From: Periplaneta americana
Taxonomy: Eukaryota > Arthropoda > Insecta > Blattodea > Blattidae
DNA: 64,000 nucleotides
Reading direction: 5' to 3'
Assembly: GCF_040183065.1 (NCBI RefSeq)
Contig: NC_091121.1
Coordinates: 62,218,287-62,282,286 of the forward strand
The notes under the pieces were generated by a model. It had not been told where the DNA came from. It saw only the letters and a program-made list of their open reading frames with translations, and ran no database searches. The position numbers were made by a program, and so were the translations under genes. Below, one piece after another: positions 1 to 64,000 of this stretch. Each line of letters begins with the position of its first letter. The first letter of the stretch is position 1.

Positions 1-1507
1 ATGAATGGAACACATCAAATTTGATGACACCAAATATTTTCACTTGGTAAAAAAGGAAGAGAATTCAATATCCAGTACAATGGCCTTCCTAGGACTTATG
101 AATCCAAATATCTTGGAGTTATTTGCGACAGTAAGTTAACATGAAGCAACCATTTGAAATATATTTCTGAAAAAGCTCGTAAAAGATTTTCCTTTTTGAA
201 AAGACTAGCAGGAAAGAAATGGGGATGCTCTAGAAATACTCTGAACACTACATACAAAATGTTTATACAGCCAGTGCTGACATACTGTGGAGAAATTTTA
301 ATTACTTCATCTTTCATAAACGAAATAGAAGTGTTCAAAACCAAGCTCTCAGGCTCATTACTGGTGGAATCAAAACAACTCCAATAGATTCTATGAGATT
401 CCTCACTAATATTAACAGTATCAAAATGACAATAGAAGAAAAAGCACTGTTCCAATATGAAAAACTTATCAGATTATCAGAAAAGAATCGGCATTCATAC
501 AGTCCTCTCTGTAGATTAAAAACTCAAAAAAGTTTCATATCCATGGTTCAAGAATTAAAACTGAAAATCAACATTCCAAATTTAAAAGAAAACTTACAAA
601 TTAAACCAAACCCTTTAACTCTATTAAATATAGAGTATAATCTAAATTTAACAGAAGAAATACTGAAATCAGAAGTAAACACTGAAATAATGAAACAATT
701 GTCTTTAGAGACAATTAATATTAGGCATCCTCCACAAAACTGGCTTCATTTATACACTGACGGATCCTTAATCTCCAGGGAACAAGGTGCAGGTGCAGGT
801 GTTACGTGCTGTCTCATCTCACTTTATAGATCTCTTGGTTATGGAACAACAAGTTTTGATGGAGAAATCATTGCAATAAATGAACGTCTCAGGAATCTTC
901 TATGCCACATCAATAAAATAAAAATCCAGTTATATTATCAGATTCCAAAGCAGCTATTCTATCAATAGTCTCTAGACATACACTTTCATTTCAAACAGCA
1001 GAAACAACTAAAATGCTCTCCCAATTAATACTCAATAAAAGAATTGTATTCCAATGGATACCATCCCACTGTGGAATCCCGGGAAATGAGAAGTGGATGC
1101 TTTAGCAAAGAAGGGCAGCACTGCTACTTACAGACCTGTTACTAAATCTACATATTACTCTGTGAAAAGATTGATCAAATATACATACCGGTACTTAGAC
1201 TTCAACAAACAAAATTTGATAACACAATCTCAATGGAAAAAATGGAACTCTCTGCATCATAATCCATAGTTAATTCCCAATTTACCACGCAAATCGTCTG
1301 TAGCTGCATTTAAATTGGCAACAGGCCAGATTGGAATATATCAGTCCCCTAACTGCCCATTATGCAATTCAAATCAAGAAATGGATTCGGAACAATTCAA
1401 ACTCTGTGCTTCAGTGGCTGACCATGACAATATCTTCGAAAAATATTGGAGTGCAAGAGGTCAAATGACTTTATTGTCAAACGCCTGGCATTAGAAAACA
1501 ATAACAT
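1..1507 (+). mobile_element. Non-LTR retrotransposon 'J', 3' part (RT C-terminus, RNase H, C-terminal zinc motif), broken
   Basis: The copy enters from the left edge. Translation gives the end of a reverse transcriptase (YLGVICDSK, then the thumb region, 90-390), a linker (393-720) and an RNase H domain starting with YTDGS near 755 and DGEIIAI near 860. A frameshift near 920 moves the DSKAAI and IPSHCGI segments into another frame, and further small deletions follow (about 1085 and 1325). The final part encodes the [13 protein letters not shown] zinc-binding motif (1350-1400). The copy ends in an A-rich AACAATAAC tail. Three more copies of the family occur at 24381-27058, 44023-44276 and 47452-52645. 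Gene order (RT, RNase H, CCHC-like tail) fits the Jockey/I/R1 superfamily; the clade is inferred. Confidence 0.85.
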
Positions 1508-1989
1508 TATTTTTTGTTACGCAGATTGATACCACCTGCCAACATTATTGTATAAATGCCACATTGATAAATAGGTACGCATTGTGAAGTACAATATATG
1601 GATTTTCTGAAAATTATCTGTGTGTAGGAAACAAAATTATGCCCAACACAGAAAAGTTTAACTTTTCCTCTTAACCATTTATATGGTGAGACTGTTTTAC
1701 CTAGTTTCACGTTTGTCCAAGTTGAAAATAAATGTGTTTTGCTGTTCTAATTACCCAATTCACCTAATTCATATTTTAACATGTATTATTTTTAATTGAT
1801 TTTATTTACAGCTCCTCTAACTGCAAGGTCATTCTTCAACTGTCATTGATTGTTATTGTTATATTTGATTGCTGCCATCCATTGACACATCTGTGAACCA
1901 TGTACAATCATTTATAGAGCATAATATTTATTTTAAGTTACAAGTCACAAGGATCCTTGCCTTTTTATAAGAAGAAATTGCTGGAAATT
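1508..1989. other. AT-rich spacer without recognised feature
   Basis: No coding exon, RNA gene or clear repeat boundary was recognised between the two retrotransposon remains. Confidence 0.5.
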
Positions 1990-2867
1990 TTATGTAATAA
2001 ACATTTTGTGAGAGACCACAAAACTTGAACTCACTTCATGGATTTTATCTTCAAATGATTTTATGATATAGGCTTGATGTCTTCTTCGAATAGCTCTATA
2101 ATATCTATAAAAGTACCTTTTTGCTTGAGTATCTCCAAAGTGCTGCCCCCTCTTCCATGCTCTAGATTTAGCTAGTAAAAGGAATTCCAAATCATTATCA
2201 TCATCTCTCTTAAGTCCAGTGACTTTTTGTGGTATCATCAATGGCTGTACTCTTGGTATTAGTGAATAATTGTACTGCCATATCGATATAATTTACATTA
2301 GAAATTACTGAACTACCTGAAATGCAATTATGTATAGTCTTTGTGAATTCATTCGAGTTAGTGCTTGTAACGAATGAAAAAGACAGAAAATTGTAACTGT
2401 GGTCTTGAATGTAATCAGTATCGGAATATGGTTGGAATCAAGAGCTGTCAAACATTCTTGACATATTGTAGTAATTCTAGCCTTGAACATGCAGATGTCG
2501 AGATGATGTGCTGGATTCCAAGGGAAATCAGTTGGTTCATTAGGGCTAATTATGGCATATCCATGAGCTATAGAGTGATATAAAAGAATTCTTCTTTTGG
2601 GGATTTTATGAGAGAATTCCAAGAATGATGTTTCACATTCAGATTGTCGCAAGTGATGAAGTCTTTATGAAAAGTGACAAGCAAGCTTAAATCATGTTCT
2701 AAAAATTGAGCACTAGGTGGACAATAAACAGAAATTGTAAGATCTTCAGAATTTCCAATATGGATGATAATACCTGAAGCTTCAAATGTTTGGAACTTAG
2801 GTAGTGTGGCTACATGATGTGGTATTTTAAACTTAACATCTAAGTCTGTACCACCTCCAAATCTCAA
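1990..2867 (-). pseudogene. Retrotransposon ORF2 remnant: endonuclease domain and linker
   Basis: Read on the minus strand, 2867-2305 encodes an apurinic-type (exonuclease/endonuclease/phosphatase) endonuclease in two frames. The IISVYCPP-like strand appears as LTISVYCPPSAQF, and the usual GDFNAKH motif is degraded to CDNLNVKHHSW. A linker rich in basic residues (2241-1990, KSRAWKRGQHFGDTQAKRY) follows, of the kind found between endonuclease and RT in Jockey-type elements. No RT domain follows. Frame changes show that it is dead. It lies behind the ORF1 remnant at 3169-4077 and probably belongs to the same insertion. Confidence 0.75.
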
Positions 2868-3168
2868 TTCTCTGTCATTACGATAAATGTCGTAATTACG
2901 AAGTTTGAATTTTACTTATGCTTTTAAGAGACTTTCAGTAATACAAGCCAAATCGACATCATAGTTATTTAAAAGTTGGAGCAGTTCATATTCTTGACAT
3001 TTAATGCCATTTACGTTGAAGTTTAGCAATTTCAGATCCTTTTGAATAGAAGTACTTCTAAGGACTATGAATGTTCATCATCAGTGTTATAAACTTTAGA
3101 TAATGTTGGGAAATCACGTGAGGTCCATACTGGAAAATTGTGATTGACTTTAGCTTCGGATTTATGTC

Positions 3169-4077
3169 TTAATTTCGTAAGTAGTATAGTTCTTTGTTGT
3201 TGCTGAACTGGATATTGACTGTAGCGTGCTGTACGTGTATCATTGCAATTAACACATTTAGGTAAGTGATCGAGAACTTTAATTGAACAGTTTGCGAATC
3301 AGTGACTTTCTCCACATTTGATACAGCAGGTTGGTAAATTGCATCTTTTAGAAATGTGACCAGAATTCTGACATTTGTGACATTGCGTAATGTGAAGGGA
3401 AGGTCTAAATGATTCCACTTTGACAATGTGATTATTTATGGCTTTGAATTGATAGATTGATCTAAAGTATTCATTGTTGGGAAGCGAAACCACCTACACT
3501 GAAATAGGTTTCCTGATAGATGTTCAATCTTGCAGCTGCACTGAGATATTTGTCTCGCTTTCAGTGACATAATTTAGTTGTATTAGCTCTTCTTTTAGTT
3601 GCGAAGACTCGACATTAAATTTACAGGGAGGTTTTTGATCACAACTTGAAGGAGTTTGGTATCTCTGGGCTCATGCAAGTAAAATTGAATTTTCTCATTC
3701 GTAAGAATTGTATATAGTTTGTCATAATCAGGCCTTGAGCCAGTGTGATATTTAATGCCATCACTTGAGTAACTGATTTGTAATAGGTGTTCAAGAAAAG
3801 ACTGAAGTTTCTTATATTGTTCGAAAATATTTCCAGCTGGAAAATTAACTACAATAGGTGGCATTCTAACTTTATACTTATGAAGTCTTAAGCGAGACTG
3901 TGAAGGAGGATTAGGCCCAGTATTTGAAGATGTGGAAGCATTTTGATCAGCTAAGTAAGAATCTTGAACCAAATCATTAGTAAGTGGACTATATTTATTC
4001 TTCAGTTGAATGTCAGGGTAGATATTTAGATTTGAAGGTGAATCATCCATTGTGCAGCTGATTGGGTTAAGCTTCAA
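3169..4077 (-). pseudogene. Retrotransposon ORF1 (Gag-like, zinc knuckles), broken
   Basis: Minus-strand reading gives an N-terminal polar region followed by a Gag-like domain (PPIVVNFPAGNIFEQYKKL at about 3860-3800). After a frame change it gives CCHC-type knuckles (CHKCQNSGHISKRC, then CCIKCGESH) at about 3390-3299. This layout is that of Jockey-clade ORF1 proteins, which bind element RNA. ORF2 pieces follow downstream (2867-1990), so the two form one degraded 5' portion of a Jockey-like element. It may be the 5' half of the family whose 3' half lies at 1-1507; the sequence here cannot prove it. Confidence 0.78.
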
Positions 4078-4244
4078 ATGTTTCTTTATTATATAATTTT
4101 GATTCTGAACTTTTAAGCGAATACCTTGAAATCTGAATCGTGGAAATGTACTTCCAAATCATCTTAAATCAGTTAAGATCCTCACATTGGGAGGAAACTG
4201 GATTAATAGTTTGCAGTGCAGCTTTCATTAAATACCTAATTAAT

Positions 4245-4959
4245 TCAAGAACATACACAAATTCCACAATTTGGGACATCTGGCCGAAATCTACGGCTGA
4301 CCACTAGGATCCAAAATACAAAGCAGAGGTTACATGAAAAATACAATATGATTGCAGAGAGAATACGGAACAATGATAAATTTAAAAATAAAGTACAATT
4401 TGATTTCGGAGAAACATGAGATGAAAATACATTGAAGAGTAATGAAATGAAGTAAAAAAAAAAAAACACATAGTATTATACAAGTGACTGTGTAAAATGG
4501 ATAATGAATCTCTCAATACCATTAGACAAATTTTGTTAATGTCCTCATTAGAAAATTTAAGAGAAAGGAGAATGGTTTTGGTTAACTTAAATGAAGTTCC
4601 CCTAGCGCCAAAAACAAGTTCTTTCACTTCCCATGTATAAATATTCATTTTGTATCTCTCACTGAAGTGAGGAATACGTGGGTTGTAAATAGACTTCTTT
4701 TCATCAACGTTATTGGCTTGTTGATTATCCTTCTCAAAACGGACAGTGGAATCAAGAATGAGGCTTCTTTGATTCCGGCGATCGATGGCTATAATGTCTG
4801 CTCTTCTCGTTAACCCATTCTCAACCAAGCAGTGCACTTCTTCGTAAAGCTCCCACTTTGCCTTTTGAAGAGTGGTTGCGATGGAGCTTCTCACTTTATG
4901 GTGGCGATTGTTCCCCAGTGGTTCTCCTTTAGGGAAAAAAACAATACATACATACATAC

Positions 4960-4960
<1 letters not shown>
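4245..4960 (-). mobile_element. Retrotransposon C-terminal fragment with a possible PD-(D/E)XK endonuclease-like domain
   Basis: One open minus-strand frame (4957-4382) contains HHKVRSSIATTLQKAKWEL, then RRADIIAIDRRN, then LILDSTVRFE. The spacing of acidic and basic residues resembles the restriction-like endonuclease that follows RT in R2/NeSL-type elements. I see no RT upstream. A homopolymer A run at 4453-4464 and an ATA microsatellite at 4966-4999 flank it. The family assignment is tentative; the repetitive nature is inferred from the context. Confidence 0.5.

Positions 4961-4965
<5 letters not shown>

Positions 4966-4999
<34 letters not shown>
4966..4999. repeat. (ATA)n microsatellite
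   Basis: About eleven ATA units follow a CATA run. It lies just beyond the 5' end of the minus-strand retrotransposon fragment. Confidence 0.9.
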
Positions 5000-5000
<1 letters not shown>

Positions 5001-5446
5001 GTCTATATGAAACATGATAGAACACGGAACAAAACTAACAAAATTATAATGCTGTTTTAACTTAATAACACTATCAGTTAATTAAATTAGTTGGAAAGCA
5101 TTTGAAAAACAGTTTGTTTACCGCATTGTACAATCAGTAGGGATTAATGTCTTGTGAAACAGTATCAGTAGGCTAAGTAATAGGAGGCCGAGAACTGTGA
5201 CAAAGTTAGTGGGTTTAATGAGGGGGTAGGTAAGTTACAACCTTGTCAAAGTCCTTGGCTTCCTGCCACTTAGCTATCTCCTCATCTAAACCACTCTACA
5301 CTCTAACCTCGTCATAGTCTTCGATCTCTTGTCAGCACTGTTGTGTTGTGGCTGGTAAAGGTGATATTTACCGAAATGGGAACCAATTTGGCATTCGCTT
5401 TTTCTTTTTCTTTCCTGAGGAATCCACTAAAAAAAATTCCGATCAT

Positions 5447-5525
5447 ATTGGTTTACCCTGGGATTTGAACTCGGGACCTCTCGATTTAAGTCCAGTGTTT
5501 AACGACTGACAATGTGCTACTTTGC
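5447..5525 (-). repeat. Degraded tRNA-like SINE head
   Basis: The minus strand contains a B-box-like GAGTTCAAATCCC with a weak A-box-like stretch about 45 nt before it. The body is not recognisable. A pure C run at about 5591-5605 lies nearby. Probably an old SINE fragment. Confidence 0.4.
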
Positions 5526-5649
5526 TTGGTTTTAACAATATTTTACAAACCTTAAGTTTTTTTTGTGTCTGTGGACTTATTTTGATTTCCTTCCCCCCCC
5601 CCCCCAAATGCTTTACTATAATGATTAAGTATAAAAAACACACTATTTC

Positions 5650-6400
5650 CTGACTTGATATATTAAGATTTTATAAAGATTAATATTGAAACCCTAGTTG
5701 CTGCCTTGTTTTATCAATATAGAAATTTGAATTTGGCGCCAGATCTCCAGGTCCTCACACTAGAAGCGCGAATGAGAAATGTCTCCAATTTGAAATATGG
5801 TAAAGGGGCAAAAGTCACTAACTTACTAATTTACCATAAAAGTAACTTAAAAGTTAACTTTTTACATTTCCAAGTTGAGTAAAGTCACGTTGATATTAAG
5901 ATATGCAGTATTTTGGACAGTAGTTGCAGGTATGTTTACAGTATATAGTTAATATAATCAACCATAAATAAACTAAATAAATGCCGGTAAATTACTGTAT
6001 GAGAAAACTTTTTGCGTTCTTTATTCATATGTGATTTTTTAAATTTATTTATATTTTCATCGGAATATAATTTTTGCTTGTTTTAAAAAGAAAAAGGTTG
6101 TAAAACAGAAAACTTTAATACAAATGATAAACATATAATTATATATTATAGAGATAAAAAGATTGCAGAAAACTTCCTAAGTACTAGGCCTATTATAAAT
6201 ATTAATAAAATATTCTCGTGAAGAGAGTCTATTGTTTCGTCTCGCTCGTCCTTGCCAATGTGTTATGTATTACATGTGCTTACTTTATTTAATTACAATT
6301 TCTTTGGGAATGTAATTTAGTTTAGAGTTTTGTGGCACTTATGGCCTGTAGAAATTAAGTAATATTTGGGGAGGGGGGAGACATGGATTTTGGGTAACTT
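5650..6400. other. AT-rich intergenic stretch upstream of Max
   Basis: No gene or repeat boundary was recognised in this stretch. Confidence 0.5.
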
Positions 6401-6439
6401 GAGACAATATCAGAAATGTACGCTCGGTTCCGCTCTTGA

Positions 6440-6541
6440 CGGAGTGTATACTACCAACCCCACGTGTTTGAAACCGCATGGGTGCCTGGGTGAATAGACG
6501 CCATCTTGGTGATTGGTTGGTATTCTAGGTCGACTGAAACA
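6440..6541 (+). promoter_or_regulatory. Putative Max promoter / 5' UTR with E-box, YY1-like and CCAAT-like motifs
   Basis: Directly upstream of the Max start codon lie a palindromic E-box CACGTG (6461-6466), a YY1-like CGCCATCTT (about 6499-6507) and a reverse CCAAT box within GATTGGTTGG (6511-6520). The stretch is richer in G+C than its surroundings. No TATA box is evident. CACGTG is the site bound by Max homodimers and Myc:Max, so feedback is possible but unproven. The transcription start is not determinable from the sequence. Confidence 0.5.
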
Positions 6542-9500
6542 ATGAGCGATGACGATAGAGATATTGATATTGAAAGCGATGTAAGTTTGTAGTAATTAAG
6601 TTTCACACATCAATTTGACCACCGGTGTAATGGTTGCGATAAGTTAATTGTTTTTATTATACAATAATCGCGTTTTGTGCCTACACTTCTAGGAGGGGGA
6701 TGAAGACTCAGATTCGAGGCAGCCGCGGCAGTCAAGTAATCAATATTTATCGCAGGTAGGAAGAATTACATGGAAATTCAGTTTCAGCTTTCCCCAGCTT
6801 TCTCTTTGTTTAAATTGCTTGGTATATAGGTTTATATCAGTTTTATGATATTTCAATTCTTATATTTTCTTTTTGGACACTGATATGACAAACTAAGTAG
6901 CATCTGCGAAAAGAAAGCGAGGACGTACTTTTGTACATACATGGTAATTAATAATGTTTTCATTAATTTCTAAACCTGTTTATGTTGTAGCACCTCCATG
7001 CTGAATTAACGTTACGTAGCTAGTAAAAATTCTTTTGAGAAATTCAGTTTACTGCAATATGAATGACTGATTCATTGTTAGTTTGTTGTTTTGTAATATT
7101 TCGACATCGGTTTACATTACATGGAGATAAGGATTTACTTTTGACTGCATTTAAACGTTTTAAATTAAAAAATGTCAGTCGTTTTAATCTCCGATTGATA
7201 CCAGGGCGACAATTTTAATTTGCCTTATTTACCTAACCTAGTTTGACGTACATACTCGTTCTAATGCATAAATTAGTTTACATTAAGGAATGAAAGAATA
7301 AGGGTGGGAAATAAAGAGTTGACTGTAGCATGAGTGATGTCAGCTCGTCTTAGAATTTTGATTCCAGTCTTAAAGCAAATTTTGCAAAATGTGAGGTGGA
7401 CTAGACTGCTGGAGTGTTGATTTTTTCTAACTTGCCCTACCTGTCCGAACTCCGGTACATTGCTATTTGTAAAAGGATTGATCTGAATCTTATACCGTAC
7501 TATTTATTTTCACTAATTGAATTAGGTGTTATTTGTTCCGTCCATGGCACAACTTATATTTAGGCACTGTATGTCACCAGATCGCAAATTAAGGTTTGGG
7601 TGGGCCTAATTAGATATTGTGGCCTTTAAGTGAATATGGAAAAGGCCAGGCAGGTGACTTGCGGACTCGAGTAATTTTTTCTAGCACAAACCCGAGCCCA
7701 TCATCTTTAAATCATAGATCTCGACAAGGACAGTGTCCGAATGGGGGGACTCGGTTGGTTAGTGCATTTCCAAAGCTAACTCGTGTCCACGCATCTACCC
7801 CGTCATTGCAGCTTTTCTTAAGTTACAAAGCACAGCTTTTCATGTTACTGTGAATAATATTAACATTGTTCATAACTTAATAGGCCTATTAATTGGTTTT
7901 TTTAGCTTGATTTAACTTACTTTCGTACGCTAATCAGCAGTTACATTTGTTATTAGAAATGGTGTTAGTAGAGTAATGTATTTGAATTATTGATTTTGCA
8001 CGTTCTTAAGCGAGGCACATACTGTAAAGCTTAAATTATAACAAAAAAACATTAGCCTCAAAATTACAATGGATGGTTAGGTTAGGTTAGTTTCTCAATA
8101 TAGGTAAATTTGAACGATTGATGTGCAAATTTAGTTCCATTTCGAAATAGCTTCGTGTCAGGAGATAATGGGTTAGGGTGGCCAGTTCCTTTTTCCTCGC
8201 CATTGCATACATCGTTGAATAGATCATATTACACTAATCAGACTTCAGATGCATACAAACAATTAAGGCGCTCAGTGCACAAATGGCCCAACCCACAAAA
8301 TTACAGGTATATTTCCACTTTACATCTTTGTAACAGTGCACGAAATGCTATACACAAGCGAAACTTGCGCTGAATTCTCATGGAAAAACTGGGAATGATG
8401 ATTAGGCCGATTTACACTTTGGAGAGAACAATATGAGGAATTGTTGAAAGCAGTAAACTCAAATTTTGTGGGTTAAGCCATTTGTGTGCTGAGCACCTTA
8501 ATTGTTCTTCCTCTGACACATATCGTCAAGTGAAATGTAGCCTACTGCCTAATAATATACAGTATGTACATGTCAGCCAGAATCTCAGTCAGAGGTGAGG
8601 TAGTATTTTTGTTGTGATTTTGGAGTAAAATTATAAAAAATAGGCTAACCTGTAACAAACATTATTTGGATGATTTACACATCTACAACTGACCATACCT
8701 TTATAAATCACTTCATATTGTTTTTTGTTGAAAGATTTGATCAAATTTCTTAAATTAACTCGAAAAAAAAAAAAAAACTAAATATTAAAGCCACACAAAT
8801 ACCGTACTCAATATGACCTTATACAACTTTCTTTTTCTTTTCTAATTCTGAAGTACTTTGCTAGTCGCCAGTGACAACTTCTGGATCACTCTCAAATACC
8901 GTAATTGTGAAACGCCTCTTTGTAAACAACAAGGATGTTTGATCCTACTGTTAATTCAAGAATGGAATGTTGCTTTTGCTGAAATATTTTTTTTTATCGA
9001 TCAGTTATGGTTATTAAGTGGCATACCTGGTAGGCCTACTTAAGTTTCAAAGCAGATTTCCAAATATTTCTTTTTCCACTTACAAACACGACCACACAGA
9101 TGTAAATCACATGCGTAGCATTTTGTAGCTTCGTGCAGCTGATGAATGCAGTAGCATTCACAGTTTTTATTATTCAGTACTCACTAGTTGAACCGACTGG
9201 CAATAGAAAAGGGAGAGGCGACACATGCATTGTATAGGACAGAGAACAGGTATATTTCTGTTTTCTAATCACTAATTGAGAGAACTGTGTGTGCCAGGTA
9301 CAATGATTTTTGTCTTTTTGAGAGACGATCTTAACATGATCACTACGTGTTGAAATTCTTGGATTTAGGATTGAATATAATTTGAAATGCAGAAATTGAA
9401 AGTATCAAAAATGTATCGAGGACTTATCCCGATGTATTAGACATGCTTCGACACTACTGAGTATCATAGGTATTGAGGTATTGCAAGTATCGAAGTCCCA

Positions 9501-12500
9501 TCTCTAGCTATAAACTATTTAGGAATTACGGTTTGTTACTATTTTTGTAACATGTTGACATTGCGTTCATAACCTATAGACAACTGTTTACAGATCTAAA
9601 TCTTTTAATTTTGTTAAGTAAAATCTGTAACTTTTTTTTTTATAGGCTGAAAAGCGAGCACACCATAATGCATTAGAAAGGAAACGTAGAGACCACATCA
9701 AGGACAGCTTTACGAGCTTACGAGAATCTGTTCCAGCATTACAAGGAGAAAAAGTGGTAAGGGTGCAATATAATAAGCATGGTTATTATAGATGTTACTC
9801 AGCATATAAAACTCAGTGTTTCTACAACAGAAGTCTACAACATGGTTCTATGCATGTCCATGTTCCTGCCATGGATGTGGATGCTCTCTTCACTGTGTGA
9901 GTAGTCTATAGTTGTAACATATTGTAGGGTCAGCAAGTAAGCAGTTATGCACTCAAGGCTGTTACTCATTGTGGCTCATTTTTCCCAAAGCCTGTTGTCC
10001 CAAAACTTTATTTCCCACTTCATTTTTTTCCAGACAGCTTTTCCCAATTCATTTTCCCGTAAGCTATATTTCTTTTAACCATAAAAGGAACAGACAAACA
10101 AATTTGTTATGAACATGTGTCACAAATAAACGGTTAGATTTACAGTATTTTATATTTTACAAAGAAAAATTATGACCAAATGTCTGAGACAGAGCAGTTT
10201 CAGTATCAGCCTGTTCTTTAATAAATTCTTGTAAAGCTGTGTAGAGAGATTGATGATGTTTCCCAGTCACAAGCTGGAATCTGTTATGATAACCTTCACT
10301 TAAATTATTGGTAAGGTGATGGCCTGCAAATGTCTCTTAATAAGCATTCCATAATTCTGGTGGGTATCGTGCTGGCACAGCAGCTCTTTGTCCACTTTAT
10401 CCTCACGTGGCCTAGCTCTTATACAGAGTGTAACGAAAATAGTGGACCAAAGTTCGGGTATGGCTCCCTCATATGCAGAGAAGAAAAAAAAGGTTATATG
10501 AACATGGGTCTGAAAATGCCTGGTTGCCACGCTATAGGGGTTACAAGGAGGATCATTGTGCGCTATAGTGCAGGTCTTAGTTGATTAATGTTTCAGTCTG
10601 TGTACATTTGTTTACAGGAACCGTTCAAAATGTTCACCTTCTACCTGAATACAAGCCACAGTTCGTTGCATTGATCTGGACCTGATCCCAAATTCCTGGC
10701 ATAGTACGTATTGTCCGACAGTGTTGCTCAATTTGCACAGTTGTAGAATACACAAGCGACTTCAAGTGCCTCCACAAGTAGAAGTCCAGTGGGTTGAGAT
10801 CTGGTGAACATGGAGGCCAAGCAGTTGGTCCACCTTGCCCTATCCATCGGCCAGGGAATGTTTCATTAAAGGAGCAGTCCGCGATAAAATTAAGTTGGAT
10901 TTAATCAAACACGTTTTTCAATCTAAGTAGAATGTAATTTACTGCATGTCAATGCGAGGGATGGTTCTTGAGTTCCTGACTCCGCACAAATACTTATGAC
11001 GTCACAGCCACTGAACTGGTGTGATTGCGTAATAGGCCGAGAACATCCTGAGTGCAGCGCTTTGTATTAAATAATCTTCTCGCGCCGTAATACACGTGAA
11101 CAGAATTTCGGACTTTGTTGTGATTGAGTGAAGTTATATTTTGCTTTTCATTTAATCATAAAACAGCACATACCAACGTTGTGGTTTTATGTAGGGCTAT
11201 TTTCTTTTATATGAACGACTCTGAACTACAGTAGACTAAACAGAAAAAATTGTATCGTAATACAGTTTAAAATGCCGTGGTGGTGTGATTTTTCGTGTTC
11301 AGAGAGAAGAACAAAAGCAGAACATGGAGAAGGGGTATCATTTCATGTATTTCCGAGCAAAGAAAAGTCACCGCAAATATTTAAAACATGGGCGAAGAAA
11401 ATCAACAGAAAAGATTTTACACCATCGAAAACTGCTTTTGTGTGTTCTAATCATTTCCATGAAATTAATTTTGAAGAATCGTGTTTATTAAAAAGACGTT
11501 TAATGAAAGACAATAGAACTTCTATGAAAATGAAGAAAAATGCTGTCCTTAATTTTGAAAGGAGAATCTTCCCAAGATAGTTCTAATACTAAGCGCTCCT
11601 CTGCTTATAAATGAAAAAAGATCGTCGAAGAAGTAATAGCAAGTTGCAGTGATGCACCTATAGCTAAAAATATTGACTTATGTGTAGTTCTCGAGGAGGC
11701 TGAAAATTCACAGAAATCTGATATAAACAAAGCTGTGCAGTGTGAGATAGGGTGCGAGACGTTAAGAAATGTGTGTGGTGAATCAGATGTGAGTGAGCCA
11801 TAAACTGACTTAGACAGATCTTTTCGAATAGAAAAAGAAACTTCAAATTCTAATTCGTCAGGTATAAGGTACAAATTGTTTGAATATTTTTTAAAAACTT
11901 TACAACTATATTTCATCGGCAAGACAACATTTTATAAAATAATTTCAAAATTCGTAGAACCAACAGTAGGTGTAGTTATTTTCACATTCATGAACAACTT
12001 ATCAATTCCCTAAAAGATAAAAACGTGTGAATCGCGGTGATGACCAATTTGACTCACCTGGTTACAGTGCAAAATATGTGACTTACAGTGTAATGGACCT
12101 CGATTCAGATAATCTTATTGACTTCATAGTTCTGCAAAAGGCCTAATTGTATGCAATCTTGAAAAAGCAGCATGCAAAAAAGTTCTAGATCGCCTAAAAG
12201 AAAAAATGAACATTACCCTCTCTCTGTTGGACCTCAATAGAGAAATTAGGAAATTCATGAGGACCAAATATGAATGGTGGACCATCAATTTGACATTTGG
12301 CACACTGCAAAAAGGCTTATCTAAAAACCTTAAAGCCACCGCAAAAAATATATGAGAAAATACAAATGTGGAAAGACAGCATCATAAATCACTCATGGTG
12401 GTTATGTGCTACATGTGAAGGTGATTCTGACGACTTAGAAGACAGATTCATTTCTGTATTAAATCATGTTTGTAATATACACGAACAAAGACATATAAAA

Positions 12501-13237
12501 AATGTGCACACATTCACCCGTACAATTGCGAGAGGGAATGGATCTAACCTGGACCCATGGATTACAATGCTCTGAAAAATGTTGTATGCAACCCTGCTCT
12601 TTAAAAGACTTAAAGCAGACTAATCAGTTTTGTCACACCAGCAAACTTGAATCATATCATAACGAGAGATTGGTTTACATTCCTAAGAGAAAACACTTTC
12701 CATATGATGGAATAGTAACAAGAACTGTGATTGCGATAGTGGGCCATAATTACAACGTGAAAAGAGATGTAACTGGCTCCAGACTCCAGTACCCTAAAGC
12801 CACTAAACGATGGGTAGAAAACATATAGCAGGAAGGAAAACACGTGGAGAGAAGATATACAGAGAAATGTGTTGGAAGTAGCTCGTGGTTATCCACTACT
12901 GCAATTCGATGATGCACATGTTTTAGAGTTCTCTCAAACATAGCCCAGGTGCCTAAACCGTGTGATTCAACAACTATGGTGCAATAGAATAATATAAATC
13001 TTGTACTAATTTATTGCTGACGTGAGATAAACACGTATCTGTAGTCTCTTCATAACGAATATTTCACGCCTCGCATACATTCACTCGCTCAGTGAAGACG
13101 TTGACTTAGGTTATAATTGATCAAAATATTAAACCTTTTCAGTTTGAACCCTTATCAGACCCAAGTCGTTCTAATCACACAATGGGACAGAATGCATTGT
13201 ACACGGGATTTAAAGTGGGTTAGAGTTTGGGTAAGTT

Positions 13238-13287
<50 letters not shown>

Positions 13288-16200
13288 TATTATTACAGTA
13301 TATGCATGTGACAGGTCCTAAGTGAGTTAATAATAACTGACTGTAACATGAATTTGTATTTACTCGGTCTACACTATATGTCAAACGGAATTACAATGCA
13401 GTCTTATGAAGTGATCAGTGGTTATGACGTCAGAGCTTGCAGTAAGACCTTTAATATTTCACAAACTAAAAGGCATAGAGAGATGAGACAAACGCCGTTA
13501 ATCTAAGGATTACTTAGGTAAACATCCTATAATATAATCAAAATTTCGAATTTTATCGCGTACTGCTCCTTTAAGATGTCTGCGTACATCCAGACTGAAA
13601 TGTGTGTGAATTGAGCAACAATGTTGGACAATACATGCTACTCCAGGAATTTGGGAGCAGGTCCGGACGTCGGTGCGATGAGGAACTGCGGCCTGTATTC
13701 AGGCAGGAGGTGGACATTTTGAACAGTGCCTGTAAACAAATGTACACAGACTGAAACATTAATCAACTAAAACCTGAGTTTTATAGTACACAATGATCCT
13801 CCTTGTAACTCCTATAGTGCGGCAACCAGGCATTTTCGGACCCATGTTCATATAACCTTTTATTCTTCTCTACATAATATATGACAAATCCGTACTTGAA
13901 GTTTGGCCCCTATTTTCGTTACACCCTGTATATATCCGTTCAGAGTAATTTGTTACAGGAAAAGGGGTATCTGGAACGGTATCTGAGATCATATTAAATG
14001 TATTGCTGATATTTCTAGTAGGGATGAAAGCTATCTTTGAGACTTCTGTCTACTGGATTGCTATACTGACCTCATAATTCCTCTGCCTATATTTTCCTAT
14101 ATATTACTTGACTGAGATGGAAAAAAAAACAACAGAAAAGTTTTGTCTGTGGAAACACATTTCTTGGAGCATTAATAATTCCAAGTTCAAAATCTGACAT
14201 AATTCTTGATATTAAAGATATTTTATTAATTTGTCCTACAGAATAATATCTGTAATATTGACAATTAATATTTGAGGAAAAAAATTCGCTCCGGTGCCGG
14301 GAATCGAATCCGGGTCCTTGGTTCTACGTACCAAGCGCTCTGACCATTGAGCTACGCCGAATTCAATCCACAGCACCGGACTGAACCTTCCTCCTTGAAT
14401 GTTTCCCTTTTGGCCTGACTCCAAGTTAGGCATATATGTTGATGTATATGTCCAATGTCAACTGCCATTATATTACGTCAACATATATGCCTAACTTGGA
14501 GTCTGACCAAAAGGGAAACATTCAAGGAGGAAGGTTCGGTCCGGTGCTGTGGATTGAATTCGGTGTAGCTCAGTGGTCAGAACACTTGGTACGTAGAACC
14601 AAGGACCCGGGTTCGATCCCCGGCACCGGAGCGAATTTTTCTCCTCAAATATTAATAATTCTTGATGATTGAACTTTGTCTCTTGACATACATTGCTGCC
14701 TCACTGCCTCAAATATCTCTTGGTATATACCACTTCAGTTTTAGAACTGAGAAGAGAAAATATAAATGAGAAGGGTACTTCAGTATCTTGACCTAAATGT
14801 AATGTTCATATGTTCCTTTTATGATTCGAATAATTGAGCCGTGCAGAGCAGAAGTGGTGTAAGTCAAAAATGGGTAATGAGGGTTAAAGTAAACATTCTG
14901 TAAAATACAGCGCAAAGTAGCAACTAATATTCAATTTATTTAAACTATTAGTAGTTAGTGGATAGCACGTAGGGCATATTAATTGTTACTTTGCGCTGTA
15001 TTTTACAGAATTTTTACTTTAAACCTCATATCCAATTTTGACTTACACCGCTTCTGCTCTGAACAGCTCAATCGTAAAAATCTGAACAAACAAATGAGTG
15101 ATATTTTGAAGTCCCATTGACGAAGCATATATCTGAATTATTCAGCAGTTCTAAATTATGTATCGTTGCAAATAACTCATTCTCTCTCATTTTCTCCTTG
15201 TTCAAAGGAATTGTACATCAAGAAACTGTTTTTGTGTGTCTGTCTGGTATCTGTATTAGATCTCTTATTGATTTAGGATCAGCAGGTATGTCTCTGTTGC
15301 GTTCACGGCATAATGTTTTCTTTATATTCTCTATTTCTGGAAGTTAGCTCAGTGTTCCTGAAGAAATTCTCGGACAATTCATTTCGAAGTATCTGGAAAG
15401 GGAGACCTCTGGATGATCTACTATTCTCTATTTTCTCCATGTCTACATTTCAAATGCTTCTAGTCGTTTCTCTTCACTTCACTTCGTAATAAAAAAATGG
15501 AAAAAGGTTAGTTTTAGGGGAAAATGCGTGTGGGAAAGATGGATTTGGAAAATGTGAAGTTGGCATGTTCGGTATTGGGAACTATGGGTTGGGGAATTGG
15601 AATTGGAAAATAACTATTCGGCAAATATGCTGTCGGTAAAAGTGGGCATTGGGATACTTGGATTGGGAAAAATGTACGCGAATTTTGTTCACTATGGCAT
15701 AGAAGTTTGTGGGTATATTTGCCATTCTGTGTTCTAATTGTTAGTGCTTTTGTGTCTAATGAACAAATGGATGTTGTTTCCAAGCAGACCTTAGCAGATT
15801 ACTAATCTTGTATTATATCTGTGCCTCTGCAACGTCACAATTTATGAGGGGTAAAAGAGATAGCAAAAGGTTCTACTAATCTGTGAGAAAAAGTATGTCT
15901 AAATGTTCAGCTTCATTCAACTCATACAAACAGTGACCAGAGCATGTACTTATATCTAAACACTCAGTTTCAACTCATACAAGCAGTGACCAGAGCATTG
16001 GAATAAGAGCAACCAGGTATCTTTTGTTTTGATTTTTAATACTCGCCCACGATCAAGATAAGTCACTTGAAACTCGAAGGTCAGTCACCAGCAGAGATAA
16101 ATAGGATATCTGTAAATTTAATTTTCAACTCTCCTTGCTTTGAACAATTAGGACTGCCTTTCACAGGTCGTTACTGGAATTTACATAGTGCAGGCTACTG

Positions 16201-18723
16201 ATATACACAAACACACATGTACCAGTGAAATATCCACCTAAGGCATAAATTTTTCTGAATCACTGTAAATATTCTACAAGTTGTTACGTTCTTGTAAATG
16301 CATGGGTAGAGATTTGGATTATAAGAAGTTGATAATGATGCTCCAAATTAATTTTGATAGCTATTTTGTAGAGGTGCTCTAATTATATCTCAGCATCTTC
16401 GCTGAGGAAGGAGAATATCAAATGTAGATAACTCGCTAAATATATTTTATAAATGGAATATATACTCTTTTGGTAATACTTAATTTCTTATTAGAGCCTT
16501 TTTGTAATTTATTGTGCAGTTGATAATGATTGAAGAAAAGTCAATTTTTTGAAAATGCATACATGCTGACCCCTACACTATAGTAGAAAAGTATTTCTGA
16601 TTGATACTGATCTTGCAAAACATTTTAATCTACAAGAAACAGTCATCAGGCTAGAGATTTTAAACTTTGTGATTTGAAAAGTTAAATGTACTGAATTGCA
16701 CCCAGTTTCGTATCGAATTTCTTGCAGTATATAAACTATGTTTTTTCTGAATATTATTCAGTCGAAGGGTTCATTTTAAAACAAATATAAATGTTCGTTT
16801 TTTTTTACTTTAGGATTTCTTCAATAAAAAACATTGGGTGGAAACTCAGTACTTTAATATAGTGTGTTTTTAATACATCTAATTAAATTTTTATATTGAA
16901 AAGTTTATTTCATAACAAAGGAGAGAAAATTAATGTGAATGCTGAAAAAAATTAGAATTTCAGCAAATGGTCTAGTACTGAGAGAGTGATCATTAAATTC
17001 CGAGACTTGTCCCATAAATGGAAATAAAATTACCTGATTTAAATTTGGCTGCCATCCCCTTCAAAGTAGTCCACTTGGGCAGCTATACACATCCCAATGT
17101 GTCTGCCATTTTGGAATGCCTCTGGAAGTTGCGTTGTTGAAGCCTGTCAAGCACCTTCTGCAATTCACGTTGGATCTCCTCCACCGTGCTAAAACAGCGA
17201 CCCTTTAGCTTCAATTTCATCTTCGGAAACAAAAAAAAAAGTCGCAGGGGGGGGGGCAAATCTGGTGAATACGGGGATGAAGAACGACGACCATCTTGTT
17301 ACGGGTGCAAAACAGGCATGTTGCGAGAGCTCTGTGAGCTGGTGCATTGTCGTCATGGAGCATCCATTTGTTCTCTGGCCAGAGTTCTGGTCGTTAATGT
17401 TCAAAATGGATGTGAGGTTCATTATGCACAATTTGTCGAATTTTTTCGACATTTTCGGCACATGTGTGGTCGACCTGGCCTCTCGTCGTCTGGCGATATT
17501 CTGCCATTTCTGAAATGCGAATGCCACTCAAAACACCTCACTTGACTCACTGCTTCATTCCCGTAGGCTTGCTTCAACATTCTATGGATTTTGGTTGCCA
17601 GTTTCCCAAAGAATTTGATGTTGGCTCTCCGCTCCAGTTTCGAGTCCATCATGATTTCGTGAATGCGTGGGCTAACAAAACCTTGTGTAACACAGGTCTC
17701 AAATGAAGATAGCGCTTTGAAACTTTGTGTCGCGTCTCTTCAAGGTCGTCTAACGTCACTGCTGCGCGCACATGTCAATCACGTGATGCCTTCACCCACA
17801 GCAGACATAATCTCGGAATTTATTGATCACTCCTTGTAGTTCATAATACAGCTTCTTTTGTGGTCTTTCTGTTCAGGTGAGCAGGGCGTTGATTCTGAAG
17901 AAAGCAGCAGACTACATTCAGTTCATGAGGAGGAAGAATTCTGCACATCAACAGGATATTGATGATCTCAAGCGACAGAATTCCTTGCTTGAATCCCAAA
18001 GTAAGTCACATTATTTTGCCTTTATGTTAAGAAATTATTGTAAAAGTCTAGAATAAATATGACTGACTTTAGCTGTCATTGTCTGAATGTAAACAGCACT
18101 TGAGAACATTTAACAGATGGCTGTTTATTCACTCCTCTTTTCCCCTCCCTCTCCTTTCTTCTTCGTCTTCTGTCTTGTTTCTGTCAACTGTCACACATTA
18201 ACAAATTGTAAATCTACTTACCATTGGCAGTGACAGGATCCAAACGAGTAACACTACCCATAGTCCAAAACAGTAGTCCAACTTAAACTACAGAGCCTAA
18301 GTAACAAAATTTGAAAGATTCAATTAAAAAATAATAATAATAATAAAAGAAAAATCTACCCTTCATTTTTAATTTTAGATACAATGATATGTGAAACGAC
18401 ATCTCCATATTATTTGTAATGCACTCTACTAATAATTCTTTTGTTTTGGCCTACTTAGATGATTCAACAAAATTTACAATGATTATTTTGTCCAATTCTA
18501 TACTTTTATGTCTCTGCTTATTATTTTTATTATTTCAGTTCGAACATTGGAAAAAGCTAAAGCAACAGGCAATTACGCAGCTGAGTCCAGTGAGGTGTCT
18601 CTTGTTGGCTCCAAGTCAGATTCAGTGTCAAGTTACCCTCATGAATCTGAATCGGACACATCAGATTCAGAGACAGCCCATGCCACACGTCGTCCAAAGA
18701 AGTTGAAAGTGGCAGGGTTGTAA
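6542..18723 (+). CDS. Max: Max, bHLH-leucine-zipper transcription factor (5 coding exons)
   Basis: Coding exons: 6542-6580, 6693-6755, 9646-9756, 17877-18000 and 18539-18723, about 173 aa, all with GT/AG introns and continuous phase. Max is the obligate nuclear partner of Myc and of Mad/Mnt repressors, and its dimers bind CACGTG. The acidic N-terminus begins [13 protein letters not shown]. The basic region [18 protein letters not shown] (residues 39-56) keeps the DNA-contacting H41, E45 and R49. Helix 2 and the zipper (about 73-120, including MRRKN and DIDDLKRQN) are well conserved. A Ser/Asp/Glu-rich tail precedes a basic RRPKKLKV, probably a nuclear localisation signal. Human Max is 160 aa; the excess lies mainly in exon 2 and the tail. 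The start is the first in-frame ATG and matches the family N-terminus. Position 76 is Leu where I expect Gln (RALIL). Introns 2 and 3 hold many transposons. Identity is certain; the exon 3 end is ambiguous by 3 nt. Confidence 0.96.
6693..6755 (+). other. Max: Max exon 2, in-frame cassette candidate
   Basis: This 63-bp exon encodes 21 polar residues ([21 protein letters not shown]) just before the basic region. Both flanking introns are phase 0, so skipping keeps the frame. In vertebrate Max a short segment at this place (9 residues) is alternatively included to give the two main isoforms; whether this insect does the same is inference. Confidence 0.6.
8259..8505. mobile_element. MITE with about 45-bp terminal inverted repeats (Max intron 2)
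   Basis: The left end ACAATTAAGGCGCTCAG and the right end CTGAGCACCTTAATTGT are inverted copies. The match extends about 45 bp inward, through CACAAATGG and AACCCACAAAATT. There is no coding content in the 247 bp. No clear target duplication was identified. Confidence 0.7.
10150..10421 (-). pseudogene. MULE-type transposase C-terminus, broken
   Basis: Minus-strand reading gives ELWNAY, a stop, then [16 protein letters not shown] and [20 protein letters not shown]. The combination TNN-EGYHNR-(L/V)-G-HH is typical of the C-terminus of Mutator-like (FLYWCH-associated) transposases. The piece is short and carries an in-frame stop. A stretch rich in TTTCCCA lies to its left (about 9980-10070). 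It lies inside Max intron 3. Confidence 0.6.
10422..10865 (-). mobile_element. Mariner/IS630-like transposon 3' half (left arm)
   Basis: The minus strand encodes a transposase C-terminus: [16 protein letters not shown], then [18 protein letters not shown] with the characteristic D of the DDE/D triad region, then degraded [11 protein letters not shown]. The outer end has ACAGAGTGTAACGAAAATAG. An inverted copy of the outer 300 or so bp lies at 13575-13931. The inner edge is the TTAA that borders the Kolobok-like element. Confidence 0.75.
11272..12900 (+). pseudogene. THAP-domain transposase, frame-broken
   Basis: From the ATG at 11272 the frame encodes a C2CH THAP finger: CDFSC at the start, [24 protein letters not shown], then FVCSNHF. 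It ends at 11580. The C-terminal part reappears from about 12297 in two overlapping frames: [20 protein letters not shown], then [21 protein letters not shown], and [20 protein letters not shown]. That order (WWCATC-G, H-short loop-H, YHN, Y-G-ARTxLAxxDHNxN) occurs in THAP transposases of animals. Stops and frame changes between 11580 and 12297 destroy the middle. Confidence 0.75.
13239..13298. repeat. (ATT)n microsatellite
   Basis: About 17 ATT units with one interruption (ACT), inside the Kolobok-like element. Confidence 0.9.
13575..13931 (+). mobile_element. Mariner/IS630-like transposon 3' half (right arm, inverted)
   Basis: The plus strand ends in a transposase C-terminus-like [15 protein letters not shown] followed by the non-coding tail and the terminus CGTTACACCCTGTAT. 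It is an inverted, diverged copy of 10422-10865. The two copies are head to head around the Kolobok-like element. Confidence 0.72.
14290..14361 (-). tRNA. tRNA-like sequence (Tyr GTA-like anticodon), probably a pseudogene or SINE head
   Basis: The minus strand folds as a near-complete cloverleaf: acceptor TTCGGCG/CACCGGA (one A-C mismatch), D stem GCTC/GAGC perfect, T loop TTCGATT. An A-box-like TAGCTCAATGG and a B box are present. The anticodon arm TTGGT/ACCAA encloses ACGTAGA, which would place GTA at the anticodon. C instead of U at position 33 and an extra base before this arm argue against a working tRNA. Confidence 0.45.
14559..14630 (+). tRNA. tRNA-like sequence, inverted partner of the 14290 copy
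   Basis: The acceptor TTCGGTG/CACCGGA pairs over 7 bp including one T-G. The T stem CCGGG/CCCGG is perfect around TTCGATC. The D stem GCTC/GAAC has one mismatch. The anticodon arm is the same as in the left copy (GTA-like). Compensation between copies is mixed (each has one damaged stem), as expected for old repeats rather than for genes under selection. Confidence 0.45.
14833..15072. mobile_element. Foldback MITE with about 100-bp inverted termini
   Basis: The termini ATTGAGC...GCTCAAT are inverted. The match runs inward through CAGAGCAGAAG, GTGTAAGTCAAAA and ACAGCGCAAAGTA for about 100 bp, leaving a 40-bp centre. It has no coding capacity and lies in Max intron 3. Confidence 0.78.
16981..17835 (-). 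mobile_element. Mariner transposon, internally deleted
   Basis: Terminal inverted repeats GAGTGATCATTAAATTCCGAG (left) and the inverted right partner near 17805-17832 bound about 855 bp, against roughly 1.3 kb for a full mariner. The minus strand encodes the transposase N-terminus from 17652: [40 protein letters not shown]. After a deletion and frame changes comes the C-terminus, with [22 protein letters not shown] split across frames and [16 protein letters not shown]. The catalytic core is partly missing, so it can move only in trans, if at all. It lies in Max intron 3, about 40 bp before exon 4. Confidence 0.85.
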
Positions 18724-18949
18724 AGTGTTGTGATGTGGATTGAAGAGTGCTTGTGTAAGCGCGGACACGTCGTCGTACCTGAAAATTGAATGTATTGTAT
18801 GTACTGAGACACGCTGCCAGGAGGGGAGTAGGGTGTGGGCAATAATATGTTGGTGCTTAGCGTGTCATGACGGGTTGAGATTCCTCTCTTTTAAATGTTG
18901 CACCTTAAGATGTTAGAACTGTACTTGTTGTCCTCTCAGTGCCTCTCTT

Positions 18950-18955
18950 AATAAA
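18950..18955 (+). terminator. Max poly(A) signal candidate
   Basis: AATAAA lies 227 bp after the stop codon and is the first canonical hexamer in the 3' UTR. Later sites are possible. Confidence 0.6.
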
Positions 18956-18999
18956 GTGTAAGTTTATGTCTAACTGGTAATGTCTCTTTCACTTGAATC

Positions 19000-21160
19000 C
19001 ATCATATGTATGGCCAAGCAAGTTCAGGTGATGAGATGTATGGTATGGCTAGATGAACAATGTAAGAAACGTTTTCATTGAAGGTCCATATGTAGATCTG
19101 TTTCGAATACCACTGAAGTATGTTGCCGTGTTATATATGAAGGTATGGCTTGATTTCGTCAGTTATATTGTTTTTAATGCATCTTTGTTTCTACGAAGAT
19201 TTTATGTCCAGTTTTAAAAGTGATGTATTGATTTGTTGGAAATACATAATAGTATTGAAGCATTGACATACTTACAATTGAACAAATTTTAATAATGCAG
19301 TAATTTCTTACTTTAGGTTCTTCCAGATAGGCTTAACATGTCAAATTATAATTTAAATTGGTATGGTAGTGTCATGATCTACAAGTCGCAGGAAAACAGA
19401 TTTGAAGTTTGTTTCTTTAACCGTGGCATTACCTTAAAATTAATTTTTAGCTTATTTTTGTAAGCAAAAATGGGAACTTTCTGCAAGAATTGGGCGAGAT
19501 AAAAGCACCATGTTTATTTTTAATTTCACTCAAAATAATGGCATACTGGTCTGTTCTTTCTTTTTGTAATAATTACTTTGGTATGCACTATTCAAATTCT
19601 TAACAAAAATAATAGGTTTCTTTTAGTTCTGGTCTGCTTATATGTGTATATATGTATTTTTGTTCTGTTCCTCAATTCCGTTTTATTTTACAGTTAATTT
19701 CTGGAACATTTTCAGTATCTTTTTAATTATTTTGGGAATAGAAATATAAAATTAAGTCTTATCATTCTCTCTAGCTTCAGGTTTCTGTGTAATAGTATAG
19801 AATGTCATAAAGAAAACTTAAGAGACATACAATTTATGCTGTCATTGTTAAATTTTGAACGCTGTGAAAGCGAGAAGATAACTTGAAACTTCACTTCATT
19901 GGCTGCTCCAAACTGTAGGGATAAATTGATTCATCTTTTTGTGTTCATATTTGCCAGGGCACTAAAGAAACAATTGAATTATATGGGATTTTGGTGTTCC
20001 ATTAATGTAGAGTGTAAAGCATTTGAATTGAAAATTTCAGATTTTAGAATCCGTGTCACAAGTTCCACCAACAATAAGATGCATCCCTCTCCTTTTTCCA
20101 CATTACGCATTGAGTAAATACACGTTTTTGATATTGTGGTGCAACTGACATGAAAATTGAATATGTAGCTGAAGAATATGAAAATTACCTTCCATTTGTT
20201 ATTGATCTGTTGCAGAGTGTTTACCATGAGTTAGATGGTTCATTAAATTCCAGAAGGAAATATAGAATTCTTTTGTCACTCACGAATACTGGATATTAAT
20301 TTTCATTGCCCTGTGAGTGTGGATTTCAACATTTTATTTTCATCTAGCCCAAACTTAAAACATGCCTTTTAGTTGGACATCTTTTGCATACTGCAAAATT
20401 CATCTATATATATGTTATTGCAAGTGAATTAGTAATGTTTTTATTCTGTATGTCATCATAGACATCTATATTGAGAAGTTAATTAAAAAGCTCGCTGAGG
20501 CATGAGTTTTTATTAGTTGAACTGTTAAGGTCTTGTTGTGAACTATATAAAAATACCATACTGTCTCAACAGAGATACTCTGGACACTTGTAGTCTTATA
20601 AAGAATGGCCAGATACCTCTTTCCCTTTCCAGTGTACCTATAATCAAGAAAAAGAGATTATTTCATGACCATGCATTGTGACTTTTATCTATCTGGTTAG
20701 TTCGGCAAGAGATTGGTGTGATTTGTGAAAATAGCATGGAGGAACAGGGAAACTGTTAAAGTGATGAAAGAGCAGAAAGTAACGAATTGCAAAAATAAGA
20801 AAGCAAGAAAACATTATGTGATTATGAGAGGTGATATAACTGAAAGGAAGAGTTGAAAGTTGAACTTGTGAAGCTTGAGTGAATAGTTTATAAAAATAAA
20901 AATAAAGTAAAACTTGTGATGGTGAATGTTGTATGTGCCATTCTTTCTCCCCCCCTCCCCCCCTCCAGTCCATACTTTAATGGAATTTGTATTTGATAGA
21001 TTTTAATAACTTTTACAGAACCTTCAGGTCCTTACTACTATTCCTTGCAGGAAACAGTTCATAACCTAATGTTGAAAACTATCAAAAGAATTGTTCAGTT
21101 ATTACTTTCTTTTTTTGCTTTTGTGCTGTTCGATAGTGGACGTGGTTATTCTGCTGGAGT
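19000..21160. other. Max 3' flank, no recognised gene
   Basis: AT-rich. It may contain longer 3' UTR isoforms of Max. Short open frames here overlap on both strands and show no domain. A C/T-rich run lies at 20947-20966. Confidence 0.5.
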
Positions 21161-21168
21161 ATAATGAC

Positions 21169-24009
21169 AAGACATCGGATTTTTAGGCACTAAAAATTGC
21201 AGTTTTAAGCGCCTAAAATAAGCTCAAAATTTGTAAAATTAGGCTCTATTTTAATGAAAATAGGCATTTTAGGCACATCAAGGTATCATACTTATTTCTT
21301 TCACTGAAATTTTTAGTTATACACTAAAATACGCACAAAAAAGTATGTTCAAACATTAAAAAAGAATACTATATTATATTTATAAACAGAGCTGCACAAA
21401 TTTAATATATTGAAACTAATGAAATAATGATTATTGATATCAAGATTACTCATTTTAAGTTATTGAAATTCAGTTCCATGCTCAGACTTTATTATAATTA
21501 TCTGCACAGTACACCACCAGAATTTTTTCTAAATTCTCCACAGTTAACCTTTGCCTTTTGTCACTGAGAATCATTTTGAAAGCAGAAAATCTTCTTTCAA
21601 CCAAAACTGATGTGAGAGGCGCAAATTTTAAATTAGGTACAATAGAAACATCAATACTTACTGGAACATTTACACTTTCCCCCGATATCACTCTTGACAC
21701 TTTTTCCAACAATGAAAATCCTACATTCTTATTTAATACGTTGTCCCACTTATTTTTAACTTTTTTCCCAGTTTCGCCCAAAGCAGAATGTATGTTCACT
21801 TGAGCTTCCTTTACTATTGCTATTTGGCTACAAAGAGATTGTTTTTCACGTTCTAATTGTTCAATGCTTGCAGGTATGAAAGAAAAGTTTGATGTTCTGT
21901 AGGCAATATCGTTTTTCACTCGTGAGTCATTCAGACAATCTTTCACTGCTTTCACACACGCTGCATTATCAGTTTCAGGTAATTTGTCAATAACTGTGAC
22001 CACTTCTTTAAAATACTTAGAATAATACACCACTGACTGAATCCAGGTTCCCCATCGTGTAACAACCGGCTGAGGTGGGAGTGGGGTGTCTGGAAAGTTC
22101 TCTCTGAATATTGAAATCCTGGATGGAGCTTTACAAAAACATTTTTTTGTGTTAGAAATAAACGAATTGACAAGAGGAAATTCATTCCGGATTGTTTCAG
22201 AAACCCTGTGAAGGCCATGTGCTAGACAGGTTACATGTGTGAGGTTAGGATAAAATGTTTTAAGAAGTGGAGCTGCAGCAACCATGTATGAGGCAGCATC
22301 AGCACAAAACAACAGAACTTTAGAATCGTCTATATTACCTGAGTATAAAGACTGTAGGCCTTTATTTACAAAATAAGCAATGGCTTGGCTATTCACTTTC
22401 GAAAGTTCCTTAACACATACGAGGTGTGGAATCGAAGGTCCGTCAGGACTAAGTTTTCCTACTACCATATTTGCTATATACCTATTCATAGGATCTGAGG
22501 TTTCATCCACAGAGACCCATATGTAAGAATCACCTATATCCTCCCGAATGGAAGCTAAAGTTTCATTGTATATTCTGTCTAAGTAATTTTTTCTTAGGGT
22601 CGACTCAGATGGGATATTTTGTTTGCAGTATTTTTGTAAAAACTGTCTTAAAACCGGATTTTCAATTGCATTCCAGGGAATGTTAGCAGCAACAAACGCT
22701 CTGGTTAAATCAGCATAGAAATTGCTGCTGAGATTGGATGAAGTAGGCTGTGTTAGTAAAGTTTGTTGCAGTTGATTTTTCTGCTGAGCTTTAGCCTTAT
22801 GAGCCGCTCCTTGCACATGCTGCTTTAGGTGGCACTTCTTTTCTTGCGAAATCTAAAAATGTAAAGTAAACTGAATTAAAATAAAATCCTAATTGTTGTA
22901 TTACCGTATTTCTATCACAAAGTTAGTGGGTTCGAACAATCAAAATTTTAATGACCTGCAAATACTTTAACTATCGGAATTTAAAAGGTTAAAGTATAGT
23001 GGTCTTAAAAAGAATTATACCTCAGGATAGCTCAGTCAATGTATAAATATTATAGGCCTACTCATTAAAATTAATAGAATTTATATATTTCAACTATTGT
23101 TACATACCTGTTTGCTACAAATCTTGCAGAATATTATTTTTCTAACCTAAGTGAATTCTGAATATTCTGTTAGCCATTGCCGGATCAATGTAGATTTTGC
23201 ACTTATATTTTTTGGCATTATCGTGTTAAACTTCACAGGAAAACGTCCTACCGCTCAAAACTTCTCAACACAAATAAGGTGAGGGAAAGAGCAACTGTTA
23301 ACGAGCATTCAAATGAACCGTTGTTATTGAGATTCAATTGGACAAAAATACAAAGTTCCACTTATTGTTGCATTTCCTGGTAGTGTTAACACTAGGAGGG
23401 CCATTCTTTTAAATATTTTGTAACGGTTTACCCTACTAATTCGCAGTTTTACGACTTTTCATAAATATTTCAAAAACACACTTTCTCCAAAAATTGTGAT
23501 TTTATGACACTCTGAAGGGCAGTACAGGTAATCGGTTTCAGACCAAAAGCAGTCATTTTTATAGTATAGTATATCTCTGAATCGGTAGCAGCACATGTTG
23601 TGATTGTTGCCTGCTTCAAAACTAAGGTTGGTTCTTTGTCGGCATTTATGCCTCCAAACATGTTAAATTCGGTGAAATCTATTGCGAGTGTCGTGAGATT
23701 CAAAACATTTTGTTTCCTTTATCAATGGTTTCATGGCCGGTGTGAAGCAAACTTTCCACTTTTTAAATGCCTTAAATTTCGCAGTGAATGCATGTATAAA
23801 TTGTAAAATGTAAGAGTAAAATGCGAAACTTTACAGTGAGTTGGGCATTTTTAGGCGAATATTAACAAATTAGGCTCTAATAACCGTTTTAGGGCACTAT
23901 AAAACTCTTTGAATACCTTTCAATTTCCATGAAACACAAATATTAATAATTATTTTTACTTTTCTCCTAAAGAAACAAAATAGGCATTTGCCCTAGAATC
24001 CGATGTCTG
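21169..24009 (-). mobile_element. Complete hAT transposon with 8-bp target duplication
   Basis: The element is flanked by ATAATGAC on both sides (21161-21168 and 24010-24017), the 8-bp duplication typical of hAT. Termini share AGACATCGGATT as inverted repeats. Subterminal regions contain many TTAGGC/AGGC-type motifs in both ends, likely transposase-binding sites. It carries a two-exon transposase gene on the minus strand (21482-23218). It sits in the interval between Max and AdSS. Confidence 0.92.
21482..23218 (-). pseudogene. hAT transposase (BED finger exon plus RNase H-like/dimerisation exon), one nonsense codon
   Basis: Exon 1 is 23218-23108 (ATG start, 37 codons, FCKICSKQ end). Exon 2 is 22852-21482 (456 codons plus stop); the 255-bp intron has GT and AG. 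Joined, CKIC of exon 1 and HLKQH of exon 2 form a BED-type zinc finger split by the intron. Exon 2 shows WVSVDETSDPMNRY (first catalytic Asp region), FCADAASYM (second), HVTCLAHGLHRV, VVTRWGTW, and the C-terminal hATC dimerisation region LTSVLVERRFSAFKMIL. It resembles the CGBP1-like hAT family. Exon 2 is fully open. Exon 1 has one in-frame TAG after EYSEFT, so the copy is probably inactive unless translation starts downstream of the stop. Confidence 0.88.
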
Positions 24010-24079
24010 ATAATGACCAAGCATTCAGCACAGCAGTGTTGCTATAATTTGGATGAAAGAACCTGTTGTGTATATCGGT

Positions 24080-24360
24080 AATCACACAGGGTGTTTCAGA
24101 AATACTTTGTCAAACCTTGGAGGCATGTTCCTCACACCAAAACAAGGAAAAAAATTCATATAAACATATATCCGGAAATCCTTAGTTTTTTAGCTATTAA
24201 TGAAAGAACATAATGAAACATGTTGAATATTGTCAGCTTGGTAGCAAGTGTTGCAACTTTAATCAAATAAGAAACTCATAAGAATGAAAGTTTATGTTCA
24301 ATGCCTTTCGAGGTACAATCCAACAACTCAACTTAAGTTTGTAACCGATAATAATTCATT
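24080..24360. mobile_element. Possible DNA-transposon terminus fragment
   Basis: CAGGGTGTTTCAGAAATA at about 24088 resembles the conserved ends of insect Tc1/mariner-like elements. The adjoining sequence is non-coding. The other end was not found. Confidence 0.3.
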
Positions 24361-25258
24361 TTGTTAGATATTTATTATTATGTTGTTTTCTAATGCCAGG
24401 CATTTGACAATAAAGTCATTTGATCTCTTGCACTCCAATATTTTTCAAAGATATTGTCATGGTTAGCCACTGACGCACAGATTTTGAGATGTTCTGAATC
24501 CATTTCTTGATTTGAGTTGCACAATGGACAGTTAGGAGACATATATCCCAATTCTATGTAGGTGTTTGGCCAAACAATCATGGTCTGTTGCCAATCTAAA
24601 TGCAGCTACAGATGATTTTCGTGGTAAATCGGGAATCAGCTGTGGATTATGATGCAGAGAGTTCCATTTTTTTCCTTGGGATTGTGTTATCAAATTTTGT
24701 TGGTTGAAGTCTAAGTAGGGTAAACTAGGTAGTTATTGACCAGTATACGGTGATTGACCGGTTCCTTTTTTCAAGTATATTGTGAATAAACCACGATCGT
24801 GATTTCACTTTTTGCTGCATATACCTCTAGTAACAACCCTTATTTGTGGTTAGTTGTCGCTGTTCATCCCACTGAGTTAGTGTCTGTTGTCTGAGAGGAC
24901 TGAAATCGATTGGAAATGCAACTGAACATAAACAAGTGTAAGTAACTAGAGAAATTGCTAAGAATAATGCACGCAATAATTTATTTATTCTGCAAAGGAT
25001 ACATAAATTCTGGTGCTCGTTTTTACACTCACAGTGTGAGAAAAGGTATAAGGTTTCCGTCCACAGAATATTATTTTGTAAAAGTTTTTATATGACATAA
25101 AAATGCCCCGTGGTCAATCACTATAAAGTGTATGTCCGCAAACTACAGTGATTGGTCGTTCATAAATTATTTGTTAGAATAATGACCAATGTGCTTCAAT
25201 TCTATATATGTTATCGGTTAAATGATGGGGATTTTTACAGGACTGATACTATATTATA

Positions 25259-25492
25259 ATGCCTAAGCCAGGTAAAGTGCATTATACAGGGGAAGCTTTA
25301 CGAAACGCTACAGAACCTGTCCGCAGTGGATTTGATTTAAATGAAGCTGCCAAGAAGTTTGGTGTCCTAAAAGCAACCTTAGCGTCCAGAAACAAATATC
25401 CCGTTGAAGGAAAAGTGTTCTTTGGTCCTCGTCCAGTGCTGGGTGAAGCCATTTGTAATAACATCAGAGAAATGACACACACTTGCTTCTGA
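25259..25492 (+). pseudogene. Pogo-like transposase N-terminal HTH fragment
   Basis: The frame MPKPGKVHYTGEALRNATEP continues with RSGFDLNEAAKKFGVLKATL and GPRPVLGEAI. This is the HTH_psq module at the N-terminus of pogo/Tigger transposases (helix-loop AAKKFGV-K-TL, then the G-RP-LG hinge). It stops after 77 aa. The CENP-B-type HTH and the DDE catalytic domain are absent. Confidence 0.75.
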
Positions 25493-25599
25493 TAAGGCAC
25501 AAAGAGAAAAATGGAAGAAGAGGCAAGAGAAGAAAGGAAGCGAATAAGAAATGAAAGAAAAGGCAGCGAGAAGAGTTCTTTTCTTATTTTTTTTAACTT

Positions 25600-25845
25600 G
25601 GTTATTTAACGACACTGTATCAACTACGAGGTTATTTAGCGTCGATGGGATTGATGATAGCGAGATGAGGCCGAGGATTCGTCATAGATTACCTGAAATT
25701 TGCCTTACGGTTGGGCAAAACCTCGGAAAAACCCAACCAGGTAATCAGCCCAAGCGGGAATTGAACCCGCGCCCGAACGAAACTTCGGATCGGCAGGCAA
25801 ACACCTTTGCCGACAGAGCTACGCCGGTGGCGAATAGTTCTTAAT
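25600..25845 (-). repeat. tRNA-derived SINE (family S), copy nested in pogo-like element
   Basis: The minus strand starts with a tRNA-like head (A-box-like TAGCTCTGTCGGC, B box GGGTTCAATTCCCG). It continues with a body containing GGTTGGGTTTTTCCGAGG and CTCGGCCTCATCTCGC, and ends near AACTTGG / TTATTTAACG. The body matches copies at 28577, 29897, 38429 and 46941, which defines the family. Confidence 0.85.
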
Positions 25846-25909
25846 GAGAAAGATCAGAAGAAGAGAAACGAAACAGACAAGAAAAAAGTGAAAATTGTGA
25901 AAATGTGTT

Positions 25910-26041
25910 GTTCAATCACTAATAAATGAGTATTCAATAACTGTGCAGTAGACGGTCAATCACTAATAAGCGTGTGGTCAATAACTGTGCAGTAGACTGT
26001 CAATCACTAATAAGCGTGTGGTCAATAACTGTGCAGTAGAC
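25910..26041 (+). repeat. Three 44-bp tandem units near the pogo-like right end
   Basis: Units start at 25910, 25954 and 25998. Each contains TCAATCACTAATAA and TCAATAACTGTGCAGTAGAC. The second and third are almost identical; the first is diverged. Confidence 0.88.
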
Positions 26042-27074
26042 GGTCAATAACTGTAAAAGTGGACTTGTTGTGTTTATTTAATTTATCTTTGCATTAAAAT
26101 TTTATTTTTTCTTTTGTTTATTGATTTTGATTTGTTTCTGAATCTTCACTTGACCCAATGCCTTTAAAATTCTCTCAATAAGTTACCACTGTTTTCCGCT
26201 ATTTCATTGTTTTATTATTCATTAGCTTAAGTGGTCAATCACTATACAGTTTACCCAATGTAGATTTAATAAATCTTTTCACAGAGGAATACGTAGATTT
26301 AGTAACAGGTCTGTAAGTAGCAGTGCTGCCCTTCTTTGCTAAAGCATCCGCATTCTCGTTTCCCAGGATTCCACAATGGGATGGTATCCATTGGAATACA
26401 ATTCTTTTATTGAGTGTTACTAGTTGAGAGAGCATTTTATTTATTTCTGCTATTTGAGATGAAGGTGTGTGTCTAGAGACTATTGATAGAATAGCTGCTT
26501 TGGAGTCTGACAATATAACTGCATTTTTAAATTTATTGATGTGGCAGAGAAGATTCCTGAGAATTTCACTTATTGCAGTGATTTCTCCATCAAAACTTGT
26601 TGTTCCATATCCAAGAGATCTATAAAGTGAGAAGAGACAGCACGTAACACCTGCACCTGCACCTTGTTCCCGGGAGATCAAGGATACGTCAGTGTATAAA
26701 TGAAGCCAGTTTTGTGGAGGGTACCTAATATTAATTGTCTCTAAAGACAATTGTTTCATTATTTCAGTGTTTACTTCTGATTTCAGTATTTCTTCTGTTA
26801 AATTTAGATTATACTCTATATTGATTTAATTTGTAAGTTTTCTTTTAAATTCGGGACGTTGATTTTCTGTTTTAATTCTTGAACCATGGATATGAAACTT
26901 TTTTGAGTTTTCAATCTACAGAGAGGACTGTATGAATGCCAATTGTTTCCTGGTAATCTGATAAGTTTTTCATATTGAATCAGTGTTTTTTTTCTTCTAT
27001 TATCATTTTGATGCTGTTAATATTAGTGAGGAATCTCATAGAATCTAATGAAGTTGTTATATTTATTATTACTT

Positions 27075-28570
27075 ACAAGCTTTTAAGCAAAGGATATGAG
27101 ATGTCAGCCGTTACTACCAGTGATTGTGGTTGGTTTCTCTTGTGTGTAGGAAAAAAGTGAGTCAACATCACTTCATGGATTATTTGTGTTTAATTTTGCT
27201 TGTCTGTTTGAACTGTCTGAACCCTGATGCACGTGGTGGTGGTGGTTTCAACTACAGAGATCATCATCGAAGTTCAGTTCAGCATATTCCCTAGCCCTCT
27301 ATCTGGGACAAGATTCTTTTACGTGCCTGCAGAATAATGCAGGGAGCCATAGGACTCTCCTTGTTAGGGAGCTTTTCCCAGCACAAAAATCTATATGCTG
27401 TCACATTCACCATATTCGTCGGAATTAGTACTATGTGGCTTCTGTTTGTTCTCAGAGCACTGCTGAAAGGCTGTTATTTTGATGACATGGACACTATTCA
27501 AAGGGGTGTAAGTTCACTAAACCAAATTTCAAACACTGCCTTCTGAAATTCCTTCTAGTTGCTATCATTGTGTGTTACACGAATATGCAGGAAGGAAGAA
27601 ACTACTTTGAATAAAGAATATTGAAATTGGTCAAACATGGAACTTTTTTTTTTTCCAGCTTCAGTCCCATTTTCCAGTTGCCACACTTTGTACATGAGTT
27701 CAGATAGGGTAAAGAAAAGGTACAGTAGGTAAAACTTTCTTACATTTAGAAAGAAGTCACTTGTTGAAGTAAATAAGATAAAGGGGAAACACATTTGTGA
27801 TAATAAAGATTTTGGGGGCATTGGAAAACTAAATTTTAGTGATTTAATTTACTTTATTCTAGCCGTAAAGGTGTGGTGTAAGAAAATGTGAATGAAGAGT
27901 TAAAGTAGAACTTCATGCCCAACTGTTAACAAATGGCGAATCTTTTGCGTACTGGTATTGTATGGCATGCGAGGTAAGGGTATTAGAGACACTATTTATG
28001 GAACCATAGTCAAACACCTGTATCTCAATACTCTCAAAACAACCTTAAAACAATCAACAGAAAGGCCGAAAATTGAAGAGAAGTTTCAGTATTGCCAGGG
28101 GAACGATTCTAAATTTACAACCTCAAAGTTCGCATTTGCCTTCTGTAAAATATTGTTCAAAAGTAATAGAAATTATACTATACTACAGTGACCTAAATGT
28201 CACTGGAAATGACACTGTAGTACTGTATATATTTCTTCATTGGCAGCGAATCATGCAAAGTCGAATTCACGTTACATTACATTCTACAGTTGACTGTGAA
28301 TGACCACCAAAGTCACCAGACCTCGAAGTCATATGAAGATTTGAGTATATAAAAGCAAAGTTGATCAAATATTTGCTGCTGCGGACTTGTATAATTGCTT
28401 TAGCTATATTTTCAATTGGCTATTTGTGAAAATGTGAGGTCCACCATTACATGCAAGAAATATTGTGACGAAATATCATATCATTTGACTATTATATTTA
28501 ATGATTCTGTATCAGTTGCGTAGTTATCTTGAATAGTACTTCTGATAATGAGATGATAAAGACGAATCCG
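27075..28570. other. Spacer without recognised gene
   Basis: Short open frames only, none with a recognisable domain. A GGT-rich patch lies near 27233-27250. Confidence 0.45.
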
Positions 28571-28576
28571 AGACCA

Positions 28577-28813
28577 TCAGTGTAGCTTGGGTGGTAGCAC
28601 ATTGCCTACTGGTAACCACTTGAACTGCACTCTGGCATGATTTCGATTCTCACTTGGATTGATTACCTGATTGGGACAATTCCGAGGTTTTCCCTAACTG
28701 TAAGACGAATGTCAGGTAATCCCGTCGCGAATCCTCAGTCTCATCTCGCCAATTATCATCTTGCTATCACCAATTGCATTTATGCTAAATAACCTGTTAG
28801 TTGATATAGTACT
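28577..28813 (+). repeat. tRNA-derived SINE (family S), diverged
   Basis: Head with A-box-like TAGCTTGGGTGG and B-box-like GATTTCGATTCTC. The body shows TTCCGAGGTTTTCCCTAACTG and the 3' part GCTAAATAACC-TAGTTGATA. It abuts the minus-strand RTE-like fragment. Confidence 0.75.
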
Positions 28814-28814
28814 T

Positions 28815-29895
28815 ACAGTGGCGTTTAAGGAAATCGGAGGTTCATTGTCTCCCTCACATAAGCCCGCCATCAACCCCTATCCTGAGCAAGATTAATCTAG
28901 TCCCTACCATCAAATCTCACCTTCCTCAAATCTTCCTCCCATCCTGGATCATATATACCCAGACTACTCGGCGTTATAGGTTTTGACGGTAACAACTTTT
29001 GTCAGGTTTACTATGCTGCCATCTAGTTGTTACATAAGGAGTCACGTCATAAATCCCATTTGAATTGCATTAGAGACTGTTCTGCCATCTCGTGTTCGTT
29101 TACGGCGGACTGGCGGCGATCCTGGCGGTTGTTCTCTTCAAAGTGCAACAGATTTAAAATAGGAATGAGCAATCTATATGTGATCTGACTCCCATCTACG
29201 CCTTGGCCTCCCCAAAGGCCTTTCCCCCCAGGCCTTCCAACTAACACTCTATATGCATTTCTAGATTCACCCATACATGCTACATGGCCTGCCTATCTCA
29301 AACGTCTGGATTTAATGTCCCTAATTATGTCAGGTGAATACAATGCGTGCAGTTCTGCACTGCGTAACTTTCTCCATTCTCCTGTTAACTTCTTCCCTCT
29401 TAGCTCCAAATATTTTTCTACGCACCCTATTCACGAACACCTTTAACCTCTGTTCCTTCTGAAAGTGAGCGTCCACAAGTTTCATAACCATACAACTGGT
29501 AATATGTAGGAAAACTGATTTATAAATTCCAATTTGCAGCGTTTTCGAGAGCAGTCTGTATGATAAAAGTTTCTCAACTGAATAATAACAGGCATTTCCC
29601 ATATTTTTTCCGCGTTTAATTTCCTCTCGAATGTCATTTATATTATGTTACTGTAGCTTCAAGGTACTTGAACTTTTTCCACCTTTTCAAATGATAAATT
29701 TCCAATTTTTATATTTCCATGTCGTACTATGTTCTGGTCATGAGACATAATAATATACTTTATTTTTTGGGGGTTTACTTCCAAATCTATCTCCTTACTT
29801 CCTTCAAATAAAATTCCCGTGTTTTCCCTAATTGTGTGGATTTTCTCCTAACATAATTCACGTCATTGGCATAGACAAGCAGCTGATGTAACCCG
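28815..29895 (-). mobile_element. RTE-like non-LTR retrotransposon 3' fragment
   Basis: The minus strand encodes the C-terminal part of a reverse transcriptase protein in several frames: [48 protein letters not shown], then MGESRNAYRVLVGRP and the 3' region. The same order occurs at 40876-41775. Stops and small indels show that it is inactive. Confidence 0.8.
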
Positions 29896-29896
29896 T

Positions 29897-30105
29897 TCGT
29901 TAGTTGATATAGCATTGTTCATAATCATAAACTAAAAAAAAGTGAATCCGACAGTTCGCCGTGGGATACCTGATATTCGCCTTATCGGAGAAAACCTCGG
30001 AAAACCCCAACCAGGTATTAAGTCCAAGTGGGATTCGACGCTACATCCGGGTTCAGCCTTGGGCCACAAGTTCCACTCTCCTCTGCATGACCAATGGCTA
30101 CTTAA
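29897..30105 (-). repeat. tRNA-derived SINE (family S), fragment
   Basis: The body segment CGGAGAAAACCTCGGAAAACC and CCAACCAGGTATTAAG match the family. The head side is rearranged. Confidence 0.6.
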
Positions 30106-30109
30106 CGTT

Positions 30110-30800
30110 ATTCTGCACATGAGGGTAGAGAAATGCTCAACTGAAACCGATCTATCATAGTACTAGGAATGAAGGAAACATTTCGAACAACTTGTGTAAA
30201 TTACTTTACTTCAATGTGATACTTGCAAATACAGTAAAGTAATTAAATATCAGTGTCACATTGCAGTGCCTCACCGTTTTGTATGATGTAGATTACAGGT
30301 ACAGTGTATGAAAGCAGTAACAAGGACACGATTTATTTTGTTACTCTAATTAATAAAAAACTAAAGGTGTTTAAACAACACAAAATATATTTCTTTTCAA
30401 TAATCATCTATCATACAGTATTAAAGTGTATAAAAATGTAGAATTACATGCATAGCATACACTCTCTCTCTCTCTCTGCAGTAAATAATTACGGTACCGA
30501 TATTCCAATCCATCGCTATCGCTCCAACCTTTTGATTTTCGATAATTACGTAAATCGGGTTTTAAGTTGGTCTTGGTTAAATCTATACAATTCGACCGAA
30601 TCGGCCCGTACCGTACTGCAGACGTTACCTGCAGTTGTAAATTATGCGAAAGATTTATGTTGAAATAGTAATAGTGCAGGTTTTGAATCAAATGGTAATA
30701 ACATGTACGTTATTGGAAATTCTTCCATTGTAATGACAATTTGTTTATGAACATAATTACGGTAAATTATACACTTTATGAGCTACATGTTGCATGCAAC
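30110..30800. other. AdSS 5' flank
   Basis: AT-rich. A CT microsatellite lies at about 30461-30478. No other feature was recognised. Confidence 0.5.
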
Positions 30801-30814
30801 CACTATCCTTGACA

Positions 30815-30939
30815 GAGTTATTTGTATCGGTCTGTACCATGCTCCCAGTGGCGTATGACGGCATGGCATGACACCAAGGAACCTTGGATACCAATGCCGA
30901 TAGGATCAGTCGGCGCGAGGGGGAGTTGGGAGCGTGAAG
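30815..30939 (+). promoter_or_regulatory. Putative AdSS promoter / 5' UTR
   Basis: A GC-rich island in an AT-rich flank ends in GCGTGAAGATGGCGG around the start codon. AAGATGGCGG is YY1-like and overlaps the ATG, an arrangement common in TATA-less housekeeping genes. No TATA box was seen. Confidence 0.45.
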
Positions 30940-33900
30940 ATGGCGGAGTGCTTCGTAGAGATGAACGGGCAGACTCTTGCTTCTCCAAGGAAAAGACCAA
31001 GAAGAGACGATGTTTCGAAGGCGACAGTGGTTTTAGGAGCACAATGGGGTGACGAAGGAAAGGGGAAAGTTGTCGACATGTTGGCAATTGATGCAGATAT
31101 TGTATGTCGATGCCAGGTAAGGTACTGCAAAAACTCCGCGCCCATGGAATTGCAGTTTGCAAACCAAAGCTTGAAGGAATACCACGCGGTAATGTCCGGG
31201 CAACCCCTTTTCTTAGAATGTTGTTGATAATTTGTTATTCATATCTAGACGCACGGGTATACCGATGCATGTAACTGCCAATATTGTAGTCACTTATAAG
31301 TTAACGAAATTGTATATTGGAATGAAATAAGTAGGAAGTTGTGCATGTGATCATAGTGATTACGCGCCCAATTACAATTACATAAACTCCGCTTTTACTG
31401 AGGCCAAGTTTTGGATATATACAGCTGATTTCAGTGTTTTCATATAGAAGTCCTTTTGGTCGCAATTTTCATTTGCACGCAGCTACATAATTTCCAACTC
31501 TCCTAAACTCATATATTTTAAGATTGTTCGGATCAACGTCGCATGTGCAGAAATTTTTTTATTATAATGCGTTAAACATAAGTGTAGCTTGCGCTTATAT
31601 TGTGGTAATTTCCACTTTTCAGATTTTTTTTTTTAACTGCACATTCGATATGGTAGACCTACGTTTTCCTTGGGTTTTATGTGAAACCAAAATGTATGAT
31701 GTGCACTTTACTTATATAAAATGAATGCCGTAATGTATTTTTTTTTGCTGTACATTGCACGGTCCTATTTCTTATTACAGTCATAACGAAAAGTCTTGCT
31801 GTTGTAATTCTCCAGAAAAACTACACTTACCAATATAACATGCGAGAGGTTCAGCACGAATTAATGGGGAAGTGGCCCGTTTCCGTAGTATTCCATCCTG
31901 AACCTCTCAAGTGATATATTGATAACAAGTAAGGTGGGGGGAGGGGTAGGATTGCCATTTTTTTTAAGGAAATACGGGAGACTAAGGAATCGACAAAATT
32001 TCACATAGAAAATTGGCAGATTTTTCCGTTCAGTTACTAAAAAACGACTTATTCTACACTTCGGCATCTATGCTTGAATTAGTGTATTTTTAGACATTTT
32101 GTTTCGCGTAATGGTTGGAAGTCGACTGCAGTTTGCAGTTCTGATTTCAATAGATGTATCTTGCTCCTGTTTAAAAAATTATATGCCCAATTATTGTTCA
32201 AGAGATGAGACCCTTCTTTGTATGAGCATTACTACTTTATATGCTTAGAACAAACTAGCCAGTCTTTCTAAATTTATAATATTGTTATTGTTTGATTTTA
32301 AACGGGTGAGCATTAAAACCCATTTCTGGCCAGCATTACCTTCTACAAATACTGCACATTTTAAAGCATCTCTTGAACAACAAAATTCATTAGGCCTATA
32401 TAAACAATCATTGACGGCAAAATCAAATATTTAAAATAATGATTTTTACCTTATGCAAAAATAAGGAAGAAAATACGGAGCCAGGAGAAAGTTAAAAATT
32501 AGGGAAAAATACCGGAGATCCCGGGAAATACGAGAGATTGCTAACCCTAGGTGGGGGCTACAACAGTGCGTTAAAATAAACGGGTAATATCAAATGGCTC
32601 GATTTTTATGTTGAAAGTATTTGTGGGTGTTAACTAAAACCACGTGTTTATCACATCTAGGCCTTTATAGGTTAGTGAAATGTGGAAAATGCACGTCCTT
32701 TAGTGTAGCATTTCTGTAAAATTACCACCAAGTGTAATTACTGTGAAACAGTTATTGAACACAATTTAGACAGCTCCAGACATTATTAGCCACAGGCCAG
32801 CCGTATTGAGCGACACGTAAATAATCAAAAACTGACACATCGCAGCAGCAAAGGCTAATGTTAGGTTTGTTCATGCTAATGATTAAAGGGGAGCAAAGCC
32901 CTACAAATTTGTTCTTTAAATGGACATGCCATCTTGAGCAAAGTAAATAGATAGGTGTACGAGTAAGTAATTATGTTGTTGTTTAATAAAGTTCTTGATA
33001 ATTCTACATTTTTTCTTTAACAATTGCTTACTACACTACGAACAGTATGGAGTAGTAACCATGTGACTACTTTCCGGCACCCAGTACTTTGGTCTACCAC
33101 AGAATAAGCTAGAACTATTCACCTTCTGTACATAGTAATGAATAGCTGTATCACCGCCATACATATTGCCCTTATCAGATGTCATAAGTGAATGGGTCAC
33201 CATTTAAATATAAAACACGATTGTTAATTATGTCGAAATACCTCTTCTTTCGACAATCTCTATCTCCACAGGAACTAAGAATGCTTTCTTGCTGGTTTGA
33301 TCTAGGCTCCCAAAAACTCATTGTCCAGAAACTTCCACCTGGACCTCTTGAGCAAACTTAAGTACTTATATTACATGTCTCGTCAGCATGTATCATTATT
33401 GTGGCGATACATCCATTCATTACTATGTACAAGTAAAACCACGTGCTTAGTAAAGGTAGCCTCTTCACATGCCATGAAGATATTTGGGAGGCATGAAGAT
33501 AGAGACCCCTGCTTTATTGACATCGGTGCTAGAATGAGTTGATGTCGTTGATGCCATGCTCTGACTGCCTTTTACCCCTGAGAAAGACCTGATACTCAAT
33601 TTGACAGGAGTCTGAGTGAACCTTAGGGCCATTTTGGACGCGGGGGTGTGTGTGTGTGTGTGTGTTTTTTTTTCTCCCCATATTTTGATGGAAGGTCCAC
33701 AAATGTCCTAAGAGTTTCACAATTAGCCAGGTGCTCCATCTCCATGACCTCTTCTCGCCATTTTGGAAGTTTGGCAACGAGAAAATACCATCACCTTCTG
33801 GGATCGAACCGTGGACCTTCCAGTCATAGCCAGCTGCTCTACCAGCTGAGGTACCTGGCCACCAGGTGCTTAGTACTTTATACTATTCGTAGTAGGCTAT

Positions 33901-36900
33901 GCAATTGTTAAAGAAAAAAATGATGCCTCCTTTGGTATAAGTTCTTCTGTAGAATTCCAAATTCTTTAAAATTTCTAGCAGAGCCTTTGTCTAGAAAACT
34001 ATTCTTAGAGTGCAGGAATGATATTTTTTTTAAGGGATTAAATTTATCAGTAGATCATGATTGTGTAAGTAGATTAAGTTGTTTTGAAGATGATGGTTCC
34101 TCGAAACTTGCTGACTATACACCTGCAGTATACATGCGAGAGTGCACACTTACATAGGTATTCAACAAAAACATTCACTAGTATGAAGACATTTTTTAGA
34201 TCGAGTTGGGAACTTCTCCAGTATGACATGATAATGTACATGAATCATTGTGGCGCGTTTCTGAAAAGACACGTAAATAATGTTGTAAAACACAAAACAT
34301 TTAATTTAAATTTAAGAATCTATGTTCAGGGGGTTAAGTGAGTGACTTATTGGACGCTTGTTGTCCAATGTCTATGCATAGAAGCAAACTTAATCTGACC
34401 TTATTACGTGGTAATTTGTAGCTAAACTGTGGTAATTATTCTATGAAAGTAAATTGTTTAAAACATATTTTATTTACTACTAATTATTATTGCTAAGGAA
34501 ACGTGGCATAAAGTATGTATTGCATAAATGCATTCACATGCACACTAAACCTACATACTAAATAGAGGAAAAGTATATGATGAAATACATTTCTAGAATA
34601 TAGTAACATTCTAATGCTCTTGCTAAGAAGTCTTGGAGAGATTGTTTGAATCCCAAATACTGTGCTGCAAATGTTAGGAAAATAGTTATTTATTTAGCAG
34701 TACATTTTAAAATGTTGTAGAAAGCGTCATTAATGTTGAGCATTGTAGTTGCAAATGTTTTACTGCTGTTTTGAATGCATGTATGAAAAATTATTAGTAA
34801 TATACTACATGATTGAGAAAGATAATATATAATTAGGCAAATATACCTACCCTAAAAACTTCATTTTTTAATAAATATATTAATATTGTGATCAAAAGTT
34901 GACTATGTGAGCAAGTGCTTGCAGCTTATGTTCATATAATATGTGGTTTATGAAAGTAGGCCTTACATAAGTTGTTTGTTCGTAATATATTACTTAATTT
35001 ATTTAACGTGTTTGTACCTGTGACGATTCAGTGATGCGAAATTCAACATAAAAATTCTCGATCCTAACTTAATTGGTACAATCCGCACTGGTCAAAATAA
35101 ATGTAAGATATGTTTATTATTTAAGGCATACAAAGTGTGAGCTTCTCATTCCAAACTTCTCTGCTGATAAGTAACAATTATCTCTTATCATCGCGCAAGA
35201 TTTGTTGAGAGCTGTTATGTGAGATTATTGCAGCAGACTATGTTCTCACAAACTATGGAATAAGATAAGTTCTGTGGGAAAGTACACAGTCTTGTGTAAT
35301 TAAGACTAAAATGAGAAATGACTGTGACTACTGCAACGTTTAGCTGCAAAAAAATACAGGCTGTTAATGAACAACACCAAAATGTTATCACTGAATAGGC
35401 TATAGAGAGATCTTAGATAAAACAACTTGAAATACGGAACCATTGGTTCTGTGGATTCGAATTTCTGTTATGGAATAAAATCTCCAAAGGGTATGCACGC
35501 CACTGACTTCTACCATTTAAAATCCTATAAAAAATAGTGGAGTTACATTTTAAAGGCAAGAAACTTAAGATGAAATACACTGTAATTCCATACATAAAGA
35601 TACAATGAAGGGAAAATTAAATTGAAGTATATGGTTTTCACAGAAATTGCTGGAACTGGTGGCCTCCAGCAGCAATACAGAGACGACATTGATGCAGATA
35701 AGAGTTTCGTATACTGTCAAAGATTCCTGGCATAACAAATAAATTCACAGCCTATGATTATGATAGATATCTCGTAACACTAGGAAATAAGTAGAACCGC
35801 AACTATTGTAAACAGAATGAGTTTCGATTTCAACACTAATGCAGTGGCGTGCAATCTGTATATTTTGCAGATTATGATAATGTTAAATTATGGCAATACT
35901 GTTGAAGAATGATTAGCATTGTAGTTTCTCTCGATTACTAAGAAAGCGTCAAGTCATTCTAATACAAATTGTAGTCCCAATTTCACTTTACTAGTGATTT
36001 CTGAGTACAAAATTGTATTTATTAATTTAGTGCCTTGTACCATAGATACATTTTTTTTTACGTTGGTGACCATGGGTTCCCTATCTACCTCAAGTTGCTT
36101 GTCTTGAACCCTTCTATACTTACTGAATATTTTTCTGTGTTGTATATTGCTATCAAATAATAGATAAGATTTCTGTTATCTGAAAGTGGTGCAGAGAAAT
36201 GATGTAAGATCCCTTTGTATATATTTACATTATGTCAGTGGTTCTCAAAGTGGAGTCCATAGACCCTGGGAGTCGCCGAAAGTTATTCTGGGGGTCTAGG
36301 TAGAAAAATTCTTTTCTTCCTTCAGAAGGATTTTTTATATAGGCCTATAGGCCTATTTTGTTAATTTTTTCCTTCAGAAGGATTTTTACATTTTATGTGA
36401 CAATGTCTCAAGGGCATTGGCTGTTGGTATAACTTTTAAATTCGTTCAATTCAGTGGCATGGCGTGGGAATTTCCTGGGTGTTGCCAATTCGAAAATGAT
36501 ACCACAGTCGAGGAGAGGATGAATTTCTTTCGAGCGTTCTACTAACATTTTACGAAAAAAAAAAAATCTTCCTTCCAAAAACAATATGCAATGTATAGAA
36601 TTATACGAAGAATAATAGAATTATAGGAATAGTAATAATAAATGTGGAAAAAATTTCCAGAAAGTACTATATTTGAAGATCCGGCAGAAGTTGTGTTGCG
36701 TCTACTTGTACTTCAATTCAATTCATCGATAACTGTGACTTATTGGACACGTTTGTTGATTCATCTATGATTAAAGCAATAAAACGTGTTTCACTAATTT
36801 CTCTTTTAATTAAAAGAAAACGCGAAAAAAACATTCAATTAAGTCATTCTGAATGTCATTTGATGTCCCAGAAAACACAGTAACAATCTGAAGGTAGTGA

Positions 36901-39900
36901 TCTAAATTATTGTCCTCAGTTTAAGCAAGGAGGTGTAAAAGTTCCACAGAATTGCCTCTGTTGACAGAGCTATCGGACTCATCCCTACCCCTAAACGGAA
37001 GTTCTTGCTGGGCCAAGTAACACACTGCACTTAGTCTATTAAACGAGACATTACATATCTGTTTTTTTAGGCAACTTCATTGTATTTTTCTGTTGATTTT
37101 TAAATGCCTCGCTTAATGAGAAGTCTATTCTCGTTTTGCCAAAACACGCTAGAAAAACAACGGATGCAACGTAATTTTTATAATTTTCATGATGTGCGCG
37201 TAGCACATGGAAACTATCCATATTCTTGATATCATCTTTGGTCCAGAAGTTTCCACTTGAAAAAAGTAAACATGGCCAGCAAAAGAGTCGTGATAATTTT
37301 GCACTACCGCACAGCTATCATGATACATTAAAATGTCTTTCAAAACCTCCACATATTGCTACTTATTCACTGTGTTGAACAGATTGTAATTTTGCTGACA
37401 AGTAAAAGAAATAAAACCTCCATGTGATTTAGTCTTCAAGTCTTTTAATTCAGGAGTTGGTCTGCCATTCAAAATAGTATTACTTTTTCTCACTAAATGT
37501 ACGTGATCCTAAAGAATGGTTTAAAAGTCACAATCATAGGAGAATACTTCATCAGTAATTTAGAAGCCATACTTGGGAAGTGAGGGGAAAGGAAGAATAA
37601 CACACATTTGCCTTTATGTCTAACCTGCAAATAATCGCGTTACAGTCACACCATGGCACTGAAAGTTACTGACACCCAATCTTGGTGAGTTTGCCGTTGA
37701 AGCACTGCAGGCAACATGTGGCATAAATCGGAAACATTGAAGTGTTGTGTATGTATCAGTTCAATTTTTCGGCGCTAGATATCTTTTCACCGGCAACGTA
37801 GACGCCATGGCCCCTGGGTCAATTGTTGTCGACAAATTGTGTTATTACACATTATAAGAGTATAAGAAGAATGTTTTATGTGACAATACCTGAAGGACAT
37901 TGGCCGTTGTTGGTACAACTTGTAAATTCGTTCGACATTTTATAAGTTTTGTCTATGGTTGATCATTGGCTTAAACGTCGTCATAATATGGATGATGGTG
38001 AATTCTGAGATTATTTTCTGGTTCCTAATTCTAATAATATGTGCATTCAAAGCCCCTTTATCAACCATGAAGACCCACAATCTCACCGAAAAGTAGAAAG
38101 ATCTGCTTGTTGAGTTATTGCATGACACTGCTTGGAAAAACTTTTAAGGAAATCCAGCTTTTCATTTTTGGCTGAAAGTTCATGTGAAACATAAAGAAAT
38201 CTCAGAACACGCTTGAAACATTTAATGACTTTCCCGTGACTTATTTGTGTGAGCAGGAGTTTCCTACTCTTTCATATATCAAAACTGTTAAAAGAAACCG
38301 AGTAAATGCACGACAGACTTGAGATTAAAGACAACTAGCATTCATCCTATATGTAAAAACATTTTAAGCACAAAAAAAGGGTTCCATTATTTTCACTGAA
38401 GTAGTGAAACTTCTAAAAATATAGTCACTGGTATAACTCACCCAGCAGAGGTGCTTGCCTTCTAATCTGGAGCTGCGTTCGAGCGTGGGTTCGATTTCCG
38501 CTTGGGCTTATTATCTGGTTGGGTTTTTTCTGAGGTTTTCCCCATCCATAAGGCGATGTCAGGTTAATCTATAGTGAATCCTCAGCCTCATCTTGCGAAA
38601 TACCATCTCCTTATCACCAATTCCATCGACCCTAAATAACCCAGTAGTTGATACAGCATCGTTAAATAACAAGAAGAAACTTCTAAAAATATACTTCGAT
38701 TTTTTTTTTCAGCAGAATATTATACAAAGAAAGTATTGAAAGTAGAGTATTGTTTTGATTTACTATTTTTAATATCAACTCTGCTATAACATATCAATGA
38801 AGGCCTACTTTTTTAAAGATAGTATAGGTATATTATTTACATTTCGTTTAATTAAATCCAATACTGATCCGGTTTTGGAAAACATAACAAATATCATATC
38901 ATTACTCATATTCACTCATTATTAACTCAAAATCTAACCTACCCATCATTGCACTGACAACTTTGAAGGGGTCCGTGAAAATACTGATCTATGGAAAGGA
39001 GGTCTGGAGTGCTAAAGAGTTTGTGAACCACTGTGATTCCAATTACATTTAATTTTAACAGGTTTTTTTTAGGAATGAGAAGGTCAGTTGTGCGATATTT
39101 TAATTATAGGTACAAATTAAAAGCATATCATTCAGCCAGTAAGTTTGATTTCATACTTGATGAAATGAAATGTTTTTGTGCATAATTGAAACAATATGAA
39201 AATAATTGGTAACGCTCCATTTATGTTAGAGTCGAAATATAACGAGATATGCAGTGCTAACTAGTTATAGTTTTCTGGAAATTACTATAATTAGCAGGCA
39301 TTCTAGTACATAAGTGCTGAATTGATCTCATAATTCTTGGTACCATATGAGTGTTACCGACACAGACGAAAACAGACGAATGCACATTTCAATAATGTTT
39401 ACTTAGGAGTGTGCTACAATACATTATTGAACAGTAAGTTTTATATTTTCCACTTATATCTTATTAAGGTTCATAGCTGGTTTGGCTACCTTATTTTCTA
39501 TTATCTTAACATAAAACTTTTCCTGTAATAAATAATATGAACTTCAAACAAAAATTCAAAGTTTTGTATATTATGATGCCTGTGACAGTTTTGGAAGAAT
39601 GTTCAGAAGTGTGGAGTATTTTATTAGCAGGTGAACCATTTGAAATTCTTAGGCCTGTCGTAGGTGTTCCTTTAGAAATATTACCAAAGTTTGTATTTGC
39701 ACAAAGTAGTAGTTTAGTTATTAGCATATAGCAATCTTAAGTCCAAATGAATTTCAACTCGTGTAGTGTGAAAAGAACTTTGTAGACCATACTGGTGACT
39801 ATGTAGGCCTATTCTCTTTCTATCAAAACTCTAGAACAAATAAGTCTCGTTTCGGTAATTGAACTTATAAAATGTTTCACAACAGAGTAGAAACATGGAT

Positions 39901-42900
39901 GCATTTTTAAGATACAAATATGTAAAACTTTCTTTTGAGGTTAAATTAGTATTAAGTGAAACGTAAATTTAGTATTGTTGTTTAGTCAACTGTCTGAAGA
40001 CAGGTTTGAACCTCATAAGTGACACCAATAAGGCATCACTCCTTACGTTTGTGTTGCAGGGAGGTAACAATGCAGGCCACACTGTTGTTGTTGAAGACCG
40101 TGAATACGACTTTCATCTTCTACCAAGTGGTATCATTAATCCCAAGTGCAAGAGTATTATTGGTAAGAATTTCTTCTTTTGCTATTGTGAGGATGAATTT
40201 CCTTATGCTTTATATTGCCCTATGAATGAATTTGTGTGTAGGTAATGGTGTTGTCATCCACCTGCCTGGGCTATTTGATGAGTTGGAGAAAAATGAGGCT
40301 AAAGGCCTCAAAAACTGGAAAGATCGCCTGGTTATCTCAGACAGAGCTCACATTGTTTTTGATTTCCATCAGGTAAAATTTGGGCTAGGTTTAATCATTC
40401 AGTTTTTCAATACCATGGTTTGGCGGAATAATTGAACTTTTGATTGTGTTACAGCAAGTTGATGGACTACAGGAATTGGAAAAAGGCAAGAAGTCTCTTG
40501 GCACCACAAAGAAGGGTATTGGTCCCACATATTCATCCAAAGCTACACGTAATGGTATTCGTATAGCTGATCTGCTTGGAGACTACAGTCAGTTCATGGA
40601 AAAGTTAGTACATCTAAACTTGAGCTAGACAGAGAATGTGTCCGAGAGTTACAAGTTTTGTACAACATTACTGGTTTAGCATGCATTCGCAAATGTATAG
40701 AATGCAAACTGATGTAGAATTGGTAGACAAGTTGCCATGTCAACCTAAACTGATGCATTTTAGAAAATGGTTGCAGAAATGTAATTCTCTTCTGATTCAC
40801 TCATTTAAGTTTGCAAATGAGTTAAATCACGTGCTTACTAGCATTGTAAAACTGTCGGGCACATTCTTTTTATTACTTACTTACAAATAGCTTTTGAGGA
40901 ACCCGGGGGTTCATTGCCACCCTCACATAAGTTCGCCATCGGTCTCTATCCTGTGCAAGATTAATCTATTCTCTGTCATCATATCCCACCTCCCTCAAAT
41001 CCATTTTTATATTATACTCCCATCTACGTCTCGTGGCTTTTGGTGTTCCAAATAAGCACTTTAGTACGATTCTTGGCATCTCTCATTGCAGTCCCTACCA
41101 GGAGATCCGATTGAGGGACTATTTTACCTCCGGAGAATTTTACACTGAGGTACACACCCCTACTCTGGCTACTAGCAACAGGGATCTATAATGAACACCA
41201 ATCAAAATACCCCTCATTTCTCGTGAAAAACAACAACTGAATAGACTACAGTGGACTATAGTGGATTTTATGTTATCAGAAAAACAGCTGGATTCATTAA
41301 GAAGATTGATTGATTGATCTACATCTCGGCCTCCCCAAAGGTTTTTTTCCCTCCAGCCTCCCAACTCAAGCACTATATGCATTTCTGGATTTGCCCATAT
41401 GTGCTACATGCTCTGCCCATTCAAACGTCTGGAATTTGCCTGTAACTTCGTCCCTTTTAGCCTCAAATATTTTCCTAAGAACCTTATTCTCAAACACCCT
41501 TAATCTCTGTTCCTCTCTCAAAGTGAGAGTCCAAGCTTCACAACCATACAGAACAACCGGTAATATAACTGTTTTATAAATTCTAACTTTCAAATTTTTT
41601 GACAGATTAGATGACAAAAGCTTCTCAACCGAATAATAACAGGCATTTCCCTTATTTATTCTGCGTTTAATTTCATCCCGAGTGTCATTTATATTTGTTA
41701 CTGTTGCTCCAAGATATTTGAATTTTTCCACCTCTTCGAAAGATAAATCTCCAATTTTTATATTTCCATTTCCATTATTTCACATATATATATTGTTTGT
41801 AACATAAAACATTACTTTTGTCTCAAAACTGTATTTAGATTTTATAGAAATTTTTCGTTAATGATGTCAATTTTCTTGATATATTCCGAACATGTTTCCA
41901 TTTCATGGCACTGAATTTCATGTGTACATGATGGAGTCGGTAATTTGGAGGACTGCAACTATTGGGTGATGGTGGATAAAAGGAGCTGTAATGAGTAAGA
42001 GTGATCTTTTACCTGGCGGAGATTAAGGAATGAAATACATCAAAGAGCTGCTTTAGAAGAATTGTTAATATTTGAAACTAAAACATATCTGCAAGATTTT
42101 TTAGCTCATGATTATTCGATTTCTAGTACTGAATAACATTCCGAATCCATTTCTTGGTTTGAGTTGCACAATGGGCAGTTAATGTGTCTAGATTTGTAGA
42201 TTGCACTTTGGCAAACTATAAAGAAGGTTTATCAAAGGCTACTACTTCACAGTGAAGTTAATGACCTCTATGGGAAGATGTATGAAACCTAATCTTCACT
42301 TTTATGGTATAATTCAGTTACACCTAAGCAAGGAGGTTTTCCGACATGAGGTACACTTTGTGAAAACTCTTGAGACATGGACTACAGCAGTGGAAGAATC
42401 TAAAAGAAAAGAATTGTCTATGTTTGCAGAAATGTAGAAATCTGAGAGTTCATTTTTGGAAATTATGGTGATTGGGAATAGCCCATAGGTATGAAAGCCT
42501 TTAATGTTCCATTTCACATTCACTATTAAGTAACATTTCCTTTAATATTAATTATTGTGCTTGTGTTTTGTGTGTTGTATTGAAACCTTGTGATTATTCT
42601 ATTACATATTACTGTTCGAATGAACCAGTATTTTTGCAACCTGTGTAGGAGATTGGTGTTTTCCTTCTTTGCCTCACCCTATCGAAATTTATATTTTGGC
42701 ATATATCTGAATTGTGCAATCTTATATACAAGTTAGTTGCATAAATTTCATTTATAAACTTGATTCATGTTATGACACTTATCTTTCATTATTTTCTTTG
42801 GTGGATTCATACATAATTTATGCGCCATGTTGACAGGTTCCAAGGTTTGGCATCAGTGTACCAACGCATGTTCCCAGATTTACAAGTGGATGTTGAAGCA

Positions 42901-45900
42901 GAGCTTATCAGATACAAAGCCTTTGCAGAACGCATCCGACCATATGTGGTGGAGTCAGTATCCTATTTAAATTCTGCTCTGAGAAACGGACAGAAGGTGT
43001 TAGTTGAAGGAGCCAATGCAGCCATGCTTGACATTGACTTTGGTATATACGTTTTTGTATTTTTATGATATGACTTGAAAATGAAATGTTATTACAAACC
43101 GTTACATGGAAAATTAAGAGCAAAGCCAGTGGGAATTGATCCCTAATAAAAAAGTCAGAGTTACAAAATCTCCATGTTGTGGTATGTTTATGATGCGAAT
43201 TCTTCCCAGTAGTATGATGATTTGGTTGTAACTACAAACAATTTTGTATAAATAGTGACTTAATATACTCTTCTTCAAAATATTCATGCGAGTACAAGCA
43301 AATTCTTGAGATGAGGAGGACTCTTTAGAGTTTTGCATTTTCAAGTGTACCTTAAAGATGCTATAGTAATATATTTATATCAAATTCACACAAAACAAGA
43401 CAATGATTCAATACTATATATTTAATTAGAATTACATTTCATCAGTGCATTTAAATAGATAATAAACAGACAACATAAATGCCATAAAAACTTCTTTATA
43501 ACATACAGGTAGCTCATCCAGTATCACATTTTCCAAAAACAACCTTACACCACAGTCTAGTATATACAGTCACGAAGCTCAATACGTAGGAAATATGCAT
43601 CCATAGATAGTTGCTAACCACTAGGATCGCTACTATCGCCTCATCACAGACAATGCAAAATAGTACTTGCACAGTCTATTGTTCCTAGTACCTTCAACAA
43701 CTCAAGCTTCGTGACTGTATATACCAGACTGTGCTTACACTGAAAGCTTAAAAATGTAAAAATTACGCAGCTGATAAGGGTTGCTATGGAAATGCAAACA
43801 AATGCAGGAATAAAGATTGCGTGGCTAACGAGAAAGACAGGCTTCGGCACGAACTGGAGTCACGTGATTATCATGGTCTAATCATGGCCATCTAGACAAT
43901 TACCTAATAAAAATACATCTTCAAAGTTTTAGAAGACAAAGGAATTGCTATATTAAACTCATGTTATACGTGCATTTTTATATAAACTTGTGCATTGTTG
44001 ATAATGTTATGACTAAGAATGTTGTTGTTGTTGTTTTCTAATGCCAGGCGTTTGACAATAAAGTCATTTGACCTCTTGCACTCCAATATTTTTTCAAAGA
44101 TATTATCATAACCAGCCACTGAAGCACAGATTTTGAGGTGTTCCGAATCCATTTCTTGGTTTGAGTTGCACAATGGACAGTTAGGGGACTGATATATTCC
44201 AATTCTATGCAGGTGTTTGGCCAAACAATCATGGCCTGTTGCCAATCTAAATGCAGCTACAGACGATTTTCGTGGTTGACTAAGAATGTGATGTTGCGCC
44301 ATAGCCTGTCTTTCTTGTTAGCCACATAAAGATTGTATATCGTCATGTGAATGCAAGAACTAAGTAACTCGAAATTTGCGTTTTTTAGTTACCTCTTTTA
44401 TAGCATAGCAAAAATCGCACAAAATGTAATGCAAGAACTAGGTAACTGATCGAACGATACCAGAGACATCTATTTTCCAATATAACAAATAGGTAAAAGA
44501 AAACGAGACATATTCCCTAGTGCAATAAATAAGTAAATAGGCAATGTCACAAATATGAAAAATCAAGTTACCTAGTTCTTGCATTCAGGTGACGATATGA
44601 TCTCACCATGTTTTATAAATAATGCTCAGAAAATAGGGATCAACTCTGGCTGGCCCATTTTAATTTTTCAAAAGACTTAATTGTTGCGGAACTGAATTGT
44701 TTGATATTTTCATAAATAACTTTCGGTTTGCTGCAGGAACCTACCCCTACGTAACTTCTTCCAACTGTAGTATAGGAGGTGTATGCACAGGTCTAGGACT
44801 GCCTCCTTGTAATATTGGTGATGTTATTGGTGTAGTGAAGGCATACACTACCCGAGTAGGAGATGGACCTTTTCCTACAGAATTGCTGGATGTAAGTTGA
44901 CAGCAATAAGAGAGAAAGAAATGTTGATGTATCATTGTGTTACATCGAAATTTATTAAACATGCGTGTAATAATTAATGAAATGTTTCAAAGTAAATTTT
45001 TGTAAGACATTATAATGTATTCATTATACTATATTTTGATAATTATTTATCAGGCTACTGGGGACCTGCTACAGACACGAGGCAGTGAAGTTGGTGTAAC
45101 AACAAAGAGGAAACGACGTTGTGGTTGGTTGGACTTGGTTCTACTTCAGTTCACAACAATGGTGAATGGCTACAGTGCGTAAGTATTGCAACGGTTGGCC
45201 TCTATTTACTTTGTATAGCTGGTAAAAATGATAAGTAAACAATACTTAAACAATTAAGTATTACCCTGCCGTCGAAAGGTATGATAGGGTCGACTGTCTC
45301 TTTGGTAAGGTGGTACAAAGAAAACACTCCATATAAATCATCAACTCCTCTGTTCACATTTATTAATAACACTATAGAAAAATGGAAATGAACCAAGGTC
45401 TCCAGTAAAAATACAATCACTGATAATTCACCAATGCATCGGAACTGGCTTGCCACTAAAGGTCACTGAACTGGCATTCACCATTACACAAACTAGTAAC
45501 ACCATCTGTACTCACAGATTGTAATTATAAGTAACTTGCTAGACAAGTTCCAACTTGTCTGATATGGCAGAAAGACACTAATACACAACCAAACACAACC
45601 AATGTAAAATCCCTTGACGAATGCCAGCTTATTCATGTATAATCTCATACTCCATATGAAATCAAAATCTTTCTACTAATCATAATAAACTTAACCTTAC
45701 TGACATATAAAAACCTGTTATGATTTCTGGTAGACCAGTCTCGAAACCAACTCAACAATGGTCTCTCTTTAACACTCACGCCTCCATAATCACACAGAAT
45801 ACTTCACTGCAGCTCGGCTACGTTTCTACCTGTAGTAAGTCACAAACCCCGTTTGATCTCAGACTACAGCAGTCCATGTCCCTCCCGAACTGGGTTATCC

Positions 45901-48900
45901 GTGATCCTATCACGGATAGCTGCTACACCAGCCCACAGCTCTCCACAGCTGTCATCCAACCTTCTTCCATGAGAGTCTCCCCCAAAACTGCACGTGTCGA
46001 AATTCTCCCCCAGGAAAACCGACGCTAAAGAAATAATTAAAGCAAAAATGGCCAATGAAAATCAAAATCCCTGTCACGTGATAACTTTAATTTGCTCCGT
46101 ATACGTGAGAAAAAGGAGACCAAGAATGGCGGAAATAAAACAAGCTATCTATAGGAGAAAGAAAACTAAAAATGGAGAAGGAAACCACCTATGAAAAGTA
46201 AGGGTAACTAATAATAAAAAAGAATATAACAAGAATAAAGAAGAAAAAAGGAAAGAAAGAAAGGAAGATAGTGTGCCGAAACTAAAACGGCACAGTATTT
46301 AAGTAGATAAATTATACAGTAAGATATGGTCTGTTTTGATGTGAGTTGAAATTACCTTCTTCAACAACAGTTTGAATACCTTTGTGCAAATAGTAAATAC
46401 TTTACAAAACAGTAACAGCAACAATGATAGTGGTAATGTTTTAATGGTGATGATGCTGAAAATAAACATACCTTGCATTACTTGTATGAAATTGTTATGG
46501 CATTTTTTAAAAATTTAGTCAAAGCGAACCAGAAACTTTAATTCGTATTCTTCCAAACTTTACATCTGAACAAGATACGTAAACAAAATAAATTAGGTGC
46601 AAAACTGAACAACAGTATAAGTCGGCAGAGTGTAAAGTACAAAATTCTGACTAACAAAATCTTCTGGACATTGGGTGCATAAATCCACAAGGGACATCGT
46701 GATGTCAGCAAATAAAGCTGGATTCATGTATTAAGAAGTAAAGTAAAAAAATTGAAACTTTACAGATGACACTTTCTCATTATGGTACATGTTTTATTTT
46801 GGTTTTTAAAATTGTGTTACTAATGTAGTTCTTGAACCTTTCATTCAATTCATTTATTATTGTATTCCATAGATCTTACTTTAGCATTGAAGCTTTAAGA
46901 TGTGGAACAAGTCAAAATTTTATAAGTTTGCAATTTTTTGACGAGATGAAGTGAGGCCGAGGATTCACCTATGGTTGGGGAAAACCTCGGAAAATACCCA
47001 GCCAGGTAATCAGTCCAAAGGGGAATGAAACCCAAGCCCAAGCGCAGCTCCAGATCAGCAGGCTAGCGAGTCTGCCAACTTAGCTATGTTTAGTGGTTCT
47101 ACAAAAAAATATATAGTATGTAGCAAGTAGATGATTCAGTTTACAAACCTAAACAGTTATTCAACAGTTGAGATATAAAAATATAATACATAGCAAGTAA
47201 ATTAATTCAATTTAAAAGCATCAAAATTCAATCAGTTCGGATATATGAAAATTGATATCATGCACATTACTTCAATTTACAAGCATAAACAATTCGTCAG
47301 TTGAGCTATATAGACTGCTATTCAATTTACAGTACAGTATATATAATTCATCAGTTAAGCTATACAAAAATATACAATGCATAGTAAACAGATAATTAAA
47401 TTTACAAATATATTTTTGTTGAGCTATATAAAATTGTACAATTCATACCAATTCAACTCCAATAGATTCTATGAGATTCCTCACTAATATTAACAGCATC
47501 AAAATGACAATAGAAGAAAAAGCACTGATTCAATATGAAAAACTTATCAGATTACCAGGAAACAATTGGCATTCATACAGTCCTCTCTGTAGATTGAAAA
47601 CTCAAAAAAGTTTCATATCCATTGTTCAAGAATTAAAACAGAAAATCAATATCCCGAATTTAAAAGAAAACTTGCAAATTAAATCAAACCCTTTAACTCT
47701 ATTAAATATAGAATATAATCTAAATTTAACAGAAGAAATACTGAAATCAGAAGTAAACACTGAAATACTGAAACAGTTGTCTTTAGAGACAATTAATATT
47801 AGGTACCAGTACCGAGTCATTCCCGGGGGTAAAAGGCGGTCAGAGTGTGGTGCCGACCACACCACCTCATTCTAGTGCCGAGGTCATGGAAAGCATGGGG
47901 CTCTACCTCCATGCCCCCCAAGTGCCTTCATGGCATGTTACGGGGATACCTTTACCTTTTACCTTTACCCTCCACAAAACTGGCTTCATTTATACACCGA
48001 TGGATCCTTGATCTCCAGAGAACAAGGTGCCGGTGCAGGTGTTACGTGCTGTCTCTTCTCACTTTATAGATCTCTTGGACATGGAACAACAAGTTTTGAT
48101 GGTGAAATCATTGCAATAAGTGAATGTCTCAGGAATCTTCTATGCCACATCAATAAATTTAGGAATGCAGTTATATTGTGAATTTTATTAGTAACAACAA
48201 TGTAATTTATTCGTCACAACAATAATTCCTTTCTACAATTTGCCTTAAACGCTCTCGTCAACAATTGGATTTTCACTCAACACAGTATTCGTTATAGCAC
48301 TCCACTGATGACAATGACAATTTACTTGGCCTAGTACGAACAACAATGAACTGTTAATCTTAACTAATATTTACAAAGCACTATTTACAAATCAGAACTA
48401 TCAGTTCTCAGTCCACAGTTCTTCTATCTCAGTCACTCGAGTTCACAGTATCTCGAACCACAGACCTTCAGAGACAGTTCACTGTACTCGAACTCAGGTC
48501 CCTCCAACTGCGGTCCACTGCACTCGAACTCAGGTCCCTCCAACTGCGGTCCACTGCACTCGAACTCAGGCCTTCGGATGCTGATGCAGATGCGGACGCA
48601 CACTCGAGTCGAACTCCGGCACACAAGTCTGGCTTGCTTGCTCTGGCTTACTCACTGACTGAATAACTGAAAACTGAAAACTCCTGTCGTTCCTTCGCGA
48701 CCGTAATTTATAACCACAGCGACGTAGCCTCGAAAGTTCGAATTCGCGAGTCTTCCACTTCGACGGAATTCTCGGCCTCTCTAGGCAAGCAGAAGATGCG
48801 CGCGCAAACTCCCTCAGTGCCTCGTGAAGCCCGCTCGATATGCTCTCTCGCGGGACGCTGGTCGTGAGTTCGAATCTCACGTCGCTGTCACATTGCTCCC

Positions 48901-51900
48901 TCCTTAGGACTGCTCGTCTCGGGCAGTCCCTTGGTAGGCTGCTAGTCGGTCCAACGTTTGGGGTCCTCCGGCTGCTCCCTCCTTATGGTGGCGCCACCCC
49001 ATCCTTGGCTTGGCTGGGCAGCGATACTCGTTCTGCGTGGGCGCCATCTTGCTTTTCCACATGGCCCTCCAAGGAGAGCTCGCTGGCCACGGGTTGGTCT
49101 TCGGCGTCCATCAGGAACACTTCATCCCGACCAAGACGGAGTATACGGCGCCGGACGTCCACCGTCGCATCGAGTAACCGCATGGCGTCGAGTCCCAGGA
49201 CGACGTCCTTGGTGATGTTGGCGACGAACACCCACATCTCCAGTTTCCTCTTCCCCAAGGTCAGGTCCAGGAAGACCTCTCTCTGGATGGGCAAGCTCTC
49301 GCCTGAAGCAGTCCGTAGCTCGTATTGGCGCAGCGGTGTCCTCCCAGGTAGGCCACACACGACGTCTGGTCTGCGATAGTGAGCATCGCCCCGGTGTCCA
49401 CCAGTACTCTGCATGGACGGCCTCTTATCCGTCCTTCATCAATCAGCCCATCGTCGCACCTTCTGTCGACTGGTTTCAGGACGAGCCGAGGGGACGGTGA
49501 TGATGGTGCCGACGTGCTCCTCTTAGCATCGGGCCGACTGTTGCCAGGTCGGTCGCAACTCCTCTGCAGGTGCCCAGGTTCACTGCAGGACCAGCAGGTG
49601 GGCACCCGTCGTCTCTGTTGCTCAGGCGGCTGTTGGTTTCTCTCGGTGTCAGCCACCTCTCCCTCCTGCCGGTGGCCGGAGCGGTCGCAGTCCCTCCTTA
49701 GGTGTCCCGGTCTCCCGCAGGACCAGCAGTTGGGCGTCCGTCGTCTCCGCCGTTCCGTTGACTGTTGGCGCTCCTCGACGTCGGCCACCTCTCTCTCCTG
49801 CTTGTGGCCAGATTGGTCACAGTCCCTTCTCAGGTGTCCTGGTCTGCCGCAGCACCAGCAGGTGGGCGCCCGTCGTCTCCGCCGCTCCGTTGACTGTTGG
49901 CGCTCCTCGACGTCGGCCACCTCTCTCTCCTGCCTGTGGCCAGATTGGTCACAGTCCCTTCTCAAGTGTCCGGGTTTGCCACAGGACCAGCAGGTGGGCG
50001 CCCGTCGTCTCTGCCGCTCCGTTGACTGCCGGCGCTCCTCGATGTCGGCCACCTCTCTCTCCCGCCTGTGGCCGGACCGGTCGCAGTCCCTTTTCAAGTG
50101 TCCCGGTCTGCCACAGGACCAGCAGGTAGGCGCTCCTCGCCTCTGCCGCTCGGGTGGCTTCGGTTGGCGCCCCCCAGCATCCGTCGCCGTGACGCTCCTG
50201 ACCCAGTGCGGTGTTGAGACTCCCGCCGCCAACTTGGCTGCCTCCATCCTGAGGGCCGCCGTCAGAGCTGCGTTGATAGTGCGATGCTCTGCCAGGAGTA
50301 GCTGTTGTCTGATTTCGGGGTCTCGAACTCCGCTGCCGAAGGTGTAGGCCGCCTCTCCAGCGATGAAGTCATTAGGTAGGCCCCTGAGCGCCTTATGGGC
50401 CAGTTGTTCCACTGCCATCGCAAATTCTTGTAGGGACTCGCCTGACTGTTGGACCCTCGTTTTTAGTTGGGTCCTGAATGCTGCCGCAAGTTGATGGTCA
50501 CCATAACGTCCCTCCAGGGCCGCCATCATCTCAGCGGCTGTCCCATCTTTTGGAACGCTGTGAAGAATCTCCGACGCCTGCCCCTGAAGTGCGGCCAGCA
50601 GCTGAGTTGTTTTCTCTGCTGACGTCCACCCATTGTGCTCTGCGATGGCCTCGAACTGGCGATGGAATATCGCCCAAGACGTCGTACCGTCGAACTTCGG
50701 CGTCTTGACGTTGCAATGTCTGGCTGAGGGCGATGGTTCCACATGGCCACTACATGAGGTCCTCAATTCTGTCGTCGATCTTTCCAAGGCCCGTTGAACT
50801 TCCTCGGCAATTATCTGCTTCTGTTCTCTAGCCTGGCGATCCACCAACGCGAGGATGTGTTTGTTTTCTACAGCGTGTTGGTCCATTAACGCGAGTATGT
50901 GCTTGTTTTCCTCAGCGTGTTTGTCCATCACCTCACTCGTCTGCTTTTGACGACGCTCGAGATCGCGGATTTTGCCGCCGAAATGGTCTACATCCTGGCT
51001 CAACTCGGCTACTGTCTCGTTTATAGTTGTAAAATTCTGGTTTAGTTTATCCAAATCGGCCTTAAGTTCGTCTTTTACGATGGCGACAATTCCATCTATG
51101 TGGGCCGAAACGCTTTCAATTTGCGTAGTGACGTCATTTTTCACTCCGCTTATGTCGCCTTTCACTTCACTTATGTCACTTTTCATCTCTGTTTTCACAT
51201 CACTTATGTCACTTTTCATCTCCGTTTTCACATCACTTATGTCGTTCTTAACCTCACTGATGTGCTTGTTCATGTCGTTCATGTTATCTTTTACTTCACT
51301 AATGTGCATGTTCATTTCTGCTTTCATTTCTGCGATGGCTTGCAGGATCTGCTGTAGGTTCTCCATTGTCGATAATATCCCACTTCTGACACCAATGTGA
51401 ATTTTATTAGTAACAACAATGTAATTTATTCGTCACAACAATAATTCCTTTCTACAATTTGCCTTAAACGCTCTCGTCAACAATTGGATTTTCACTCAAC
51501 ACAGTATTCGTTATAGCACTCCACTGATGACAATGACAATTTACTTGGACTAGTACGAACAACAATGAACTGTTAATCTTAACTAATATTTACAAAGCAC
51601 TATTTACAAATCAGAACTATCAGTTCTCAGTCACTCGAATTCACAGTATCTCGAACCACAGACCTTCAGAGACAGTTCACTGTACTCGAACTCAGGTCCC
51701 TCCAACTGCGGTCCACTGCACTCGAACTCAGGCCTTCGGATGCTGATGCAGATGCGGACGCACACTCGAGTCGAACTCCGGCACACAAGTCTGGCTTGCT
51801 TGCTCTGGCTTACTCACTGACTGAATAACTGAAAACTCCTGTCGTTCCTTCGCGACCGTAATTTATAACCACAGCGACGTAGCCTCGAAAGTTCGAATTC

Positions 51901-54900
51901 GCGAGTCTTCCACTTCGACGGATTTCTCGGCCTCTCTAGGCAAGCAGAAGATGCACGCGCAAACTCCCTCAGTGCCTCGTGAAGCCCGCGCGATATGCTC
52001 TCTCGCGGGACGCTGGTCGTGAGTTCGAATCTCACGTCGCTGTCACAATATTGTCAGACTCCAAAGCAGCTATTCTATCAATTGTCTCTAAACACACATC
52101 TTCATCTCAAACAGCAGAAATAACTAAAATGCTCTCTCAATTAATATCACTCAATAAAAGAATTGTATTCCAATGGATACCATCCCATTGTGGAATCCTG
52201 GGAAACGAGAATGCGGATGCTTTAGCAAAGAAGTGCAGCACTGCTACTTACAGACCTGTTACTAAATCTACGTATTACTCTGTGAAGAGATTTATTAAAT
52301 CTACATACTTAGACTTCAACAAACAAAATTTGATAACGCAATCCCAAGGGAAAAAATGGAACTCCCTGCATCAAAATCCACAGTTAATTCCCGATTTACC
52401 ACGAAAATCGTCTGTAGCTGCATTTAGATTGGCAACAGGCCATGATTATTTGGCCAAACACCTGCATAGAATTGGAATATATCGGTCCCCTAACTGCCCA
52501 TTGTGCAACTCAAACTAAGAAATGGATTCGGAACACCTCAAAATCTGTGCTTCAGTGGCTGGTCATGATAATATCTTTGAAAAATATTGGAGTGCAAGAG
52601 GTCAAATGACTTCATTGTCAAACGCCTGGCATTAGAAAACAACAACAATTCATACCAAGTAGATTAATTCAGTTTACAAACATAAATAATTCCTCAGTTG
52701 TGTAGAAGGTATGAGTATGTAGAAATTTGGTTAATTCTGTTCTAAAAATTTTCTAATGGTCCTTCAAAGCTTTAAGATAAATAAGCAATGCATTGATGAC
52801 TAATACATGAATAGTGAGCTCCTTTTTTTAACAGCTTAGACTAACAGAGGATAGATTGAGATCTGACATGTCTTGTACTAAAATTATGATTAGTACTAAA
52901 CATATCTCGGTTTTTAATATGAAACATCAATAGGGAAAGACTGTACTCACAAGATAAGGTCAAAATTTCTAAATTTTGAAAAATATTTTTACATGAATTC
53001 CTTTTATGCACACCAGCCATTATTCTTGTAGGTTTCTTTTGTAAAACAAAAATGTGTTTAACTTCAGACGAGTTGCCCCAGAATATTAATCCATATTTCA
53101 TTACAGAATGAAAATATGCAAAGTATGACATTTTAAATGTGTTTATATCGTCAATGGAAGATAAGGATCTTAATGCATAACAGGCAGAGCTCAATTTAGG
53201 AGTAATATATTCTATGTATGTTTTCCAGTTCAAGCAGTTATCAAACCGTAAACCAAGAAACTTTGTGCGTATAGATTCTTTGAGATGAGATTTTTAGCAA
53301 CATCACAATACTTCCCTTAAGTAAAGGGAAAGCTAGCTGCAATATTTGACTTCTGAAGATTAAATAAAAGATAATAAACGAATATTGTACAAATACAGTA
53401 TATATTAATTTTTATTGTAGCATAGACAACTCAAGAGATATGTTTTGAGGAAACTATCTCACCATGAAAGACAAAGAAACAAAAGCGTGTAAGAATGATG
53501 GGAAAACTAAGGAATTAAATTTATCAGCAGAGTAGGCCTGCTATGAAGATCATAACAACTGTAGGAGAGTAGGTTGGCTGTTACAGTATGTTTTACACAA
53601 CAAACTTTAAGCGATTTACTCTGACCATACTTCAGGGAGCTTGCTTTTAGTTGTACTATTTCGAATGTGAATGTGCAGATTGCTTTTCATTATTTTATTA
53701 CTTAATTAGCATTTGTTTGCAGGTTATGTGTAACAAAACTAGACATTCTGGATACCCTTGCAGAGATCAAAGTGGGTGTGTCTTATAAGAGCAAGGGTAA
53801 GAAAATAGATTATTTCCCGTCCAATGCATCAGAACTTGGGAGTGTGGAGGTATGTGCAAGTTTCTAATACTTCTCAGTACGTCTGATGTTATTAACAGTG
53901 AAGGTTGTAACATCATTTATCACTTTTAACAGGTGGAATACATTACGTTACCTGGATGGGAAAGAAGTATAGAAGATGTAAGAGATTATGAGAAATTACC
54001 ACATAATGCAAAGAAATACATAGAGCTAATTGAAGAGAAGGTCCAAGTGCCTGGTAAGACTTTTTCTGTCCTAACAATTTAATGTTACAGAAGAAACACA
54101 GAACGTGAACTGAGATATATTTCTGAGTGTAACCTCTACATGAAGACAATGTGCTTTAGGAATCACCAATTTTGGTGATACCTTGTAGGATATTATAAAA
54201 CTACACTTGCTGGCAAATTTATCCTATTGTTTCTTGCATTTGATTTGTCTGTATGTCATGTATTGGAAAATTTCTGAACTTCATTTAATTTTTTATTTTA
54301 CTTTTTATTCTTTTAACTGTCACTTTATTAATCATTAATCATGTTATAAAATAAGTTGCTAGATACAGAGACATAACTTTAGGGGATTTTCATTGAGTGC
54401 AACAAATTATCAAGGTACAGAAAATGTAATGCTGAATGAAAATGTTTCTGTATCAATGAAATGTAAGTTTCAGAGACTATACCATGACCAGTATAAATAT
54501 AGGATATAACCTTCTCTACCTTGAACGACATCCTGCATTCGCCATGGTATAATCTGTATTACCAGCTATGTTGGCAGAAAACTTCATAATACTTTTCACA
54601 TATTACTGATTCTTTTATGGTCGAAGTTTCTTTATTAAAAACGGCGCGAAATGCATGTAAGAATTCTAACAGTGAGTTAGAATCTGACTCTTAGCATTAC
54701 AGATGAGACAAACTTGATCAGAAACGGAATTAACTTGTGATCAGAAAAAAATTAACTCGCAATGACCAAGACTGATTGGATAAATTTAGTGGTGAGTGAA
54801 ATTTTATTATAACATTATATGATGCTGAAAAGTTTCTGAGTTATTGGGAGCAAAAGTTGCTGTATATCATCATCTTGAATTAATTGGGGTATTGGGATTT

Positions 54901-55961
54901 CAAATCTGACTAACAGTAATAGATTTTTAGGTAGGAAAAATCCTAAGGAGAGCCTCCATCAGATGAAGTAAAACTATTGACGTCAAGTAGTAAATCTGAT
55001 ATTTATAAAACTTCCCTCACGAATACAGAAAGAGGAAATGTAAAATTCTATCTTCAGTCACATCATTACTCTTGGTAGCTGGTATTGCCATAATAGCAAT
55101 GAAATTCTGGGGACCTCTGGTAGAGAAGAGTTTGTACATGTTAATTCAAATTCTCACTCTCCCACAGCCTTCTTTTTTCTGTGTGTAACAATATCCACTG
55201 TACACATGTAGGATGTGCATATTGAAAATGGCTATCAATCTGAGATTAGTTTGTATGAGCCAATGACTTTACTGTCACGTGCTCAGCATTGAAAACCAAT
55301 CAGCATAGTGCATGATCTCTTCATGAGCTTGTATATGGTTCCAACTGTAGAGAGGCTGATGAATAATGGGATGTTCACATTAGTAATAAAATTTCATATT
55401 GGTACCATTTCTCACGTCAAAAGTTACTGAGCATAATGTGACTTTCTTTTCCTTATTTTAATCGTTATTTTACTTTGCTTATGTGAATGTGATAGTGCAG
55501 TATCTGAGATTTGAAGTTTCTCTGGTGATGGAGTTGTGAAGATGGTTTTAGACTTTTCAACTGTGTTTTGATGTATGATTTCTCTTTCACATTCCGGAAC
55601 TACTTACAGGTTCGACTCTGAGAGTTAAATTATCCAAAAACTGGAAGTATCTCCTACTTCTGTTACGTTCAATGTGTATGGTTGTTTCAAATGTTGAAGT
55701 AGTCAAATGTAATGGATACAAGGTAGATGATCCTTTCAGGTCTCAAGTGATGTCACCCTGTAAGTAATTTTGAAAATTAAGAGAAATCAAATCCCAACAT
55801 TTGGAAAATCCAAATTCTCCAAATCTCTTCTTTGTTTTGCATGTTGTGAATCTGCTTTCATTTCTTTAAACAATTTATTGCACAATTTTATATGGTTTTA
55901 TTTTTCAGTGAAGTGGATTGGTGTGGGAAAAGGTCGTGAGTCCATCATCAATGTTTACTAA
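30940..55961 (+). CDS. AdSS: Adenylosuccinate synthetase (10 coding exons, 448 aa)
   Basis: Coding exons: 30940-31116, 40060-40162, 40242-40372, 40455-40603, 42837-43042, 44737-44891, 45054-45178, 53723-53849, 53933-54053, 55909-55961. All introns are GT/AG and the frame is continuous. The enzyme joins IMP and aspartate using GTP to form adenylosuccinate, the first committed step to AMP, in the cytosol. Visible motifs: [11 protein letters not shown] (P-loop-like, catalytic D38), GGNNAGHT (catalytic H66), [39 protein letters not shown] (residues 239-258), [35 protein letters not shown], and the C-terminal [13 protein letters not shown]. Length matches the animal enzyme (about 456 aa). The ATG at 30940 is the first in frame; a GTG just upstream is not a plausible start. 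One oddity is a Lys where the family has Gly in TGRKRR (exon 7). The remaining uncertainty is only the N-terminus. Confidence 0.97.
31117..31930. other. AdSS intron 1, proximal part
   Basis: Single-copy-looking, AT-rich intron sequence. No repeat was recognised. Confidence 0.4.
31936..32552. mobile_element. Degraded DNA element with imperfect inverted termini
   Basis: The left end GGGTAGGATTGCCATTTTTT and the inverted right end CTAGGGTTAGCAATCTC face each other. Both are followed by an AAATACGGGAG / AAATACGAGAG-type segment. It has no coding content. It probably belongs to a hAT-type non-autonomous family. Confidence 0.45.
32560..33525. other. AdSS intron 1, no recognised feature
   Basis: No exon or repeat was supported in this part of the intron. 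Confidence 0.4.
33530..33870 (-). repeat. tRNA-derived SINE of a second family, with GT microsatellite
   Basis: The minus strand begins near 33862 with a tRNA-like head: CAGGTACCTCAGCTGGTAGA (A box) and CCACGGTTCGATCCCAG (B box). The non-tRNA body follows and a GT run lies at 33643-33665. The body is unlike family S. Confidence 0.75.
33880..36230. other. AdSS intron 1, no recognised feature
   Basis: AT-rich. A short patch near 35690-35735 resembles mariner-like fragments but is too short to assign. Confidence 0.4.
36236..39033 (+). mobile_element. hAT (Charlie/ZBED-like) transposon fossil
   Basis: Termini CAGTGGTTCTCAAAG (left) and the inverted CAGTGGTTCACAAA (right) are typical of hAT-Charlie elements. 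Coding remains are on the plus strand. Near 38235-38330 the frame [20 protein letters not shown] and RNRVNARQT matches the C-terminal hATC dimerisation region of ZBED/SCAND3-like proteins. The rest is eroded by stops. No matching 8-bp flank survives. A family S SINE is inserted at 38429-38672. Confidence 0.75.
38429..38672 (+). repeat. tRNA-derived SINE (family S), nearly full length
   Basis: Head with GTGGGTTCGATTTCCGC (B box). The body contains GGTTGGGTTTTTTCTGAGG and CTCAGCCTCATCTTGCG, and the 3' end TTGATACAGCATCGTTAAAT. It is inserted in the hAT fossil. Confidence 0.85.
39035..40055. other. AdSS intron 1, distal part
   Basis: No repeat or extra exon was supported. Small open frames at 39506-39731 overlap on both strands and look random. 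Confidence 0.4.
40876..41775 (-). mobile_element. RTE-like retrotransposon 3' fragment (AdSS intron 4)
   Basis: The minus strand encodes [54 protein letters not shown] and [20 protein letters not shown]: the RT thumb and C-terminal region. A break follows, with foreign or rearranged sequence at about 41060-41310. The 3' part near 40880-41050 ends in a TTAC-type tail. Same family as 28815-29895. Confidence 0.85.
42131..42183 (-). repeat. Tiny fragment of retrotransposon 'J'
   Basis: About 50 bp match the zinc-motif segment of family J ([12 protein letters not shown] on the minus strand). Both ends are lost. Confidence 0.65.
43551..43733. mobile_element. MITE with 28-bp inverted repeats and CTTACAC flanks
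   Basis: CACAGTCTAGTATATACAGT continues to CACGAAGCT and is repeated in inverted form at the right end. CTTACAC flanks both ends, a 7-bp direct repeat (8 bp would be expected for hAT; one base may have changed). Non-coding, 183 bp, in AdSS intron 5. Confidence 0.82.
44023..44276 (-). mobile_element. Retrotransposon 'J' copy 3, 5'-truncated, 13-bp target duplication
   Basis: The duplication TGACTAAGAATGT lies at 44010-44022 and 44277-44289. Only the last 250 bp are present. They encode [20 protein letters not shown] and [18 protein letters not shown]. The tail is (AAC)n, seen as GTT repeats at the left edge. Confidence 0.92.
44337..44598. mobile_element. MITE with about 33-bp inverted repeats
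   Basis: Termini ATATCGTCA and TGACGATAT continue inward through GAATGCAAGAACTA-GTAACT. The 20-bp inner motif occurs a third time near 44430. Likely TA target. Non-coding, 262 bp, just upstream of AdSS exon 6. Confidence 0.75.
45190..46930. other. AdSS intron 7, GC-shifted stretch, possible solo LTR
   Basis: From about 45240 to 46200 composition changes and open non-coding frames appear, in the style of an LTR. I found no paired LTR or target duplication. An imperfect palindrome ATCCGTGATCCTATCACGGAT-like sits at about 45897-45917. Identity is open. Confidence 0.3.
46941..47092 (-). repeat. tRNA-derived SINE (family S), head half
   Basis: Matches the family at GAGGCCGAGGATTC, GGTTGGGGAAAACCTCGG and CCAGCCAGGTAATCAG. 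The tRNA-like head is degraded. Confidence 0.75.
47095..47438. repeat. Degenerate internal repeats
   Basis: Several approximate copies of a 60-80 bp unit with TATA-AAAATATA, TTCAATTTACAA and CAGTTGAGCTATAT follow one another, resuming at about 52660-52700 beyond the inserted elements. An old tandem array split by the J insertion is a fair reading. Confidence 0.5.
47808..47965 (+). repeat. GC-rich SINE-like insertion with TACC target duplication
   Basis: TACC lies at 47804-47807 and 47966-47969. The body is GC-rich (CCCGGGGGTAAAAGGCGGTC, GTGGTGCCGACCACACCACC) and ends in an ACCTTT/TTTACC run. It is unlike the tRNA-headed family S. Comparison with the uninterrupted J copies gives its exact ends. 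Confidence 0.8.
48177..48892 (-). repeat. 3' LTR (716 bp)
   Basis: Boundaries TGTGAATTTT and CGCTGTCACA on the plus strand. It has one more copy of a 36-bp unit (within CTCAGGTCCCTCCAACTGCG) than the other LTR, plus two short extra segments. Confidence 0.93.
48893..48908 (-). promoter_or_regulatory. Polypurine tract
   Basis: On the minus strand CCTAAGGAGGGAGCAA directly abuts the 3' LTR, the usual second-strand priming site. Confidence 0.8.
48983..49378 (-). pseudogene. Rest of aspartic protease, in a different frame
   Basis: In a second frame the protease continues: [40 protein letters not shown]. The VLGLD element is the usual C-terminal protease motif. It connects with the Gag frame only through a frame change at about 49340-49380. 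Either a mutation or a programmed shift; a shift inside the protease favours mutation. No pol sequence follows before the polypurine tract. Confidence 0.75.
49261..51366 (-). CDS. Gag polyprotein with five tandem CCHC zinc knuckles and start of protease (701 aa)
   Basis: The ATG lies 10 bp after the primer site. Residues 1-160 form a coiled-coil-like region of repeated [15 protein letters not shown] heptads and a second repeat ([15 protein letters not shown]). Residues about 220-380 are the Gag capsid core ([39 protein letters not shown]), as in Gypsy-type elements. Then five CX2CX4HX4C knuckles follow (first [16 protein letters not shown]) on a 44-residue unit with an arginine/glutamate-rich spacer. 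Gag assembles the particle and packages RNA. The frame runs into the protease active site VLVDTGA (DTG at 49390-49398) and then leaves the protease frame about 10 residues later. The ORF is otherwise intact. Confidence 0.9.
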   Translation of the reverse strand: MENLQQILQAIAEMKAEMNMHISEVKDNMNDMNKHISEVKNDISDVKTEMKSDISDVKTEMKSDISEVKGDISGVKNDVTTQIESVSAHIDGIVAIVKDELKADLDKLNQNFTTINETVAELSQDVDHFGGKIRDLERRQKQTSEVMDKHAEENKHILALMDQHAVENKHILALVDRQAREQKQIIAEEVQRALERSTTELRTSCSGHVEPSPSARHCNVKTPKFDGTTSWAIFHRQFEAIAEHNGWTSAEKTTQLLAALQGQASEILHSVPKDGTAAEMMAALEGRYGDHQLAAAFRTQLKTRVQQSGESLQEFAMAVEQLAHKALRGLPNDFIAGEAAYTFGSGVRDPEIRQQLLLAEHRTINAALTAALRMEAAKLAAGVSTPHWVRSVTATDAGGRQPKPPERQRRGAPTCWSCGRPGHLKRDCDRSGHRREREVADIEERRQSTERQRRRAPTCWSCGKPGHLRRDCDQSGHRQEREVADVEERQQSTERRRRRAPTCWCCGRPGHLRRDCDQSGHKQEREVADVEERQQSTERRRRRTPNCWSCGRPGHLRRDCDRSGHRQEGEVADTERNQQPPEQQRRRVPTCWSCSEPGHLQRSCDRPGNSRPDAKRSTSAPSSPSPRLVLKPVDRRCDDGLIDEGRIRGRPCRVLVDTGAMLTIADQTSCVAYLGGHRCANTSYGLLQARACPSRERSSWT
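49560..50135 (-). repeat. 132-bp coding tandem repeat (zinc-knuckle units)
   Basis: Five knuckles recur at about 132-bp spacing. The spacers between knuckles 2, 3 and 4 are nearly identical ([17 protein letters not shown]), while units 1 and 5 are more diverged, a pattern of recent internal amplification. Confidence 0.88.
51377..51394 (-). promoter_or_regulatory. Primer-binding site matching tRNA-Leu
   Basis: On the minus strand TGGTGTCAGAAGTGGGAT is complementary to the 3' end of eukaryotic tRNA-Leu (ending in ATCCCACTTCTGACACCA), 18 of 18 nt by memory of that tRNA, one nucleotide inside the LTR. Confidence 0.85.
51396..52047 (-). repeat. 5' LTR (652 bp)
   Basis: Same termini as the 3' LTR. 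On the element's own strand it is the upstream LTR and would carry the promoter. Its inner edge is one base from the primer site. Confidence 0.93.
52700..53300 (-). mobile_element. Jockey-type reverse transcriptase C-terminal fragment
   Basis: The minus-strand frame at 53233-52841 reads [59 protein letters not shown], the post-RT thumb region of Jockey-like elements. Upstream and downstream parts are missing. It differs from families J and the RTE-like one. Confidence 0.8.
53301..53720. other. AdSS intron 7, end
   Basis: No feature other than the splice acceptor was recognised. Confidence 0.4.
54060..55905. other. AdSS intron 9
   Basis: AT-rich. No repeat or additional exon was supported. 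Confidence 0.45.
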
Positions 55962-57600
55962 TGTGTCTGTCCGGAGCACTCGCGCCATCTTCACAAGCAA
56001 TGTTGGAAGCCTTACTCTGAACACCAAGCGTTGTGCCGCTGCCTGCAGGCCAGGCTCCCCTTTGAGTTACTGTCAGGATGGTAATGCTATTTAAATAGTG
56101 GTCCTCCAAGACTGTTGAAATTAATGTCTCATATTTTAGATAAAAATTGTGAGGACCAGTAAGGCACTAGTCTGGGGATTCATCCAGTTAGCCCAGTACA
56201 CTTGTACTGGATGAATTCCTTTGCATTGCCTCCTGCAGATTCGGACTGTTTGGTGTTGGACAAGCACATGTACACTGGTAGTGTAATATTTAGGTGCTAT
56301 AATGTAAAAATATTGGTTTTACTCTACCTGCTTATAGTGGTGAGGGATGTACACTGTTGCTATTTATTTGTTTTAGAAGTACAAGCAATCATGTAAAACT
56401 ATTATTAGATAAATATTTTGGATGTATTCCTTCCGCTGGTTGGTGAAGAGTACGTCATTATTATGACATTGGGGAGCAATATCGACGTGCAGCACAATTT
56501 AATGTATCTCCCTGCACGTTAACCTGCATAGTATATGAAATTGCAAGACTGCCTGTTAACCACTTCTCAACTTGCGTGTTGTAACCTCCAAAGTGTTTGA
56601 GAAGTGGAGGTGTACATTGTTAAGTGGGGGGAAAAAATATGCCAAAGAAATTGTAAATATATAATAACTTGAAGTATAGATGAGTATTGTTTTTAGAGTA
56701 TTCTCAAGTTGAGATATCATGTATCGCAGTCTCATAAGCTGACAAGCTGAGTGTGGTATTTGTTTATTGAATCATTGGCGTAAAATTCATAATAACTACA
56801 AGTTATATGATCAGAACATAATACAAGTTGTGGAAAGACTTAACTTTCAAACGAAAGAGGAATCATTGTAACAAATTAGAAAATCTGATATGTTTCTTTC
56901 AAGACGGTGGAGCATTAGGATACATTTCCATATTTAGTTAACTGTTCTTTATAAATTGTGAATTGTGAATTAAACTCGTTTAGATTAATCCTTTTAAGGC
57001 CATATACAATGCAGATCGAGATATACGGAGAAAGTTTATCTTTTTCATGCTACATGTAGGCTAATTGCATAACAAATTTTAGTAGGCATTTCCAGTTGCC
57101 AGTGATTGGCACTCATGCTCCATGGTGTTACATCCTTCCTTTTATCTTGACATGTTTTTTATCATATAATATTTTACATAAAATTCTAATTCATTAAGCA
57201 TATATCTTCATAAACTTCACATTATTGCATATGCTGTTTGGCATATTTGGGTGGTGAGAAACTCCTACTTAAATTTTGTACATGGACTGTTTCACCACTT
57301 CTTTCTTCTTTTTGACAGTGTTTTGTCATTTTCCTTGAGGTCCAGTGTCTCACTATCTTGAAGACATTCTTTTACCAGGGATGCTATAATTTATATTTCG
57401 TTTTAGAATCTCAGTTTGTGGACTTGTTTTCTATATCTATATTTTGTTTTCATAATCATAGATAAAAAAAGACTGTTAAAAGACATCCTATACTCTTTTG
57501 CCCTTAGTGTGACCAAAAAATATGAAGTATCAGTCCAATATGATTACTGAGATTAATTAGTGACTAATTGTTAACAATTCTGATAATGTACCCAGGATAG
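55962..57600 (+). other. AdSS 3' UTR and flank
   Basis: Follows the stop codon. No canonical AATAAA was found close by. An ATTAAA variant sits at 56969-56974, so the 3' UTR may be about 1 kb. Confidence 0.4.
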
Positions 57601-57642
57601 AAGAAATAATATTTAATGCAACAGAAAATATGTTGATTTTTT

Positions 57643-58010
57643 GTGATGTGCAAATTTTTAATATTTTACATTCATAATTATAGATATCAAGATCGTAGCA
57701 TTTCCACGAAATTTAAAATAATAAAAGATGAAAGTGTCTCAGTGTACAACAAAATATACCCTAATTCCTGTCTAAGGAATAATGCAGTTGCATTCTTTCG
57801 ATTACTCACAAAGCATGACTGTTTGTCAAAACATTTGAAAAAAATTGGAATTATTTCTTCGCCATTCTGTTCATTGTGCAGTCTTCAGGAAGAAATGAAT
57901 CAGAGAATTATCTTAAGTGATGTCCAGCCCTTTCCTCTAAAGTCACTGTGTGTAAGAAATATTGGAGAACAAGAGAGTTAATGGCTTTATTGGCAAGAAC
58001 TAAGCATCAG
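57643..58010 (+). mobile_element. Retrotransposon C-terminal fragment related to family J
   Basis: The frame reads YPNSCLRNNAVAFFRLLTKH, DCLSKHLKKIGI and CSLCSLQEEMN. These match the [20 protein letters not shown] and [11 protein letters not shown] segments of J at lower identity, so this is a different subfamily. One stop and frame changes are present. Confidence 0.7.
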
Positions 58011-58019
58011 TTAACAACA

Positions 58020-59110
58020 TTCATAATAAAAATTCAAATTTTGGATTTGGTACATTTAAGAAGTCTAAATTCAAGCTTAAAATAAGGGAGAGTTCAATCT
58101 TTTATGCTACATCTATGATTCTTAAACAGTCGATACAGTGAAGAAGATTATGCAGGGAAGCTCTTTACAATGACACTCATTTTTTGCACAGTCTTTCTTG
58201 TGGTGATGTGGTCATCTACCATTAAGTTACAAATTCTTTCTAATGAATAAGAATGAAAGTGTATGTACGTGTTATTTAAAGGAAAGCAACAATTTTTAAC
58301 CAGTGTTCCACAAGATTCTCCCTGAAGTGCCACTAGGAAGATTGAAAAGATGGCCAGTAAAAATTCTAAGACTTCAGAAGTGTTGTATATTTTCCATAAA
58401 AGATTACTAAGAACTAAAATAAAAACAGTTTACTGCTGAAGTAAATTAGTGACATGTAACAACAACATGCTGTTAAAAATATTTGTAATTTGATCATCAT
58501 TAACATTTCAAGAGTAGGCTTAACAGCTTGTCTTGGTTTCAGTCCATCTTCTAACAGGTCTACAGATATTCCATCTTCTCCTTGGTTGTACTGCCACAAT
58601 TTAAATTTGATATTATTGCACTTAATAATTTAAATGCAAGAATTCTGAAAACTGCTTTCAGTGAAAACTTAGGGTATGTGGTGCACTACAGCTCACTGTG
58701 GAGCAATAGCCTTTACCAACCATTTTCAGCACCAGGCCAGCATTAAAGCAGAGTTCAGAGCAACAATGTTTCTCACAGACTCGCTACTGGATTTGGCATT
58801 TGAATTAACTTTTGTTGTCATAAAACATTTTGTGCTACAAAATAAAAGGCCATTTTGATTAATAAGAAATCCGAATTGTTTCTTTCTCTGCTTATAGTAA
58901 ACAGTTGTATTATTTTTTTATTTTTGCAGTTTTTAGTGACTTTCTAGATTTTATTATAAAAAATAATGTTTAGGATTTTATCAATTGTACTCTTACAACA
59001 ATCTTAATACTCGTTTTTATCATACATTTTTCTTTTAAAAAGTGATGGCGTTTCTTGACATTTTTAGCATTTTACTCACTGTGCTGTTGAATTGAAATAG
59101 ATTGAAAATC
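58020..59110. other. Spacer without recognised gene
   Basis: AT-rich. Short frames without domains. Confidence 0.4.
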
Positions 59111-59117
59111 ACTGCAG

Positions 59118-59563
59118 TTGATGCTCAAAATTATTTCTTCTTCTGTTGAATGTTTCAATAATTTTGGGTCATCCTACTTAGCCTCCGCCAAACGATTCTG
59201 TCTTTCCCAGCTTCTTTTACCCTCTCTACTCGTTTCCACTCCATTACTCTTGTTTTCAGTTCTCCACCTGATCCATCCATCTCGTTCTTGGTCTTCTTAA
59301 TGGTCTCTTCTTTTTCTTTATTCTCATTTTCAATGCTCTTCTGGGTAAACTGTCTGGTGTCATTCTCTGTACATAGTCAAACCATTCCAGTCTCTTTTTT
59401 AATAAGTTCTTGTAAAGGTCTAACTCCAACTCTTCCTCTTATCTCTATATTCCTGATTCTGTCTCTTCTGATCTTTTCTTCAGTGCTTCACGATATCCTC
59501 ATTTCTGCTGCTTGTAATCAGTTTTTTCTCTCTTGGTCATTACCAAAGTTTCAGAAACCATAA
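59118..59563 (-). mobile_element. Non-LTR reverse transcriptase C-terminal fragment
   Basis: The minus strand encodes RISRSTEEKIRRDRIRN, LQELIKKRLEWFDYVQRM, ALKMRIKKKKRPLRRPRTRW. The motif R-R-WF-HV-RM followed by G-R-RPRTRW is the usual end of RTE-like ORFs. The copy is frame-broken. Confidence 0.75.
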
Positions 59564-59569
59564 CATTAC

Positions 59570-61110
59570 TGGCACAAAGTATGTTTTATAAATAAGTCTT
59601 ACCATTCACATTATGTCTTTAATTAGACTGTACAACCTTGTATTTTTTGGGTAAGTTCTTTTTTTTATTTTTCCTTGTCATTCATATTTACTTCCCAAAC
59701 TCTTTCAATGCCTTTAATGGGTATCCACCACATGTAATCTCACTCATTGCTGATTCCGTTCTAATCTTCATCATTACATTCTTCTGTATATTAATTTCCA
59801 ATCCAGCTTTTTTAATTCAACATATTATATATTAATATCCTGTTCCACTAATGATGACTGATTCTGTTAATTTACCTCACACAACTTGGAGTTCTTCACA
59901 TGATGTGTTGAAGAATTTCTCCCTTAATGTTTGAAGTTCGTGTGGTGAGTGAGGATTATTCTCACACGGTTTGTTTTTGTACTTCACCCACAGGTAAAAT
60001 TCACGTGGCTTCAAATCGGAGTTATCTTGGAGACCACAAATCATAACTCACAATGCAGCCACTGAAGAGTTCAGGAATTTCACTCATTGTACAGTTAATG
60101 TCGTATGTGTGGCTTAATTTTGCATCAGTTGTGCATATTACCTTTTTGCCCTATAAATTTGATTAAAATAGGGTTAAATTAGATAACATATGAGAAACTC
60201 TTAAACTAAACCTGTTCAGTTCACCTTCAACTGAGTTTAAAACTGATTCAACATCTTCAACATTGGGCTACAAACTCCACTTTCTTCTAGCTTAATTATT
60301 TATTTCTCTTTGAATAGTCTGTAGGCTGACATGGGGTCCTTCTGAGAGTATGAATCCATTTTGAACTTTGTTACAGTTGATGGTGGACTTAATGGTTTCC
60401 TTTCAGAGTTCCTATACTGCGTATTTGTTTCGTCATCAATTTAATAAAAGAATAAAATTATTTAGCTAACATCTTTCTGATTTTGTTTTTCAAAATAGAA
60501 AAGGAGAAGAAAAGTACAATATGTATAACTCTGTTAGTACTGATCACAATTCAGTATTTGTAATGCCTAGAGGGGCATTTACCATTTCATGCAAATTAAT
60601 TCCTATAGCAGTTAGAAGAAGAAGAAGCAACTTTTCATTACAAGATCAAAATGATATCACCTAAGTCTTAATGATTGAGGGGTATAATATTGTGCAATAT
60701 GAAACTTTCTCTCGCAGTTACTTATGATCACTTGATAAGTGTCTCGTATAAAATTCAGTTTTACAATATGATAACATACTGACTGTTTTCATTTGGCCTT
60801 TCCGTCAGTATGAACATCTGCCTATGCTCAGGATCATGTTGCAACTCTAGAGTGAAATATCAGTGGCGAAAGAGACTTGCCCAAGGACATATTCTCAGGT
60901 CCATGGACGTTTATAGAAGATTTTCCTGTAGTTTAATGTTTTATGTGGAAATTGAAATATTTGAGAAGTTGTAAAATTTCCACTGAAGAAATAAAAGAGA
61001 ATTTGAGGCATTTGATTGAATTGCATACTAAATTAACATCAGCTAAACCAGATAATAGAATGATAGTTGCTTATCAGTAAATATCATTCTTCATCAAAGA
61101 TTTAAATTTT
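59570..61110. other. Spacer left of the unidentified gene
   Basis: I looked for upstream exons of the gene at 61124 and found none that I can support. Confidence 0.35.
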
Positions 61111-61123
61111 CTCTGTCATGCAG

Positions 61124-63970
61124 GATTTATGAACTTGTCAGCTTATGGACACAGCCTACAACAATGTTTGGTAATGCAGACATGGAGCAGCATTATGAGC
61201 AATTTACAGGTATTTCCCCTCACTGTTCTCCTGCACTCCACTATTGTTTTTGTATATCATCATCTCTGTGTGAAATAGACTTCCTGCCAATGTCTATTAG
61301 ACTGACTCATCAAAGTTGCATAGGATTTTTTTTTTATGGGATTGTATTTAACATGCGTTCCTCCTCAGAAATTTGAAATGTAATAATTTTAACATCATAA
61401 GAAAGTTATTGTTATCTTTATTTTTTATACCGTAAAAACTATTGAAACTTTAATTTCAATCAAATTCTCGTACCTCGTCATCCTTCTTGATTTCTTCAGA
61501 TTCATGAAAAGTGCTGCACTCTGGAGGTATCCGGAATATTAGACATGCACAAACTGTTGCAGAAACTATTACAATAGCTTGCTATGATATTACAGGTGTC
61601 AGGAATGTTAATATGTGTAAAATGTTTGTTCAGGGATTGAGATGTCAATATATTGGCTGTTCTTTCCAACTTTGGTACTTGTTTCTCGTGCAATCCCTCC
61701 CCCCCCCCCTTATTTTTATTTAAGATAGTTTCCAGCTTAATACATAACTTCCAATTATACACTACTCTTCACTTAAGGATAACTCGTACAAAATATAAAA
61801 AGAAAACCTGACATAAATTTGATGCCTTAAAAGCACTTGAGAGTGCATGCAGTATTGGATGTAATGTATCTGTAACAGGAATCTGTTCAAGTTTGTTATT
61901 GATCTAATTCCCATTATTCCAGAGTTTATCAGTTAAAGTTGAGTTTCATGATAATGTTTACTTGTAAATATAATTAACTGAAACTTCAAGATTAAAAGAA
62001 AAAAAAGTTTATTAATCTGAAGTGATGATTGCTATCAGGGATAATGGTTAAGAGAGATTAGGTAAATTTTTTCCAGTAAAATTATTAGACGTTCATTTTT
62101 TTCGCATGCAGAAACTACAGAGGAAGGTTGGGTTCTATGGAACAAAAGTACGTACTGCAGGTATGTTAAGTCAGTTGCATCTTTAAGTTGGCCTATGTTA
62201 TAAGTAGCTGAGAATGCTGCCTAAGAGTATCTAATGCTGCCTCAACTATTTTCAGGAACCAGTTGTTTCGTTCCTCATCTCTATGTTCAGTTGTCCTTTT
62301 TCAGCATACATCTTAAACTGAATCAGAACATACTTTAATGGCCTAAGGTGATATTGTTCATATGATGACTAGGATTATGATTGATTTGAAGCATACTATG
62401 GTTCAGCTCGTATGTTTCTGCATTATTTTCGGCTCTGTGAGTAGATATGTTTTTGTGTGATTTTTAAATTTATACTAAAGTGATTTCATTGCAACTGTGT
62501 TACGGATAGTTTTAAAGTGAAATTATTAATTAATAGGCAGTCTTAATATTAATCTGTGTCATGTATGTGACAATAGAGAATTGTCTTTGTTATGAATGAA
62601 TATTATTTGCTCTTTCAAATCCCATAAATGTCGACCAACTACTAGAACCTTTTGCAGGTAACCTTCAAACAACTTTCCTGATAACACTTTTCTCTTTGGA
62701 AGATAACCTTCGAAACAACTTTCCTCATAACACTTTTCTCTTTGGAAGAAGTAAGGAATATATATTTCTAAATATTAAACCATTTGTATTTTAGTAAGAG
62801 GTAAATATGAAATGGAGACATGATTTATTTTGCTTCTCACAGCCACGATATTTGCTATTAGAAATTTTGTATCTCTTTAAAATGTTATATCTGTCCCACT
62901 TAAAACATCTTTTTAAAAAATTTTATTTCATGTGGGAAATGATTGTGTGACAAAAACCTACCCATATAGTCCGGTTCAGTGCTATTTTCAAACCTATTGT
63001 GAAACAACATGGGCATTTATTTGTCATAGTAATAATTTGCAGCAACACTCAACAAGATACTGTCATTACATTTGTTTTTAATAGTGTCAAAAACAAACAT
63101 TCGTAAAGAACTTAGTTTGTGTTCTGGGAATGTCCTCAGATTTTACTTAATTTCTATAACTAGACGAGTTACGTAATTCTACCTTGAAATAGATCTGAGC
63201 ACTCTGTTTCACTTATTATCACTCAGTCGTTTCATTTTGAGTGTTAAGTGCGTATTAAAATTATTGAATTCTCATATGAGCATTTTAAACTTATTCAACA
63301 ACCTTTAAAATCTTGAAAATTATTGTGTCCTTACACAATTGGCATTGCTATAGTATAAATAATTGAGATAATTAGCTTAGACATTTACTTTCAGGATGAC
63401 TTTGTACCACTTCCTGATGTGGTTTAAAGTGCCGGGTGTTCCATCTGTTTACAATATTATTCTGCAGTATTGTAACTTATTTTTGGACAAGAATTTTTTT
63501 TAAACAGATGGAACACCAGTCATTTGAAACAATGTTACTCTGATTTGTAAAGACTTACCTCAGTTGGCTGTACCACAATTAAAAGAATCCAGGATCTTCC
63601 TTGTTTAATACTATCATCTTTGGTGTCGTTTTGTACAGTGAAAGCAGTGTAAAACAAATTTATCAAGCTGTAACATGTTGTAATATTTGTCATTGAGAAA
63701 GGGAAGCACTTACCATTTTGAATGTAATGTCATGGAGGAAGATACATGTAATGTATGATAATATTGTTTTTGCAATGTAGAGATAACTAGGCTTGATATT
63801 TCTACGTGATCTATGATCAATAATGCCATATTCTTCCATTGTACAGGGCCTGGTGTGGAAACATGAAAGATTTTGAATGTATTTTACACTTCATTACACA
63901 AGGAAACACAAATCATACTCATATTCAAGATGTGAGAGATTGTCAGTTCAGTTTACAGATTACTTTTTGA
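61124..63970 (+). CDS. Unidentified gene, three consecutive exons (partial)
   Basis: Exons 61124-61209, 62112-62160 and 63847-63970 have good acceptors (CATGCAG, GCATGCAG, GTACAG) and donors (GTATTT, GTATGT). Their phases join without a stop. Peptide segments: IYELVSLWTQPTTMFGNADM, EQHYEQFTE, TTEEGWVLWNKSTYC, RAWCGNMKDFECILHFITQG, NTNHTHIQDVRDCQF. It starts with the third base of a codon, so at least one exon lies to the left. The last exon reaches a TGA at 63968, or is cut at a GTGAGA donor at 63932 and continues past the window. The N-glycosylation-like sites and several Cys and Trp suggest a secreted or lumenal domain. I do not recognise the family. A chance open reading is possible, but three phased exons make it unlikely. 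Confidence 0.55.
62659..62749. repeat. Tandem duplication, two units of about 45 bp
   Basis: TAACCTTC-AAACAACTTTCCT and ATAACACTTTTCTCTTTGGA occur twice in a row with three differences. It lies within the second intron of the unidentified gene. Confidence 0.9.
63435..63517. repeat. Perfect 17-bp inverted repeat, hairpin candidate
   Basis: GGTGTTCCATCTGTTTA (63435-63451) and its exact inverse (63501-63517) flank a 49-nt AT-rich loop. It could be a very short MITE or a structured RNA element. Confidence 0.8.
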
Positions 63971-64000
63971 ATACTGTCTGTAGCAAATGGCTTCCTACCA

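Follow-up and report, generated by a model that had tools for sequence, protein, structure and literature searches.

The wheat gypsy elements RLG_Sabrina_SA and RLG_WHAM have been termed 'semi-autonomous' (PMC9744471), and in the available text of that paper they resemble the cockroach element analysed here in that they have two LTRs, occur in high copy number and encode an intact Gag-Pro while lacking RT and INT; co-evolution led to the proposal of RLG_Wilma as autonomous partner. They differ in belonging to plants, and Sabrina_SA is far longer (8.1–8.3 kb); the dN/dS values, the loss of the gag-pro frameshift, the multiplied zinc knuckle and the second copy of the polypurine tract (PPT) described below belong to the cockroach element and are unreported for Sabrina_SA and WHAM in the same portion of PMC9744471. 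What characterizes the wheat families is found in the cockroach as well, namely many copies in which Gag-Pro is intact and RT and INT are missing, and a partner sharing the LTR, the primer-binding site (PBS) and the PPT. The comparison is one of descriptions, and the resemblance is of kind, not of descent. A first-pass annotation of this DNA had regarded the keeping of gag-pro without pol as unusual, a view that has to be tempered since such elements are already described for wheat in the text just cited.

RLG_Quinta of einkorn wheat, as presented in the accessible part of PMC11302176, is like the cockroach form in being derived from a partner, RLG_Cereba, with loss of RT and INT and retention of Gag; the two share LTR ends, PBS and PPT, and their recombination involves gag. 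Unlike the cockroach form, Quinta encodes Gag and a domain of unknown function in place of the protease, is centromere-targeted and resides in a plant. The TR-GAG elements, in the extracts of PMC8704663 and PMC9784723, are also LTR elements, with a Gag frame only, and one Arabidopsis copy has transposed; they differ in being plant elements for which these extracts name no protease, and the Arabidopsis case belongs to ATCOPIA63, with no knuckle array stated. The cockroach element is not a TR-GAG, since a protease is present besides Gag (Asp_protease_2, 31.6 bits against a cut-off of 24.3 in locus L034), nor is it a LARD or TRIM, which have no coding capacity, since Gag-Pro coding frames are present. 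Helenus/TRIM elements are likewise non-autonomous LTR elements with 4-bp target duplications in animals, but in the excerpt of PMC10886601 the longest family is 1263 bp and the LTR is tRNA-like. No tRNA was found in the cockroach element by ARAGORN or Rfam (up to E 5). A T-arm-like motif is present at the end of the LTR, but for want of a match to any tRNA model a tRNA-derived, Helenus-like LTR is rejected.

No animal gag-pro-only LTR element was found in the literature searched, the known kin being from plants. Drosophila HeT-A (with TART/TAHRE) encodes Gag and no RT; it is similarly an insect retroelement with its own Gag and without RT, but it is a non-LTR, telomeric element.

Structure of the element and its insertion site

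The element occupies 3.9 kb of the minus strand (48177–52047) of the window, by which we mean the whole 64 000-nucleotide stretch of Periplaneta americana DNA analysed. It has TG..CA LTR ends, a target duplication, a PBS and a PPT (Table 1). In the LTR–LTR alignment 647 of 652 aligned bases are identical, with gaps of 21, 36 and 7 bp besides. The PBS is complementary to the 3′ end, CCA included, of tRNA-Leu(CAG) genes, and a single spacer base (51395) separates it from the 5′ LTR. The insertion lies in a non-LTR element and interrupts its RNase H frame; when both host flanks are joined with one ATAT this frame reads through, and an uninterrupted paralogue is located at window positions 729–1332. 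No RT, RNase H or integrase is present in the window element, and its probable class, a Ty3/gypsy-type LTR retrotransposon, is assigned through the PRO-RT-RNaseH-INT domain order of its partner.

The N-terminal part of the 701-aa frame is coiled-coil-like, and its capsid-like region has weak matches to PNMA and Retrotrans_gag. A tblastn search of Gag against phage gave weak matches only (24–30 % identity, N-terminal part) and was dropped. Asp_protease_2 scores only 14.6 bits on the 701-aa frame, below the cut-off of 24.3. A frameshift breaks the protease in this copy: the 701-aa reading frame ends in an out-of-frame tail, and the remainder of the protease is encoded in a different frame. Over the same 508-bp segment, the 39 other scored copies are all one base longer. 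With its protease frameshifted, the window copy itself is no source of active Gag-Pro. The first-pass annotation had reported both LTRs, the ATAT duplication, the tRNA-Leu primer site, the PPT, a 701-aa Gag and protease motifs, all of which are confirmed, and about 90 bp between the end of the protease frame and the PPT, which agrees with a second frame ending at 48983, about 90 bp before the LTR; its protease frame holds as regards the motifs but not as an intact reading frame.

Table 1. Features of the window element and of the host frame that it interrupts
Feature	Position	Strand	Remarks
5′ LTR	51396–52047	−	652 bp, TGTGAC...TTCACA ends
3′ LTR	48177–48892	−	716 bp
Target site duplication ATAT, low side	48173–48176	none	
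Target site duplication ATAT, high side	52048–52051	none	
Primer-binding site TGGTGTCAGAAGTGGGAT	51377–51394	−	Complement of tRNA-Leu(CAG) 3′ end
701-aa open frame from ATG	49264–51366	−	N part, capsid-like region, knuckles, protease start
Five CCHC zinc knuckles	49555–50124	−	Array of 132-bp units
Aspartyl protease region (VDTG)	49067–49570	−	Limits approximate; frameshift-interrupted here
Deletion junction 1	49052–49070	−	Protease end joined to RNase H–integrase linker; microhomology AAGT
Second copy of PPT core AAGGAGGGAGCA	48973–48984	−	Within retained linker
Deletion junction 2	48941–48955	−	Linker joined to pre-3′ LTR sequence; microhomology TGGAC
Polypurine tract TAAGGAGGGAGCAA	48893–48906	−	Abuts 3′ LTR
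Host, left part of non-LTR retrotransposon RNase H frame	47876–48178	+	Interrupted
Host, right part of interrupted RNase H frame	52048–52518	+	

The full-length partner and the origin of the gag-pro form

A full-length partner, for which the first-pass annotation had suggested a search, is present in the genome and includes RT, RNase H and integrase. It carries gag followed by pro-RT-RNase H-integrase in the −1 frame, and the frames of one copy (L031) match the RVT_1, RT_RNaseH, Integrase_H2C2 and rve profiles. The partner and the gag-pro form have in common their LTR ends, the variants of the PBS, the PPT and a preference for ATAT targets. Each of the three partner copies that were fully read falls short of a proven intact element: in L031 a stop separates RT from RNase H, the pol of L032 is spread over several frames, and L043 is missing the pol end, the PPT and 32 bp at the start of its 3′ LTR.

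Relative to the partner, the window form is without RT and RNase H (junction 1) and, separately, integrase (junction 2), with short microhomology at each junction, and the comparison shows the gag-pro form to be the apparent product of two internal deletions in the partner element. These domains are absent rather than decayed, as had been proposed. Both junctions, 120 bases apart, are present in all 22 gag-pro loci read, a set composed of the top matches of a single 508-bp probe plus two LTR hits and not drawn at random; each deletion would have occurred a single time.

In whole-genome 32-mer counts junction 1 is represented by 303 copies, junction 2 by 285 and the uninterrupted pro-RT stretch of the partner by 665, with controls of 0 throughout; the first-look candidate numbers 3416, 2498, 1197 and 791 are not copy counts and were left out. 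The deletion form has been amplified into a lineage of about 300 copies. The junction matches thus supply the further gag-pro-only copies that the first-pass annotation had thought worth counting. It had also reasoned that a majority of copies with full pol would make this a single deletion derivative; copies with pro-RT are indeed the more numerous, but the recurrence of both junctions rules out a single derivative.

The partner has a −1 frameshift between gag and pro, whereas the gag-pro lineage has one fused frame, and the one zinc knuckle of the partner compares with two to five in the gag-pro lineage, where the CCHC pattern recurs. Within this selected set, in nine of the 22 loci a single frame stays open between the Gag start and a common end, ...APP (705–823 aa, stop to stop), and a tenth (L064, 699 aa) differs solely in its APT ending, so that the frame is open from start to end in 10 loci, the window copy not among them, and 12 are without a full open frame. 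All 19 loci used for pro retain VDTG.

Selection on Gag and Pro and exchange between the two forms

The dN/dS ratio is 0.266 for gag (95 % 0.205–0.349; 14 of the 22 pol-less loci) and 0.238 for pro (95 % 0.103–0.488; 19 of 22), with shifted-frame controls at 1.11–2.51. In-frame synonymous sites are about four times more variable than nonsynonymous sites, a pattern that is gone in shifted frames. Gag and Pro of the sampled pol-less copies are under purifying selection, and gag has been maintained for long, as its mean dS is 0.15. The low dN/dS could in part reflect older exchange with partners. Frequent recent exchange of gag with partners is rejected as its cause, since the trees separate the two forms (9/9 partners in one group in the Gag tree, and 12/12 partners apart from 19 gag-pro copies in the pro tree, each with support 1.000); L063, in which the start of pro is partner-like, is a recombinant in pro.

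The LTRs of the two forms, unlike Gag and Pro, intermix. A 612-bp piece of partner linker/integrase with identical breakpoints is found in three loci, its only three matches in the genome; all three are recombinant and have no coherent gag. From the LTR intermixing and the recombinants we infer that RT and integrase are supplied in trans, most likely being borrowed from the partner.

Maintenance of the gag-pro form

The gag-pro form is probably a semi-autonomous ('satellite') Ty3/gypsy-type element that encodes its own Gag-Pro and obtains RT and integrase in trans. Its RNA would be translated into Gag-Pro, which would act largely in cis in the packaging and particle assembly of that RNA; the partner's Gag-Pol would co-assemble and act in trans as the source of RT, RNase H and integrase, and co-packaging would allow template switching, by which the two forms would exchange LTRs and other segments. 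The view of the first-pass annotation that the element makes its own particles is supported, as regards the particle protein, by the purifying selection on Gag and Pro, but does not extend to the window copy, which cannot make intact protease. We note that fusing Gag and Pro at 1:1 should yield an excess of protease, which is harmful to assembly in some retroviruses; this expectation counts against the satellite model.

A more elaborate possibility, which we offer tentatively, is that the satellite re-engineered its Gag to compete with the helper by dropping the frameshift, multiplying the knuckles and keeping no more of pol than a short piece with a second (central) PPT. Without the −1 frameshift every full-length chain would carry protease, and the increase of the RNA-binding knuckle from one to between two and five would win packaging for the satellite's own RNA.

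It is unlikely that the gag-pro form is instead a mutualist Gag donor, feeding bulk Gag to partner particles rather than mainly to its own RNA. The authors of the wheat studies, in the available parts of their papers, propose this role for Sabrina_SA/WHAM and Quinta, and the LTRs common to partner and satellite would fit it, but a purely trans-acting protein should decay in its carrier copies unless there is a cis benefit, and the partners' own gag is equally constrained (dN/dS 0.26).

Distinctly improbable is an ordinary dead deletion derivative, LARD-like, that lost pol by chance, retains a gag-pro as yet undecayed and is copied passively by the partner. The protease frameshift of the window copy, the 12 loci in which a full open frame is not seen and the three recombinants without coherent gag are what such a derivative might look like, but it is largely refuted by dN/dS values of 0.27 and 0.24 in pol-less copies against at least 1.1 in shifted frames, and the long maintenance of gag also tells against it, as do the fused frame and the array of knuckles, both unseen in the partner. 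That gag-pro is kept as RNA, with packaging or dimerization signals overlapping gag and conserved in cis without translation, is very improbable, for although retroelement packaging signals often extend into gag, and the element has likewise kept the leader, the PPT and the linker with its PPT copy, the frame-dependent excess of synonymous variation and the conservation of VDTG and CCHC speak against it.

The long-standing question of why some retroelement parasites keep gag when Gag could be borrowed is now a testable one. Pol-less copies with selected Gag and Pro coexist in one genome with a matched helper family, the two forms differ by a short list of changes (frame fusion, knuckle number and pol loss), and the system permits direct tests of whether Gag acts in cis, whether the two forms compete for packaging and whether a frameshift between gag and pro is needed.

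Structure and insertion site of the window element

The first-pass annotation described a gag-pro-only LTR retrotransposon, and this is real: the LTRs, the ATAT duplication on both sides, the primer-binding site (PBS) and the polypurine tract (PPT) are present, and RT, RNase H and integrase are gone. The coding strand is the minus strand, and the LTRs agree at all but 5 of 652 aligned bases, with additional gaps of 21, 36 and 7 bp. Rejoining the host flanks with a single ATAT restores a non-LTR retrotransposon's open RNase H frame, and an insertion-free paralogue of that host element lies within the window. The PBS is the exact complement of the tRNA-Leu(CAG) 3′ end including CCA; the tRNA 3′-end pattern is found at 31 genomic places, 30 of which have exactly the complementary letters, and in the single cluster that was fetched all three genes are tRNA-Leu with anticodon CAG. 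We note that the start of each LTR, read on the plus strand, resembles a tRNA T-arm (GTGAG TTCGAAT CTCAC), and no tRNA model matches it. Elsewhere in the window are two tRNA-Tyr (GTA) genes, about 200 bp apart and in opposite orientation, and a 456-aa open frame that resembles a hAT-type transposase remnant.

Coordinates of features in the window
Feature	Position	Strand	Basis or remark
Window element	48177-52047	-	
LTR of window element	51396-52047	-	pairwise comparison
LTR of window element	48177-48892	-	pairwise comparison
T-arm-like LTR start	48858-48892	read on +	
T-arm-like LTR start	52013-52047	read on +	
Host non-LTR element, empty-site paralogue	729-1332		
Host non-LTR element, additional piece	24572-24717		
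Host non-LTR element, additional piece	26258-26723		
tRNA-Tyr (GTA)	14288-14361	-	
tRNA-Tyr (GTA)	14559-14632	+	
456-aa open frame	21482-22852	-	

The annotation had also reported an open 701-aa Gag and protease motifs. The frame is confirmed, with five CCHC knuckles (132-bp units) followed by an aspartyl protease start, but the protease is not intact: its remainder sits in a different frame and hence reflects a frameshift, the same segment being one base longer in the 39 other scored copies.

Two deletions and an amplified lineage

Aligned to L031, a full-length relative (partner) whose frames match RVT_1, RT_RNaseH, Integrase_H2C2 and rve, the window element retains gag-pro, a piece of about 110 bp of the RNase H-integrase linker and the last 60 bp or so before the 3′ LTR. 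This alignment indicates two separate deletions, one of RT with RNase H and the other of integrase, whose ends share AAGT and TGGAC. Genomic copies were counted as whole counts with 32-base patterns at up to three mismatches, for which all reversed-pattern controls gave 0. The junction of protease end and linker has 303 matches and that of linker and pre-3′ LTR sequence 285, so that about 300 copies have the gag-pro-only structure; the uninterrupted pro-RT stretch of the partner has 665, about twice as many places, which denote pro running towards RT and do not imply a complete pol. Such stretches do outnumber the junctions, as expected if the window copy were a single deletion derivative of a pol-bearing family, but the junction counts show an amplified lineage.

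We read 22 gag-pro loci (the window, L033-L042 and L054-L064), 20 of which, including the window, are matches to a probe spanning both junctions, L033 and L034 having come from LTR matches. All 22 have both junctions, 120 bases apart, and a PPT beside the LTR. BLAST identity of the LTR pair, with gaps counted, is at least 98 % in 12 of the 17 loci with a measurable pair, some of these 12 being measured over a pair truncated where the fetched sequence stops, and 90.4-95.0 % in the other five, among them the window. ATAT is present on both sides in all nine copies whose two outer flanks are visible. In 9 of the 22 a single frame (705-823 aa stop to stop) covers the Gag start and VDTG and reaches a common end, APP; that of L064 (699 aa) ends APT, and that of L054 is open to the end with the usual start codon lost. 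L036 is a complex rearrangement, with extra partner segments in inverted orientation upstream. The LTRs nearest to those of the window are mostly solo, 23 of 30 loci lacking internal sequence and six others having it (the partial L026 is excluded from the tally); a matching 4-bp duplication flanks 21 of the 23 solo LTRs and is ATAT in 16, at least three of these lying within AT repeats, in which a match comes easily.

Changes in the gag-pro lineage

Partner gag encodes one CCHC knuckle in a frame ending KQEN-stop at 11/11 loci (L043-L053), with pro in the −1 frame at ten (L049 is disrupted), and the gag/pro overlap sequence is identical in all 13 partners, L031 and L032 included. Intact gag-pro copies have gag and pro in one frame, and 2-5 knuckles are found in 17 of the 18 gag-pro loci with a PBS located by script, a count that leaves out L035, L036, L041 and L059, where the script missed the PBS; the sole one-knuckle locus, L060, is recombinant. 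The retained linker contains AAGGAGGGAGCA, 12 bases of the PPT. This 12-mer is present in the RNase H-integrase linker of the three partners with the linker fetched (L031, L032 and L043) and in the retained linker of 22/22 gag-pro loci. A copy of the 12-mer arose by chance in 3 of 3000 random sequences under an order-1 model, and it is a candidate central PPT.

Selection on Gag and Pro

In gag-pro copies the NG86 dN/dS is 0.266 for gag (bootstrap 95 % 0.205-0.349; 14/22 loci) and 0.238 for pro (0.103-0.488; 19/22 loci), sets that exclude loci where the required frame is not open and hence, for pro, the window copy. Partner values are 0.261 for gag (9/13 loci) and 0.189 for pro (12/13 loci), and shifted frames of the gag-pro sets give 1.11 and 2.51 for gag and 1.46 and 1.68 for pro. 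VDTG is present in 19/19 gag-pro loci and 11/12 partners of the pro set. Unrooted gag and pro trees each split gag-pro copies from partners with support 1.000, so in most copies the constraint is not loaned by recent exchange; L063, with a partner-like pro start, adjoins the partners in the pro tree.

The partner family and recombinant copies

The full-length partner family that had been anticipated was found: its LTR ends are like those of the gag-pro form, PBS variants are common to both, and L031 and L032 have the same PPT. Some copies, such as that of the window, match the tRNA-Leu(CAG) 3′ end over 18 bases, and others of either form over about the first 11-12, varying beyond. Partner flanks are ATAT on both sides in L032 and L043, and ACAT and ATAT in L031. 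Of the three partners read over their whole length, none was shown to be intact: in L031 a stop falls between RT and RNase H, pol of L032 is split over several frames, and in L043 the pol end, the PPT and the initial 32 bp of the 3′ LTR are missing. In an LTR tree (17 gag-pro LTRs and six from three partners) the partners fall at two separate places amid the gag-pro LTRs, in contrast to gag and pro, where the forms separate.

L041, L059 and L060 represent a third form, comprising a gag start, 612 bp of partner linker/integrase sequence (97 % to L031) in place of the gag core, and a pro end, with identical breakpoints at all three; its junction has three genomic matches at up to three mismatches. 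Template switching by RT within particles that hold both RNAs would be expected to yield such products.

Relationship to known elements

The wheat elements RLG_Sabrina_SA and RLG_WHAM are likewise gag-pro-only, the former being termed semi-autonomous (PMC9744471). Other reports indicate that Quinta retains Gag alongside Cereba (PMC11302176), that TR-GAG transposition has been observed in Arabidopsis (PMC8704663), that zinc-knuckle multiplication, remarked for a domesticated Gag gene, is atypical of retroelements (PMC9784723), and that Culex has a set of non-coding LTR elements (PMC3286476). No animal gag-pro-only LTR family is among the literature matches listed, which is weak evidence of absence since subscription papers were mostly outside the search.

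The window element thus belongs to an amplified lineage with two deletions, selection at the protein level, cis signals in common with a partner family that this genome also harbours, and recombinant copies. Gag-Pro would work mostly in cis, with RT and integrase supplied in trans; that Gag is under selection in copies able to borrow it speaks for an advantage to the RNA that encodes it. Plants are known to have elements of this kind, and the frame fusion, the knuckle array and the retained PPT copy are what is new here.
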